Assembly: GCF_000196515.1 (NCBI RefSeq)
Contig: NC_014248.1
Coordinates: 3,786,001-3,850,000 of the forward strand
DNA: 64,000 bases
Source: 'Nostoc azollae' 0708
GTDB lineage: Bacteria > Cyanobacteriota > Cyanobacteriia > Cyanobacteriales > Nostocaceae
Direction of reading: 5' to 3'
Under the pieces are notes generated by a model. It was not told the DNA's origin. It did not search any database and saw nothing but the letters and a program-made list of their open reading frames with translations. Each line of letters begins with the position of its first letter. The first letter of the stretch is position 1. Shown piece by piece: positions 1 to 64,000 of this stretch. The position numbers were made by a program, and so were the translations under genes.

Positions 1-108
1 CTGGATCTCATTCAAATCTTGGGAGTTTTATTAGTAACTGGTGGTGCTGTTGCTCTCAGCTTTGAGAAAGTGCAAACTCAATCGCAATCTTCTAGCTTCA
101 AGAATTAA
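1..108 (+). CDS. C-terminal tail of a membrane protein (possibly EamA/DMT-type transporter), cut by the window edge
   Basis: Frame 1 is open from the first base to a TAA at 106-108 and encodes 35 residues. They begin with a hydrophobic stretch rich in Gly, Val and Leu (LGVLLVTGGAVAL) followed by a short polar tail rich in Gln and Ser. A final membrane helix of this composition is typical of EamA/DMT-family permeases, but so little is visible that only 'end of a membrane protein' is safe. Confidence 0.35.
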   Translation: MDLIQILGVLLVTGGAVALSFEKVQTQSQSSSFKN

Positions 109-1418
<1,310 letters not shown>

Positions 1419-1634
1419 TCTGACACAAATGTGATATGTGTAGAAAGCAAAGTTCTCACATTATCTTAGTAGTCAGTGAAAGCAAATTCGAGAGGGTTAA
1501 AGCTGGAACCTTATTTTATTTGCTCCTCAAACTTGCCTTAACCCCATCATCTTTGGTTGGACAGACTAGTCGGGTGGAAAGTTTCCCAACCCTAGAATTA
1601 TGCGACTCACTGCTAACTTTAAAGCGTTACCAAT

Positions 1635-2213
1635 TTACTTAATGCTAGGAGCTGATGGCATGGGAACAGTCTCAAAACGAGGCATAGAAACCGGTGGTGT
1701 TGTCATTCCAGTTCCAATGCCACTAGACCGATCACTGGTATCTATACAAGTATCCAAAGCCTGAATTGAAGTCATCTCAATTTCTTGACCCAAGCCAACT
1801 ACACACTGAGCAAAAGTCATCGGTAATAAACTACGTCCACAGTAGGTTAAGGTAGCTTGATTAATTTCCTCCTTAGTGCTTTTGCTAATACCCACTATAC
1901 AGGTAGCTAAATCTTCCGGACGGCGGGCTTGACCACAGGAATAAAGGGCATCTTTAGGGTTAATCTGTGTCTGCTTTTTAATTTGAGCCACGCAGGTAGA
2001 CAACTCTCTGGGTCGCATTGCTGTGGCACAACCTTGAGATGCTGCTTGTGTTGCGACTCCTACACTCAATAATTGCGCTGCACAGGCACGGTAATCATTT
2101 CTATAAGAGTCTATAACAGCGTGGCTCGGCAGAATATTTGTTAACAATCCAGCTATAGCTACAACTGGAACTGTGAAAATTCTGCTGCTAATTTGTTTTA
2201 GCCTTTTTATCAT
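1635..2213 (-). CDS. Secreted cysteine-repeat protein of unknown function
   Basis: The 192-residue product has a clear Sec signal peptide: a basic start (MIKRLKQISSR), a hydrophobic core to about residue 27, and a likely cut after SHA at residue 32. The mature part carries about four imperfect repeats in which pairs of Cys are spaced by about 15 residues (YSCGQARRPEDLATC, TYCGRSLLPMTFAQC). These could form intra-repeat disulfides in the periplasm. The last 30 residues are Pro/Met/Ser-rich. I recognise similar cyanobacterial hypothetical proteins but know of no function. It is convergent with hetR, from which it is separated by about 215 bp. Confidence 0.7.
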   Translation of the reverse strand: MIKRLKQISSRIFTVPVVAIAGLLTNILPSHAVIDSYRNDYRACAAQLLSVGVATQAASQGCATAMRPRELSTCVAQIKKQTQINPKDALYSCGQARRPEDLATCIVGISKSTKEEINQATLTYCGRSLLPMTFAQCVVGLGQEIEMTSIQALDTCIDTSDRSSGIGTGMTTPPVSMPRFETVPMPSAPSIK

Positions 2214-2636
2214 TGCTATTCTCCGTTATTCTCCAAACACCCAAGGCTATGCTAACTTAGAATTTTCTCACCCTGTTCTAAAATTCAGGAATTTTTTGCT
2301 TCTCAAATTGATAACTAAACCTAAATCATCAATAATGTCCTTAATGATCAGATTGTGCTGATTTTTCTCTCCTTGTGTATAATCTAAGCACGCATCAAAA
2401 ATGCGGAATTTACAGCAAAATTCAGGAGTCAGGAGTAAAATACGCTTGATACTTGATAGTGGGGCTTGGCGTAAGCCATTTTTTGATGGAAACTGCGGAC
2501 TTTATTTACCTGCAATCTGCTGTATATCTATCTGTTCACAGATAATTTTATTGATAATCCTCTAGCTAATTGGAGCAAGGAATGTAATAATTAAAAATTT
2601 GGGTAAAGTTTAAACAGGATTAAATTAAGGAAACTC
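2214..2636. other. Intergenic region between the Cys-repeat gene and rpsD
   Basis: The two flanking genes diverge from here, so it should contain both promoters. It includes one short heptamer-type repeat (CAGGAGTCAGGAG near 2423) and a GGCTTGGCGTAAGCC inverted repeat near 2463-2477. The segment just before rpsD is AT-rich and could be its leader. No gene is visible. Confidence 0.4.
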
Positions 2637-3245
2637 ATGTCCCGATATAGAGGGCCTCGCCTCAGAATTGTCCGCCGCTTGGGCGAATTACCAGGCCTAA
2701 CTCGAAAAAGTGCTAGACGCGCCTATGCACCAGGACAACATGGTCAGAACCGTAAAAAACGTTCTGAGTATGCTATCCGTCTAGAAGAAAAGCAAAAACT
2801 CCGCTTGAACTACGGGTTAACAGAAAAACAAATGCTGCGCTACGTTCGTAAAGCTAGGCGTGTAACTGGCTCTACTGGACAGGTTTTGCTGCAATTGCTC
2901 GAAATGCGCTTAGACAATACAGTTTTTCGCATGGGTATGGCCCCCACCATTCCCGGAGCACGTCAACTAGTAAATCATGGTCACGTCACTGTTAATGGTC
3001 GTGTAGTGAATATTGCCAGCTATCAGTGCCGTCCTGGTGAAGAAATTGCTGTGAGGGATAATGAAGCATCCAAGAAATTGGTGGAATCTAACTTGCAATA
3101 TCCCGGTTTAGCTAACCTCCCCAATCACTTAGAATTTGATAAAAATAAATTAACTGGCAAAGTTAATAGTGTGATTGAAAGAGAATGGGTAGCACTACAA
3201 GTTAATGAACTGCTTGTGGTGGAATACTACTCACGTCAAGCGTAA
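2637..3245 (+). CDS. rpsD: 30S ribosomal protein S4
   Basis: S4 binds 16S rRNA early in small-subunit assembly and acts in decoding fidelity. The 202-residue product starts [20 protein letters not shown] and has the usual cyanobacterial and plastid length. An N-terminal basic region is followed by the S4 RNA-binding domain at about residues 92-155 ([11 protein letters not shown] ... GHVTVNG). Start chosen at the ATG preceded by AAGGAAA. It stands alone, as in other cyanobacteria, not in the alpha operon. The spacer after the gene carries short tandem repeats. Confidence 0.98.
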
Positions 3246-3246
3246 T

Positions 3247-3292
3247 AGTCAGTGGTCAGTAGTCAGTAGTCAGTGATCAGTTATCAGTGATG
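3247..3292. repeat. Short tandem heptamer-like repeats (AGTCAGT/AGTTATC type)
   Basis: Immediately after rpsD the sequence repeats degenerate units of the AGTCAGT kind about six times. Such short tandemly repeated sequences are common between genes in Nostocales. They have no spacers and so are not a CRISPR array. Confidence 0.8.
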
Positions 3293-3341
3293 AATTGTTA
3301 TTCTTTTCTGTTCGCTGTTCCCTGTTCCTAATGACTAATGA

Positions 3342-4265
3342 CTAACCCCCAATTTGCGACATGGTACGGGTGTAATAGCCGACTGTACCTGAGTCGCGTT
3401 GTTTAAAGTTAATTTCAGATTTGAAGTTTAATAGTTGTCGAACTTGTTGTTGCAATTGAACGGTGCTAATACCAGCAAGCAAAGAGGTTTTTAAATCGAT
3501 TTGACCAGTTTCATTTAATAAGCAGGGACCTAACCAGCCATCAGCACGTAGACCTAATCGATTACAACGATCACAAAAACATTATAATATCTGGCTGATA
3601 AAACCTAGTATTCTCTTCCCTCCTGGAATTTGAAACACACCAGCAGGTCCATTACCAAAGATTTGGGCGATCGCTAAATAATTGACCATTACCAATAGGC
3701 ATAAACTCAATAAACCGGACGTGCCAATTTTTGTCAATCGTCAGCGCGGCTAAATCTAAAATTTCATGGTCATTAACACCAGGAATTAATTACAAATACA
3801 TTTAACTTTAACGGATCAAAACCCACATTATAGGTAGCTTGAGTCCCTTCCCAAACTTGTTGCCAACGTCCACGCCCATGATTACCCATAATTTGCTCAA
3901 AGGTATCTGGGTCAAGAGAATCTAAACTAATATTAATCCTTCTTAAACCTGCATCATAGAGATTCTTCGCTATGGGTGCTAATCAAAATCTATTAGTAGT
4001 CATTGCTAAATCCTGAGTTTGGGGAAAATTGGCAATTTCCTTCACCAACTCCACCACACCAGGACGTAACAGAGGTTCACTACCAGTCAAACGAAACTCG
4101 GTAAAACCGACAGGAATAAATACCTCTTGAATCAGAGTGAGAAGTTCCCCACCAGTTAACAACTGTTGTTTGAGGATATAGTTTAATTCTGCACCCTCTG
4201 GCATACAGTACAGACAACGGAAATTACAACGATAAACTAATGCGGAGATAGTCTACGTGGTTCAT
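3342..4265 (-). pseudogene. moaA: Decayed moaA (GTP 3',8-cyclase, molybdopterin synthesis)
   Basis: The radical-SAM enzyme MoaA starts molybdenum cofactor synthesis from GTP. On the minus strand the start (MNHVDYLRIS), the radical-SAM motif (RCNFRCLYCMPEG), middle blocks ([28 protein letters not shown]), the second cluster region ([16 protein letters not shown]) and the C-terminus (TRTMSQIGG) can all be read, but not in one frame. Lesions include about five bases missing between ISL and RCNF near 4232, an in-frame TGA after MTTNRF near 3983, an AATT duplication near 3785 and a further shift after GNGQLF. The remaining length (924 bp) is slightly short for the family. MoaA function is lost unless another copy exists. 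Confidence 0.93.
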
Positions 4266-4489
4266 TTTTGTTTAGCTGAAGTCTAATTTCTAGATTATCG
4301 GAAACAATTAGAAAGTGCCTGGTATCGCGTAAGTTAGAAACGAGGATCAAATAGCAGCATCGGAATCAAAAGACATTAGCTATTATTAGGTGTATCTGTA
4401 GTTACGTTGTTAACAATCCGTCAAGTATTAGCACAGAATAAATTGCAGGTAAGAGTTAACCGCTACTTAGAAGTTCGCAAACTTTCCAG

Positions 4490-5029
4490 GTCTGTCACCT
4501 ATAAAAATAAACAAAGATCGATTTATTTGGCGTTTGCGCCCCAGTTGGATGTGAATGTTGATAGTGGCTGTTATTGTCCTGCTGGGAATCTTTTAAGCAC
4601 TGGAATGGATCATACCTATTTCGCCTGCGCGGAGAAGCTAACTAGGATGAGCGTGTGGTAATAGTGGTAATAGATGATAAAAGTTTAAATGAGTTTGGAC
4701 AGTTTCCGTGGACAAGGCAAAAGTACATTAAAGCCCACAAGATACCACAATATTCCTTTGTGGATGTAGTATAGCAACAAATACCTACTCAGACTTTCCA
4801 AAACAAAATAGTGTTGGTGGGAGTTACAGCTCCTGGTATTGACGGGTTGATAACTCCCTTTGACTGTGCTCCCCCTAAAGGGGATATGTCTGTACACACT
4901 ACGATGACCAGTAATGTTTTACAGAGTAATTTCTTCCATCCCTTTCCTCCAGGGGGATGGGTAATGTTATTTTTACTGGGAAGACCGGGTTTATATTGGG
5001 CGATCGCTGTTGTGCTTCTAGACAATTAG
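4490..5029 (+). pseudogene. Remnant of a CHASE2-domain sensor protein
   Basis: CHASE2 is an extracytoplasmic sensing domain found in cyanobacterial kinases and cyclases. Readable pieces are WRLRPSWM and ALEWIIPISP near 4535-4635, then DERVVIVVIDDKSLNEFGQF around 4646-4705. Next comes YSFVDVV, an in-frame TAG at 4772-4774, and the C-terminal CHASE2 block KIVLVGVTAPGIDGLITPFD from about 4805. The pieces need frame changes, and roughly 150 residues of the domain are missing between FPWTRQKYI and KAHKIPQYS. Nothing of the membrane helices or output domain remains before the TAG at 5027. The 5' limit is uncertain. Confidence 0.75.
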
Positions 5030-5282
5030 TTTAATTTTTTAACTCTAGGATTCTATTCTATTTTTGAAAAAATTCCGTTCCGTACACTAGAAGTTTTATT
5101 CTTGGTTATTCCCTATTGCCTATTCTCTGCCCTAACGAGTAATTCTGGCTTACGGCACGCAAGCCATCATAAATCAAACCGGATTGCTATATAATATTTA
5201 GCTGTTTGTTGTTGCCTATTCTGTGTAAGTACGCAGTATTTGTGACAATCAACCGATCGCACACACCAACCAGCTATCCATC

Positions 5283-6314
5283 GTGCAAGATACCGACTCT
5301 ATGAATGACCTTGCTGCTGCACTGCAACAGCCAGTAGACTTAGACTTTGAACTCCCAGATCCAGAAGATGAACAGATTGCTGAGTCTGACTTTTTACAGC
5401 AGTTAGATGTAGCTTGGCAAGTATGTGATCGCTTTGATTTGCAAACAGAAATTTGGCGAGGTCGCATTTTACGGGCTATCCGCGATAGAGAAAAAAAAGG
5501 TGGTGATAGCAGAGGTACTGGTTTCCTCAAATGGTTGAAGGAACGGGAAATTAGTAAAACTCAAGCTTATTCCTGGATTCAATTGGCTAACAGTGCTGAT
5601 ACTCTCCTAGAAGAAGGCAAACTTGATCCAGGCAGTGTTAATAATTTTAGTAAACGGGCATTTGTAGAAACCGCCAAAGCCCCCCCAGAAGTACAACAGA
5701 TGGTGAGTGAAGCCGCCCAAAAAGGCGATCGCATCACCCGCAGAGAAGTCCGTCAACTCAGCGACGAATGGACAGCCATGTCTTCAGAATTCTTACCTGA
5801 ACCAGTTAAGGAAAAAGCCGCAGATAATAGCCTTCCTGCTCGCTATATTGCCCCTCTGGTCAAGGAAATGGAAAAACTGCCAGAATCACACCGAAGGGTA
5901 TTACAAAGGGATATAGCGGCTAATCCTGATATTGATACTCTCAAACAAGCCACCACAGAAGCCCGTCAATTAGCAAAATATCTCAAATCTGCTGCCCAAG
6001 TTCAGGCACTGACAGAAGAAAATGTGGATATTGAAACCGCATTAGAAGAAGCCCAAAGAATAGGCTGTTTGAGTATTGCGGCGGATTTAGTAAATCAAGC
6101 ATCTCAAATGGAACAAAGTATAGCCAAGTTATACATGACTTGGAAAAAAATCAGTAACTTGGCTGATAGATTATACGTTGATACTGGTGCAAGTACCCCC
6201 AATTTGCGAGCGCTCCTCAGTTGCGTAGAACCGCTGGGAGGAGAAGTCATGGAACTGCAACTGAGTGGTCCAAGAGAACAAACGATTAGGTTACAAATTC
6301 AGGAAACAAGTTAG
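5283..6314 (+). CDS. Conserved cyanobacterial protein of unknown function
   Basis: The 343-residue protein is soluble and mostly helical, with an acidic N-terminus. Residues about 55-115 (GRILRAIRDREKKGG ... GFLKWLKEREISKTQAYSW) resemble the conserved block of DUF3102-type proteins, in which a short helix-turn-helix-like segment follows a charged helix. Residues 180-275 are long amphipathic helices. Weak similarity in layout to ParB-like DNA-binding proteins can be imagined but no ParB motif is visible. The start is either GTG 5283 or ATG 5301; neither has a good ribosome site. It stands alone between the CHASE2 remnant and the convergent pterin dehydratase gene. Confidence 0.65.
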   Translation: MQDTDSMNDLAAALQQPVDLDFELPDPEDEQIAESDFLQQLDVAWQVCDRFDLQTEIWRGRILRAIRDREKKGGDSRGTGFLKWLKEREISKTQAYSWIQLANSADTLLEEGKLDPGSVNNFSKRAFVETAKAPPEVQQMVSEAAQKGDRITRREVRQLSDEWTAMSSEFLPEPVKEKAADNSLPARYIAPLVKEMEKLPESHRRVLQRDIAANPDIDTLKQATTEARQLAKYLKSAAQVQALTEENVDIETALEEAQRIGCLSIAADLVNQASQMEQSIAKLYMTWKKISNLADRLYVDTGASTPNLRALLSCVEPLGGEVMELQLSGPREQTIRLQIQETS

Positions 6315-6363
6315 GTGATTAGGGACTGGAAAATGGAGGAGATTAATTAATTCCTATTCCCAA

Positions 6364-6657
6364 TTACGAACTATAGATTTCTTCCATTTTCTTCGCTAGT
6401 TCAATATCTAAATTGCTGATAGCATTACCGTTGTCGTGGGTAACAAGATTCACCCAGACCGTGCTGTAAACATTAAACCATTCCGGGTGATGTTCCATTA
6501 TTTCCGCGTGAACGCCGACAGTTACCATCCAACCCAAGGCTGTAGCAAAGGAATTAAATTTGTATTCTTTGTATAACTTGCCTTCTTTAATTTGCCATCC
6601 TGGTAAACTATTGAGGGCTTGTTGTAGTTCGGTTTCGCTGAGTTTGTATCCTGCCAT
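6364..6657 (-). CDS. 4a-hydroxytetrahydrobiopterin dehydratase (pterin-4a-carbinolamine dehydratase)
   Basis: This 97-residue enzyme dehydrates pterin-4a-carbinolamine during recycling of tetrahydropterin cofactor. The family signature is complete: HAEIMEHHPEWFNVYSTVWV followed by THD and a final Asp in the helix NLDIELAKKMEE. The length is normal for the one-domain family. It lies 44 bp after the small membrane protein gene on the same strand and may be cotranscribed with it, though no functional link is known. Confidence 0.93.
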   Translation of the reverse strand: MAGYKLSETELQQALNSLPGWQIKEGKLYKEYKFNSFATALGWMVTVGVHAEIMEHHPEWFNVYSTVWVNLVTHDNGNAISNLDIELAKKMEEIYSS

Positions 6658-6701
6658 TTTCTTAATTTATACAAAGGTTTCTAAATACTTATTCTATCCA
6701 A

Positions 6702-6965
6702 TTAGAATCTTTTTCTGTTTTTCCGCTTCCATCTTTTGAACAATATCCGCAAGTAACGGAAATTCAAATAATGTCGATATCGCTGCACTACTTCTTTTCC
6801 TACCAGTAGCGCACCTAACCAAAATATAACTTCAGCCAAAACCAATAACGCTGGTACTAACAGGGCTTTTTGGGCAACGGAAAGTGATATAAATGGCAAA
6901 ATTATTGCCATCGCCAGCCAGGGTAAAAATGAGATAATGATTAAAAATAAACCCAGCTTTTGCAT
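6702..6965 (-). CDS. Small two-helix membrane protein (transporter-suffix-like)
   Basis: The 87-residue product has two membrane segments, about residues 4-28 and 35-57, then a strongly basic cytoplasmic tail (RYLRILFKRWKRKNRKRF). The pattern WLGALLVGKEVVQRYRHYLN resembles small cyanobacterial proteins annotated as 'transporter suffix domain'. No enzymatic motif is present. The ATG is followed directly by a hydrophobic helix, which supports this start. Confidence 0.6.
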   Translation of the reverse strand: MQKLGLFLIIISFLPWLAMAIILPFISLSVAQKALLVPALLVLAEVIFWLGALLVGKEVVQRYRHYLNFRYLRILFKRWKRKNRKRF

Positions 6966-7250
6966 AATTTTTGTTGGTAATAGAATCTGAGTTTAGTATT
7001 TTTATCTGTTTGGTTGTAGTGGCTTACCTTACATTTCAGATCTTTTATTTCGCGCTAAGATGCAAATAATAAAGCGAAAAAAATGGCTTATCTCATTTAC
7101 ACAAAATCTTGGAGTAGTGACATAATATTAGTTAAGGGTGGGTTAGATTGCCTATTAATATTTACAGTATATTGCAGATCAATGAGGTACAGAATCTAAA
7201 TTGAAACCAAGACAGCAAGAGAGTTTTACTCCTGACTCCTGCTGTATAAT

Positions 7251-8555
7251 TCATTTCTTTCTAATTCTAGGTTCTATAACATCAGGATTAACATCAAAAT
7301 ATTTAGCAGCTTCTGACATATCAAATGTTAATAACCTGGTTTCTCCTAAATCTTTTAAATCTTTACCAAACTTAAGTTGGGAAGATTTTATACCTAACAC
7401 TTTAATAATTTCTGATGCTACAGCTTGAGCTAAAAGTGGAGGAACAGAGTTACCGATTTGTCTAAAACCATGCCATTTTGTAGGGTGAAATCTAAACCAA
7501 TCAGGATAAGAATGCAACCGTGCAGCTTCTCTAACAGTAATACATCTAGGTTTAAAAGGATGTATGGGACGAGGGGAAGTAAATGCACCTTTATTACTTG
7601 CTGTTCCTGCTCTGAGTGTGTTACATAAGCCATCAGGAGCTAGTTTATAAAAACGGCTGATTGGTTCGATTTTTCCATAGGGAGTTAATGCAAATCTTTC
7701 GATGGATTCGGGATTATGTTTTGTTCTTAAACTGGATGTTAGAATGTTATGATTAAACTTACGCTGATAGGAATAATTATTTTTGGATAGGCTAGGATGA
7801 CGCATTTTTTTCCCGTAATTACTAGGTTTTCCAAAATCAGTTACTACCCAATCCTGTTGATATAATTCTGGATAATTTTCTATTTCCGGTAGGTCTTGAA
7901 TAGCTTGCAAAACTGTAGGTGTTGATGGTAATTTTGATAGTGCAATTGTGGTGCAAGCTATAGAGTTATTAGATTTGGCAGGATGGGTAATTTTATCTGG
8001 ATGATTTGGTAATTTTAAATCTTGACGACAACCTAATAAAAATAATCTTTCTCGATTTTGTGGTACTCCATAATTAGCAGCATTTAATAATTGATAATTT
8101 CGATTTACTTTATAACCATTATTTTCAAACTTATCAATTATTTCCGTAGTAAATTCTTTGTGTTTACCTACGGTCATTCCTTTAACATTTTCCAAAACAA
8201 AAAAATTAGGTTGTAGTTCCAAAACCAACCTAATAAAATGGAAACCTAGAGTATTTCTAGGGTCATCGATAGAACGTTTACCAATTAATGAAAAGCCTTG
8301 ACATGGTGGACCGCCAAACACTACATCAATTTCTTGATTACCAATGTCAGAACTATTTCTAATTTCTGACCCTGTTGTTTCTTCTACACTTTTACATAAG
8401 ACTTTCCAAAAGGGAAAGTTAAATTTATGAATTGCACAATGAATTGGGTCTAGTTCTACAGATACAAGTACATCAAAACCTGCTTGTTCAAAGCCAAGGG
8501 TCATACCTCCTGCACCTGCAAATAAGTCAACTGCAATTGGCCGTTGTCTAAACAT
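7251..8555 (-). CDS. DNA (cytosine-5) methyltransferase, probably solitary
   Basis: The 434-residue protein transfers a methyl group from SAM to C5 of cytosine in DNA. Conserved blocks appear in order: motif I FAGAGGMTLGFEQAG (residues 12-26), motif IV GGPPCQGFS with the catalytic Cys near 90, motif VI ENVKG, motif VIII QNRERLFLLGCR, and motifs IX/X (REAARLHSYPDWF, QIGNSVPPLLAQAV). The target-recognition region lies between VIII and IX. No restriction gene is adjacent, so it looks like an orphan methylase. Its layout resembles what I recall of the cyanobacterial CGATCG methylases (M.Ssp6803I type), which act on the HIP1 core; that specificity is an inference. It follows lpxB by 50 bp. Confidence 0.92.
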   Translation of the reverse strand: MFRQRPIAVDLFAGAGGMTLGFEQAGFDVLVSVELDPIHCAIHKFNFPFWKVLCKSVEETTGSEIRNSSDIGNQEIDVVFGGPPCQGFSLIGKRSIDDPRNTLGFHFIRLVLELQPNFFVLENVKGMTVGKHKEFTTEIIDKFENNGYKVNRNYQLLNAANYGVPQNRERLFLLGCRQDLKLPNHPDKITHPAKSNNSIACTTIALSKLPSTPTVLQAIQDLPEIENYPELYQQDWVVTDFGKPSNYGKKMRHPSLSKNNYSYQRKFNHNILTSSLRTKHNPESIERFALTPYGKIEPISRFYKLAPDGLCNTLRAGTASNKGAFTSPRPIHPFKPRCITVREAARLHSYPDWFRFHPTKWHGFRQIGNSVPPLLAQAVASEIIKVLGIKSSQLKFGKDLKDLGETRLLTFDMSEAAKYFDVNPDVIEPRIRKK

Positions 8556-8605
8556 TTTATCTGTAACCTGTTATTATCTGCAACCTGTCATCTGTAATCT
8601 ATCAC

Positions 8606-9763
8606 CTATATTTTCATTTCTAAAATTTCTTTTGCAGCGCGATCACACACTCCTAATTCCCCCAAATATTCCCGCATTTCTTGATAACCTTCTAAAGTTT
8701 TTTGTTTCTTTTCATGATTTAATAATAATTCCATTGCAGCTTGAGTAATATTCTCTGCTGTGGCTTGTTCTTGTAGCAATTCTGGGACAATTTCCCGCAT
8801 CACAACTAAATTCACTGGTGAAGCGAAGGGAATAGAACCTTTAAGAATATTACGCCCTACCCAAGCAGTAAAAGGACTAAGACGATAAACAACTACTTGC
8901 GGTACATTTAACAGAGCTAATTCTAAATTTACAGTCCCAGATTTGGTAATTGCAAAATCAACAGCTGCAAAAACTTCTTGTTTTTGATCTGATACAATTG
9001 TTGCTTGTAAAGCATAATGTTGAATACCTTTTTCAATTCTATCTCTAAATATTTCCAAAGATAGAGGAATCCAAAAATGTACTTCTGGTAATTTAGATTG
9101 TAGGTTTTGAGCAGCTTGAAAAATTACTGGTAATAGATATTTTAATTCCTGATGACGAGAAGCGGTTAAAAGAGCGATCGCAATTTTTTCTGGTTTAATT
9201 CCTAAACTTGTCCGCGCTGCTTCTCGAGTCGGCGCATTGGCCACCTTATCAACTAAAGGATGACCAACCCAATGAACTCTAGCCCCCTTCTCCTGATAAT
9301 AACGAGCTTCTTCAGGAAAAATCGCCAATAACTTATCCGTAAAGCTAACTATGCGTTTTGTTCTCTCGAAACTCAGCGACCAAACCCACTCTTGGGGAGC
9401 GATGTAATACACCACAGGCACATTAGGAAAATGTTCATGCATATAACTACCAATCCCGATATTAGGGGTCATGTAGTCAATTAGCACTATTAAGTCAGGG
9501 GGATTTTGTTTCAAGTAAGCGATTGCTCGTCGTTGTACCTGTATAGTAGGTATAAAATACGGTAAAGCCTCAATTATTCCCATCGAACCAATACCGCTGG
9601 TGTCACCCAAAATAGTTGCCCCAGCTGCGGCCATTTTATCCCCACCCAAAGCCACAATCTCTAATTGTAACCCCCTCGTCATAACCTGACGCTGAAGCGC
9701 CGTAATTAACAGCGCCCCCTGCAAATCTCCAGAAACTTCCCCAGTGCTGATAAATATCCGCAT
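8606..9763 (-). CDS. lpxB: Lipid-A-disaccharide synthase
   Basis: LpxB (GT19 family) joins UDP-2,3-diacylglucosamine and lipid X into the lipid A disaccharide on the inner face of the plasma membrane. The 385-residue product has normal length. It starts MRIFISTGEVSGDLQGALL and shows the family blocks YYIAPQEWVWS, VGHPLVD and FAITKSGTVNLELALLNVPQ. It is the last gene of the lpxC-fabZ-lpxA-lpxB series, 125 bp after lpxA. Confidence 0.97.
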   Translation of the reverse strand: MRIFISTGEVSGDLQGALLITALQRQVMTRGLQLEIVALGGDKMAAAGATILGDTSGIGSMGIIEALPYFIPTIQVQRRAIAYLKQNPPDLIVLIDYMTPNIGIGSYMHEHFPNVPVVYYIAPQEWVWSLSFERTKRIVSFTDKLLAIFPEEARYYQEKGARVHWVGHPLVDKVANAPTREAARTSLGIKPEKIAIALLTASRHQELKYLLPVIFQAAQNLQSKLPEVHFWIPLSLEIFRDRIEKGIQHYALQATIVSDQKQEVFAAVDFAITKSGTVNLELALLNVPQVVVYRLSPFTAWVGRNILKGSIPFASPVNLVVMREIVPELLQEQATAENITQAAMELLLNHEKKQKTLEGYQEMREYLGELGVCDRAAKEILEMKI

Positions 9764-9888
9764 TTGAATTTTAGATTTTAGATTTTAAAGTTTGGTTTTT
9801 CTGCTTCCTTCTTGTATTCACTTTTATGGAATCCAATGAATGAATGATGAATTTAGGAGTGATTCATCCATCATTCATCACTGATAAA

Positions 9889-10707
9889 TCACGACTCATC
9901 TCTTGTGCCTTTTCTCGCCTTTCCAGGAATCAAACCGCGTCTTCCTGGCATTTGTGAATGCCGTAAGAAACGGTGTAGGTGTTCCAATTGTTCCGTATCT
10001 CCCAACATTTCTAACTCGACCAAAGCATCTTTAAAAAGCAAATTAGAACGGTAGAGAATACGAAAAGCTTTTTTCAGAAGTTCGAATTCTTTAGCAGACA
10101 TTCCTGAGCGTTTTATTCCCACCAAGTTGAGCGATCGCACCCGTGACGGATTACCCTCAACTAACATATAAGGCGCTACATCTCGATCAATGCGAGTCAT
10201 CCCGCCCACCATGGACATACCACCAATATGTACAAATTGATGCACACCTAAAACGCCACTTAATCTAGCTCTTGACTCAATGTGAACATGACCCGCTAAA
10301 GCCACAGAATTAGCAATCACCACCGAGTCTTCAATCACGCAATTATGACCTATATGAACATAAGCCATAAATAAATTACCATTACCGATTACCGTCGCTT
10401 CCCCTCTACCAGTAGCACGGTTAATAGTCACATATTCACGAATTGAATTATTGTCGCCAACTTTCACCCAAGTTGGTTCTCCTACATACTTCAGGTCTTG
10501 GGGTTCCATACCGATGGCAGCACCAGGAAAAATATGATTTCGCGCTCCTATATCACATGGACCTTCTAGAACAGTATGAGAGCCAATAACAGTTTCCTGT
10601 CCGACTTTGACATTCGCTCCAATCACAGCATAAGCACCGACTTGCACCGTTGAGTGGAGTTCCGAATTTGGATGTATTACAGCAGTTGGATGAATAAGTG
10701 TCTTCAA
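9889..10707 (-). CDS. lpxA: UDP-N-acetylglucosamine acyltransferase
   Basis: LpxA performs the first acyl transfer of lipid A synthesis. The protein is a left-handed beta helix of hexapeptide repeats (IHPTAVIHPNSELHSTVQVG onward), with the catalytic His in YVHIGHNCVIED and the family C-terminal helices (LVGIKRSGMSAKEFELLKKA). I prefer the TTG at 10707, preceded by GGAG nine bases upstream, which gives KTLIHP right at the N-terminus and 272 residues. The open frame extends to a TTG at 10758, but those 17 residues do not look like LpxA. The gap of 181 bp to fabZ may hold a promoter. Confidence 0.95.
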   Translation of the reverse strand: MKTLIHPTAVIHPNSELHSTVQVGAYAVIGANVKVGQETVIGSHTVLEGPCDIGARNHIFPGAAIGMEPQDLKYVGEPTWVKVGDNNSIREYVTINRATGRGEATVIGNGNLFMAYVHIGHNCVIEDSVVIANSVALAGHVHIESRARLSGVLGVHQFVHIGGMSMVGGMTRIDRDVAPYMLVEGNPSRVRSLNLVGIKRSGMSAKEFELLKKAFRILYRSNLLFKDALVELEMLGDTEQLEHLHRFLRHSQMPGRRGLIPGKARKGTRDES

Positions 10708-10888
10708 GGGTGACTCTCCAGAACTGAGTTCAGTGAAAAAAAGTGTCGGGCAAAACAAGCTATGTGTGAGGATGACGAAAATCCAGATATCAGTAAATAC
10801 GCTTGTGGTTTTTTATTACTACTGTTATCCTCCCTTATAATTGGCTGAGGGCATTTCACGGCTATGCCCAGAACAGCAAAGCAGAATT

Positions 10889-11404
10889 TTAGCTAACCAA
10901 AGAAAACATCAATTCTCCTTCAGCAGCTATTTGTCCATCAACTTCGGCTCGACCCTGCATTTTACCGAAACGACGCTGTTTAACCCATAACAGTTCCACG
11001 GTCATAACCAGCTGATCACCAGGTGTTACTTGACGGCGAAAACGGACTTTATCAATACCTGCAAATACAAACAGTCCTCTGGGGCTATCAGACATTTGGG
11101 TCATGACCACCCCACCGACTTGCGCCATGGCTTCCACAATGAGTACACCAGGCATTAATGCACCTCCGGGAAAATGACCTTGAAAGTGGGGTTCATTAAA
11201 GGTGACATTTTTCACACCCACAGCCATTTTTCCTGGTACATAGTCAATAATTTTATCTACCAGTAAAAAGGGATAACGGTGCGGTAGTAATTGTTGAATC
11301 TCTTCCACAGAGTAGGTTGTTTTAATTGTCAGTGTATTGGTTTCCTGATGATCTCCTTCAGATGTAGTCATGTCGGTAGAGTTAGCTTGGGTGAGAGTTG
11401 ACAT
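10889..11404 (-). CDS. fabZ: 3-hydroxyacyl-[acyl-carrier-protein] dehydratase
   Basis: FabZ removes water from 3-hydroxyacyl-ACP in fatty acid synthesis and competes with LpxA for 3-hydroxyacyl-ACP, hence its usual place between lpxC and lpxA. The 171-residue product has a polar N-terminal extension of about 30 residues. The hotdog domain follows: [14 protein letters not shown], then the active-site His in [13 protein letters not shown] and the Glu in IVEAMAQ. The extension is longer than in E. coli FabZ but common in cyanobacteria. Confidence 0.97.
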
Positions 11405-11500
11405 GGGTAATTTGTAATGAGTAATTTGTAGTTCTTAATTACTAATTCCTTCTTGCTTGGATTAGTAACCAGAGTCAAAACTAAGAGACAGAATTAAATT

Positions 11501-12340
11501 CTAAAATGATTCTAAAATTTTCTGTGCTAGTTGAATATGCAGATTATGACTGGCTTTGTATGCCAAGAAATGAGCAAGGGGAAATTTGCCCAGTAAGCTA
11601 ATATCTCCTACTAAATCCAGGATTTTATGGCGTACTGGTTCATTTGCAAATCTCAATGGTGGATTTACCCAACCATCAGAACCACAAACCAGGGCATTAT
11701 CCAAGGTGCCACCTTTGATTAATCCTGATTTTTGTAGATATTCAATTTGATGTAATAAACCAAAAGTACGAGCCGGGGCAATTTCTGTAATAAAGGTATT
11801 TTCTAGATTAGTAGATAATGACCAACTGTGCCATTGATTACCAATAGCTGGTAAATCAAAATCAATCCCATAGCTAAAACGGGTTTCTGGCGCAGGTATG
11901 GCGTATATAAAAGCATCCCCCTGATGCACCCAAAGCGGTTCTTTAATAAATATCGGTGATTGTTTGTCACAGACTGGTTGTAATACTAAGCCCACTGCGG
12001 CAATGCTATCAGTCCAAACCTGAGCTGAACCATCCAAAAGCGGCACTTCTGAACCATCAATTTCAATGCGAGCATTATCTACACCCATAGCAGACAAAGC
12101 TGCCAATAAATGTTCTACTGTGCGGACATAAACCTCCTCTGTACCCAACTGAGTAGAAAGAAGAGTCTGATTAACAGCAGCAACTGTGGCGGGAATAATA
12201 GGAGAATTAGGCAAATCCACCCGCACAAAATAGCGATCACTTCCCGGTTCTGCTGGTAGTATCCTCAAACTGCTACTCACACCACTATGCAGCCCCACAC
12301 CCTTTTGGATAACTTCCGCAGCTAAAGTGTGTTGGTGCAT
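11501..12340 (-). CDS. lpxC: UDP-3-O-acyl-N-acetylglucosamine deacetylase
   Basis: LpxC is the zinc deacetylase and committed step of lipid A synthesis. The 279-residue product is normal in length. It contains the zinc-binding VEHLLAAL and [14 protein letters not shown] motifs and the signature [13 protein letters not shown]. It follows bamA by 153 bp, a gap containing a heptamer tandem repeat, and precedes fabZ by 96 bp on the same strand. Confidence 0.97.
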
Positions 12341-12418
12341 AGACCAAAAGCCAATATATTTACGTTGTTATTACTCATCTGCTCGATATTTAGATTTAGT
12401 ACACACCGTGATTTTCAA

Positions 12419-12463
12419 CAGTTATCAGTTATCAGTTATCAGTTATCAGTTATCAGTTATCAA
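12419..12463. repeat. Tandem heptamer array (GTTATCA)6
   Basis: Six perfect copies of GTTATCA run from 12421 to 12462, in the bamA-lpxC spacer. This is a typical short tandemly repeated sequence of heterocystous cyanobacteria. Copy number is likely to vary between strains. Confidence 0.95.
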
Positions 12464-12493
12464 TTGCTAATGACCCACTGACCACTGACCAAT

Positions 12494-14986
12494 TTAAAAC
12501 CTTTCCCCTATCCCGAAGTTAATGCGGCTATCGCCATCATCGCTCATACCGTAGTCTATACGAATTGGTCCTAATGGTGACTGTACACGCACACCTAGAC
12601 CATAACCATAGCCAGTACCATTTTTGTTCAAAATTTCTGCTGTTCTGGTATTGCTTCCCAGGTCACTACCGTAATCAAAAAATAGAGCGCCACTGACTAC
12701 AGAAAAGACAGGAAAACGATACTCAACAGATGCTTGTATATAGCTACGTCCAGTTGCTAATCTCCCTTCATCGTAACCCCGCACAGAATTACTACCACCA
12801 AGGGTAAAGGCTTCGTAGGGAGGTACATCACCAAGAATTGTACCCCCTTGGAGGTTAAATGCTAGGGTTTGTGCGCCTTTACCAAAGCCGATGAATTTTA
12901 CTGGTAAATATTGGCTGTAGTTACCCCGTAGCCTAGTCAGTAAAATATTGCCTTGTCCCACGGGTACAGATTGGTCAACTCCGACGCGGAGGTAAGAACC
13001 ATTGGTAGGTTGTAAGGGATTATTACGGCGATCACGTTGTGCGGCCAGTTGCAATAATAGCAAATCGTCTTCACCTGTACCTGATTGCGTCAGAGGAATT
13101 GTAGGGCTAATTTGATTGCCATTATCATCAAATATCGCCCCTTCTTTTCTCAGATTGCCATCAGCATCACGGCTAGAAACTCGTTGATACTGCAAACCTG
13201 CTGAAGCTGTCCATTCTGAATTTTGGTAAGGATTAGCAGCAAGAGGACGGGTAAAGGATACACCACCGCCTAAACGGGTAATTCGGGGGCGATCCTGGTC
13301 ATCTTCATTAGTAATATCACTAGGGTCAAAGGTTTCTATAGCGTCATTTTTACCTTCGAAAATCAGAGAAATTGAACGACGACGGAAAATATTAGCTGTG
13401 TAGGAAGTACGGTAAGGATCACCAGCAATCCAAGGATCTGTAAACCGCAGGTCAAACAGCAATTCTCTTTCTCCTAACTGTACCTCAGCCCCCAGTTTCT
13501 GCGCTCTACCCCCCAGGTTTTGCTGTTGATAGCTAACAGTACCAAATAACCCAGTGGCAGAACTAATACCCGCACCAGCAGCGATTGAACCACTACTGCG
13601 TTCCGCCACATTGAGTACCACATCTACCTTACTTGGATCTGTACCAGGATCAAGGGACACACTTACATCTTCAAATAATCCTAAACCAAATATCCTTTGC
13701 AGGTCTTTCTGCACGATGTTGCGGTTAAATACCTGACCAGGCTTTAATTCGGATTCTCGCTTAATTACATAATCTTTTGTTCGTCCGCGAATGGGATTAC
13801 CTTTGTCGTCTACTTCCTCACGCTGTTTGTTGCGGAAACGGACTTTGATATTTTCTACTACCCCTTCTGCTACTTGTAGGGTAACAACTCCATTCTCTGA
13901 TACTTTAGGTGCTCCAATCACGTTGGCCAGCACATAACCTTGGTCTTGATACTTTTTGGTTAGTTCTTTAATTCCTTCTTGTAAATCTCGCAAATTCAAG
14001 ATTTGTCCATACTGTTTACTGAAGATTTCATCTACAGTTTTGGCAGGTATGACTGAAGCTACACCAGTTCCCGGATTAGCTTCTACTTGTACTTTACTCA
14101 GAACCGGGTTAGGACTAACAACGAAACTTACCCTTACACCCAAGGGCGTATCTTCTGGCATGGCCTGCACGTTAGAGAAAAAGCCCGTGGCAAAGATAGC
14201 ATTAATATCTTCTTGGAGTTGGGAGCGAGTAGTTGTTTGTCCTGCTTGGGTACGAATGGCTTGATAAACTTTATCTTCTAGTTCTTTTGCAATAGCACCA
14301 GTTAGAGATTTGACTGCTACTTCTGAAACTAATACAAGAGGTTCTGCTGTTGGTGTTGTTTCGGGATTAGTCGGGAAAGCTGGTTGTGCTGTGGGTGGTT
14401 CGACGTTTTCCTGTATATAATTTGTGTCAGCAGTTGCTTCTGATTCTTGCTCTTGTGCTGTTTTGGATGGGGTGGTGATATTGGGTATAATTGCTTGTGA
14501 TGTCTCTATCCCTACTGAATTGGTAGATAATAGCGATGCTTTTAGGGTTTGTGCTGTGGGGATAATTACCGCTTTCCTTTCTCTGTTTGCTGAGTTAGGA
14601 GCTATTGCTTTTTTTAAAGCTTGTGCTGTTTTTGATGAGGTGCTGATATTTGGAGGAATTACTTCTGGTGTTGCTATTGTTGTTGAGTCAATGGTTAAGG
14701 CTGAAATAGGAGTTATGGAGGGAGTTATAGAGGATGGAGACTCGGGTTCTCTAACTTCTGTTTTCGTGACTATGACTGATTCTTGTTGTTGATCAAGATG
14801 ATTCTGACTGCTTTTCTGTGGCAGATGTTGGTTTGTTCCTACCGTGGCAACTTCTGTTACTTGCTGAGTATAATCAGGAGTTTGTGCAGTTGCACTCAAT
14901 GAACTATCAAAAGGGGTTGTGATCGCCACAACTGCCAGTAACATCGGAGATAAATGCATTTTATTCATATTCCTCTTCACTACCAC
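12494..14986 (-). CDS. bamA: BamA/Omp85 outer-membrane beta-barrel assembly protein
   Basis: The 830-residue protein inserts beta-barrel proteins into the outer membrane. A signal peptide (MNKMHLSPMLLAVVAITTP, cut near ATAQ) is followed by a Ser/Thr/Pro/Gln-rich linker to about residue 210, then POTRA domains (about 215-460, e.g. GFFSNVQAMPEDTPLGVRVS). The Omp85 barrel ends with the motif GGSNSVRGYDEGRLATGRSY and the C-terminal strand DSRINFGIGERF. The open frame begins at GTG 14986, but the ATG at 14968 is a better start for the signal peptide. It heads the lpx cluster and follows purC by 39 bp. The cyanobacterial gene order bamA-lpxC-fabZ-lpxA-lpxB links barrel assembly with lipid A supply. 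Confidence 0.95.
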   Translation of the reverse strand: MVVKRNMNKMHLSPMLLAVVAITTPFDSSLSATAQTPDYTQQVTEVATVGTNQHLPQKSSQNHLDQQQESVIVTKTEVREPESPSSITPSITPISALTIDSTTIATPEVIPPNISTSSKTAQALKKAIAPNSANRERKAVIIPTAQTLKASLLSTNSVGIETSQAIIPNITTPSKTAQEQESEATADTNYIQENVEPPTAQPAFPTNPETTPTAEPLVLVSEVAVKSLTGAIAKELEDKVYQAIRTQAGQTTTRSQLQEDINAIFATGFFSNVQAMPEDTPLGVRVSFVVSPNPVLSKVQVEANPGTGVASVIPAKTVDEIFSKQYGQILNLRDLQEGIKELTKKYQDQGYVLANVIGAPKVSENGVVTLQVAEGVVENIKVRFRNKQREEVDDKGNPIRGRTKDYVIKRESELKPGQVFNRNIVQKDLQRIFGLGLFEDVSVSLDPGTDPSKVDVVLNVAERSSGSIAAGAGISSATGLFGTVSYQQQNLGGRAQKLGAEVQLGERELLFDLRFTDPWIAGDPYRTSYTANIFRRRSISLIFEGKNDAIETFDPSDITNEDDQDRPRITRLGGGVSFTRPLAANPYQNSEWTASAGLQYQRVSSRDADGNLRKEGAIFDDNGNQISPTIPLTQSGTGEDDLLLLQLAAQRDRRNNPLQPTNGSYLRVGVDQSVPVGQGNILLTRLRGNYSQYLPVKFIGFGKGAQTLAFNLQGGTILGDVPPYEAFTLGGSNSVRGYDEGRLATGRSYIQASVEYRFPVFSVVSGALFFDYGSDLGSNTRTAEILNKNGTGYGYGLGVRVQSPLGPIRIDYGMSDDGDSRINFGIGERF

Positions 14987-15025
14987 ACTTACCGCTTTGC
15001 GGAATTCAAATTAAAAATTAAAAAT

Positions 15026-15766
15026 TCAAAGCTTTTGGCTTTCCAGCACTTTTAATACTCGTTGTAAAACCTCCTGGTAGGCATTCTCTATATTCCCTAA
15101 ATCCCTGCGAAAACGGTCTTTATCCATTACTCGACGGTTAGGATCGTTTTCAGCCATTTCCCACAAACGACAGGTATCAGGACTAATTTCATCTGCTAGA
15201 AGCAACTGCTGTTGTGAGTCAAAACCAAATTCGAGTTTAAAGTCTACTAGGGTAATCCCACACTGTTGCCAAAAGTCCTTGAGAAACTCGTTGATTTGCA
15301 ATGCCAGATCGGTAATGCCGTCAAATTGTTCCTCTGTAGCTAGTTTTAGCAATAGTAAGCGATCACGTGTTAGCAATGGATCTCCTAATTTGTCGTCTTT
15401 GTAATAAAACTCTACCAAAGGCTGTAGCAGAACTGTACCTAATGATAATCCTGTTTGTTGACACAGGCTCCCAGCCGCAATATTTCTGATAACTACTTCT
15501 AATGGCAAAATTTTAACTGCTCTGACCCGCATTTGATTAGGGGCTGGAGAATCAATAAAATGAGTCCTAATATTATGGGATTCTAACTGTTGAAACAATT
15601 TGCTGGAAAGGGTACAGTTTATGCTGCCTTTCCCCTGGATACTGCCACGCTTTTGTCCGTTAAATGCCGTTGCATCATCTTTAAAATCAGCCAGCAAAAT
15701 GTCCGGATCGTCTGTGGTGTAAAGGATTTTTGCTTTGCCTTCGTAGAGTTTAGTTTGAACAAACAT
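15026..15766 (-). CDS. purC: Phosphoribosylaminoimidazole-succinocarboxamide synthase
   Basis: PurC condenses CAIR with aspartate using ATP in purine synthesis. Starting at the ATG at 15766 (MFVQTKLYEGKAKILYTTDD) gives 246 residues, the normal length; the frame is open 84 bases further upstream but that part is unlike PurC. Motifs seen include EVVIRNIAAGS and the C-terminal LLLADEISPDTCRLWE. It is the first gene of a minus-strand run leading into bamA. A perfect 20-bp inverted repeat lies about 135 bp upstream of the start. Confidence 0.96.
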   Translation of the reverse strand: MFVQTKLYEGKAKILYTTDDPDILLADFKDDATAFNGQKRGSIQGKGSINCTLSSKLFQQLESHNIRTHFIDSPAPNQMRVRAVKILPLEVVIRNIAAGSLCQQTGLSLGTVLLQPLVEFYYKDDKLGDPLLTRDRLLLLKLATEEQFDGITDLALQINEFLKDFWQQCGITLVDFKLEFGFDSQQQLLLADEISPDTCRLWEMAENDPNRRVMDKDRFRRDLGNIENAYQEVLQRVLKVLESQKL

Positions 15767-15901
15767 AATTGTAGATACAGTTGGAGAACAATTGATATTT
15801 ATTTGGGGAAAGAAAAAACCTTTAACCCAAACCCAGTAAACTTTTCCCAAGTCCAGTTAGGTGTACAACACCAAGTACCAAGTAGTATTGAGAGGATCAT
15901 G

Positions 15902-15946
15902 GTTTCAAGCTTAACTATTTTATAAGAAAATAGTTAAGCTTGAAAC
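15902..15946. repeat. Perfect 20-bp inverted repeat upstream of purC
   Basis: Arms 15902-15921 and 15927-15946 are exact reverse complements (GTTTCAAGCTTAACTATTTT in the left arm) around the 5-base loop ATAAG. It lies upstream of purC and is not followed by a long T-run on either strand, so it is not a standard terminator for a visible gene. Confidence 0.85.
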
Positions 15947-16539
15947 TCTTGAGGTTGGAGTCAGGAGTCAGGAGTTCAGACCAAAGAATTAATTCTTCAC
16001 CCTGCACCCTGCACCCCACTTTCCATGTTTCCTATTCCCCTGTCTTTTCGGTGAAACTGGTAAACTCTGCACAAAATTTTCATGATTTTCGGTAACTTTT
16101 TGTAATTTTCGGTAAATAAAATTTTATAATATTGTAAAAAAGTATATATATTAATACTTTAATTACTTGTCTTTTAGTTGAAGTTAATTAAAACCCATTT
16201 TTGTAAATTAAGGAATAAAATGAAATAATTGAGAGAATGTGAGCAGTGTTGAAATCTTCCTCTAGGAGATTGTAATATTTATTTACATAATTTATATACC
16301 GGGTAAGTGTTCGTAAATAGCCTTGGCCAGTTTCCCATGCGCATAAACTTTCTTTGACAACTTTTTACTTAATAGCTTAAGTCTTGATTCATTAAGTCAA
16401 AGCTGATACTGACTAATCTCTGAATCACTTTGTCGTAATCATGCTTTAATCATTAGCATTCTCCTCGCTGAACACAATACAGATCAGAGTGGTTAGTGGT
16501 TATGCTACAAACAAGAAAATCAGGAGGAGAGTTAAATAT
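15947..16539. other. AT-rich intergenic region between purC and the small gene at 16540
   Basis: It contains a short GGAGTCA repeat near 15957-15975 and very AT-rich DNA from 16080 to 16300 with repeated TTTTCGGTAA elements (16084-16120). A TTGACA-like hexamer occurs at 16355. No ORF of note and no RNA gene is recognisable. Confidence 0.5.
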
Positions 16540-16818
16540 ATGGAGAAAAAAATGGTTAGTAAAGATGATTTTCTCTATCCTCGTGGTCGCTACTACGGTC
16601 ATGTACAGCCTGAGAACTTGGTTTTTAATGCAAATTTACAGGAATTTGCCCAGAGAGTAAGTTACATCTGCAACCTAGAAACCAGTGGCAAACTTCCACC
16701 AGGGGAAGCTTACAAACAAATCAAAATGCTGTGGAAGCAGTTAAAACGCTCAAAAAAGCAACTGAGAATAGGTGAAGACCCCTTTCAAGACAAAGGTTCT
16801 GACTCAGAGAATGAGTGA
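16540..16818 (+). CDS. Small conserved cyanobacterial protein (DUF7219-like)
   Basis: From the ATG at 16540, preceded by a strong AGGAGG at 16523, the product is 92 residues; the open frame upstream is not needed. It is highly charged and soluble, with a conserved core FLYPRGRYYGHVQPENLVFN followed by a helix FAQRVSYICNLETSGKLPP and a basic segment (MLWKQLKRSKKQL). I recall this as a cyanobacterium-specific family of unknown function (DUF7219), sometimes misannotated as isopropylmalate synthase. It converges on cyaB1. Confidence 0.7.
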   Translation: MEKKMVSKDDFLYPRGRYYGHVQPENLVFNANLQEFAQRVSYICNLETSGKLPPGEAYKQIKMLWKQLKRSKKQLRIGEDPFQDKGSDSENE

Positions 16819-16898
16819 TTGGAGATTTGGGAGATGGGGAAGATGGGGAAGATGAAGGAGAACATTCTTTACCTACACCCTTACACCCTTACACCCTG

Positions 16899-19475
16899 CT
16901 ACTTTGTTACTATTGTCCAGACACCATCCCAGGAAGTTGGTGGTGGTGTTTTTTGGTAATTGTAGGCACGTTCAAGGTGGGTATGTACGGCTTGGTCTGT
17001 AGGTCGAATTCGTTTGGCAATTTCAAAGCTGGCAATCGCTTGGGTGAAATTTCGTGATATATAAGCACCACGTCCAGCATCATAATGGTATAGAAATTCT
17101 TGGGTGTTGGCATCTAGGGGCATGGTGCGATCACCAATTAATTCATAAATATCTACAGCCTGATGTTTTCCTTTGACACGAATTCTATCTAGTTGACGCA
17201 CCCAGACCCGAGTACCGCATAACTTATAAGTAAATTCACTTAAAATAATATCACATCCATATTCTTTTGTCACTCCTTCTAAGCGGGAACTTAAATTCAC
17301 CCCATCGCCAATCACTGTATAATCCATGCGTTTCCGAGAACCAATATTTCCCGAAACCACTTCCCCTGAACTAATACCAATACCAAAATGGATTTGCGGC
17401 TGGGATTGAATAATTCGCTTCTCATTAAATTCTTCCAGTCTTTGGCGCATATCCAATGCTGATTGTATTGCTCGCCAAGCGTGATTTTCTGTTAATGGTA
17501 GTGGCGCACCAAATACCGCCATTAAAGCATCACCAATAAACTTATCTAAAGTTCCTTCATAGCAAAAAACTGATTCCACCATGGTTTCAAAATACTGATT
17601 GAGCAAGGATACCACCTCCGCTGCTCCCAGGTTTTCTGTGAGGTTAGTATAACCACGGATATCAGAAAATAAAATAGTGACTTCTTTACGTTCACCGACC
17701 ATTAAACTATCATCTCCCAGCGCCATAACTTGCTCGGCTACGTGGGGTGTGAGATAACGATACATAGTGCTTTTGAGGCGTTTTTCTCTGCTGATATCTT
17801 CCAAGACCACTAAACCACCCCTCACTCCTCCTTCTGGGTTAGTTAAGGGATTGACAGTTAGATTGATGCTACGTTCTAATATTTTGACCACATGAGCATT
17901 AAGTAACTCAGATTGTGGGGTAAGGGGTTGATTCCAAGGTATAAAAATATTATGATTATTGCGATCGCGCACCGCCAAAATTAACTTCTGATTTTTCAAT
18001 CCTGGATTTTGAGTTATATTGCTATCTAAGTCATACAATCCCACTTGTAAATTTTGCTCTGGGACATAATGCCTAGCTGCATACTTTAAACTATCTTCCA
18101 GACGTGGTTGCAAATTTTCAACTGGTACAACCTCCCAAACTGGACGACCCAGTAAATTTTGTTTCCACAACAGCTTATTGGTTTTACCATTAGCTAACTT
18201 CAAAGGACAACCAAGTAACTCTAGGGCTGCATCATTAATAGTAACTATTTGACCTTGCATATCTGTAGAAATTACAGCATCAGATAAACTCTGAAGAATA
18301 TCTTTTTGATACTGTCTTTCTAACAAAACACTTTCAAATAAGCGAGCATTTTCCAAAGCTATTCCTGCTTGGATATTAAAAGCTCGCATAAACTCTTCAT
18401 CTGAAGTCGTAAAACTGCCTTGTTGTTTATTTATTAACTGAGTGACACCAATCAACTCACCAGCAGAATTAAAAACTGGTAAACATAGAATATTACGAGT
18501 TATATATCCAGTTTTGTTATCTGTAGTTGGATCGAAGCGAGGATCTTGATAAGCATCGGGGATATTTAGTGCTTGACCTGTAGAAGCGACATAACCAGCA
18601 ATACCACGATTAGAAGGAATGCGGACTTCTATCAATTTTGTATCATTAACAGTCGCTACTTTTGTCCAAAGTTCCCCCATTTCTTTGCGATACAAAAATA
18701 GTGTACTGCGGTCTGCTTGCATTAAAATCCTGGCTTGTTCCATGACTATCTGCAAAGTTGCTTCTAAATCCAAACTTTGTCCTAAAGTTTGGGTAGCACG
18801 CAACAAAGCCGTTGCACCCCGTTGATTTCGAGCCGCTACATAGAAAGATTGGCAACTTTCCAAAATAATACCAATAGAAGCAGCAAAGTCTCGAAAAGAC
18901 TCTTCATCATCATGATCAAATGGAATATCACCAGCTTTATTTGCCAGTTGTACTACAGCTACAATTTGCTTTTTGCTACTCACAACCGGCATACATAAAA
19001 GATTGCGAATTTTATAGCCCATTTGTTTTTCCAACTCTGGACTAAAAAGAGGATGAGCAGCTGTTTCTGAAATATTGAGATATTTACCTGTGCTGGCTAC
19101 TTGACCAGGAATACCTACATTTAAGGGAGTGCGAATTTCTAGGAATTTTTGGCTATTATCTTGGGGAACTTTTGACCATAGTTGAGCCTTATCATAGTCC
19201 ACTAAAAAAATAGCTGTATGTTCTGCTTGGAGAATTTGACCAATCTTGAGTGTGATGGCTTCTAGCACTTTCTCGAGCATACTTTCTAGAGCTTCATTAT
19301 TGATAAGATCAATAGCTCTGAGAAATTGCTGAAATTCAGCCGTGATAAAGTCAAGTAAGCAAACAAATTCATTAACCGAAAGGTCTTTAACGCGACTCAG
19401 TAGGGCGTGGGTGCGATTAACTTGTGTCAGTTCAGTTAATGTAGCCAAGACGCTGCCGGCGTTGGGAAGTGTCAT
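16899..19475 (-). CDS. cyaB1: GAF-GAF-PAS adenylate cyclase, CyaB1 type
   Basis: The 858-residue enzyme makes cAMP from ATP. Domains in order: N-terminal region to about 60, GAF-A (about 65-210), GAF-B (about 225-380), PAS (about 390-560), class III cyclase (about 590-780), and a C-terminal TPR-like tail. Catalytic features are visible: metal-binding FSDIRGYTNL, FIGDALMAVFGAP, and the purine/transition-state region SRKRMDYTVIGDGVNLSSRL. Architecture and length match Anabaena CyaB1/CyaB2, in which cAMP binding to a GAF domain activates the cyclase. Proximity to purC-bamA-lpx, as I recall the order in PCC 7120, favours CyaB1. Confidence 0.88.
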   Translation of the reverse strand: MTLPNAGSVLATLTELTQVNRTHALLSRVKDLSVNEFVCLLDFITAEFQQFLRAIDLINNEALESMLEKVLEAITLKIGQILQAEHTAIFLVDYDKAQLWSKVPQDNSQKFLEIRTPLNVGIPGQVASTGKYLNISETAAHPLFSPELEKQMGYKIRNLLCMPVVSSKKQIVAVVQLANKAGDIPFDHDDEESFRDFAASIGIILESCQSFYVAARNQRGATALLRATQTLGQSLDLEATLQIVMEQARILMQADRSTLFLYRKEMGELWTKVATVNDTKLIEVRIPSNRGIAGYVASTGQALNIPDAYQDPRFDPTTDNKTGYITRNILCLPVFNSAGELIGVTQLINKQQGSFTTSDEEFMRAFNIQAGIALENARLFESVLLERQYQKDILQSLSDAVISTDMQGQIVTINDAALELLGCPLKLANGKTNKLLWKQNLLGRPVWEVVPVENLQPRLEDSLKYAARHYVPEQNLQVGLYDLDSNITQNPGLKNQKLILAVRDRNNHNIFIPWNQPLTPQSELLNAHVVKILERSINLTVNPLTNPEGGVRGGLVVLEDISREKRLKSTMYRYLTPHVAEQVMALGDDSLMVGERKEVTILFSDIRGYTNLTENLGAAEVVSLLNQYFETMVESVFCYEGTLDKFIGDALMAVFGAPLPLTENHAWRAIQSALDMRQRLEEFNEKRIIQSQPQIHFGIGISSGEVVSGNIGSRKRMDYTVIGDGVNLSSRLEGVTKEYGCDIILSEFTYKLCGTRVWVRQLDRIRVKGKHQAVDIYELIGDRTMPLDANTQEFLYHYDAGRGAYISRNFTQAIASFEIAKRIRPTDQAVHTHLERAYNYQKTPPPTSWDGVWTIVTK

Positions 19476-19534
19476 AAAGTCAGTTATCAGTTATCAGTAG
19501 CAAACGGCAAAAGGCAAAATGCAAAAGGCAAAAG

Positions 19535-20692
19535 TTAATGAATCTTCTCCTGACTCCTGACTCCTGACTCCTGATTCCTGACTCCTATTACCTTTTGATA
19601 GTAATCTTGTAGTTGTCGTGTAGCAGCAGCCCATCCCCATTTTTCTGCTTCTGTATGGGCGTTTTTACGGATAATCGCTATTTCTTGTCTTTGTTTTAAC
19701 AACTTGATAGTAACATCAATAGCCTCTTGAATATCAGCTTTTGGGTTAAAAAGATAACCATTTATACCATCTGTAACAATGTCAGGAATGCCACCTGAAC
19801 GGGCTGCAACTACTGGACAACCTGCGGCCATTGCTTCTAGTAGCACTAAGCCTAATGTTTCTGTACGGGAAGGAAAAATAAAAGCATCCGCACTGGCAAA
19901 AGCTGAACCCAACTCTTTACCCATCAGATAACCAACAAAATGAGTATTTGTACCTGCAAAATGCCTTTCTAAATTTTGGCGGTTTGGTCCATCTCCTACT
20001 AATGCCAATCGTGCATCAGGAATGGCTTCTAAGATGGGTTTAATGCGTTCAACTTCTTTTTCGGCTGAAAGACGACCAACATACAGCAACAAGGGGCTTT
20101 TTGGATGATTTTGCGTGAGGTGTAATCGCATTTCCTCGCTGGCTAAATTAGGATGGAATAATTCTGTATCTACTCCCCGTTGCCACAAATCTAATCTTTC
20201 AATCCCATGTTCAGAGAGTTCTTCTATCATCGCTGTCGAGGTACACAAATTTAAGGCTGCTTGATTGTGTCCAGCTTTAAGCAATTCCCATAGTAATCCT
20301 TCTAGCATCCCCAAACCGTAATGTTGTAGATATTGAGGTAAATGGGTATGGTAAGAAGCGATCAAAGGAATTTTTAAGACTTTACTATGAAAAATACCCG
20401 ATAATCCCAAAACGGCAGGATTGACAACATGAATAATATCCGGTTGAAACTCTTCTAAAGCATGACCAATGGCAGGACGAGGCAGAGCTAATTTTAACTC
20501 TGGATAAAGAGGTAAAGGAAAACCACTAACTCCGAAAACTTTCGCTCCTTTGTGTTCTGTAATTCCACCTTCCGGGGCAAATACTAAGACTTGATTTCCA
20601 TCCCGTTGGAGATGATCAACAGTGTGACGTAGACGGGTAACAATCCCATCAACCTTGGGTAAAAAAGTTTCGGTGAATAGGGCAATTCTCAT
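19535..20692 (-). CDS. sqdX: Sulfoquinovosyltransferase (sulfolipid synthesis)
   Basis: SqdX transfers sulfoquinovose from its UDP form to diacylglycerol, giving the thylakoid lipid SQDG. The 385-residue GT4 protein starts MRIALFTETFLPKVDGIVTR and has the donor-binding motif SRTETLGLVLLEAMAAGCPV with the conserved Glu residues. The last about 14 residues (VRNQESGVRSQEK) are encoded by the CTGACTC tandem repeats 19545-19600, so the original stop codon seems to have been lost and translation runs into intergenic repeats. It follows sqdB by 127 bp. Confidence 0.94.
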   Translation of the reverse strand: MRIALFTETFLPKVDGIVTRLRHTVDHLQRDGNQVLVFAPEGGITEHKGAKVFGVSGFPLPLYPELKLALPRPAIGHALEEFQPDIIHVVNPAVLGLSGIFHSKVLKIPLIASYHTHLPQYLQHYGLGMLEGLLWELLKAGHNQAALNLCTSTAMIEELSEHGIERLDLWQRGVDTELFHPNLASEEMRLHLTQNHPKSPLLLYVGRLSAEKEVERIKPILEAIPDARLALVGDGPNRQNLERHFAGTNTHFVGYLMGKELGSAFASADAFIFPSRTETLGLVLLEAMAAGCPVVAARSGGIPDIVTDGINGYLFNPKADIQEAIDVTIKLLKQRQEIAIIRKNAHTEAEKWGWAAATRQLQDYYQKVIGVRNQESGVRSQEKIH

Positions 20693-20819
20693 AAAAGACT
20701 AGAAAGCTCGAGGCAGAGGAGATGAGGGTTATGGGGGTGATACTTACCCTTGTGAGGATGGGGTCATGGGAGTGAATTAATTTATTCCCAATCCCTAGTC
20801 CCCAATCCCCAGTCACAAG

Positions 20820-21986
<1,167 letters not shown>

Positions 21987-22081
21987 TTACTCGCTGATAG
22001 CTAAATCTATCAGGTTTCTGTCCCCTCTCGCTCATTAATTCTGGTCAGTTCAGGTAGAAGGCAGGAGGCAAAAGGCAGGAG

Positions 22082-22120
22082 TTTTTTTAATTTTTAATTT
22101 TTAATTTTTAATTTTTAATT
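22082..22120. repeat. Tandem (TTTTTAA)5 heptamer array
   Basis: About five copies of TTTTTAA overlap the 3' end of the minus-strand gene at 22115-22633. This is another short tandem repeat, of an A/T-only type. Confidence 0.9.
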
Positions 22121-22633
22121 GATTTTATACTGCTGGGCAATGTAATAAAACAAACGATAGTACTCTTTAAATTCCTTGCTGTTGCTTTCTCCCCGCCAAT
22201 TATATTTCACCTGACCTTGAGTTATGGTCAGTGTCATAGAAGTAGTTTGTTGACCAACCTCTACAGACAGCACTCCAAAAACTCCCTCAGCAGTTTGAAA
22301 ATTCTCTGTCTGCTCTCTTGAGTATTGTTCGTGAATACTAACTTCTAAGTGCTTACTAGCCCACGCCCGCATCTCTACATTCCTGTTATTTGGTGTAACA
22401 AAGGCAATACCATCGTTGTTATCAGAATTTCCTGAAGAATTCCAATTGCTGGGATAGGGAAACTCAAAACTATACTGCGTGTTGCTGTAAGTTTTCCACG
22501 TAACTTCGGATGCATAAATATTGGTGATATTACACTCAGACAGAATAATTGCTGTGCCAATAGTGCCAATACTGGAGACTGCACCCGCTATTACTCGCAT
22601 CCATCTGCGAGTTTTTAACACAGCAATAGACAT
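22115..22633 (-). CDS. Exported protein of unknown function
   Basis: The 172-residue product has a basic N-terminus (KTRRWMRVIAG) and a hydrophobic segment to about residue 32, ending IILSEC. This could be a lipobox-like site or a plain signal anchor. The mature part contains YSFEFPYPSNWNSSG, the kind of motif seen in PsbP-like and other small cyanobacterial periplasmic proteins, but overall similarity to PsbP is not clear. The stop lies in the A/T heptamer repeat, so the C-terminus (QQYKIN) may have been altered. Confidence 0.6.
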   Translation of the reverse strand: MSIAVLKTRRWMRVIAGAVSSIGTIGTAIILSECNITNIYASEVTWKTYSNTQYSFEFPYPSNWNSSGNSDNNDGIAFVTPNNRNVEMRAWASKHLEVSIHEQYSREQTENFQTAEGVFGVLSVEVGQQTTSMTLTITQGQVKYNWRGESNSKEFKEYYRLFYYIAQQYKIN

Positions 22634-22867
22634 AAGTCACACCCTTTACCCTACTTTACTTTCAGTATATTCTGATTGGCTTTGCAACTCAGATTTTCAT
22701 TGGGCATTGGGCATTGGAAATTATTTTCTTATCCTCCTGACTCCTAACTCCTGACTTATATAAAGATATATAACGAAATAGCTGTCAAAACGTCTTGCGG
22801 TCTTGACAAGGAAAAAAGGAGGCGATAAGGTGAGATACATACCCGGGTAAGACCGTTAATAAGTTAT

Positions 22868-23224
22868 ATGCAAACTAAGCAAAAGGTAACATTGTATTTA
22901 TCGCCGGAATTACATAGAAGGCTGAAGATTCGTTCCGCAGTTGACTCTGAACCGATGTCAGACCTAGCAGAACGCGCTCTTAATTTTTACCTCACCAACT
23001 CAGAATTAGTAGAAGAGTTTGAAGAGTCTTCTTATGGCAGTTATGGCAGAACGCACAGGGTATATTCCTGTCCAATTTGTGAAGGTTCGCTAATTTTACG
23101 AGATGGTGAATTAGTAACTTTGGCCAATCAACCAGGAATAATTGGTCAAGATCATCTACCCATTGATGAAATTGAACAAGATCAAACCCATCCCAAGGGT
23201 GAGGAAGAATTAGTCCCCTGCTAG
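22868..23224 (+). CDS. Ribbon-helix-helix protein with C-terminal Cys motif
   Basis: The 118-residue product begins with a likely ribbon-helix-helix DNA-binding fold: the strand QKVTLYLSPELHRRLKIRSA and helices to about residue 52. The C-terminal half holds a CPIC motif (residue 68 onward) and a terminal Cys, which may bind metal but is incomplete as a zinc finger. It lies 95 bp before ycf46 on the same strand and may regulate or be cotranscribed with it. Function is not established. Confidence 0.7.
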   Translation: MQTKQKVTLYLSPELHRRLKIRSAVDSEPMSDLAERALNFYLTNSELVEEFEESSYGSYGRTHRVYSCPICEGSLILRDGELVTLANQPGIIGQDHLPIDEIEQDQTHPKGEEELVPC

Positions 23225-23319
23225 TTAGGAATTATGAATGGATAAGTTCATAGTTTGTCTTTAATTAACGGCGATGATTGTACTGACTGTCTCTATAAGG
23301 TCTCAAGTAGGTCGATAGT

Positions 23320-24831
23320 ATGAAAGAAGAGCTCAATATTCTCATTCAAGCTCAATACCCTTTAATATACCTTGTGACCTCCGAGGAAGAACGGGCAGAG
23401 CAAGCAATCCATACAATCGCTCAATTGTTAAAGCCTCAGCGACGAGTTTACGTTTGGACGGTAACTCACGGCATTGTGGAGTACGGTCAACCCAGGAATG
23501 TCACTCAGCATAATACCGTTTCGCCAGAGGCGGCGATTGAGTGGATAATTCGGCATAAAGAACCCGGTATATTTATACTTAAAGATTTACATCCTTTTAT
23601 TGATGCTCCGGCAACAACGAGATCGCTTCGGGATGCGATTGCTAGTTTTAAGGGAATGCAAAAGAACATCATTTTGATGTCTCCCATGCAGCAAGTACCA
23701 ATAGAACTAGAAAAAGAAGTTGTTGTCATCGACTTCCAACTGCCGGATATGTCAGAGTTAAACAAAGTTTTAACTCAGCATCAAGAGCAGCATCGTGGTC
23801 GCAGGTTAACAACTGAGGCCAGAGAAAGGCTTCTTAGAGCAGCTTTAGGTTTAACTAAAGATGAAGCTGAGAAAGTATATCGTAAGGCTCAGGTGACAAC
23901 TGGACGCTTAACGGAAGATGAAGTAGATATAGTTTTATCTGAGAAAAAGCAACTCATCCGCCGTAACGGTATTCTAGAGTACATCGAAGAAGATGAAACT
24001 ATTGAAGCAGTTGGCGGTTTGGAAGAGTTGAAAAAGTGGCTAAAACAACGCTCTAACGCCTTTACAGAAAGAGCGAGAGAGTATGGTTTGCCCCAGCCTA
24101 AAGGGATGTTAATTCTTGGTGTTCCTGGTTGTGGTAAGTCGCTAATTGCCAAAACTACTTCCCGTCTGTGGGGTTTACCAATCTTGCGATTAGATATGGG
24201 GCGTGTTTACGACGGCTCAATGGTGGGTCGGAGTGAAGCAAACTTGCGGAACGCGCTGAAAACAGCAGAATCAATTTCCCCAACGATTCTGTTTATCGAC
24301 GAATTGGATAAATCCTTCGCTGGTAGTGCAGGTTCTGGTGATTCCGATGGGGGGACATCAAGCAGAATTTTTGGTTCTTTTCTCACCTGGATGCAAGAAA
24401 AGAAATCTCCAGTATTTGTAATGGCGACTGCTAACCGGGTAGAACGCCTACCTGGGGAGTTTTTGAGAAAAGGTCGCTTTGATGAAACTTTCTTTGTGGA
24501 TTTGCCCACACCTGAAGAACGTCAGGATATCTTCAACATTCACCTGACCAAACGCCGTGAAGATATTGCTAGATTTGATCTGGAACAACTAGCAAAAATG
24601 TCTGATGGTTTTTCTGGGGCAGAAATTGAACAGGCGATAGTGGCGGCGATGTATGAAGCTTTCGCCCAAGATCGGGAGTTCACCCAACTAGATATTATTG
24701 CTGCATTGAAGTCTACTTTACCGCTGTCACGAACGATGCAAGAACAGGTCACAGCTTTAAGAGACTGGGCCAGACAGCGTGCCAGACCCGCAGCATCCTC
24801 TGTCGCTGAATATCAGCGAATGGAGTTCTAA
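23320..24831 (+). CDS. ycf46: AAA+ ATPase, Ycf46 homologue
   Basis: The 503-residue protein has an N-terminal domain resembling an inactive AAA module (to about 215) and a C-terminal AAA+ ATPase. Walker A is GVPGCGKS at 267-274, Walker B ILFIDELD from about 324, sensor ATAN, and an arginine-finger region LRKGRFDETFF. Plastid and cyanobacterial Ycf46 proteins belong here; the Synechocystis homologue has been linked to CO2 use. It is followed by ycf35 after 145 bp. Confidence 0.92.
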   Translation: MKEELNILIQAQYPLIYLVTSEEERAEQAIHTIAQLLKPQRRVYVWTVTHGIVEYGQPRNVTQHNTVSPEAAIEWIIRHKEPGIFILKDLHPFIDAPATTRSLRDAIASFKGMQKNIILMSPMQQVPIELEKEVVVIDFQLPDMSELNKVLTQHQEQHRGRRLTTEARERLLRAALGLTKDEAEKVYRKAQVTTGRLTEDEVDIVLSEKKQLIRRNGILEYIEEDETIEAVGGLEELKKWLKQRSNAFTERAREYGLPQPKGMLILGVPGCGKSLIAKTTSRLWGLPILRLDMGRVYDGSMVGRSEANLRNALKTAESISPTILFIDELDKSFAGSAGSGDSDGGTSSRIFGSFLTWMQEKKSPVFVMATANRVERLPGEFLRKGRFDETFFVDLPTPEERQDIFNIHLTKRREDIARFDLEQLAKMSDGFSGAEIEQAIVAAMYEAFAQDREFTQLDIIAALKSTLPLSRTMQEQVTALRDWARQRARPAASSVAEYQRMEF

Positions 24832-24976
24832 AAGCTTTCCTCTGTATGCCAGAGGGGAAAGGTTAGCCAGAAGGCTAACAGATCAGGAAAAAAGCCGCTT
24901 CCCAATTATTGCGGCTTCGCTGAAAAAGAAACTGTTGTCGTTTTTCTCATCAATCTTCTCATTGGAGGAAACCCAA

Positions 24977-25327
24977 ATGTCTCACTTTAGCACTCTGCGT
25001 ACTAAAATCACCGATGCCGAAATCCTCAAAGCTTCTTTGCGCGACCTGGGTATCAGCCTAAAGACTGACGCTGATGTTCGTGGTTATAACGGTCAGCGTG
25101 TACGTTCCGACATTGTTGCTGTATTGGAAGGCGAGTACGATTTAGGTTGGTCTCGTAATAGCGATGATTCTTTTGACCTAATCGCTGACCTGTGGGGCGT
25201 TGCTAAGAAGCACAACCAAACGGAGTTGATTAACTCTATTAACCAAAAATACGCCGTTAACAAGACTTTGGCTGAAGTAAAACAGCGCGGCCTGCAAAAT
25301 GCCAACGTTAAGTTGGTATTGCAATAA
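24977..25327 (+). CDS. ycf35: Ycf35 (DUF1257) protein
   Basis: From ATG 24977, preceded by GGAGG at 24964, the product is 116 residues and starts MSHFSTLRTKITDAEILKAS. The frame is open further upstream but that part overlaps ycf46 and is not family-like. DUF1257/Ycf35 proteins occur in cyanobacteria and red-lineage plastids; function unknown. A strong terminator follows, so RHH gene, ycf46 and ycf35 may be one unit. Confidence 0.93.
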   Translation: MSHFSTLRTKITDAEILKASLRDLGISLKTDADVRGYNGQRVRSDIVAVLEGEYDLGWSRNSDDSFDLIADLWGVAKKHNQTELINSINQKYAVNKTLAEVKQRGLQNANVKLVLQ

Positions 25328-25356
25328 CAATTTCTCTGTGCGTTCCCAAAGCTGAA

Positions 25357-25395
25357 CGGGTTAACCAAGCATTAGCGGTTAGCCCGGTTTTTTTT
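25357..25395 (+). terminator. Rho-independent terminator after ycf35
   Basis: Arms CGGGTTAACC (25357-25366) and GGTTAGCCCG (25377-25386) pair with one G-T wobble and are followed by an eight-base T-run. Confidence 0.9.
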
Positions 25396-25541
25396 GGGTA
25401 AATTTCCCACTAGGATCAACAGAACAAAAAAGTTGTGTAATAGTTACATTATTTATTAGAGGTTCAGAGATAAAGCATAAAGGAGATGCTCATTTTCACT
25501 ATAGTTAACAAAACAAGGATAAGTAAGAATAACCCAAAAGT

Positions 25542-26001
<460 letters not shown>

Positions 26002-26099
26002 CATAATTGCAATAGATTTGTAGAACATTAACCAAATAATATTACTCTAACTAGGGTAATATTGCTAACCAAGATAAAGAGTAAATCAAAAGGTTAAGT

Positions 26100-26546
26100 A
26101 TGATTTAAAATGAACGTCAATACATAATTACTAAAGCTCAGATTAGAAAATTTCAATCAGCAATAGAAAATCCGAGAAAAAAAGTACCTCCCGAAGATAA
26201 TAAAAATGAAAAGTTAAGATATCAATCATATTTAGGTTCACTTAATGGTGAACTAGAAGAACTATTAGAGCAAGTAGAAGAATATAAAAATTTGAAAGCA
26301 AGGAAAATTCTAGGTTAGAATGTAAACCTTTAGAATAATTACCAGAAGCTTTAATTAAAGCTCTTATTGTTCACGGTTTAACTCAAGAACAATTAGGGGA
26401 ACGTTTAAACCAAACAAACGTGAAGGAACAACAGATTCAACATGATGAGGCTAATCAACATGCTAATTCCTTCTAGTTTCACAAAAATTTTGAAAGTTCA
26501 ACGTGCGTTGGATATTGAAATTCGGGAAGAGGTAATTTTTAAATAA
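26100..26546 (+). pseudogene. Broken HTH (XRE-type) antitoxin-like gene
   Basis: The sense frame reads ATG, Ile, stop, then NERQYIITKAQIRKFQSAI, a coiled region GSLNGELEELLEQVEEY, and after another shift a helix-turn-helix LPEALIKALIVHGLTQEQLG with LNQTNVKEQQIQHDEAN. The end, FTKILKVQRALDIEIREEV, is in a different frame. This is the layout of XRE-type antitoxins that accompany DUF6932-type nucleotidyltransferases. A nonsense codon at position 3, another before LPEAL and a shift after the HTH make it non-functional. Confidence 0.75.
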
Positions 26547-26619
26547 CTTACTGCTTGCTTATCTCTTGTATTTTACAAGAGCAAGACTAGGAAAAATTTC
26601 GAACTACTGTTACTTTAAT

Positions 26620-26787
26620 TTAGATAGACGAAATGAAATTAACGAGTTCTTGAACTGTCCTGATAATCTCTGCTTCTGCATCAGAAATGTCAAGATTAAA
26701 CTCTTCTTCTATAGTCCTTAATAATTATACAGCATCTAATTAGACACGTTCGAAGATTTAGAAACGAGTCTGTGTCTGGCTTTCCAT
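26620..26787 (-). pseudogene. Remnant of an acyl carrier protein gene
   Basis: On the minus strand a single frame reads MESQTQTRF, stop, IFERV, stop, LDAV, stop, then LLRTIEEEFNLDISDAEAEI and IRTVQELVNFI. The second half matches the helix III-IV region of acyl carrier proteins. The phosphopantetheine DSL motif has been lost or deleted, and three in-frame stops are present. It is shorter than a real ACP (about 80 residues). Confidence 0.75.
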
Positions 26788-26889
26788 AGTGTTAAGATTA
26801 GGAAAGAGCCAAGGAAAAAATCAGGGTTGGGAATAGTAACTGATAGTCCCTATCCATGAAGATGTTGATGACAAATTCATAACTGACCT

Positions 26890-27425
26890 CATATCCATAA
26901 CATGTATGAAATGGGCAAAACTAATGAACCAATTCCTAATGTGACTAAACCACAAATAGTTAGTAAGAATTACTTGTGAGTAAATTGGGGAATTCAGGGG
27001 AAATCTTTGTTGAGGTACCCGGAATATTTTTACAAGTCTAATGACCTGTTCAACAACAATACCCTTGGTGGAAAACTCTTTGTTTCCTGCCTTTTATTCT
27101 GAGTCGCCATGGCATAATCGCTATCATGTTTTTCTAGCTGTTCAAGGAGACTAGGAGGGGAAACATTTCCTAATATCTCTAGCCAGTAATGAAATGTGTC
27201 CTTTGCTTCCGTTTTCCATATACCGAAATGCAAACCTAAAACCTCAAATGGTGGCATTTTCCTCCAATAGAACAAGCATAGACATACCTGTTGTTTTATC
27301 TATAGTTTGCCTTTCCCCCCTCCTCCTTTGTGATTTATACCTATGTTTTTACTTTCTATGTCACCTTGAAGTTTTTTATGCCACATTTCACCTTGGGCTA
27401 ACAACTCTTGAAACTGATGGTTAGT
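26890..27425 (-). pseudogene. Decayed IS5-type transposase
   Basis: Blocks LGITNHQFQELLAQGEMWHK, FYWRKMPPFEVLGLHFGIWK, TEAKDTFHYWLEILGNV and LLEQLEKHDSDYA can be read on the minus strand, then after a shift VIRLVKIFRVPQQRF and VILTICGLVTLGIGSLVLP. These are the HTH and DDE parts of an IS5-like transposase with a stop after KGKL, an internal deletion after DSDYA and frameshifts. The element ends are not evident. Confidence 0.75.
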
Positions 27426-27836
27426 TATTCCCAGTATTTGTTTTGTAGGATGTGGATATTCTTGAATATAGTTAATTTAGTGGATTTTCCCTTTTGGTAC
27501 ACCCTCAAAATTCCCTTCTACCATTTTTTTCACACCAAGCTAATTTTCCTGACAGGTCTACTCCGTTCTGAAGCTTTAGCAGAGGTAGTAGAGATTGCAG
27601 ATTATTTGGTTTTACCCATACCCCCAGTAGCAATGGACTGAACTGTTCTCATTGATATAGTTAGACAAGCTGCTATTCTCGTGGTTACTCCCCATCGGGT
27701 ACTGTTAACTAAAGTCAATACGCACAGTTAAGGAGCTGGGAAATGAATAAAAATAATTCTCTAAATCTACTCACATTTACTCAACAAGTATGCTATATAT
27801 AAAATATAAGTAAATTAACTATATCGGAGGCGTCAA

Positions 27837-28340
27837 ATTTAAAATCCATAGGTATTTACACTGTCAGGACGTGGGAATTACAGGCTAAATTAATACCTGA
27901 AATAACTCCCAATGGACACAGACGTTATGATTTGGCTCAATTATTAGGAGTAAAATCAGAATTATCTTACACCATTGGTTACTGTAGAGTCTCCAGCTAT
28001 GACCAAAAAGATTATTTAGAGCGCCAAAAACAAGTACTGGAATTATATTGCGCTCAACGTGGTTGGCAATTTGAAGTCATTGAAGATTTACGTTCAGGAT
28101 TGAATTACAGTAAAAGAGGATTAAAGAGACTAATTCGCTTAATTACTGAAAAGTAAAGTGGAAAAATTAGTTTTTACCCACAAAGACAGATTATTGAGAT
28201 TTGGAACTGAATTAATCTTTAGTTTATGTGAACAATTTGGAACAGAAGTAGTTATCATTAATCACACATAAGATAGTAGTCTTAGGGAGAATTTAGTCCA
28301 AGATATATTAGAAATAATCACAGTATTCTCTGCTAGACTT
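27837..28340 (+). pseudogene. tnpA: IS607-type serine resolvase (tnpA), broken
   Basis: The N-terminal MerR-like region (YTVRTWELQAKLIPEITPNG) leads to the serine-recombinase core with IGYCRVSSYDQKDYLERQKQ, whose Ser in the RVSS motif is the catalytic type, and LRSGLNYSKRGLKRL. A stop and frameshift at about 28154 separate it from KVEKLVFTHKDRLLRFGTEL and the C-terminal part, which has another stop after NHT. The extreme N-terminus lacks a start codon. Confidence 0.85.
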
Positions 28341-28341
28341 T

Positions 28342-29070
28342 ATGGATAGAGAAGTCATGGAAACAAGAAAATGGAGGACTCAAAAGATATTGCTACTAGG
28401 CTTTAAAACCGAGTTAAAGTTAAATGAGAATCTAGGAGTAAACATAGTTAAACACTGTGAAGTAGCTCGTCATGCTTGGAATTGGGGATTAGGATTAATT
28501 AAACAATTATTAGACCATAACCAAAAAAACCTGACGATAAAATCACATTTCCCACAGCAATAGAGTTACATAAATCGTAAGTAGCATTAGTAAAACCTGA
28601 AAATTAATCGTATTATGAATCTTCCAAATCTGCTCCTCAAGAAGTACTAAGAGCATTGAGAAAGTCTTGGGATAGATATTTTCAAAAAATCTTAGGAGTG
28701 CCAAGATTTAAAAAGAAAGGCAAGCATGAAAGTTTTACATTAGAAGGAACTGTAAAAATCCTAGGTAATAACAAAATTCAGGTCCCCAAGATAGGTATCT
28801 ATATTAAAGACCTAGGAAAGATTGCCACAGGTTAAACCGAGATCAGTAACAATAAGTCCTCAAGATGACAGATTGTTTATTAGTTCTCAGATAAAAGTAG
28901 AACGGACAATCTCAAATTTAGATGTGTTGTGGGTGTAGATTTAGGTGTTAAAAATCTAGCCACATTGTCTAGAGGTGAAGTAATTACAGGTGCTAAATCT
29001 TGTCAAAGATATGAATTTAAATGCAGGAGATTATAATGGTTACATCGTCAGAGAATTATTGGTTTAAATA
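28342..29070 (+). pseudogene. tnpB: TnpB of the IS607-type element, broken and truncated
   Basis: The OrfB/TnpB protein begins KILLLGFKTELKLNENLGVN and HAWNWGLGLIKQLLD, then is interrupted by many stops. A RuvC-I region VVGVDLGVKNLATLSRGEV is readable near 28925-28980, and the coding stops near EFKCRRL, well before the RuvC-II Glu and zinc finger. The 3' third is absent; the sequence runs straight into a ParA fragment. Confidence 0.85.
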
Positions 29071-29075
29071 ATTCT

Positions 29076-29259
29076 TGTACAACTAGGTATTCTAGTTTTT
29101 AATACTTTCATTCGTACTTATAAAGCTGATGAAAGAGCGGCCCTTGAGGTTGTCACAATTACTCAATGGCGAGGAAAAAACGCACGGGAAGCTGCATCTG
29201 ATTACCGTCGTGTGGTTGATGAATTTAAGGAATGTATGATTCGAGGAAATAATGGCTAA
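29076..29259 (+). pseudogene. C-terminal fragment of a ParA-type ATPase
   Basis: The frame LGILVFNTFIRTYKADERAA, then EVVTITQWRGKNAREAASDY and VVDEFKECMIRGNNG, ends at TAA 29257-29259. It looks like the last about 55 residues of a ParA-family partition ATPase. Everything upstream (Walker motifs) has been replaced by the IS607-type element. Its stop overlaps the next start, so the two genes were coupled. Confidence 0.6.
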
Positions 29260-29806
29260 GAAAGATCTTTCTGATTTACTACAAGAAGAAGTACAAAGAT
29301 TTACACCCCAGGTGGGAGAAACAGCAATTGAAGTAACTGCACAAGAAGTTGTAGAACAACATTCTTCTACTACGGAAGATTATATACCCACTGCTAATAG
29401 GCGCACAAATCCGACTAAAGCAGATTTGGAAGTCACAATTAAAGACTTGACGACAACTCTGGAAAAATCACAGAAAAAAGAAGTTTCTCTCAGGGAGCAA
29501 ATTAGTGATTTAAAAGCAGATTTGTCTACACAGAATGCTTTGGTGGAACGGTTGACTACAGAACTACATGAAACTAAGAAAACAGCCTTGCAATTAGCCG
29601 AGTATAATTCCCAATTAATAGCAGAAATTGAAGTGTTGAAGAAACCTCAAGAACCAGTTAAGGAAGCAGTTAGAGAACCAGTTAAACAAATCTCCAAATC
29701 TTTATCCATTAACCCTAAAAAGTCATACAGATCACCTGAAAGACTCCAGGAACTTCCCAATCAAGCCAATGATGATTTTGCCAATAACACTTGGTTGTAC
29801 GATTAA
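29252..29806 (+). CDS. Coiled-coil protein, likely partner of the lost ParA
   Basis: The 184-residue product is acidic and helical, with a coiled coil at about residues 55-130 (LEVTIKDLTTTLEKSQKKEV, LKADLSTQNALVERL) and a disordered Pro/Ser/Lys tail. No catalytic motif is present. Its ATG overlaps the end of the ParA fragment by eight bases, suggesting that it was made together with that ATPase and may have acted in partitioning. With the upstream gene destroyed, it may no longer be expressed. Confidence 0.6.
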   Translation: MAKKDLSDLLQEEVQRFTPQVGETAIEVTAQEVVEQHSSTTEDYIPTANRRTNPTKADLEVTIKDLTTTLEKSQKKEVSLREQISDLKADLSTQNALVERLTTELHETKKTALQLAEYNSQLIAEIEVLKKPQEPVKEAVREPVKQISKSLSINPKKSYRSPERLQELPNQANDDFANNTWLYD

Positions 29807-29815
29807 AATCTAACC

Positions 29816-30697
29816 TCAAAAATCTAAAATATGTTGGGCTGTGATTTCTGGTTGTTCCAAGTGGGGGATATGACCAGAATCTTTAATCCAAATCTGTTGA
29901 CTTTGAGGAATTGCTTTCTTAAACTTTTGAGCATCCCCGGTTCCTAAAATTTTATCTGTATCGCCCCACAAAATCAGCGTTGGTTGTCGAATTTGTGCAA
30001 GCTGGTTAAATTTAAAAGCACTGTAACCGCCACTTTTAGTAAAAGCAATCAACGCTTGATTCCAATTAGGCATTTTTACGTGTAAGTCTCCACAATGTAA
30101 GGCATCACTGGAGATCAGACTTGGGTTTTTATACGCAGTACGACAAATGCGATTGCGCACTTGGGCATTTCGCAAAAACTCAGCCGCTAAAGAATATAAG
30201 GGCGCAAACGTTAATTTACTCAAAGCCGAGGCGCCCTTTAAACCAGCACTGTCTATTAACACCAGTTTCTGTACCACTTGTGGGTAAGTCAGCGCGAAAT
30301 CAATGGCCGCTGCACCCCCCATAGAAGCACCAACTAAAATTACAGGTTGGTTAATCAGGGTTTTCCAAAAAAAATATAGATGAGTTTTAATGCCCACCGG
30401 GCTGTAAGCAATATCCGGCTGTCTATCTGTAAAGCCAAAACCCAATAGATCCATAGCCCACGTTTCGTTCTTCCTGGCCAACAACGGTAACAACCGTCTA
30501 AATTCTAAAATAGAACTATCAAAACCGTGAACTAATAAAATCGGTGTACCTCCACTACCTTGATGTACATAAGTAGTAGTAATGGGTTCAGGACTTAAAG
30601 GAGTTGCGATCGCCTGACTTTGGATACTTTGAGCCAAAGCGATAGAAGTCGGTTCACTCAGTTGCCCAACTGCGGCAGGTAAAAAACTTGGAAACAT
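29816..30697 (-). CDS. Alpha/beta-hydrolase
   Basis: An alpha/beta-hydrolase fold protein of unknown substrate. The oxyanion-hole motif HGFDSS, the nucleophile elbow GASMGGA (Ser), and a late His in SGHIPHLEQPE are visible, with Asp in LWGDTDKIL. I place the start at the ATG at 30697 (MFPSFLPAAVGQLSEP). The frame is open to 30754, but the extra residues (SGQLSGK) are translated intergenic repeats. It diverges from ccmK3 with about 125 bp between them. Confidence 0.85.
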   Translation of the reverse strand: MFPSFLPAAVGQLSEPTSIALAQSIQSQAIATPLSPEPITTTYVHQGSGGTPILLVHGFDSSILEFRRLLPLLARKNETWAMDLLGFGFTDRQPDIAYSPVGIKTHLYFFWKTLINQPVILVGASMGGAAAIDFALTYPQVVQKLVLIDSAGLKGASALSKLTFAPLYSLAAEFLRNAQVRNRICRTAYKNPSLISSDALHCGDLHVKMPNWNQALIAFTKSGGYSAFKFNQLAQIRQPTLILWGDTDKILGTGDAQKFKKAIPQSQQIWIKDSGHIPHLEQPEITAQHILDF

Positions 30698-30822
30698 AAA
30701 CATCAGTTTACCTGACAACTGACCACTGACAATCAAAAAAGAAAATTTTCCCAAACGTCATAATCGGGACCAAAGCCTCGTACAATAAATATCACTTATT
30801 GCTGATTCAGGAGAGTCAAGCC

Positions 30823-31134
30823 ATGCCAGTGGCGGTTGGCGTAATTGAAACTTTAGGTTTTCCCTGTGTACTAGCAGCAGCAGATGCAATGGTCAAATCT
30901 GCCGCTGTCACAATCGTATATTATGGCATTGCAGAAAGCGGACGCTTACTAGTCGCTGTCCGAGGACAAGTTGCAGAAGTCAGAACAGCAGTTGCAGCTG
31001 GAATTGCTTCTGGAAAAGAAGTTTATGGTGGTCAGGTGATCACTCACTACATAGTTCCCAATCCTCCAGAAAATGTGGAAACTATTCTTCCCATCCACTT
31101 CACTTCAAAATCTGAACCTTTCCGCATTTTTTAA
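30823..31134 (+). CDS. ccmK3: Carboxysome shell protein CcmK3
   Basis: A 103-residue single BMC-domain protein of the beta-carboxysome shell facet. The start at 30823, preceded by AGGAG, gives [20 protein letters not shown]. Divergent pore-loop region VYYGIAESGRLLVAVRG and the end VLPIHF-type (ETILPIHFTSKSEPFRIF) match CcmK3 rather than CcmK1/2. It precedes ccmK4 by 82 bp; the pair often sits apart from the main ccm operon, and CcmK3 is thought to work only as heterohexamer with CcmK4. Confidence 0.93.
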   Translation: MPVAVGVIETLGFPCVLAAADAMVKSAAVTIVYYGIAESGRLLVAVRGQVAEVRTAVAAGIASGKEVYGGQVITHYIVPNPPENVETILPIHFTSKSEPFRIF

Positions 31135-31216
31135 GTGAGTTTACTGGCAACCTTAGGAAGGCAACTTCCCCAAATTAACTTGTAGCACATAATTTTATTC
31201 ATAAAGGAGATTAATA

Positions 31217-31567
31217 GTGTCACTACAGGCAGTTGGATCATTAGAGACAAAGGGTTTTCCCTGTGTACTAGCAGCAGCAGATGCAATGGTAAAAGCTGGA
31301 CGAGTTACCCTCGTTGGTTACATCAGAGTAGGTAGCGCCCGCTTTACAGTCAATATTCGTGGTGACGTTTCTGAAGTCAAGGCAGCTATGGCTGCTGGTG
31401 TCGAAGCTGCAGAAAATGTTTATGGTGGCACCTTAGAATCCTGGGTGATTATTCCCCGGCCCCATGAAAATGTTGAAGCAGTTCTTCCTATCGCCTATAC
31501 AGATGAAGTTCAACAGTATCGAGACTCTGTAGAAAATCCCATCGTTAGATCCTCCAACAGTAGATAG
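31217..31567 (+). CDS. ccmK4: Carboxysome shell protein CcmK4
   Basis: A 116-residue BMC-domain shell protein starting at GTG 31217 with AAGGAGA upstream. It begins [20 protein letters not shown], with the [18 protein letters not shown] core and [12 protein letters not shown] block of CcmK4. The stop falls just before a GGGTGTA tandem repeat. Together with CcmK3 it probably adjusts shell permeability to metabolites. Confidence 0.94.
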
Positions 31568-32388
31568 ATGAACGGGTGTAGGGGTGTAGGGGTGTAAGGG
31601 TGTAGGTGAAGAATAACCTTTTGCCCCTTGAGAGTTATACTCCGGCACGCTGCGCGAACGCTTTAGCGATACGTCAGTCAGTCGCAACCTGGGGGAATCC
31701 CGTCCAGCCCAGTGGCGTCCCAAGACCGCGCTGACTCACCTCTTGCTTCCTCAATAGGAACTTACTTACCTTAGTATCGGAAGTGTTAGTTCATGAAAAA
31801 TTCATACTTTTAGCGATATTCCATGTATTGCGGAAATCGCCCAAAGGAATTACTTAAACTCAGTGATCTCGGTCACATTACACCTACAGCCTATTTATAT
31901 TAGTATTCTAATACTGAATTCACAAGGAGCTTTTCCCGTTCAGCAAGGTAAATTTCTAACCTTTGTGGATAAACTAACTGTATTTCGACTCAAAAATCTC
32001 AACCTGTGATTAACTTGAGTTCTCAATTTCACTATTGAGAACTGCCTTTGGCTGCGAGAGTATCAATACAACAGTTACTCTTTTAGGCAGCTTAAAAAAT
32101 TTACAAGCAACTTTACTAATAGTATTGTCTAACAAATACCAATAAATGTAAAGAAGTACCTCAAAAATCATTAGAAAAACTTGAAACTTACATAGAAAAT
32201 ATACGTCTTAACTAGTAATTAATAATTTTTACCCCATAAATGGGAAATTAAACGACCTTATTGAGATATTCATGCATGATTTGAGTAGAGTAAGACGTAT
32301 TAGAAAATCAGTACACAAATTTCCTGAAGAAGTGGATTGAGTATTTATCAGATCAGGGAAAACTAGTAGTTAATAACTATAGGTTTCG
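31568..32388. other. Gene-free region with repeats between ccmK4 and the HetZ-related gene
   Basis: It begins with a GGGTGTA-type tandem repeat (31574-31605). A GC-rich palindromic intergenic repeat of the CGGCACGCTGCGCGAACGC type follows at about 31640-31740. The rest, to 32388, is AT-rich and should include the promoter of the downstream gene. I see no ORF and no RNA gene. Confidence 0.5.
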
Positions 32389-33576
32389 ATGGCGGTTGTG
32401 ATGCACACTTTAAAGCAGAGCTTCGAGGAACGCAATCTCACTATGGAAAATGATGCCGCAAAACTGGCGCAATACTGGCAACAGCGACTCGCAGCGGAAT
32501 GTCCAGAACAAAGTGAGGCGATTAGACAAAGTATTATGCTTTGGTTGTTGGGGGCAGACTTACAGCGATTTGATCTACTCAACTCAAAAGAATTGGAAAT
32601 TGCCAAACAAGCAATGGAATATCGCTGGCGGATCTTACAGCAGCGATACTTAGGTATGGGGCGAGAACGCGCTTATCGTAACCTACTCAGTCGATTGGGT
32701 AGTGTGATGACCCTGAGAAATAAAATTCAGAGGTGGGTTGCTCTCAGTCGCGATCGCCAGCGCAGTGTCATGGACGTATTACAAGAAGTCCTCCAAGAGC
32801 TGCTGCAAAGTGACTCATATATGCAGCAGGAAATGTCCACCATCGCGGAGATTACCACAGATAGAAGATTGCAGGACATTTTACTGTTCGCCACCATAGA
32901 AGAATATTGTTTGCGTCCAGTGCGTAACCAAGCCCTATTAGTGTATCGCTTTGTGAATTATCTACGCCGCATTCAGCGTGGTGGATTAACCCAAGTTCCT
33001 ACTAACAACTTAATCAGACTTGTTTCTGACGAAGTGCTTACAGAAGATACAGACAATCCACTCAACCTAGTAGATAATCAAGCGATCACTCAATATCAAG
33101 AAGCACAAAAACTAGAAGAACAACAATCACTACGTCAAGCTGTATATGAAGAATTTGAGCAATACTTACTGCAAAACTTAGGTCAACAGGCAGTAGACTG
33201 GCTGCAATTATATCTCCAAGGGAAAACTCAAGAAGAAATTGCCAAAAGATTAAATAAGCCCATTAAAAAAGTATACCGACTCAGAGAAAAAATCAGCTAT
33301 CATGCTGTGCGTGTTTTTGCTATTAAAGGCAAGCCAGAACTTGTTGATAACTGGCTCTCCATTTCCTTACCAGAACACAACTTAGGTCTAACACAACATC
33401 AATGGCAACAAATGGAGGAAAAATTAACTTCTCTGGGCAAACAGATCCTCAATCTATTGAAAAAAGGTGACTCCATAGAAGCCATAGCCCAAAATTTACA
33501 ACTAAAAACCCATCAGGTCTTAGGCGAATGGACAAAAATCTATCTTGCCGCCCAAACCTTAAGAACTCAACAATAA
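32389..33576 (+). CDS. HetZ-related DNA-binding protein
   Basis: The 395-residue soluble protein belongs, as far as I can recognise, to the HetZ/HetZ-related family of cyanobacterial regulators linked to heterocyst formation. Two helix-turn-helix-like segments are visible: GKTQEEIAKRLNKPIKKVYR (about residues 282-301) and near the end GDSIEAIAQNLQLKTHQVLG. A conserved central block is RDRQRSVMDVLQEVLQELLQ. The first ATG at 32389 is used; later ATGs at 32401 and 32443 are possible. I cannot tell hetZ itself from a paralogue. Confidence 0.65.
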   Translation: MAVVMHTLKQSFEERNLTMENDAAKLAQYWQQRLAAECPEQSEAIRQSIMLWLLGADLQRFDLLNSKELEIAKQAMEYRWRILQQRYLGMGRERAYRNLLSRLGSVMTLRNKIQRWVALSRDRQRSVMDVLQEVLQELLQSDSYMQQEMSTIAEITTDRRLQDILLFATIEEYCLRPVRNQALLVYRFVNYLRRIQRGGLTQVPTNNLIRLVSDEVLTEDTDNPLNLVDNQAITQYQEAQKLEEQQSLRQAVYEEFEQYLLQNLGQQAVDWLQLYLQGKTQEEIAKRLNKPIKKVYRLREKISYHAVRVFAIKGKPELVDNWLSISLPEHNLGLTQHQWQQMEEKLTSLGKQILNLLKKGDSIEAIAQNLQLKTHQVLGEWTKIYLAAQTLRTQQ

Positions 33577-33822
33577 CTGAATTTTGGATTGCAAGATTCC
33601 AAGCTCAAAGTTATATCTAATGGAAGTTAGGCATTGGGCATTGGGCATTGAAATTTTCCCCTCTGCTCCCCTACACCCTTACACTCTTACACCCATACCC
33701 CAGTCTCCTTGCACCAGTAACTTATGCCATATTAAGATATGGTAAGTATTAACTGTGAAGAAACTAAAATTGACACACTTAGTTTTCCGCTATTGACTTA
33801 ATTCCTTGTGAATATTTCTTTC

Positions 33823-34506
33823 ATGCAAACCGAGGTTTTTAGCGATCTTTTCCCCTTGTTGAGTACAGCCAGTCCCCAAACTTTAGAATGCCTACTCAAC
33901 ATAGCCGTTGAACACGAGTACCCATCTGGACGAGCAGTTTTAATGGAAGATGCTTGGGGTAACGCAGTTTATTTCTTGATTTCTGGTTGGGTGAAAGTCC
34001 GGCGTACCAATGGCGATAATTCTGTGACAATAGCCATTTTGGGTCGGGGCGATTTCTTTGGTGAAATGGCGGTTTTAGATGAATCCCCACGTTCAACTGA
34101 TGTTGTTGCCCTTTCTCCAGTTAAATTGTTGACTGTCTCCAGAGAACGTTTTATCCAAATCTTGTTTAAAGATGCACAGTTACATCACCGAATGCTGCAA
34201 CTGATGGTGCGACGAGTAAGGCAAATAAATATGCGCTTACAAATGCGGTCTTCACCACCAGCGGTTAAACTCGCTCATACTTTAGTTAGCCTGAATGATA
34301 ACTATGGTCAGGAGTCAGATCAAGGCAAGGAAATTTATTATATCCCTTTTAAAGATTTGGCAGAAGTAGCCGAAATCAGCTTAGATGAAACTACCAAAAT
34401 TATGGAGAAACTTCATGAAAGAGGATGGATCAAATGTGTTCCTACTAGCCAGTCTATTTATGTCATTAACTTCAAACAGCTTGAAAATTTGGCTAATAAG
34501 TTCTAG
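33823..34506 (+). CDS. Crp/Fnr-family transcriptional regulator
   Basis: The protein has an N-terminal cyclic-nucleotide-binding-like domain (about 1-130; VLMEDAWGNAVYFLISGWVK, GRGDFFGEMAVLDESPRSTD) and a C-terminal winged helix (about 145-225; FKDLAEVAEISLDETTKIME). The phosphate-binding cassette GEMAVLDESPRS is partly like that of cAMP receptors, so cAMP from CyaB1 is conceivable, but this is inference. The start is the ATG at 33823; a GTG at 33808 would add five residues. It reads toward the M61 protease gene 93 bp on. Confidence 0.85.
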   Translation: MQTEVFSDLFPLLSTASPQTLECLLNIAVEHEYPSGRAVLMEDAWGNAVYFLISGWVKVRRTNGDNSVTIAILGRGDFFGEMAVLDESPRSTDVVALSPVKLLTVSRERFIQILFKDAQLHHRMLQLMVRRVRQINMRLQMRSSPPAVKLAHTLVSLNDNYGQESDQGKEIYYIPFKDLAEVAEISLDETTKIMEKLHERGWIKCVPTSQSIYVINFKQLENLANKF

Positions 34507-34599
34507 TCTGTACTGACTGTAGATGTAGGATGAGTTAATAGCATATTGACTATTAACTATTATCTATAAAGTGTTGACCATTAACTAATAACTCTAGAC

Positions 34600-36396
34600 T
34601 TGGCACACAAGATGATTGAACTAATAGCAGTTAGTTTGAAAACTCAAGTTCAGGAAATTGAACCAGCAATTCATTACTGGGTAGCAATGCCCCAACCAGA
34701 AAATCATCTGTTTGAGGTGACTTTACATCTTGTAGGCTACCCATTACCAATTCTTGATTTGAAAATGCCAGTATGGACACCAGGGTCTTACTTGGTGCGA
34801 GAATACGCTAAGAATTTACAAAACTTTGCTGCCTTTGCTGGGTCTAAACCTTTAAATTGGCGAAAAATTAGTAAAAATCATTGGCAAATTGAAAAGGGAG
34901 ATGTTTCTGAAGTAGTTCTGGGTTACCGCGTTTTTGCAAATGAGTTGTCAGTACGCACAAATCATTTGGATGCTACCCATGGTTATTTTAACGGTGCGGC
35001 GCTGTTTTTACGAATTCCTGGTTGGGAAGAACAACCAATTCATATTACCATTGTCCCACCAAACCCTGAATGGCAAATAACGACAGGTTTATCATCAATT
35101 ACTGAAGAAACTAATACTTTTTTAGCTGCGGATTTTGATACTCTTGTTGATACTCCTTTTGAGATTGGTAACCATCAATTGTTTAATTTTGAGGTATTGG
35201 GAAAACCTCATGAGTTAGCAATCTGGGGACAGGGAAACTGTAAACCCCAAAAGATATTAGAGGACTTTAAGAGAATTATTGAATATGAAGCAGAAATATT
35301 TGGCGATTTGCCATATCAAAAGTATGTGTTTCTGCTGCATTTATTCAACCAAGCTTATGGTGGATTAGAACATAAAAATTCCTGTTCATTACTTTATCAT
35401 CGGTTTGGATTTCGTCTGAAAGATAAATATGAACGTTTTATTCAATTAGTAGCGCATGAATTTTTCCATTTGTGGAATGTGAAGCGAATTCGCCCCAAAG
35501 ATTTCGAGGTTTTTAATTATGATCAAGAGAACTATACACAGTCTCTTTGGTTTTGTGAGGGAACCACAAGTTACTATGATTTGATAATTCCTTTCCGGGC
35601 AGGAATTTATGATATCAAATCTTATTTTCATCATTTAGATCAAGAAATTACCAAATATCAATTAACACCAGGACGAAACGTACAACATCTTTCTGAGTCC
35701 AGTTTTGATGCTTGGATTAAACTTTATCGTCCAGATGCTAATAGTGCTAATTCCCAAATTTCTTACTATTTGAAGGGCGAAATGGTATCGCTATTGCTGG
35801 ATTTATTGATTCGTTCTCGTCATCATAATCAGCTTTCTCTTGATGATGTTATGCTGAAAATGTGGGAACAATTTGGTAAGGCTGAAATTGGTTATACTCC
35901 AGAACAACTACAAGAAGTCATTGAATCTGTGGCTGGAATGGATTTATCGGATTTCTTTAAAAGCTACATTCATGGACTAGATGATTTACCTTTTAATGAT
36001 TATTTAGAACCTTTTGGGTTGCAATTGGTAGAAGAATCTGAACAAGAACCTTATTTGGGTGTGAAAATAAAAACTGAATATGGACGAGAAATAATTAAGT
36101 TTGTGGAAATGGGGTCCCCTGCAAACATTGTGGGAATTGATGCTGGTGATGAGTTATTAGCAATTGATGGAATTAAGGTAGGAACAAGCCAGTTGAGTGA
36201 TCGTTTGCACGATTACCAACCTTACGATACTATCCAAATCACGGTTTTCCATCAAGATGAATTGCGTAACTATTCTGTAAGTTTAGGAAAAGAACATCCG
36301 ACTAAATATCAGTTGCGGCCAGTAAAAAATCCTAATACTACTCAGCAAGAAAATTTTTCGGGTTGGTTAGGTGTGCAGTTGTCGAGTTTTTGGTAA
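34600..36396 (+). CDS. M61-family metallopeptidase with PDZ domain
   Basis: The 598-residue protein has the M61 N-terminal beta domain, a thermolysin-like catalytic domain with the zinc motif HEFFH at about residues 286-290 and the downstream Glu in CEGTTSYYD, and a C-terminal PDZ domain (about 500-560; VEMGSPANIVGIDAGDELLA). No signal peptide is seen, so it is likely cytoplasmic. The first in-frame start is TTG 34600; ATG 34612 is an alternative. It follows the Crp-type gene. Confidence 0.92.
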   Translation: MAHKMIELIAVSLKTQVQEIEPAIHYWVAMPQPENHLFEVTLHLVGYPLPILDLKMPVWTPGSYLVREYAKNLQNFAAFAGSKPLNWRKISKNHWQIEKGDVSEVVLGYRVFANELSVRTNHLDATHGYFNGAALFLRIPGWEEQPIHITIVPPNPEWQITTGLSSITEETNTFLAADFDTLVDTPFEIGNHQLFNFEVLGKPHELAIWGQGNCKPQKILEDFKRIIEYEAEIFGDLPYQKYVFLLHLFNQAYGGLEHKNSCSLLYHRFGFRLKDKYERFIQLVAHEFFHLWNVKRIRPKDFEVFNYDQENYTQSLWFCEGTTSYYDLIIPFRAGIYDIKSYFHHLDQEITKYQLTPGRNVQHLSESSFDAWIKLYRPDANSANSQISYYLKGEMVSLLLDLLIRSRHHNQLSLDDVMLKMWEQFGKAEIGYTPEQLQEVIESVAGMDLSDFFKSYIHGLDDLPFNDYLEPFGLQLVEESEQEPYLGVKIKTEYGREIIKFVEMGSPANIVGIDAGDELLAIDGIKVGTSQLSDRLHDYQPYDTIQITVFHQDELRNYSVSLGKEHPTKYQLRPVKNPNTTQQENFSGWLGVQLSSFW

Positions 36397-36550
36397 AAAT
36401 TCGTAAGCATTCAGCCAGGTAGAAATTGAGGATAATTAGGTATTACAGGGTTAGTATTTGGCTGGTGTCATATCATAATCTACCAAGTAAAGTAGATAAA
36501 TAAGAAAATACTGATGTTATTAGCAAATTTTTACATCTCTAAAATTAAAA

Positions 36551-36588
36551 TTTACCCCATTCTAAAATTCTATCTAGAATGGGGTAAA
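36551..36588. terminator. Perfect 14-bp hairpin downstream of the M61 peptidase gene
   Basis: Arms TTTACCCCATTCTA (36551-36564) and TAGAATGGGGTAAA (36575-36588) are exact complements with a 10-base loop. No long T-run follows, so it may be a terminator, an RNA-stabilising hairpin or part of a mobile-element end. Confidence 0.55.
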
Positions 36589-36678
36589 TAAAACGTAAGC
36601 ATTCAGCTAATGCCTAACGGCACGCTACGCGAACAGCCTCAGTAATCAGCTTTTTCAGGCTAATGCCAAAAATACCTA

Positions 36679-36812
36679 AGTAGGTGGGCGGAAAAATTTA
36701 TAACTATGTCATTATGTCATGGCGAATGCAGCAAAGGGGAATCAAGGAATCCCAAGGGTTTCAAGTAATTTACATTTTGCTACATAGTTATGTTTCTTTG
36801 TGTCTACCTACT
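36679..36812 (+). mobile_element. MITE, copy 1 (134 bp)
   Basis: A non-coding element bounded by TA on both sides, with imperfect terminal inverted repeats of about 33 bp (left AGTAGGTGGGCGGAAAAA, right end CACAAAG-type complement). A second copy in the opposite orientation lies at 59271-59396. This copy has an 8-base internal duplication (ATTATGTC) absent from copy 2. TA flanks suggest mobilisation by an IS630/Tc1-type transposase. The size equals that which I recall for the cyanobacterial Nezha MITE, but I could not compare sequences. Confidence 0.85.
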
Positions 36813-36897
36813 TATTTGATAATTCACCAATTTCTCAAACATTCTGATTACTGACTCCTGAATTCTTACAATAAAACTAGAAACAATAACTTTTTAG

Positions 36898-37638
36898 TTA
36901 TTTATTTTGACTTTTTAAAACACCTGGTTCATGCTGTATAGCTAGAACATCCAAAATATCAGTTTGGGAACAATATTTTAAATCTTCTAAACATTGCAGG
37001 CGTAATAATCGCTTACCATGACTAGCTTGGTGGAATAATCCCAATAAGTCATTTTGCCACTGAGAATAAAGTGCAATCGCACTCGCAACTTCATCATTAC
37101 CAGCTAATTCTTCGAGGGAAGAGTTGGTTTGTTGCCAAATACTATGAGCGATCGCACCAGCACAAACGGTATCTTCTAAAGAAAAACTGCCTTCCCAGCC
37201 AGAACCAACAATCCAGACTGTTTTTGGTTGTTTTTCTAGGAGAAACTGCACCACCGAAGCTCGATTAATTAAAGCAGCTGCGAGGACGATCGGGGCATCT
37301 TGTATCCGTTGTAAGGCACGAGTACCATTGGTGGTACTAATAAATAAGCGCCTCCCCTCTACCAGTTCTGCGGTGCAATCTAGGGGAGAATTGCCCAATT
37401 CAAAGCCATCTACCTTACCACCACCTCGTTCTCCAGCCCGTAATCGTTTTTCAGCAGGCCATTTTTCGCTAACTTCCATTAGTAGGTCTAAATCACTGAA
37501 GACTTGCACCGCCTCGCCTCCAGCCGCTAAAACTGTCGCCATTGTGCTAGTGGCTCGCAAGACATCGACGGCGATCGCGCATTCTGGCGCTTCATCAGTT
37601 GGGGTTAATTCTGGAGTATGATATACAAATATCTTCAC
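36898..37638 (-). CDS. comB: 2-phosphosulfolactate phosphatase family protein (ComB)
   Basis: The 246-residue product belongs to the ComB family, magnesium-dependent phosphatases known from coenzyme M synthesis in archaea. Cyanobacteria make no coenzyme M, so the substrate here may differ. Family blocks are visible: [47 protein letters not shown] and [20 protein letters not shown]. Length is normal. The gene stands alone. Confidence 0.92.
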
Positions 37639-37882
37639 GGGCTAGATATACCTGCTCTATACTACTACTGCGGTTATATTCTACCTACTTCATGTCACCA
37701 ACTAACAGTACAAAACTCTATCTCTTAATTGATACATAATTACTAAGAAATTATAGAAAGCTTACTAAGCAAGGTTTTAAGCTTTCTGACTTTGTATAAT
37801 TTCTTCTAATCGAAAACATAGAAAAAACCGGGTCGATTTTCAAGCTCGTGTTTTTGCGATAGCTACGCTTGCTGCAGGCATC

Positions 37883-38025
37883 GCCCCAAACTCTCTATCT
37901 CTTCAATCAAATTCTTAAAATCCAAATCCTCAATATCCCTATTCCGTAACTTGTTAGACGATATCTTCAATCCAGAGTAAATAGTCTTGCTTATATAAAG
38001 ATACTGCAATCTGTTTCTGTGTCAT
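37883..38025 (-). pseudogene. 5' fragment of a DUF29-family gene
   Basis: The minus strand reads MTQKQIAVSLYKQDYLLWIE-DIV, then after a one-base shift NKLRNRDIEDLDFKNLIEEI and ESLG. These are the first about 47 residues of cyanobacterial DUF29 proteins. The rest is replaced by a GC-rich intergenic repeat (AGCTACGCTTGCTGCAGGC). Function of DUF29 is unknown. Confidence 0.8.
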
Positions 38026-38220
38026 TTCTGTGTATCCTTTCATTGAGCTAATGTAACCCACATTGTGCACTTCATTTTGAAGTATACACACACTACAATG
38101 CAAAAAACTTACAAAAAGCTACGTAGTAAACACATACTTTAAATAGTAGAAAAAATAGACAATACGTAAGGATTCAGGTAGTGGGGTATTGAGAATAAAT
38201 CCAGGATAAAAGATGAGAAA

Positions 38221-38766
38221 ATGAATGTAAAGGAGCCTGAATTAAGTAAAAATACTCAAAGATATGAATTACTAAAAAGAAGAGTTTAAGAGTAAGAACT
38301 TAGATCAATTGGGAATAATAACAGGAATAATAGATGACATAGGAATTGTAGAAAGAATCAATGAGATATTCTTAATAGAGAGTAGAGAGAAAGTGAATGC
38401 AGGAGAAATAGTCAAAGCAATCATTATGGACTAGATCTCCTATGGAGACTATGATGTTTATTTCCTCAATTCTTTGAGGGAAAAGCCATAGAACATTTAT
38501 TAGGAGCGAGAATTGAAGGGGAAGATTTAAATGATGATAAAATAGGCAGAGTAATGGATAAGCTATACAAATATGGATTAACTGAATTCTTCCTAATAAT
38601 TGCCTTAGAAGTAGTAAAAGAATATGGAGTAGCAACCAAATATTCCCATTTAGGTTCAACCTCATTGCATTTGCATGGAGAGTATAATAATTGCCTAAAT
38701 AATTTAAGACAAGAATTATTGGACATTTCAGAGCCAGTGCGTTGGGCTAGTGCCCCGACTTGTTAG
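38221..38766 (+). pseudogene. N-terminal part of an IS1634-type transposase, broken
   Basis: After the start MNVKEPELSK a frameshift leads to NLDQLGIITGIIDDIGIVER and EKVNAGEIVKAIIMD. A further break precedes LDLLWRL-type sequence, then LLGARIEGEDLNDDKIGRVM, DKLYKYGLTEFFLIIALEVV and GSTSLHLHGEYNN. This is the DUF4277/IS1634 N-terminal domain. The catalytic domain is gone; the sequence ends in an intergenic repeat at about 38745. Confidence 0.85.
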
Positions 38767-39227
38767 GGAAGGTCCTCTGAAAGAGGCAGCAACTGGCGTA
38801 TGTTTTCAAGGGATTTATTTTCTGATGACACAAATAATCCATAGGATTCTGAACTTGACAGAGGAACGTTGTCGAATTTTCCAATTTCTAGCTACAGCTT
38901 GTCAAAGGTATTATTTATTTTCTGAGCTTTCAAATCTCTAATTCACTATTGCATAGTCTTGTATTTTCATAAGTGATTGAAAAATTCAAATTAAACATTG
39001 TTGTCTAACTAGCTTTTTTTGACACAATGAGAAAGCTGGAACTTTGACGTGCATAATTTATATTTTCATGGCTACTGAATTTTCGAAAAAACTATAGTTC
39101 TGAATTCCCTGTAAATGTAGTTTATTTATGCCACTTATCGAACTGCGGAATATGGGTTGTAAGTTTACAGAAGTTTTAATATATTTATGCCGGAATTTTG
39201 TATCCCCTGAATACTTCGCGGAAGAAG
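38767..39227. other. Intergenic remnant region
   Basis: It holds part of a dispersed repeat (GTGCGTTGGGC ... GCAACTGGCGT, about 38737-38800). A short plus-strand stretch follows, reading ILNLTEERCRIFQFLATACQ and RYYLFS (38850-38925). This looks like the tail of a lost gene, possibly the 3' end of the IS1634 transposase. The rest is AT-rich without visible features. Confidence 0.4.
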
Positions 39228-40643
39228 TTATTCAGGCATCCATGAGCAACCAAAAGGATTGAGAGCAGATTTTTCGTAAAAAGTAGTCGCCAAACAGGGA
39301 ATATTCCCAACCTTAGAAATGCGGTCACGAATATATTCAAAAAAGCTAATTCCCAACTTACGAGTAGTAGCAACAAGATACATAAAAGTATCCCAGGCCT
39401 GAGTCCCTTCGAGAGTCTGAGTGGCATCACTAATATTACCTCGCTGCACCATACATAGCATAGTTCTAGCAGCTAACTCAGCCGGGTTATTGTGCAAAGG
39501 CAATTCAGGATGCTCTAAAACATAAAGCAACTCAGAAATTTTGACCAGAGTTAATGGTTTTCGCTCATCCAATTGTTGATAACCACTGTCAGTGTGGAAC
39601 AACTTCCAAAACTTATACCGGAGTTTATCTGCCGTTTGCTGACTGGGAGAATCTTGACAAGGGAGTAAGTCTCGGTAGTAATTGCAGAAATCATCCAGGA
39701 ATTTATCTAAAACCTTTTGGTGACAAGCAATAAACGCACTTAACTTCTTATAATTTCTTCCTTCATCTACCCAACACCAAACGATATTATCAGTCAGTAA
39801 CTTCAATTGAGGAGCATCATCACAGACCAGAGTTTGCACCACTGGCCAATCAGTTTGTTGATGATAGAAAGCAATAGCTGCTGCTTCCATAATCCGAGTC
39901 CGTTGTTGTGAACCCAGTTTAAGCAGATGTATATCCAGTAGGGTATGAAACTCTGCCTCACTCAACACAGTTTCTTGAGGTAATACTTGGAGAGGGTTTT
40001 GCCATTTAGTTGGTAGTTGAAAATGCTCGAGCAAGTCAATATTCTCTAGGAACTCTAACAACTTGCCTTGGGTCATGTTGCCCCCATAGTACAAGCTGAT
40101 AATCAAGGTTTTTATTCCTAGACCGAATTCTCCCTCATAACCCCAAGGAGGTTCTGCCAAATAGGTTTTTCCTTCTCATAGTGAGTAGTATTTCTCTTTC
40201 CGGAATAGTACGTTATCGGTTGCCAGGATGATGTCTTGGATGATTACTTCTTCATACCCTTTGAACTGCGCCTCTGCTGGCAGTAATTCTTGGGGATATT
40301 CTAGTATTTCTTCTCTGTCTATTTTAATCCCAGCCTTCTTACTGCCTTTGTTGTCCTTTTTTGGTGTTTGTCGCTCTTTCTCCAATGAGTGATTACTTGT
40401 GAAGCCTTTTTGATTCTTGGCTTTTATCTCTGCCTGACCGTTTTCTCCCTTCAATCGGTTGTTTTCATCTCTTAACCCTTGATTTTCTGCCCGTAATTCT
40501 TTAACTTCTGATTGTAACTGCTCTATTAGACTCAGTAATATCTCTACTTTCTGACCCATGGATTCCTCTGAAATTCCTTTTCCCTCAATGCTTTGCACCA
40601 ACTCTGTTTGTGATAAGTCTTTTGCTAAAATTTTTTGCCTCAT
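39228..40643 (-). pseudogene. IS66-like transposase with one in-frame stop
   Basis: A single minus-strand frame of about 470 codons is interrupted only by TGA at 40176-40178, between KEKYYSL and EGKTYLAEPPWGYEGEFGLG. The N-terminal part has a leucine-zipper-like coiled coil (VEILLSLIEQLQSEVKELRA) typical of IS66 transposases, and the C-terminal part has CDDAPQLKLLTDNIVWCWVD, HNNPAELAAR and a terminal helix. The catalytic region seems intact, so a revertant or read-through product is imaginable, but as it stands the gene is split. Confidence 0.85.
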
Positions 40644-40890
40644 GTCTCATATTTTATAACGCCCTGTGTCCCACCCTCAACTTTTTCTTTTTTTCTCTTA
40701 CCCCTACTTATTCCGCCGATAGATACAATGTTTTAATCTATATTCTTCCTTTTGGCCTTTGCTTCTACCCTGTGGGATCTCGTAACGGAGATTCCGTCTT
40801 TACGCGAAACCTTCATCTTTAAATTAGAGCAAAATGACAGTCAACTTGTAATCTAAAAATATAAAGAACATCCTCGCTAAAATTATCGAC

Positions 40891-41310
40891 ATGGCTCCTT
40901 TACCCGATTATCGGCCTAAACAATTATCCATCGGTCCCTTAGAAGCAGAAATTCTCAGCATCGTCTGGGAACTGAGTTCAGCTACAGTAAAAGATGTACA
41001 CGACCGCATTCTGGCTGATCCTAACCGCGAATTAGCTTATACATCCGTTACGACTGTCCTCCGTCGTCTGACTGAAAAAGGCTGGTTAGCTTGCGACAAA
41101 CAGGGAAAAGCATTCTATTGGCGGCCATTGCTAACTAAGCAACAAGCAGAGATGATTAAGGCACATGAACAGTTACAGAGATTTTTAGCAGTGGGTAATC
41201 CTGATGTTGTTGCCGCCTTTGCTGATAGTTTAGATCAAGCTGCTAGTGACCAAATAGAAGTGATCGCTAAACGCATTCAAGCCGCACGGGAAGCCAGGGG
41301 AGAAAAATAA
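40891..41310 (+). CDS. BlaI/MecI/CopY-family repressor
   Basis: The 139-residue winged-helix repressor begins RPKQLSIGPLEAEILSIVWE. It has the DNA-recognition region REELAYTSVTTVLRRL-like (RELAYTSVTTVLRRLTEKGW) and a C-terminal dimerisation helix. BlaI-type proteins are released by cleavage through a membrane M56 protease, which is encoded four bases downstream. The target genes here are unknown; no beta-lactamase is adjacent. Confidence 0.93.
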   Translation: MAPLPDYRPKQLSIGPLEAEILSIVWELSSATVKDVHDRILADPNRELAYTSVTTVLRRLTEKGWLACDKQGKAFYWRPLLTKQQAEMIKAHEQLQRFLAVGNPDVVAAFADSLDQAASDQIEVIAKRIQAAREARGEK

Positions 41311-41314
41311 AATT

Positions 41315-42154
41315 ATGCATCTACTAATGATTCTCACTGCTGTAACCGTAGCCTACAGCTTAAGATACTTCGCTAATATACCCCAAGGTAATTGGCATTT
41401 ACGATGGGAGCGAACGCTATTTTTATTCCTCTTTCCCCCCCTACTCATTTTCATGACAGCAACAGCAGTAGTTTGCATGGGTACACAAGGGAAAATGGGA
41501 GGAATGTATACCAACTCCTCCAGCTATCTACTAGCCTTAATCTTCCTGGTACTTTTCAACATCTTAGGCATCAAACTCACCTTTCAGGGCTGGAAATCCA
41601 TTAAATCCGCCCGTCAATGTCCACAAATAAATCTAGCTGGTAAACAAGTCAGACTCCTACAAACAGCGGCTTTATTTGCCGGTCAAATGGGTTTTTGGCA
41701 ACCAGAACTAGTACTTAGTCAAGGATTACTAGACACACTCTCTCCAGCCCACCTAGAAAGTGTCTTAGCACACGAACAAGGGCATTATCAGTATAGGGAT
41801 ACGTTCTGGTTCTTTTGGCTAGGTTGGATGCGTTCCTGCACTGCTTGTTTGCCCAATACAGAATCCTTATGGCAAGAACTGTTAATGTTGCGGGAATTAC
41901 GAGCTGACAGTTATGCAGCATCCCAAGTAGATCCGTTGGTATTAGCAGAATCTTTGTTATTAGTCGTAAATAGTCAACCCCTAGCATCAGAAGTGTGCTG
42001 TGCAGCTTTGGGTTCTTCTGGAGTTGATCGGTTAGAACAAAGAATAGATGCTTTATTAACACCACCAGAAACAACACCAGAAGCTCAATTACAATCCTGG
42101 CATATCTTTCTATTTGCTTTCCTACCCTTATTAACAGTAGTTTTTCACACTTGA
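41315..42154 (+). CDS. M56-family membrane peptidase (BlaR1-like)
   Basis: The 279-residue protein has several membrane helices (about 1-20, 32-52, 67-88, and a last at 262-278) and the zinc motif HEQGH at residues 153-157 with a downstream Glu in LRELRADSYAA. It lacks the extracellular sensor domain of BlaR1, as usual for cyanobacterial M56 proteins. Four bases separate it from the repressor gene, so the two form an operon and probably a signalling pair. Confidence 0.9.
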   Translation: MHLLMILTAVTVAYSLRYFANIPQGNWHLRWERTLFLFLFPPLLIFMTATAVVCMGTQGKMGGMYTNSSSYLLALIFLVLFNILGIKLTFQGWKSIKSARQCPQINLAGKQVRLLQTAALFAGQMGFWQPELVLSQGLLDTLSPAHLESVLAHEQGHYQYRDTFWFFWLGWMRSCTACLPNTESLWQELLMLRELRADSYAASQVDPLVLAESLLLVVNSQPLASEVCCAALGSSGVDRLEQRIDALLTPPETTPEAQLQSWHIFLFAFLPLLTVVFHT

Positions 42155-42203
42155 AATATTTCTCCTCCACGGAACAGCTAGGAGATTAAGTAGTTCATTA
42201 AAC

Positions 42204-42380
42204 CTACTCATCCTCATTCCGTCGAGGTTTTTCGCTTAACCTTTGCTGCGCCTGCCACTCCACAACAATACGCCCCAATATCTCTGCCTGTGTGTAGTTA
42301 TTAACCACCGCATACACCTTAATCAACTGTATCACTTCAGGACTAACGTACTCTATCACAAGTTGATCGTCTTTTTTCAT
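42204..42380 (-). CDS. Small protein, possibly ribbon-helix-helix type
   Basis: A 58-residue frame from ATG 42378-42380 to TAG 42204-42206. The product begins MKKDDQLVIEYVSPEVIQLI, has a helix NNYTQAEILGRIVVEWQAQQ, and ends in a charged tail (EKPRRNEDE). A beta strand followed by two helices fits a small CopG/Arc-like DNA-binding protein. It converges on the M56 gene. Confidence 0.6.
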   Translation of the reverse strand: MKKDDQLVIEYVSPEVIQLIKVYAVVNNYTQAEILGRIVVEWQAQQRLSEKPRRNEDE

Positions 42381-42587
42381 GTTTATCTGAGTCTCATCAC
42401 ATCATTATTGTAAATAATTCGTTATACTTGTTATACTTATTTATATAAGTTCGTAAACCCTAAAATTCATGGACGATACCCCTCAATAAGGTAATACCCT
42501 CAAACTCAATGGGTGTATGAGTACTTAAAACTTAAATACCTAGTATAGATGCTTTAGGTTTGGTCTAATTGGGTATAGGCGCCAGCG

Positions 42588-42785
42588 ATGAATCAGCCTA
42601 TGAAATTATCTTTAGAACAAGAATTTAGCCTCAGAATTGTTGCCGACCAAGTACACCAGATATCTCGTGAACAAGCTCAGATATTTCTACTTAAACTGTA
42701 CGAGCAAATGATGATTCAGGAAACAAGTTACCAGGAATTAGTCAAATATGAATGGAAACTAGATTCAGGCAGCATCTCGGGTTAA
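42588..42785 (+). CDS. nblA: Phycobilisome degradation protein NblA
   Basis: NblA is an adaptor that brings the Clp protease to phycobilisomes during nitrogen starvation and in differentiating heterocysts. The 65-residue product has the family features: LSLEQEFSLRIVADQVHQIS, then REQAQIFLLKLYEQMMIQET and YQELVKYEWKLDS. Length is typical of the chromosomal nblA of Anabaena. It is convergent with nifH, with a shared hairpin between them. Confidence 0.95.
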   Translation: MNQPMKLSLEQEFSLRIVADQVHQISREQAQIFLLKLYEQMMIQETSYQELVKYEWKLDSGSISG

Positions 42786-42873
42786 AACAGGAAAGCAGAA
42801 AGGCTTATAATTTACATAACTCAATAAGATATAATTCTGGTGGTGGGTTTATATTGCCTAAATAATACAAATT

Positions 42874-42907
42874 AGATGTGAAAAAACCTATTTGAATTTT
42901 CACATCT
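42874..42907. terminator. Bidirectional hairpin between nblA and nifH
   Basis: Arms AGATGTGAAAA (42874-42884) and TTTTCACATCT (42897-42907) pair perfectly around a 12-base loop. It sits between two converging genes and could end both transcripts; the arms supply A/T tracts on each side. Confidence 0.65.
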
Positions 42908-42971
42908 GAATAAATTTGGGAAAGGGTGGGAGTAACCCTCCCCAAAGTAAATCATTAATTACTTTTTAGTA

Positions 42972-43973
<1,002 letters not shown>

Positions 43974-44019
43974 TCAAAGCATTACCAAAACCACATTTAT
44001 ATTTTTCAGGAACACAAGA

Positions 44020-44389
44020 TATGGATACGGGAAATTTGTTTAGGAGAAATCCACATACCCTAATCAAGAACTATTTAACAGCTGAAATTCAGCATTATCG
44101 CTTATTGTCACGGCATCCTCAGAGGATGTTTATTCTTGGAGAGTGGTTACAATAGGGATTAAGCTTTTTGCAGACTTTCCCCCTGAACCACCCAATCAAC
44201 CAACATTGCATTTTACTCTCAATGATTGCTACAATTCATGCGATTTTGCTTGGTCATGGCTGTCGAAAACTTCTCATTTCCAGTCCAATAAATGATTTTC
44301 CTAATTTCTGGGAAATTGCTATATGGCTGTTGCTTGTAGAGATTTTTTCAGAATCAATAGATCTCACCGTGATTGATACAGGAGGATAA
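44020..44389 (+). pseudogene. Probable broken gene of unknown function
   Basis: From ATG 44020 a frame reads MDTGNLFRRNPHTLIKNYLT and HYRLLSRHPQRMFILGEWLQ, meets TAG at about 44152, then continues GLSFLQTF. After that, protein-like sequence appears in another frame (PPEPPNQPTLHFTLNDCYNS). The composition looks like once-coding DNA rather than noise, but I cannot assign a family. The rest of the 43872-44453 gap, including the nifH upstream region, shows no other feature. Confidence 0.35.
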
Positions 44390-44453
44390 ATCCCATTGTG
44401 ATCATTGTTCACGGTTAAAAATACTTTTTCTTACTTGTGGTAATACGAATTCT

Positions 44454-45529
44454 CTATGAGGCTGCACAGAATAAAGCTTGGTGAAACAGAGCTTCAAGGA
44501 TGAAATCATAACTGGTCAAAGAGGAGATGACCTCAGAAGATAATTGAGCTAATTCATGTTGAACTCCTTGACGCATTGGTCGAGATGTGAGAAACTTTCA
44601 CCTTTGAACTGACGTTTAATAAACTGCCATAATCGCTCCATGGGGTTAAGTTGAGGAGAGTGAGATGGTTGAAAAATGGGAATAATATTTTCAGGGCAAG
44701 ACAGTGCCAAAGCTTGGTGTGCAGAAGCTTGATCCATCTGCATTAATCCCATATCAGAACCTAATTCTTGAGATAGGACATCCAAGAATTTCTGAAAATT
44801 TTCACTGTTTAGATGAGGATATTCCTGACAAAAATGCCATCCAGAGGTGGGTTCAATAACTCCATAAAGCCAAAATGCTTTTCGTGGCCACTGCACCCTC
44901 ACTACAGGTTTAACACCACGAGCCGTAATCACTCACTCGTCCAGTTTCGGTCTTCAAACCTAATCTGGTTTCGTCCTGGCACAGGTAACTCAGTCGTTTT
45001 CCCCCACCCAATAGTTTCTCTAAAGCTACCAAGGCAAGGGGGATGTTTTTTTTTAAAGGTTTATAGCTTGCTCATCTTGTGATGAGCTGATGGGTCGAGG
45101 TACTTTCAACTTTGCCCCTAGTTTGTAGGGCACTAAACTGTAAACTGTCTTGTATTTGACTTGGACGTGCCATTCTTGCTCTAGCCATTCCACAATTTGC
45201 CTATAACTGCTAAACCTTTGGGGGGATTCTAACTTTGATATTAGTTGTGATAGCATTTCACCTTGTATTAAAGGAGTTGCCCCAGGCGCAGTTTTTACCT
45301 CTCAAAGAGAAGATAGTCCTCCTTTTCCATACCTTTGTAACCATCCTGTTATTGTTGACCCATCTCTGCCCAATCTTCGGCTCACTTCTTGATGCTGGGT
45401 TACTTGTTCTGTTTTTATCCACCACAGCATTTGTAAACGTTCTTTGTCTAATGCTGTCCGCGCATTTTTCAGGCTTTTTGACAAATACTCAGCACTTTCT
45501 TGAACTTCTAGATTGAAAGGGCGTGCCAT
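44454..45529 (-). pseudogene. IS630-type transposase, broken
   Basis: The minus strand reads an HTH N-terminus (MARPFNLEVQESAEYLSKSL, WWIKTEQVTQHQEVSRRLGR), an in-frame TGA after GGLSSL (near 45300), then EVKTAPGATPLIQGEMLSQL. A shift in a run of nine A at about 45050 precedes the DDE part LSYLCQDETRLGLKTETGRV. A 4-base GTGA duplication near 44931, then VKPVVRVQWPRKAFWLYGVI and the NPMERLWQFIKRQFKG motif follow. A last shift precedes SYDFILEALFHQALFCAAS. Terminal repeats were not located with confidence. Confidence 0.88.
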
Positions 45530-46448
45530 TGCTTCCTCATGAGTCTTTATCTTCCATGTTCTTTATTCTACAGTTCTATCTACACTCATTTAGACTTGGT
45601 ATAAGTCGCTAACAGTTCTGATGACTCTATATGTACCAGACAGCCTCAAAGAGTCTTTCTTCCCAAACTCCAAGGGTAATCTAATCTGATAGATAATGTT
45701 ATCTAGTTAGCCAATTTTTATTGGCACATACTCAAAGCAATTCTGATTGACTTCAAGTTGTTACGAGGGTAACTCTTTTCATTCATCTGGTTTTATCTTG
45801 ACCTAAAGAAAAGATAAATGTTTTGACGTGGATTTACCAGAATAAAAGAAATTGGTTGAGATTACATCAATTTCTACTTGAAGTTTTGTGAACTTTCATT
45901 TTTTTTGATTCCTATCCCTACAATAACATAGATATCAATATCTTATAAGCCTGAAAATAAATTATTTTTCTCCATTATGAATATTATTCTTATTATCTTT
46001 AATGGTTATGACTTAGGGGTCATTATCTGCAATTTAGGCAAACATTTTATCAAATTTCATTTGTGAAATCAGCTACTTTTACAATCAAGTTGATGACTGA
46101 AAATAGGGTGTGGGATGTAGGGGAAGACGTTTGTTCCACAACCTAAAAGGTACAATCCCCTCATTTTTTTGTGATGGAGAAGAAAAAAATGTAGTTCAAG
46201 ACGTACAGCACCAGAAATATAATGTCCTGACTTGAAAACCCTGAATATAATTATGGTATTCCCCAGACCCTACACCCTAAGTTTAAACTCTGTACTTTAA
46301 CTAATTGAAATTACAGTAAAGTAATTTGACTCAGTCAAGGCTTAATCACGATTTTCGCATCACTGAGTATGCTTAAAAGTCAAAAGCATCAAGCAATTAT
46401 GAAATTCTTGGTTTCTCCCTTCATAACTTTATGCATGATTTTTTTAAA
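45530..46448. other. Gene-free AT-rich region between the IS630 remnant and tRNA-Asn
   Basis: About 900 bases without a credible ORF on either strand. The first part (to about 45620) may include the outer end of the IS630 element. I see no tandem repeat, no RNA gene and no palindrome of note in the rest. Confidence 0.5.
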
Positions 46449-46520
<72 letters not shown>

Positions 46521-46698
46521 AGGCTTACAACAATTACATTAAACCGAAAAATAGAAGATGTCAACTACTTTGGGAAATTTGTTTGTATTTAGTTTTTGAT
46601 TTTTTTTGCAGGCTGCTAAAATATAATAATTTCTTATACTTTTTCGCAGTGCAAAGCCACTCCAAAAGAGTAATCCAGCCATTTCTTGATGTTGTCAT

Positions 46699-47247
46699 CT
46701 ACAATCCCATCCTCAGTTGTGCTAACTTCTGCCTGGAGTTAGCGTCTATGGCATTAGCTAAAAATCTCCTTTTGGATTGTTTGTGTGGTTGATATCTGTG
46801 ACGCATCTGACAAACCGTAGAATCTACTTCACCGCATAGTTGTTGTGCTGATAACCATTCAGCACCATACCCCTGAACCATCAACTGCTGCGCTCGGTCT
46901 GATGTCGCAACAATTACACGGTAAATTAAACATTGTGCTATTTGGTGACGCAAACCCGCACAAGCCTTTTCGATGTAGGTATCTGCGGTTTGTCCAAAAT
47001 CTGTGTAATGAACTGTGAGAAAGTCTGTGATAGTTTCTCTCTTGCTGGCGGTGTTTTGATATTGGGCATCAAAAACTATTTGAGTTTCATACCCTTGGAA
47101 GGCACTATAATTGGTTATAGCTTCCACTAATTCGCCGCGTGCTGCCTCTAGTCCGGCATCATCACGAGTTGTTTTCAAGCAAGGCCAAGCACCTATAATG
47201 TTGTAGCCATCCACTAACAAAATGGATGGGATGATGGAAGGGGGCAT
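46699..47247 (-). CDS. NYN-domain (YacP/Rae1-like) protein
   Basis: The NYN fold is related to PIN nucleases; B. subtilis YacP/Rae1 is a ribosome-dependent endoribonuclease. The product shows the N-terminal acidic motif ILLVDGYNIIGAWP, a second block VFDAQYQ and VIVATSDRAQQLMVQGYGA with conserved Asp. From ATG 47247 (MPPSIIPSILLVDG) it is 182 residues; a TTG 15 bases upstream is less likely. It stands alone, with the tRNA-Asn gene 180 bp downstream on the same strand. Confidence 0.85.
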   Translation of the reverse strand: MPPSIIPSILLVDGYNIIGAWPCLKTTRDDAGLEAARGELVEAITNYSAFQGYETQIVFDAQYQNTASKRETITDFLTVHYTDFGQTADTYIEKACAGLRHQIAQCLIYRVIVATSDRAQQLMVQGYGAEWLSAQQLCGEVDSTVCQMRHRYQPHKQSKRRFLANAIDANSRQKLAQLRMGL

Positions 47248-47477
47248 GGTTTTTAATGACAATTATCTAGAGTTAACAAAAATCATTCATAAGACTTATA
47301 GTAATTGAAGCATCGCCTGTAACACTATGTTACAGAAAATAAAAAAATCTTCTTTTGGCAAAAATAAACCTTAAGACAGAAGTAAGAGATGGTCAACAGT
47401 ACCAAAAATCAGGTTTGTAGGAATTTCAGAGAATTGAATAATTAATTTTTCCAAGTTGTCAAAATTCCATATTGAAA

Positions 47478-47519
47478 ACCCAGATACCTATACAAAAAGC
47501 TGTTCTTTGGCATCTGGGT
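47478..47519 (-). terminator. Possible terminator of the ECF ATPase gene
   Basis: Arms ACCCAGAT (47478-47485) and ATCTGGGT (47512-47519) with a long loop, followed on the minus strand by TTTTC. It lies about 85 bp beyond the stop of the minus-strand ABC ATPase. The gap 47248-47602 otherwise holds only a small TGTAAC/GTTACA hairpin near 47318. Confidence 0.45.
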
Positions 47520-47602
47520 ATTGATTTTTAGTGCTGAAGTTTAGTAGATGAACATAGCAAAAGATGTTTGTACTAATGAATGATTAATTTGTGGAATTTT
47601 CT

Positions 47603-48280
47603 TCAGGATGGTTCGCTATGTAATTCTATCAATCGCTGTTTAAGACGCTCCGCTTCACCATAATCGACTAAAGAACCTCTTTCTAAGAAAAAAGCACCAT
47701 CACAGTAGTTTAGCTCATCTAAGCGATGTGTCACCCACAAAGCTGTGATACCGCGACTTTTAACCAGACTACGAACACCAGCTACCAAGTCTAGTTGACT
47801 ATCTGGATCTAATAAAGCAGTGGGTTCATCCAACAATAGGACTTCACAGTGACGTGCGATCGCACCAGCAATTGCCACGCGCTGTTTTTGTCCACCAGAA
47901 AGCGCATAAATCGGTCGTTTTTGCAAGGACAATAAATTAACTGCCCCTAAAGCTTCCTCAACCCTAGCTTTCACCATAGCGGGCTGCAATTTTTCTGCCA
48001 CCAATCCAAAAGCCACATCAGATCCAACAGTAGGCATAACTAATTGATGATCAGGATTTTGGAAGACAAAACCCACAGGAGGTGAAATGCCAATTTCGCC
48101 AGATTGGGGAGCCAATAGCCCTGCTATCAGTCTCAGAAGAGTTGATTTGCCACTGCCGTTTGTACCCAAAAGCATCCAAAATTCGCCTTTAGGGACTTTG
48201 AGAGAGCAAGATTTGATTGCTTGCTCCCCATTTGTCCATAAGAAGTTTAAATTATTAACTTCGATGCCTACTGCCGACAT
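47603..48280 (-). CDS. ECF-type ABC transporter ATP-binding protein
   Basis: The 225-residue ATPase has Walker A LGTNGSGKST, Q-loop FVFQNPDHQLVMPTV (the longer Q-loop typical of CbiO/EcfA), signature LSGGQKQR, Walker B VLLLDEPTALLD and the switch His VTHRLDEL. This family energises uptake of vitamins or cobalt/nickel with separate membrane subunits. No membrane partner is adjacent, so the substrate is unknown. It follows the UPF0367 gene by 13 bp and is likely cotranscribed with it. Confidence 0.9.
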   Translation of the reverse strand: MSAVGIEVNNLNFLWTNGEQAIKSCSLKVPKGEFWMLLGTNGSGKSTLLRLIAGLLAPQSGEIGISPPVGFVFQNPDHQLVMPTVGSDVAFGLVAEKLQPAMVKARVEEALGAVNLLSLQKRPIYALSGGQKQRVAIAGAIARHCEVLLLDEPTALLDPDSQLDLVAGVRSLVKSRGITALWVTHRLDELNYCDGAFFLERGSLVDYGEAERLKQRLIELHSEPS

Positions 48281-48293
48281 TTGTACACCTTGT

Positions 48294-48566
48294 TTACTCA
48301 GCGGCTAAGGCGAAAAATCCAGGTGGTCTAGCGCCACCAACGGCGGTACCATCTTTCTGCACAATTTGTACTCCCGAAATTTCACTAGCACGGACAGCAA
48401 TTTTTTTCTCTGTTTTGCCTTCGCATTTGAGTTCCACAATATCAGGATTGCCAGAACGCATTGCTGCCAGAATCAGCTGATAAACAGCTTCAGCATCTTC
48501 AGTGGACTTACGTTGTACAGATATCGGGAAAGCAGTATTTTTGATGCTTAAGTCGATGGTAAACAT
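48294..48566 (-). CDS. UPF0367-family protein
   Basis: A 90-residue soluble protein conserved in cyanobacteria: MFTIDLSIKNTAFPISVQRK, then AEAVYQLILAAMRSGNPDIV and a Gly/Pro-rich end ARPPGFFALAAE. The function is unknown. It sits 13 bp upstream of the ECF ATPase on the same strand and diverges from psbD. Confidence 0.88.
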   Translation of the reverse strand: MFTIDLSIKNTAFPISVQRKSTEDAEAVYQLILAAMRSGNPDIVELKCEGKTEKKIAVRASEISGVQIVQKDGTAVGGARPPGFFALAAE

Positions 48567-48818
48567 TTAGAATTAATCACATTTCACTGACTGTAGGACT
48601 AATTCTAGCGTTACCTGGTTGATTCGGTGTTGATTGTGAAAGGGCGACAAGAATTATGAGATTTCGTTTTATATCGTTGTTTCATTGCTCTGGAAGGATC
48701 ACAGGTGTCTCACAGATGAAATTTTTTCCATCGTCCCTAGAAAAATTAGAGATTTTCACCTATTATGATTAAAGAACGTGAAAAATTGTAAACTGGATTA
48801 ACAACCCGGTTAACTTTC

Positions 48819-48849
48819 TGCTTATAGGTGGTATAGCCACCTATAAGCA
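48819..48849 (+). promoter_or_regulatory. Perfect 13-bp palindrome in the psbD upstream region
   Basis: Arms TGCTTATAGGTGG (48819-48831) and CCACCTATAAGCA (48837-48849) are exact complements around TATAG, 41 bases before the psbD start. It could be an operator or a hairpin of the psbD 5' untranslated RNA. The rest of the 48567-48889 gap has AT-rich promoter-like DNA and a direct repeat of CACAGGTGTCTCACAG kind near 48700; no gene. Confidence 0.6.
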
Positions 48850-48889
48850 TATAAAACCTGTACTTATAAACATTTGGAGATTCTTTCTA

Positions 48890-49945
48890 ATGACCATAGC
48901 AGTTGGACGCGCCCAGTCAAGAGGGTGGTTTGACGTACTAGACGACTGGTTGAAGCGCGATCGCTTCGTATTCGTAGGTTGGTCAGGAATATTACTATTC
49001 CCCTGCGCCTTCCTAGCACTAGGTGGCTGGCTAACCGGTACAACCTTCGTCACCTCCTGGTACACCCACGGATTAGCATCCTCCTATCTAGAAGGAGCAA
49101 ACTTCCTCACAGTAGCAGTATCCACACCCGCAGACAGCATGGGACACTCCCTACTGTTACTCTGGGGACCTGAAGCTCAAGGTAACTTAACTCGTTGGTT
49201 TCAACTAGGTGGCCTATGGCCATTCGTTGCTCTACACGGAGCATTCGGACTAATCGGCTTCATGTTGCGCCAATTTGAAATTGCCAGACTAGTAGGGATT
49301 CGTCCTTACAACGCTCTCGCCTTCTCAGGCCCCATCGCCGTATTCGTCAGCGTCTTCTTGATGTATCCCTTGGGACAATCTAGCTGGTTCTTTGCACCCA
49401 GCTTTGGTGTAGCAGCAATCTTCCGATTCTTGTTATTCCTACAAGGTTTCCACAACTGGACACTCAACCCCTTCCACATGATGGGTGTAGCCGGAATATT
49501 AGGTGGTGCATTGCTATCTGCCATTCATGGTGCAACAGTAGAAAACACCCTGTTTGAAGATGGCGAAGGCTCCAATACCTTCCCCGGATTTAATCCCACC
49601 CAGGCGGAAGAAACCTACTCCATGGTGACAGCAAACCGATTCTGGTCACAGATTTTCGGAATTGCTTTCTCTAACAAACGTTGGTTACACTTCTTCATGT
49701 TGTTTGTCCCAGTCACAGGCTTGTGGATGAGTGCAGTAGGAATTGTGGGTTTAGCATTAAACCTACGGGCTTATGACTTCGTTTCCCAAGAATTACGGGC
49801 AGCAGAAGACCCAGAGTTTGAAACTTTCTATACCAAAAATATTTTGCTGAATGAGGGTATCCGCGCTTGGATGGCTCCTCAAGATCAACCCCACGAACAA
49901 TTTGTATTCCCTGAGGAGGTATTACCTCGTGGTAACGCTCTCTAA
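48890..49945 (+). CDS. psbD: Photosystem II D2 protein
   Basis: D2 forms the photosystem II reaction centre core with D1 and binds pigments, QA and the iron. The 351-residue product is essentially invariant: [20 protein letters not shown], five membrane helices, the pigment/iron His in [20 protein letters not shown] and in [11 protein letters not shown], and the end [11 protein letters not shown]. In the usual operon psbC overlaps the end of psbD; here a terminator follows at once and there is no psbC. This is therefore a second, monocistronic psbD of the kind that is often induced by strong light. Confidence 0.98.
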
Positions 49946-49996
49946 TTAGATGATGGATTAATTAACTCCTTTAGCATTCATCATTTTTTAAGTTAC

Positions 49997-50022
49997 CCCC
50001 GGCTACTTGGCTGGGGTTTTTT
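49997..50022 (+). terminator. Terminator of psbD
   Basis: CCCCGGC and GCTGGGG pair (one G-T) around TACTTG and are followed by TTTTTT. A second smaller hairpin, CAGAGT/ACTCTG with CCTTTTTG, follows at 50080-50102. Confidence 0.85.
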
Positions 50023-50119
50023 AATTGTTAATATTGCCAAGCAAATTTGATGTGTTATAGTAATTGAAGGTTACAAACCCAGAGTTTTTCACTCTGCCTT
50101 TTTGAAACTAAGACCGTTT

Positions 50120-50367
50120 AGGCAATAAGGAGGTGATGCCCATGATAGAAAGTAGTATACGCGTGGGTCATCAGCTTGCAGTTAGTCGGCTGTGCGCCGG
50201 GGCTGTTCTCTAAGAAGTTAGCCTTAGTTATGCTGAGATACTCAGTTAGATCATCTAGCTAGGCTAAAACTCGGACTTCCTTCCGGCAGTCTCCTTGCAA
50301 GCTGAAGACCCGCTAGGCCGCCCTAAATTAGATCATCTGATCTAAATTTAGGGCGGATAGTTTTTTT
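50120..50367 (+). ncRNA. Unassigned structured small RNA ending in a strong terminator
   Basis: The segment 50163-50180 pairs with 50296-50313 in an 18-bp stem with one A-A mismatch and one G-U (5' arm GGGTCATCAGCTTGCA, 3' arm TGCAAGCTGAAGACCC). Inside are smaller helices: TTAGCCT/AGGCTAA (50218-50224/50261-50267) and CTGAG/CTCAG (50233-50245). The 18/19-base terminator arms 50318-50335 and 50338-50356 (CCGCCCTAAATTAGATCA) are followed by seven T. A 23-codon ORF lies in the 5' half. It could be a stable regulatory RNA of 6S-like rod shape or a small mRNA. I could not match it to SRP RNA, tmRNA, RNase P RNA or a known riboswitch. Confidence 0.6.
50142..50213 (+). CDS. 23-codon mini-ORF with an ideal ribosome binding site
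   Basis: ATG at 50142 is preceded, eight bases away, by AAGGAGG (50127-50133) in a TAAGGAGGTGAT sequence nearly fully complementary to the 16S 3' end. The peptide would read MIESSIRVGHQLAVSRLCAG-AVL. The ribosome site sits in a loop closed by GGCA/TGCC (50121-50124/50137-50140). Its second half overlaps the 5' arm of the long-range stem, so translation and folding should exclude each other. No homologue is known to me. Confidence 0.45.
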   Translation: MIESSIRVGHQLAVSRLCAGAVL

Positions 50368-50903
50368 ATGGGTAAGTTCTCTTTTTTTTGAGGGCGCATC
50401 CTAAATGTGTAGGTTTTTAGTTACAACTCTTACTAGCGCAGAAATACACGCATTTTCGGTGTCTAGTTAAGTTCCCACCTCCCCTGCCTCTCCATCCTCC
50501 GCTTCATTTATCCGTGGCATCAATCCACAATCGTTATACGGATAGATTCAGCTTTCGCCGAACCCCAAACGTCTGAATCCCTTACGGGTAAGTCCAATAT
50601 CCCAAATTGGATCACTTTCTTTATTTATATTTTTAGCTAAATTGTAATCTTGATCATTTGTTCAATCTTATGATATAATATCGAACTATAGAATGGAATG
50701 TAGAGGCTGTTACATAAGTTAATTTAATCGCATAAAATTTTAACGATTTGTTAATCAGTTATTAGCTTTGTAAAAACTAGAATTGTAGTAGTGCCAGCTA
50801 TACCTCATTTACAGGTTAAACCAAGATGTGGCGTTTCTGATAAATAGGTACTACAAAAACAGTAAAAACAGTCATCTATAAGGTGTGAGGAGTAAAAGTA
50901 AAG
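50368..50903. other. Gene-free region upstream of the porin gene
   Basis: About 535 bases without an ORF. It includes a C-rich stretch with Pro/His-like translation near 50470-50590, likely an intergenic repeat, and an AT-rich zone from 50600 that should hold the porin promoter. Confidence 0.4.
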
Positions 50904-52589
50904 ATGTCTAATCTCTTGTGGAAATCCTTGGTAGTTAGCCCCGCAGTTTTGGGAGCAACGTTGTTACTTTCGGGAGCAGCGATCGCCGCTCCAAATACCA
51001 CCACTGAAGTTTCAACAGTAGAAACACAAGTTGTAACAGAGGTTGTCCAACAACCTGAAGTATTAGCTGAAGTACCCGCGAGTTCTGGGGTTTTAGCCCA
51101 AGTTCAACCCTACAGCAACGAAGGTCAAAATTTACAGTCTCAAGTAACATCTGTTTCTCAGTTTTCCGATGTCCAACCCACTGACTGGGCTTTTCAAGCG
51201 TTACAGTCCTTAGTTGAGCGTTATGGTTGTATTGCTGGTTATCCCAACGGTACATATCGCGGTAACCGGGCATTAACCCGTTATGAATTTGCGGCTGGTT
51301 TGAATGCCTGTTTAGATCGGGTTAATGAATTGATAGCCACAACAACTGCTGATTTGGTCACAAAACAGGATTTAGCTACTTTACAGCGTTTACAAGAAGA
51401 ATTTTCTGCTGAATTGGCAACTCTGCGCGGTCGTGTAGATGCTTTGGAAGCGCGTACAGCAGAGTTAGAAGCTAACCAGTTCTCTACTACCACCAAGTTG
51501 CAAGGTGAAGCTATTTTTGCCGTTACTGATGCTCTTAATGGTGATATTGCGGGTAAAACCGTTTTTCAAGATCGCGTGCGTCTGAACCTGCAAAGCAGCT
51601 TCACTGGTAGAGATATCTTGAATACCCGTTTAAGTGCGGGTAATGCCAAAGGCTTTATCAACGGTGGAGAAAGCAAACAAACCTTTGAAGTTAGTGGCAA
51701 TACTGCTAACAGTGTTAATATAGACAAACTGACCTATGAAGCTCCTGTAGGTCCAGCACAAGTCTACATAGCAGCTACAGGTGGTCAACACAGCCATTAT
51801 GCCGCTGTTAACAACCCCTACTTCTTCGATAAAACTGATGGTGGTAACGGTGCTTTAAGTACCTTTGCTTCTGAAAATCCCATCTATCGGATTGGTGGTG
51901 GATCTGGTATTGCTTTAAATGTACCCTTTGGTAAACCAGGTAGTATCCTCAAACCAAGTTCATTAACTCTGGGTTACTTGGCTTCTGAAGCTAATGATCC
52001 TACAGATGGTAATGGCTTGTTCGATGGTAACTATGCTGCTTTAGGTCAGTTAAACTTTAATGTTGGTAATCGCATTGCTTTAGCTGCTACCTATGTACAT
52101 GGTTACTTTGGTGCTCGTAGTACCTTGTTTGACTCAGGACTTGATGATGGTGCTATTGTTGGTACTGATCTAGCTAACAACTTACGCAGTACGAACGGCT
52201 CTTCTACCAACTCCTACGGTATTTCCGCAGCCTTCACACCTAGTGAAAAACTTTCGATCAGTGGTTTTGTTTCTTACCACGATGTCATAGGCTTCGGTGC
52301 TAATGATAATTATGAAGCTTGGAGTTATGGAGTTGGGGTAGCATTACCTGACTTTGGTAAGAGAGGTAACGTATTAGGGATTTTTGGTGGCGCGCAACCT
52401 TATTCCTTTAACAATGGTGGTGGTGCTAACTCTGGTGATATTCCCTACCAAGTTGAAGGTTTCTATAAGTATCGCGTTTCGGATAATATTTCCGTTACCC
52501 CTGGTGTCATTTGGTTGCCTTCTACTGGACAAAATAACAACAGCGAGGATACCTTTATCGGTACTCTGAGAACAACCTTCACTTTCTAG
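50904..52589 (+). CDS. Iron-uptake type porin (SLH domain plus OprB-like barrel)
   Basis: The 561-residue outer-membrane protein has a signal peptide (cut after AAIAA near residue 30), an SLH domain at about 88-150 (FSDVQPTDWAFQALQSLVER, GYPNGTYRGNRALTRYEF), a short coiled coil (about 155-190) and a C-terminal OprB-like beta barrel ending FIGTLRTTFTF with a terminal Phe. Cyanobacterial proteins of this architecture form narrow pores and some carry inorganic iron; the SLH domain binds the cell wall. A terminator follows. Confidence 0.93.
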   Translation: MSNLLWKSLVVSPAVLGATLLLSGAAIAAPNTTTEVSTVETQVVTEVVQQPEVLAEVPASSGVLAQVQPYSNEGQNLQSQVTSVSQFSDVQPTDWAFQALQSLVERYGCIAGYPNGTYRGNRALTRYEFAAGLNACLDRVNELIATTTADLVTKQDLATLQRLQEEFSAELATLRGRVDALEARTAELEANQFSTTTKLQGEAIFAVTDALNGDIAGKTVFQDRVRLNLQSSFTGRDILNTRLSAGNAKGFINGGESKQTFEVSGNTANSVNIDKLTYEAPVGPAQVYIAATGGQHSHYAAVNNPYFFDKTDGGNGALSTFASENPIYRIGGGSGIALNVPFGKPGSILKPSSLTLGYLASEANDPTDGNGLFDGNYAALGQLNFNVGNRIALAATYVHGYFGARSTLFDSGLDDGAIVGTDLANNLRSTNGSSTNSYGISAAFTPSEKLSISGFVSYHDVIGFGANDNYEAWSYGVGVALPDFGKRGNVLGIFGGAQPYSFNNGGGANSGDIPYQVEGFYKYRVSDNISVTPGVIWLPSTGQNNNSEDTFIGTLRTTFTF

Positions 52590-52625
52590 ACTGAGAACGT
52601 TGACACACTGTTAACATTTTTTTTA

Positions 52626-52647
52626 CCCGCCATAAGGCGGGTTTTTT
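52626..52647 (+). terminator. Terminator of the porin gene
   Basis: CCCGCC (52626-52631) and GGCGGG (52636-52641) around ATAA, followed by six T. Confidence 0.9.
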
Positions 52648-52880
52648 ATTTTGGGTAGAAAAAAATTATAAACCCCAGTGGAAAACCGGAGTATACTGGA
52701 GAGGGTATGAATTATAAGAGAATATGAATTATAAGAGAAAAGGCTAACAACCCTTGAGATTAAGTTTTGGAGCGTGGGGGAAAAACTTAACAGTCCTTTA
52801 AGGCAAGGAATGAAAGCCACTTGAGGCGTTTACGCCTCAGCCACTGAATGGTAGATTATTAGAATTTTTTAGTTGAGGAG

Positions 52881-54134
52881 GTGATGTTTTTGTACAGTCA
52901 AAATCTGATTAACACAAACCAACAGCTAAAGGCAGTTTTAGAATTTATTTGTTCTGAATCGCATACATTAACCAACTTTGGTATTTACTATGCCAGACAA
53001 ATATATTTTAGAATTGGCAAGATTGTTAAAAAATTTGACTTGATTAACGAATACAAAAGCAACAAACATTACCAAGTTTTGTATTCCCAGGTTGCACAAC
53101 AAAACCTGATTTCTGTAGCTGAATCTTTTAAATCATTTAAGGCATTAGATAAAAAGTATAAAAAAGGAGAGTCGACCAACAAAGCCAAGCTGCCTAAGTA
53201 CAGAAAAAGCGGCTTCTTCGCTTTAGTAACATATCCAATGCAAGCACTAAAACCAGTAGGTGATAAAATCAGAATTCCCTTGGGTACAACTGTCAAAATA
53301 TGGTTTGGTCTGGAAGGGTTTTGGCTAAAAATGCTTTCTCACCTAAACTTTGGAGACATCAAAGAAGTTAGGATACTCCCCCGTAATCGCTGTTTTTATG
53401 CCGAGTTTGTTTGTCAATCACAACCAGAGGGCAAACCACAGCTAACCCTGGATAAATGTTTGGGAATTTATCCAGGAATAAATAATTGGTTAACCTGCAT
53501 CTCTAATGTTGGCACATCATTCATTGTTGATGGGAAACATGTAAAATCTGTCAATCAGTGGTGCAATAAGATAGTTTCAAATATCAAGGAGAACAAACCT
53601 CAAGGATTTTGGAGCAATAGACTAGCAGCTATGACTGAGAAGCGTAATCGCCAAATGTGTGATGCCGTAAACAAAGCAGCGAGATTACTAATTAATCACT
53701 GCTTACAACAAGGGATTGGGACAATTGTTCTTGGGTGGAACAAAGGAGAAAGACAAGAGGTTGATTTGGGTAAGAAAACTAATCAAAGCTTTGTTAAAAT
53801 CCCTACGGCTAAACTTAAAGACCGGATCACTCAAATGTGTGACCAATAGGGTATTAGGTTTGTAGAAACTGAAGAAAGTTATACGTCAAAAGCTTCCTTT
53901 GTGGATAATGATTTACTCCCTGAATAGGGTGAAAAACCCGACAAGTGGAAAGAATCAGGAAAGCTTGTTCAACGCGGCTTGTATGGTACAGCTAATAATT
54001 TCTAGATCAATGCCGACTGCAATGGGGCAGCGAATATCTTGAGAAAAGTAAAGGCGACATTGGGATTAAATCTCATTGGATTTACTAGAGGCGCATTGAC
54101 TACGCCTTTAAGAGTCCGTTTTTGGACTGCTTAA
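52881..54134 (+). pseudogene. tnpB: TnpB-type nuclease gene, inactivated
   Basis: The frame of about 417 codons is TnpB/OrfB: an N-terminal domain (ICSESHTLTNFGIYYARQIY, KLPKYRKSGFFALVTYPMQA), RuvC-I region LDKCLGIYPGINNWLTCISN, a middle TIVLGWNKGERQEVDLGKKT, RuvC-II with TEESYTSKASF, and INADCNGAANILRKVKA. RuvC-I normally reads GIDLG; here Asp has become Tyr (GIYPG), which removes a catalytic residue. In-frame TAG codons follow after MCDQ (53847), LLPE and ANNF. The 5' flank has a hairpin TGAGGCG/CGCCTCA near 52823, a plausible element-end structure. No TnpA is adjacent. Confidence 0.9.
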
Positions 54135-54199
54135 GAATCTCCGTGGCTGTCTTCCCGGAGAGTGTCAAGAATTCATCCTTTATTCTTAAATTGCAGCTT

Positions 54200-54637
54200 G
54201 TGGAACTATCCTGTAAATCTCAATACGCAATTCTGGCATTATTAGAGATGGCAACTCATTACGAAAGCGGTGAACCGATGCAAATTCGACAAATAGCTGC
54301 CCAACAAGATATACCTGATCGCTATTTAGAGCAGCTATTAGCTACTTTGAGGCGTGGGGGTATAGTTAAGAGTCAGCGTGGTTCTAAAGGTGGTTATTTG
54401 TTAGCGCGAGAACCTTGGAAAATTAGCGTTTTTGAGATTTTGGAATGTTTAGAAGGGTTGGATATCAAACCAGGTGAAGATGATACCAATTCCAAAAGTG
54501 TAGACAGTTCGATTGTAGACGAAATTTGGCAAGAAGCTCGTCAAGCAGCAAATGCGGTCTTGCAAAAACATTCACTTCAGGCTCTTTGTCAAGAGCGAGA
54601 TTCTCGAAGGCAGTTAAATATCATGTATTACATTTAA
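54200..54637 (+). CDS. Rrf2-family transcriptional regulator
   Basis: The 145-residue winged-helix regulator starts at GTG 54200 ([20 protein letters not shown]); upstream codons belong to the tnpB remnant. Recognition helix region [20 protein letters not shown] and wing [12 protein letters not shown] are typical of Rrf2. The IscR cluster cysteines are not in their usual spacing; only one Cys occurs in the C-terminal region ([11 protein letters not shown]). Lying 16 bp before cysK it probably controls it, like CymR in Firmicutes, which is an inference. Confidence 0.92.
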
Positions 54638-54653
54638 AGGAATCAAAGGTATT

Positions 54654-55616
54654 ATGCGGATTGCTCGGAATATTACAGAACTGGTTGGTCGCACTCCTCT
54701 AGTACAGTTGAACCGTATTCCCCAGGAGGAAGGCTGTGGAGCAGAAATTGTGGTGAAACTAGAAAGTATGAACCCATCTGCATCGGTAAAAGACCGAATT
54801 GGTGTGAGTATGATTAATGATGCCGAAGAGGAAGGCTTAATTACTCCTGGGAAAACTGTGCTGGTGGAGCCGACATCGGGTAATACGGGGATTGCTTTGG
54901 CAATGACAGCCGCAGCTAAAGGTTATCAATTAATTCTGACGATGCCGGAAACCATGAGTGCAGAACGTAGAGCTATGTTGCGGGCTTATGGCGCTGAATT
55001 GGAACTAACACCGGGAATTGAGGGCATGAGTGGGGCAATTCGTAGAGCGCAGGAAATAGTGGAAAGAACACCCTATGCGTATATGTTACAACAGTTCCGT
55101 AATCCAGCAAATGCCAAAATTCATCGGGAAACTACAGCAGAGGAAATTTGGGAAGATACTGATGGACAGGTGGATATGATCGTGGCGGGTGTGGGTACGG
55201 GTGGTACAATTACTGGCGTGGCAGAGGTAATTAAAGCGAAAAAGCCTAGTTTTAGAGCGATCGCAGTAGAACCTGCTAATAGTCCTGTATTATCTGGAGG
55301 AGAACCAGGACCCCATAGAATTCAGGGAATTGGGGCGGGTTTTATTCCCCAGGTGTTGAAGGTAGAAATGATTGATGAGGTAATTACTGTTAGTGATGAA
55401 GAAGCGATCGCTTACAGTCGCAGATTAGCCAGAGAAGAAGGGCTATTATCTGGTATTTCCACTGGTGCGGCTTTGTGTGCTGCTATTCGTGTTGGTCAAC
55501 GTCCAGAAAATCAGGGACGCTTAATTGTCATGATTCAACCCAGTTTTGGTGAAAGATATTTAAGCACACCATTGTTTCAAGACTTGGACGCAAAGTTAGT
55601 AACTGGAATCAGCTAG
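54654..55616 (+). CDS. cysK: Cysteine synthase A (O-acetylserine sulfhydrylase)
   Basis: CysK makes cysteine from O-acetylserine and sulfide with PLP. The 320-residue product starts [20 protein letters not shown] and has the PLP-binding Lys in [11 protein letters not shown], the phosphate-binding loop [10 protein letters not shown] and the substrate motif TSGNTG. Length is normal. It is coupled to the Rrf2 gene and closed by a perfect 19-bp hairpin. Confidence 0.97.
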
Positions 55617-55632
55617 GTTCAGTAAAATTCAG

Positions 55633-55673
55633 AAATCAGTAAGGGTTTAGCATTGCTAAACCCTTACTGATTT
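55633..55673 (+). terminator. Perfect 19-bp hairpin after cysK
   Basis: Arms 55633-55651 (AAATCAGTAAGGGTTTAGC) and 55655-55673 are exact complements with a 3-base loop ATT. The A- and T-tracts at the ends allow termination in either direction. Confidence 0.85.
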
Positions 55674-55763
55674 CACAAGTGAATATTGAAGAGTGAAATA
55701 TAGTTGGAAATTTGGTTTCTGTCTTCTACTTATTAACTGATAACTGATAACTGATAACTGGTC

Positions 55764-56465
55764 ATGGCTGATTCTAACCATTACGAAACTCTAAAAATTA
55801 GTAATCATGCCAGCCAAGCGGCGATAGGCTTGTTGAATCGCCGCTTGGTAAGAGTATTACATTCTGACAGCAATCAAGAAACCACAGATCATCAGGAAAT
55901 TATTCCCATTAATGCTGCTTATGAACTTTTGAGTGACACTCAAAGTAGGCTCAATTATGATGAAGAACTACGTAATCATCAGCATTATCAGGAAAATGTT
56001 CATCATTCTCACCATCAGAAAACAGCATCAGACCAAAAACATTACCAAGTAAAACGGCAAACTGGAAAAGATGCTGATGAAAAAGTTGAAGAATGGTTGT
56101 GCTTGGTGTATAAACCAGTTAATCGGATTCTCTGTGTTATTCTTAATTCCCTAGAAGAACAGATTGACCAACTAGCCCCCGATCCTTTTGATGATCAATT
56201 AATAGACAAATTTCAAGAATATTTAAAAGTCTGTCGTGAAGATTTAAAACAGGCACACAATACTTTTCGTTCTTTACCAAATCCCCCTAGTTTAGCAAAG
56301 GCTGCTGCTCATCTTTACTATAGCCTCAGTCAAGTTGGAGATCGATTAGAAGAATTGGCCTATTTCCCTTTAAATTATGATGACCGTTATTTACATACAG
56401 GTCAAGAAATGTTCCGCATTGCTACGCGGTTACACTGTGAGGGACAGGAATCGGTTAATCAGTAA
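55764..56465 (+). CDS. J-domain-like protein with altered HPD motif
   Basis: The N-terminal about 70 residues resemble a J-domain (HYETLKISNHASQAAIGLLN, PINAAYELLSDTQSRLNYDE), but the HPD signature needed to stimulate Hsp70 is HSD (VLHSDSN). A His-rich linker (80-105) and a helical domain (about 115-225) follow. It is probably not a working DnaK co-chaperone, or a specialised one. Start at ATG 55764; alone between cysK and the convergent aminopeptidase gene. Confidence 0.75.
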   Translation: MADSNHYETLKISNHASQAAIGLLNRRLVRVLHSDSNQETTDHQEIIPINAAYELLSDTQSRLNYDEELRNHQHYQENVHHSHHQKTASDQKHYQVKRQTGKDADEKVEEWLCLVYKPVNRILCVILNSLEEQIDQLAPDPFDDQLIDKFQEYLKVCREDLKQAHNTFRSLPNPPSLAKAAAHLYYSLSQVGDRLEELAYFPLNYDDRYLHTGQEMFRIATRLHCEGQESVNQ

Positions 56466-56576
56466 TTAGGGGTGTGGGGAGATGGGGAAGATTGGGAAGA
56501 CGGGGAAGTAAAATCATATTCCCCTCATTCCCCTCACCTTCCTCACCTTTCTTTTCTCTAAGTACCTAGTTGGAAT

Positions 56577-59153
56577 TTACTTTGATTTAGCCTCCAAATT
56601 TTCCAAGCGGCTTTTTAGTTCTTGATTTTGTTGTTTGAGTTGGTTAAGTTCTTCACGTAACTGACGCAAAGTTTTTTCTGGTCCAATATTTTTCTGAACT
56701 TTGATAATTTCTTCTTCAGCATAACGACGCACCCGTCCATCTGTTGTTTGACTGGCTAAAGATTGCAAAATTCCAATTGCTTTAGGGGTTTCCATTTGTC
56801 CTAATGCTGTTACTACTGCAACTTGGGTTAAAAAGAATGCTTCTTTGGCTATTTCTGCTAATCGGTCTAAAATTCGTTCTACATTAGTAGGAGTTTGACC
56901 AACAGAAATTTTTCCTAAAGCACGAGTAGTAGATAGCCGTAGCGGTTGGGACACGCCGATTTTAGTATATTCCAATAGCAAATTTAAAGCGGTTTCTGAA
57001 GTTTTAAATTCAGCTAAACCAGAAATCGCCCCACTACGTATTACTTCATTCCAACCTGCTCTTTCTTCTAACACTGATTTGAGCAGCTTGATGACTTTTT
57101 CTTCATGGGGTTTTTCTTCTAAATGAGCCGCTGCGATTGCACCAATAGTTCGACAAGCTGCTGCTTCTACATTGTAGCTTGGATCTCCATTCTGCACTAC
57201 AGCTTTGACAGCCTTGTAACTAGGGTGAGTTTTGATTTGCGATAAGGAACTAACTACTGCTTTGCGGACAAAGGGGCTAGGGTCTTGTAACCCAATTACT
57301 AAACCATCAAAGGCCTGATATAACTGAATTTCTGATAATTTTTGGGCTACTTCTACACGCACACCCCAAAAGGGATCATTTTTTAATGCTGTTGATAGAA
57401 CTTTGGTAACTTCTAATCCACCTTTTTTCGCTAAAGCTTCGGCTGCATAAATACGAGAAATAGGATCAGGGTCAAATTCTAATTGGGCTTTCAACTCTGG
57501 TATGGGGTATTCTAAGGTTACAGTTTTCAGATAATTATTACCTACATCAAAGCTGATAAAATCTGGCTTCTCTGCTAATGGGAAATAGAAACTTTGTTCT
57601 TTTTCATTGACCCGCACTGTGAAACTTGTCAGGTTTAATGTTTGTTGGCTGTAAGCAAAGCCGATAGGGATTTTTAAATCAAATAAATCCTTATTATTAC
57701 TGTTGACTTGGGTTTGGGTAACAGTTACCTTGGCCAATTTAGAATCCCCATCCCAAGAATAAGCAACTTTAAAATCAGGATGACCACCACGATAGACATA
57801 CTGGTCAAATAGGAAGGTGAGATTAAGTCCTGTCGCTTTTTCAATTGCCCGCAATAAATCTACTGTTTCTACAGTTTGGTGAGCATGATCTTGAACAAAT
57901 GTTTGAATAGCTGTCCAAAATAATTCATCGCCTAATTCTGTGCGAATCATGTTATAAACACAAGATCCTTTTTCATAAATGTGGCGGTCATAAAGCTCTA
58001 TTGCTTCCCGGTAAACGTGAGTTACCATTGGCCGACGATAACGACTACTATCTTCATTCAAATAACTGCGAGCTTGTAATAACTGATAATAAGCTGCATC
58101 ATCTTTGCCATATTCGTGTTCAGTCCACATTACTTCCGAATAGGAAGCCATTCCTTCCTTAATCCAAGCATGAGACCAATGTTTAATGACGATTAAATCA
58201 CCAAACCATTGATGTGCTAGTTCATGGACAACTAAGCTTTCGGTGTTGAAGTTATCTAATGATGCTCTTTCATCTAACAAACATCGATCTGTTAATAAGG
58301 TGGTGGAAGTGTTTTCCATGCCCCCAAAGATGAAGTCATCTACACAAACTTGGGCATATTTCGGGAATGGATAGGGATAACCATACTTTTCGCTCAGAAA
58401 TTCAATCATGCGGGGAGTTTTGCCCATGCTGCGTTTAGCATCTGCTTCTCGTCCCTTGTCTACATAGTACGTAACGGGCTTACCTTGCCACGCATCCCGA
58501 ATTTCTGCAAAATCACCTACTGCTAGGGTCATTAAGTAGGTGGGATGAACCTGCTGCTGTGACCAATGGTAAATTTGCTGATTCCCATCTTCAAAGGTAT
58601 CAATTAGTTCACCATTAGAAATAGCAATCAGGGGTTTGGCAACACGGACACAGATTTCTGATGTGGATAGCTGTCCTGGGTAGTCAAAGCAGGGGAACCA
58701 GAAGCGCGAATCTTCGTCTTCTCCTTGTGTCCAGACTTGGGTAGGCTTGTGGGGGTAGTGTTTGTCTGGTTGAATGAAGTAAATGCCTCGTTGGGGTTTT
58801 TCTACAGAGTAAGCGATCGCAATTAACAAACGCTGACCAATTTGTGTAGGCTCAGAAAGAAGAATTGCAAGTTTTTCTCCGTCATATTCAAACTTCTGTT
58901 CTGCTTCGTCTACCTGTACAGATTGGATATTCAAATTTACAGCATCCAAGGTCAAGCAATCAATATTATTACGGATTGGCAATAACCGAATACTACAATT
59001 ACCATAGTAACTTTGGTTGGGGATATTCAAGGTGAGGTCAAGAAAAATATGCTCTACCTGTCCTGGTCTATCAGGATTGTAGTGAGGTTTAGCCCCTGGT
59101 AACTCAAAAGATTTATGTCCGTTATTCTCTGTATCGAAGTAAAGATGCGACAT
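56577..59153 (-). CDS. pepN: M1-family zinc aminopeptidase with HEAT-like repeats
   Basis: The 858-residue protein removes N-terminal amino acids from peptides. The substrate-binding motif GGMEN is at 277-281 and the zinc site HELAH at 310-314 with Glu333 (18 residues on). After the catalytic domain, residues about 550-815 form HEAT-like helical repeats (SPFVRKAVVSSLSQI, GVRVEVAQKLSEIQ), and the end is a short coiled coil (LRQLREELNQLKQQNQEL). This two-part layout is known from cyanobacterial and related bacterial M1 enzymes. No signal peptide. Confidence 0.93.
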   Translation of the reverse strand: MSHLYFDTENNGHKSFELPGAKPHYNPDRPGQVEHIFLDLTLNIPNQSYYGNCSIRLLPIRNNIDCLTLDAVNLNIQSVQVDEAEQKFEYDGEKLAILLSEPTQIGQRLLIAIAYSVEKPQRGIYFIQPDKHYPHKPTQVWTQGEDEDSRFWFPCFDYPGQLSTSEICVRVAKPLIAISNGELIDTFEDGNQQIYHWSQQQVHPTYLMTLAVGDFAEIRDAWQGKPVTYYVDKGREADAKRSMGKTPRMIEFLSEKYGYPYPFPKYAQVCVDDFIFGGMENTSTTLLTDRCLLDERASLDNFNTESLVVHELAHQWFGDLIVIKHWSHAWIKEGMASYSEVMWTEHEYGKDDAAYYQLLQARSYLNEDSSRYRRPMVTHVYREAIELYDRHIYEKGSCVYNMIRTELGDELFWTAIQTFVQDHAHQTVETVDLLRAIEKATGLNLTFLFDQYVYRGGHPDFKVAYSWDGDSKLAKVTVTQTQVNSNNKDLFDLKIPIGFAYSQQTLNLTSFTVRVNEKEQSFYFPLAEKPDFISFDVGNNYLKTVTLEYPIPELKAQLEFDPDPISRIYAAEALAKKGGLEVTKVLSTALKNDPFWGVRVEVAQKLSEIQLYQAFDGLVIGLQDPSPFVRKAVVSSLSQIKTHPSYKAVKAVVQNGDPSYNVEAAACRTIGAIAAAHLEEKPHEEKVIKLLKSVLEERAGWNEVIRSGAISGLAEFKTSETALNLLLEYTKIGVSQPLRLSTTRALGKISVGQTPTNVERILDRLAEIAKEAFFLTQVAVVTALGQMETPKAIGILQSLASQTTDGRVRRYAEEEIIKVQKNIGPEKTLRQLREELNQLKQQNQELKSRLENLEAKSK

Positions 59154-59837
59154 TGATTATTACTGACCTTGTAATCCTGAAATTTTCACAAAAATAGCGA
59201 TAGCTTCGCTCTCTTCGAGATGCTAGGCAAACGGCACCGGCTCCGCAGATGCATATCCCCAATCAGAATAAGTAGGTAGACACAAATAAACATAACTATG
59301 TAACAAAATGTAAATTACTTGAAACCCTTGGGATTGCTTGATTCCCCTTTGCTGCATTCGCCATGACATAGTTATAAATTTTTCCGCCCACCTACTTAGT
59401 TATTTGATCAGGATTTTTCAAGGATGGAATGATTTAACTCAATCTTCTCATTTTGCTCCCAAGTTTCCATGTCTTGATGTAATCTGATATTTTGCGCTTT
59501 TGCGTGATTAACACAAGAACTTCTTACACCACACTGTGTTCGCATAGCGAGCCTAACGGCACAAATACTAGCAATTATTACTCTAGCTTAGAATAACTTG
59601 TGGCTGAGAATCCCACTCTTTTTTAGATATCGACTTAAGATACCATTTGCGGATTTACTCTTTGTTCCAGTGAAGTCTTTTTTCGAGTCACTAAAAAGTA
59701 GTAGTGTGTAGAAATACTAATTTCATCAGTAAAAACCGCTGAATGAGGAAAAATGGGTGATAAAAATCCAAAAATTTAGCTATCGCAGTTCTAGCTCCCT
59801 GATAATAATTTGATCAAAACAAAAGAGGATAATAACA
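59154..59837. other. Intergenic region with repeats between pepN and the DUF3352 gene
   Basis: It contains two pieces of the GCTTCGCTCTC/CGGCACCGGCTCC-type intergenic repeat near 59200-59250, the second MITE copy, another repeat piece (GCATAGCGAGCCTAACGGCAC) near 59543-59563, and AT-rich DNA before the DUF3352 gene. The two flanking genes diverge, so promoters must lie here. No gene visible. Confidence 0.5.
59271..59396 (-). mobile_element. MITE, copy 2 (126 bp, opposite orientation)
   Basis: Reverse complement of the element at 36679-36812 with only a few base differences and without its 8-base internal duplication. It is flanked by TA on each side (59269-59270 and 59397-59398) and has the same terminal inverted repeats (AGTAGGTAGACACAAA at one end). 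No coding capacity. Confidence 0.87.
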
Positions 59838-61508
59838 ATGCCCGAAAGTAAGTCTAAATTTTTAGTCCCTGTTATTAGCACTGCTATAGTCGTCGCAGGT
59901 GGGATAGCTGCTTATGTATATTTTAAAGTGCCCTCTGAAGATGTTTCCAGTCCTCTGGGAATTGCTAAAGTAGTACCGGCTAATGCCTTGATGGCGACTT
60001 ATATTAACACAGATTCCCAATCTTGGAGTAAGTTACAGCAGTTTGGAACTCCACAAGCACAACAACTAGTATCCAAAGGTCTACAGGATATCAACAAACA
60101 ACTATTAAGTGATAGCAATATTGTTTATGAAACAGACATAAAACCTTGGATTGGTGGAGTCATGATTGCTGTGCTACCACCAAATTCTACTATACGTAAT
60201 CCACCAAATCCACCAATTCCAGTACAGCCAGAGCCAAATATTTTGTTGGTAGTAGGTATAAAAGATAAACTCAATGCCTTGAAATTTGCTACTAAATTGA
60301 AGGAGCAAAAAAACTTACAAATTCAAGAATCAGAATACAAAGGTGAGAAAATTATTGCTAGTACAAGCAAGACTAAATCGACTTACATGGTTGTTTTGAA
60401 TAACACTCGTATACTGTTGACACCAGAAAAACAAGCTGTAGAAAAAGCTATTGATACCTATAAAGGTAAGCCATCCTTTGCCAACAAAGAAGGCGCAAGT
60501 AGTATTTTAGCTAAAGGTGTAGATGTTCAAAACAGCCTTGCTCAAATTTATGTGCCTGATTACGCCAATATGGCACAACAGTTAACAGCTTTCAATCCAC
60601 AGTCCAGGCCATTACCCCCAGAAACATTCGCACAACTCAAGCAAGTAAAATCAATGGTAGCGGCTGTGGGTGTCGATGATGCTGGAGTGAGAATGAAAGT
60701 AGTAGTGAACTTAGATCCGCAACTGAACAAATTTCAATATCAAAATACTCCGGCTAAGATAGTGGCACAATTTCCCAGTGATACTTTTGCTTTAGTCACC
60801 GGACAGAACATAAATCGTAGCTGGCAAACCTTCCTGGAACAGTCAAAAGATTATCCTGAAATTAAGCAAGGTGTGGAACAAGCACGAGGACAACTAAAAC
60901 AAGCGGTCAATCTGGATTTAGATAAAGAAATTTTTGGTTGGATGGATCAAGAATTTGCCTTGGGTGCGGTGAAATCTAGTCAAGGTTGGTTAGCCAATGT
61001 TGGTTTTGGGGGAGCGATGGTATTTGACACCAGTGATCGCAAAACAGCGGAAGCCACCTTCACTAAACTAGATGACCTAGCCAAAAAGCAATCACTCAAC
61101 ATCACCAAAAGAAGCATTGGTGGTAAAAATATCACCGAATGGCAAATTACCCAACAAGGCACTTTCATAGCACATGGTTGGCTAGATCAGGATACCGTAT
61201 TTCTCGCTATTGGTGGACCAGTTGGTGAAGCGCTAGCAGACAAAAAAGGTCAACCCCTGGATAATACGAACACATTTAAAGCTGTAACGAGTTCCTTGCA
61301 AAAACCCAACGGTGGTTATTTATACTTGGATTTAGAAAACACCTCTTCTTTAATTACCCGTTTAGCCACACAAGGTAAACCTCTTCCCCTGGAAACCAAT
61401 GCTGTCCTATCATCCATTCGTGGTTTGGGTGTGACAGTGAATAGCCCCGATAAATCCACCAGTCAAATGGAAATGTTGTTAGCTCTTAAACCAAGTAGTA
61501 GTAAATAA
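59838..61508 (+). CDS. DUF3352-domain protein
   Basis: The 556-residue protein has an N-terminal membrane anchor (FLVPVISTAIVVAGGIAAYV, residues 8-27) and a large DUF3352 domain facing the periplasm or lumen, with VVPANALMATYINTDSQSWS near the start. A Pro-rich loop (RNPPNPPIPVQPEP) lies near residues 118-131. DUF3352 proteins are common in cyanobacteria and have no known function. Start ATG 59838 with GAGGAT upstream. Confidence 0.85.
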   Translation: MPESKSKFLVPVISTAIVVAGGIAAYVYFKVPSEDVSSPLGIAKVVPANALMATYINTDSQSWSKLQQFGTPQAQQLVSKGLQDINKQLLSDSNIVYETDIKPWIGGVMIAVLPPNSTIRNPPNPPIPVQPEPNILLVVGIKDKLNALKFATKLKEQKNLQIQESEYKGEKIIASTSKTKSTYMVVLNNTRILLTPEKQAVEKAIDTYKGKPSFANKEGASSILAKGVDVQNSLAQIYVPDYANMAQQLTAFNPQSRPLPPETFAQLKQVKSMVAAVGVDDAGVRMKVVVNLDPQLNKFQYQNTPAKIVAQFPSDTFALVTGQNINRSWQTFLEQSKDYPEIKQGVEQARGQLKQAVNLDLDKEIFGWMDQEFALGAVKSSQGWLANVGFGGAMVFDTSDRKTAEATFTKLDDLAKKQSLNITKRSIGGKNITEWQITQQGTFIAHGWLDQDTVFLAIGGPVGEALADKKGQPLDNTNTFKAVTSSLQKPNGGYLYLDLENTSSLITRLATQGKPLPLETNAVLSSIRGLGVTVNSPDKSTSQMEMLLALKPSSSK

Positions 61509-61655
61509 GGGTGTAGGGGTGTAAGGATCTAGGGGAAATTAATTCAAACTCCTACCAATGCCCTATCCCCTATCCTCTATCACCATTCCTCTAGTAGACT
61601 CCACTGCAGCAAATATGTCATAAGTTAAAAAGGCTCTTAAACACAACTACAATTT

Positions 61656-62576
61656 ATGACTACTGCTCTCAAAACTACTCCTGACTTTGCTTCCCAGATG
61701 GTAAATGGTATTTTGGCCATCAAGCCTTTAGCGAACCTAGCCAAACACCAAGCCAGACAAATGATGATTAAACGCGCTGAGAAAATTGGCGTGTTTTGGA
61801 CAAAAGAAGCAGAAAAACTGCAAGCACGAGATTGGACAAATGATTTAGCTCAAGTACAAAATCCTCAGCTAACCTACCCAGATTATTACGTTATCTCATT
61901 CCACGCTTATGAAACCGGTAATCTGAGTTGGCAGGCAGCTTTTGAAGTAGAGTCTGCTGCTCATGCTGTCCACGCTAAAATTTGGCAAGATGCTGAAGTT
62001 CAAGGTGATGCCAAACTGCGCCAAAGTTACCATAATATTCTCACCAGTTCTATTTCCGAACCACCAAAAGATATTTTAGATTTGGGGTGTAGTGTGGGCA
62101 TGAGTACCTTTGCCCTACAAGAAATTTATCCCGATGCAAATATTACAGGTTTAGACTTATCTCCATATTTCTTAGCTGTTGCTAATTATCGTTGCCAACA
62201 ACATCAAGCTAAAATTAATTGGGTTCATGCTGCCGCTGAATCTACAGGTATGCCAGATGCTTCCTTTGATTTAGTTTCTATTTTCTTGATGTGTCATGAA
62301 TTACCCCAGTTAGCAACGCGAAAGATTTTTGCTGAAGCGAGACGAGTTTTACGTCCAGGTGGTCATTTAGCAATTATGGACATGAATCCAAAATCGGAAG
62401 TTTACAAAAAAATGCCTAAATATATTTTTACTTTGCTCAAAAGTACAGAACCTTATCTAGATGAATATTTCACTTTAGATATTGAGCAAACCTTAGTTGG
62501 GGCAGGTTTTCAAACTCCTACCATTACTAGCAATAGTCCCCGTCATCGCACTATTATTACTCAGGTGAGTGGCTAA
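61656..62576 (+). CDS. Class I SAM-dependent methyltransferase
   Basis: The 306-residue protein has an N-terminal helical region (to about 125) and a Rossmann methyltransferase domain with motif I ILDLGCSVGMSTFALQEI (about 140-157), motif II TGLDLSPYFL and the post-motif EARRVLRPGGHLAIMDMNP. The substrate cannot be told from sequence; resemblance is to small-molecule/quinone-type methyltransferases. The broken PrsW gene begins directly after it. Confidence 0.85.
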   Translation: MTTALKTTPDFASQMVNGILAIKPLANLAKHQARQMMIKRAEKIGVFWTKEAEKLQARDWTNDLAQVQNPQLTYPDYYVISFHAYETGNLSWQAAFEVESAAHAVHAKIWQDAEVQGDAKLRQSYHNILTSSISEPPKDILDLGCSVGMSTFALQEIYPDANITGLDLSPYFLAVANYRCQQHQAKINWVHAAAESTGMPDASFDLVSIFLMCHELPQLATRKIFAEARRVLRPGGHLAIMDMNPKSEVYKKMPKYIFTLLKSTEPYLDEYFTLDIEQTLVGAGFQTPTITSNSPRHRTIITQVSG

Positions 62577-62579
62577 TAT

Positions 62580-63686
62580 ATTTCTGCTGCTTTGTTTGGG
62601 CGGTTATTCCACCTCTGTTGTTGCTGCTGTTTTATTACCGCCGCACTCCTGCTGCCCCTTCTTTATTAGATCTCTTGCAAAATTAATTTTATGTTATAAT
62701 GGGGATTTGTGTTTTTTTTAGCTAAAAGTTAGAGTTACAGGGTTATGATTTGAATTAGCGAGCCCAAAGAACACCAAAAATACATAAAATCTAAAACTCT
62801 CCATCATACCACAGAAACAATTTTGGAAGGGGTCTATTCAATATATTTGTTTTCTTCATTCATTATTGGCGCTATATCGGGTTTTGCTGCTCTCTAGAGT
62901 GGGATTTACTCTGGCAAGAAATACAGCGTTTTTTCTTCGTGCGGTTTTACGGCAAATATTAGTAATAGCTCCTATTGAAGAAGGTTGTAAGTTTATACGG
63001 GTAATTATTCCTCTATTTCTTTTTATAGAACGTAGGTATAAATTTCGCCCCACTAAAGTTTTCCCGTTTACCATAGCAGTGACTTTGGGGTTTAGAGCGG
63101 AAGAAAATTGGATTTATTTCACGATCAAGCATTACCTTTAGAACGGATTACTGGTACACCAGTTCATGGTATGTTGTTTGCAGCTTGGCGGTATGCCCTG
63201 GGAAGATATTTTGGTTCTAAAAGACGGTTGAATAGACACATAATTTTGATTCTTACGACTTGGCTAAATCCTATCTTTTTTCATACTCTGGTGAATACTT
63301 TACCTGCTGCTTGGGGTTTTCCAAAAATAATACATTTTCTCGGTTATGGTTTATTTCCGTTGTTATTCTGGATGTTTTGGCGGTGGGAAAAATTACTAAG
63401 AAAAGTAGAGGGTAAACTTCCTATGATGTTAATTTATAGTAACAAACCTCTAGTTCGTTATTGGGACAGGGGTTTAGTATTGCTGAGTCTATTTATTGGT
63501 GGGAATGCTATTTTAGAGTTATTGATCTTAGTGAGGTTGGAGTATTGGTTTAAACCGGATATTTTTAGGTTTATACTAGAAAAAATATTACTAATTATCT
63601 GTTTGGGAGTTTTGGCTTGGTTAATGTATTTCCATTTACGCAATTTAGCCCGTCGTCGGTCTTTTTTAAAGTTAGCAAAATACTAA
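62580..63686 (+). pseudogene. prsW: PrsW-type membrane protease gene, broken
   Basis: PrsW proteases are multi-helix membrane enzymes. The beginning WAVIPPLLLLLFYYRRTPAA reads near 62603-62660, then stops; after about 150 unrelated bases SSFIIGAISGFAAL continues. The catalytic motifs appear in another frame: APIEEGCKF (EExxK) and GFRAEENWIY. A frame change near 63120, probably a 4-base loss, leads to TGTPVHGMLFAAWRYALGRY and NPIFFHTLVNTLPAAWGF in the third frame. The last 190 codons are open. At least three lesions; not functional. Confidence 0.85.
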
Positions 63687-63762
63687 GGCCACTTAAAGAA
63701 AAGTTAAGAGTAAAAAGGAGTATGGTGCGGTTTCGGTGTAGCTTTCACGTTAAAAGAGGCTG

Positions 63763-64000
63763 ATGAAAAAAACCACTGCCCCAGCAATGGCACCATGGTT
63801 TGAAAGATGGTGTTAAAGGTTTGATGATGTCTTTACTCATCAAGGGGAAAGAAGAGAGTTTAGACATGATTTAGGGGGATGATTGGGTGAAAGTGAGAGG
63901 AAAAACCTATTTCAAATGGCAGAGAATGCCCTAGGGGTGACCTACCACCGATTACACCACGTTTTAACTGAAGCACCTTGGTCCAGTTCCCAAGTCAATG
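63763..64000 (+). pseudogene. N-terminus of an IS701-like transposase, broken, runs off the window
   Basis: From ATG 63763 the frame reads MKKTTAPAMAPWFERWC, TAA, RFDDVFTHQGERREFRHDLG, TGA, then LGESERKNLFQMAENALGVT and HHVLTEAPWSSSQVN. The order WF-RW ... FRHYLRGLL ... LTEAPWS is the IS701/IS4-type N-terminal domain. Two in-frame stops show it is dead; the DDE part lies beyond the window. Confidence 0.85.

Follow-up and report, generated by a model that had tools for sequence, protein, structure and literature searches.

The locus

The window, which is the whole stretch of 64,000 nt from 'Nostoc azollae' 0708 that was analysed, contains at about 50068-50367 on the plus strand a structured RNA of about 300 nt. 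The RNA is placed between psbD (48890-49945; PF00124) and the gene of an OprB/SLH porin (50904-52589; PF04966 and PF00395), which starts about 540 nt past the RNA terminator, and in the ORF list of the window there is no dehydratase-like ORF between RNA and porin (50368-50903). Just past the porin, an ORF with a GTG start at 52881-53849 (plus strand) matches the OrfB_IS605 (TnpB-like) transposases (PF01385, 1.2e-11). Only one full copy of the RNA is found in the genome, and as the other two genome matches are to the palindrome of its terminator and to a stretch of 19 nt, a mobile or multi-copy repeat can be ruled out.

A structured RNA with a nested mini-ORF had been described here in an earlier note that was based on the DNA letters, and this observation is confirmed. 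The ribosome site, the ATG and the 23 codons closed by TAA are all present, and so are the 18-bp stem (50163-50180 with 50296-50313), in which there is one A.A mismatch (170/306), the inner helices, and the terminator with its seven T, the helix of which carries bulges (Table 1). The 5' arm of the stem does lie inside the ORF, codons 8-23 of which are part of the 5' strand of a long rod, and translation would need to open this stem, as had been pointed out. The Shine-Dalgarno (SD) sequence was thought to lie in the loop of a small hairpin, which is possible (GGCA 50121-50124 with TGCC 50137-50140) and is predicted in the 246-nt fold of the window RNA, but in the 299-nt minimum-energy fold the SD is partly paired. 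Judging from the promoter-like site, transcription would start near 50068.

Table 1. Features of the RNA locus, with positions in the window
Feature	Position	Strand	Remarks
Promoter-like site	50034..50061	+	TTGCCA, 16 nt, TATAGT, with TG before it (TGTGTTATAGT at 50051-50061); score 10/12
Long SD sequence TAAGGAGGTGAT	50126..50137	+	
23-codon ORF, product MIESSIRVGHQLAVSRLCAGAVL	50142..50213	+	ATG at 50142, TAA ending at 50213; 72 nt with stop
Hairpin A (predicted)	50139..50167	+	CCCATG 50139-50144 with 50162-50167; masks start codon, excludes P1
P1, 5' strand GTGGGTC	50163..50169	+	
P1, 3' strand GACCCGC	50307..50313	+	last strand synthesised ahead of terminator
P2, 5' strand	50171..50180	+	ORF codons 10-13; two-sided changes in 9/10 pairs
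P2, 3' strand	50296..50305	+	
P3-P5, 5' strands	50185..50211	+	185-191, 196-201, 208-211; 186-200 able to fold alone as CCGGC/GCCGG
P3-P5, 3' strands	50273..50295	+	includes conserved TTCCTTCCGGCAGTC
Variable apical domain of rod	50214..50272	+	poor alignment, many length changes
Terminator	50313..50367	+	helix 50313-50360 with bulges; seven T at 50361-50367

Conservation of the fold

The folding energy of the region is -118.3 kcal/mol (z -4.87; 0/100 shuffles as good), and because of this z-score, the homologues in 56/59 relatives and the covariation, the structure goes beyond chance. The rod and the terminator were analysed in an alignment (A1) of 54 of the 57 members from the order, L054, L057 and L059 having been left out as their terminator ends were not recognised. 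Of the 46 pairs, which form in 97.7% of cells, 23 show two-sided changes, with a shuffle mean of 9.8 and 0/500 shuffles reaching the observed values on any of five measures, and since the sequences are related, such counts are not independent. When the partner columns are slid by one to three positions, pairing falls to 25.5-45.5%. Class-wide, two-sided changes are found in 28/32 rod pairs, in an alignment (A3) that holds 100 loci chosen by us and not all 291, and that was fitted to the model. Compensatory changes in the long stem, the check on covariance that had been proposed for it, are therefore present.

In the terminator, half of the 14 pairs are invariant and the other seven have two-sided changes, with 96.3% of cells paired. 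The window itself has a compensated swap at 175/301, C-G versus G-C in most members, but has lost the pairs 186/294, 187/293 and 208/276. A local hairpin (186-190 / 196-200), which is an alternative to P3/P4, is 98.5% paired and shows little covariation. The terminator base CUA-GA-CCGC / GCGG-A-UAG is invariant in 54/54 members, and in several deep members it reads, as judged by eye, CCA/UGG; with more constraint than a terminator needs, it may serve as a binding site for a protein. L059, L108, L109 and L110 do not have the CGGATAG with which the terminator usually ends.

Distribution and identity

Homologues were detected by blastn in 56/59 relatives, or in 57/60 genomes when the window's own is counted, which answers the call for homologues in the earlier note. 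A covariance model (R1), built from 32 members (alignment A2, 32 of the 54 in A1), matches 291/388 genomes of the class and 137/157 genera, with one match per matching genome except for two each in G095 (L157, L158) and G159. With laxer filters, 12/22 previously matchless genomes match at E <=1, only one of them below 0.001. The matches in family f29 are weak (E 1.8e-4 to 6e-3); together with two others found under laxer filters they are picocyanobacterium-like and tentative, they enter only the search's own tallies, and the assignment of f29 to the marine picocyanobacteria is a guess. The window copy is somewhat worn (183.6 bits, with up to 223.5 in relatives). In its closest relative, L004 (222-478), the ORF has a one-base deletion and a base of the GGG of P1 is altered, by decay or assembly error.

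Rfam 15 gives no gathering-level match, neither in the window nor in 10 homologous loci; the weak matches are below the cut-offs and lie mostly over the psbD terminator. In this sense the earlier statement that the RNA belongs to no known family holds for Rfam, but its description fits homologues of an RNA that is already in print, ncl0160 of Synechocystis 6803, the original report of which is said to be that of Mitschke in 2011. Homologues of ncl0160 have been listed for 83 cyanobacteria, according to the part of the text that is accessible, with a putative peptide of 23-25 aa that mostly has ATG and in few cases GTG starts, a ribosome site ahead, and 47 TAA, 34 TAG and 2 TGA stops, and ncl0160 was called likely translated (PMC4734099). 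As ORF size, ribosome site, spread and stop usage all fit this description, the window RNA is very probably a member of the ncl0160 family, a match that is based on the published description. The ORF has 23-25 codons in 56/57 sequences of the order, the start is preceded by the ribosome-binding site TAAGGAGGTGAT with an invariant core, the RNA is present in most of the cyanobacteria searched (291/388), in line with a family of heterocystous and other cyanobacteria that includes Synechocystis, and is seen in Synechocystis salina LEGE 00031, and the stops here are 53 TAA, 44 TAG and 2 TGA (n=99), likewise mostly TAA and TAG with 2 TGA. In the literature searched, ncl0160 is named only in PMC4734099 and no study of its function was recognised; in the accessible text of that paper neither a covariation test nor a start-codon switch is reported. 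The RNA is real and ancient, has very probably been published before under the name ncl0160, and is without an Rfam family, and what is new here is the covariation, the near-neutral peptide within a mostly kept frame, and a predicted completion-gated start codon.

A predicted switch at the start codon

An alternative pairing that masks the start codon had been missed by the earlier note. GGG at 50165-50167 is predicted to pair either with CCC 50309-50311, in P1, or with CCC 50139-50141, in hairpin A, which takes up the AUG. All three CCC/GGG pairs of hairpin A are possible in 87/99 class members, a count that omits L187 with its GTG start, and early fragments pair as hairpin A with a probability of at least 0.5 in 88/99, leaving 11/99 without early pairing. 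In alignment A1, hairpin A is paired in 95.4% of cells, but as it has only one-sided changes and equals its shuffles, it is unsupported by covariation. It may be argued that a strand with two partners is expected to be frozen.

The accessibility of the start codon was followed in 139 homologous sequences, with all folding being equilibrium prediction on related sequences. With only the first 13 codons present, the start is unpaired with a median of 0.004, versus 0.48 when codons 2-13 are shuffled, and the value is lower than in the shuffles in 134 of the 139; at full length, the median is 0.51, versus 0.06 with the 3' half shuffled, and it is higher in 123. The start remains below 0.3 unpaired at full length in 35/139, and in the Gloeobacter-like L116 it is open already early (0.71 unpaired). 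As the window RNA grows, its start is predicted to be masked up to 50310 and to be mostly free (0.67-0.83) from 50320 on, and when the P1 3' strand is added in the 54 order members, accessibility goes up in 53, in 39 of them by more than 0.3. The two forms are close in energy: the best form of the window RNA has -106.1 kcal/mol and the form with hairpin A enforced -103.0 kcal/mol, and within the order (n=54) the gap is 4.3 +/- 2.4 kcal/mol, with hairpin A favoured over P1 in 4/54. The terminator of the window RNA stays intact in either predicted form.

The mini-ORF and its product

The SD core GGAGGTGATG is invariant in 54/54 aligned members. A uniquely long SD is rejected, since three other sites in the genome share it and carry AAGGAGGTGAT followed by ATG. 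The hairpin that would present the SD in its loop is possible in 42/54 relatives, and a shifted GGG/CCC register is open to 10 more. The ORF has 23 codons in 53/57 order sequences, window included; the exceptions are L004 with 25 and L055 with 34 codons, each of which has lost one base, and L032 and L053 with 24. Among 100 class members the start is ATG in 99 and GTG in L187, and 86 of them have 48 nt between the start and a rod base that is invariant, 10 have 51 nt and 4 have 47 nt, so that 10/14 length variants differ by three bases and retain the frame. ORF length varies from 16 to 34 codons in 99 class members, 73 of which have 23.

These data bear on the question whether the peptide is the product, with the RNA being a small-protein mRNA the fold of which merely protects or tunes the message. 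Such an mRNA is what the conserved start, SD, frame and stop would suggest, but selection on the peptide appears slight. For the 23-codon ORFs (108 distinct sequences), the in-frame pN/pS is 0.80 versus 1.11 in both other frames, and by segment it is 1.05 for codons 2-8, 0.75 for codons 9-15 and 0.53 for codons 16-23; the ORF lacks an excess of third-position entropy, and Pfam gives no match to the peptide. The last eight codons stand apart from this picture, as their pN/pS in the other frames is 1.79 and 1.70, which speaks for the small protein, although a constraint on the RNA could also explain it. On the other hand, this same C-terminus is missing in 7/99 members, where the ORF ends at codon 16-17, and it is read in another frame in L004, L055, L115 and L119. 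A codon-wise check, as proposed at the outset, thus finds weak coding-type substitution in all but the last eight codons, and the options of a small-protein mRNA and of a dual-function RNA, both raised at that time, remain live. On the present evidence a small-protein mRNA is the strongest of the rival explanations and still an unlikely one.

Conversely, the RNA may be non-coding and act through its structure, as a scaffold or a sponge, with an ORF that results only from the conservation of its nucleotides. The strong covariation across the ORF, a peptide that is near-neutral in codons 2-15, and the conservation of the RNA despite one-base deletions in L004 and L055 are all compatible with this. 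It is however difficult to reconcile with a frame that survives length changes in steps of three bases and with a long SD that is conserved at the right distance. Also, the ORF is open in 108/108 sequences versus 91% expected from column shuffles, in a set that was chosen for 23 codons; as other lengths were left out, this test is biased towards open frames. A purely structural role is accordingly improbable. Since the frame is mostly kept and selection on the peptide is slight, it seems that being read matters more than most of the peptide product.

Independent unit or leader

The motif TGTGYTAYNNT is found upstream of the RNA in 79/139 loci, versus 0.3% of shuffles, and in 51 of those 79 it is located 86-95 nt ahead of the start codon. 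In the window, a simple scan found 7 promoter-like sites, which is not clearly above the 3.4 +/- 2.2 in shuffles, and did not list the terminator of the RNA because it permits no bulges; it is conservation that supports both promoter and terminator. At 83 loci with enough sequence, the next ORF of at least 90 aa runs in the direction of the RNA in 63 cases and against it in 20. In the window's family the RNA commonly comes after psbD and is commonly followed by a porin or dehydratase-like gene, but neither is general, and one conserved downstream gene is rejected, as what comes next may be a porin, dehydratase-like, cysK-like, convergent or other gene. In many relatives the RNA is followed by a dehydratase-like gene (MAQLL...HHPD), the product of which looks like a pterin carbinolamine dehydratase. 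In L004, L007, L009, L013, L014, L019 and others, the contig breaks within psbD or close to it, a short way upstream of the RNA; such breaks would be expected from an assembly that is disrupted by a second copy of psbD.

It has to be considered that the RNA is a 5' leader, attenuator or 'actuaton' of the downstream gene, here the OprB porin. The next ORF is co-oriented in most loci and often encodes a porin or dehydratase-like protein, and actuatons are described for Synechocystis in the accessible text of PMC5386190. However, the -10-like motif and the convergent neighbours at 20/83 loci argue against a leader role and exclude it as a general one, the downstream gene varies between lineages, the porin of the window starts far beyond the terminator, and the predicted switch neither makes nor breaks the terminator. 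The preference of the earlier note for an independent transcript over an attenuator is therefore borne out, and a leader function is very improbable. A 6S RNA (RF00013), which had been suggested and which the rod shape recalls, or another Rfam family can practically be dismissed, as there is no gathering-level match at the locus and the genuine 6S RNA of this genome is encoded elsewhere (C1:364511-364694, 112.6 bits).

Proposed mechanism

Sequence comparison supports, for this RNA, a promoter-like motif of its own, a covarying rod and terminator, and a mostly kept start, frame and stop. The explanation that we favour, tentatively and with slightly less than even confidence, is a completion-gated translation, in which a structured RNA and mini-mRNA of about 300 nt would have its translation tied to its fold. 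According to the folding predictions, as long as only the 5' half exists, CCCAUG would pair with the GGG at the head of the long stem and the start codon would be masked; GACCCGC, made just before the terminator, would then capture the GGG into P1 and free the start codon. Ribosomes could now bind at the long SD, read the short ORF and peel the 5' strand off the rod, which may leave the conserved 3' strand (AGUUCCUUCCGGCAGUC...AGACCC) open to a putative partner. Alternatively, the opening of the rod may let hairpin A re-form, so that the ORF would be shut again. In either case ribosome traffic would toggle the RNA between two forms that are few kcal/mol apart. When the genome of the window was searched with one 15-nt pattern for targets of the 3' strand, the hits were the RNA itself and two sites with 2 mismatches, with 5 for a reversed-pattern control, and no partner was found with this pattern in this genome.

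A bolder version of completion-gated translation, which we consider rather unlikely, is that this is an ancient phylum-wide RNA with the mini-ORF as the moving strand of a two-state switch, the fold being reset by passing ribosomes, so that the RNA would gauge translation and signal via its 3' strand, with the peptide being largely irrelevant. If true, the ORF as a moving strand would be a natural device for reading ribosome traffic. As a single-copy RNA in most cyanobacterial genomes searched that is absent from Rfam, it is likely an unstudied core regulator, and it also illustrates that the conservation of a mini-ORF within a structured RNA does not by itself prove a functional peptide.

Comparison with known systems

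The hok-type mRNAs keep their translation masked until their 3' end has been synthesised or cut off. The RNA described here is similar in that 5'-3' pairing would govern the access to a short ORF, but the proposed logic is the opposite, with completion opening the ORF, there is no toxin-like peptide, and as far as tested (no Rfam match) there is no sequence relation. With 6S RNA it shares the long rod, but the two have separate loci in the genome. Yfr103 of marine picocyanobacteria is another conserved and structured RNA, the copy number of which is mentioned as notable in the accessible part of its description (PMC5069720), and the likeness to the window RNA, both being conserved and structured, is one of description only. 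Comparable as well are the dual-function sRNAs, such as SgrS/SgrT and SR1/SR1P, in which, as far as the accessible text goes, one short RNA can act as both RNA and mRNA (PMC5126843), as may be the case here. Unlike in these systems, the ORF of the RNA described here is shorter and doubles as one strand of the conserved fold, and the constraint on its peptide is weak.
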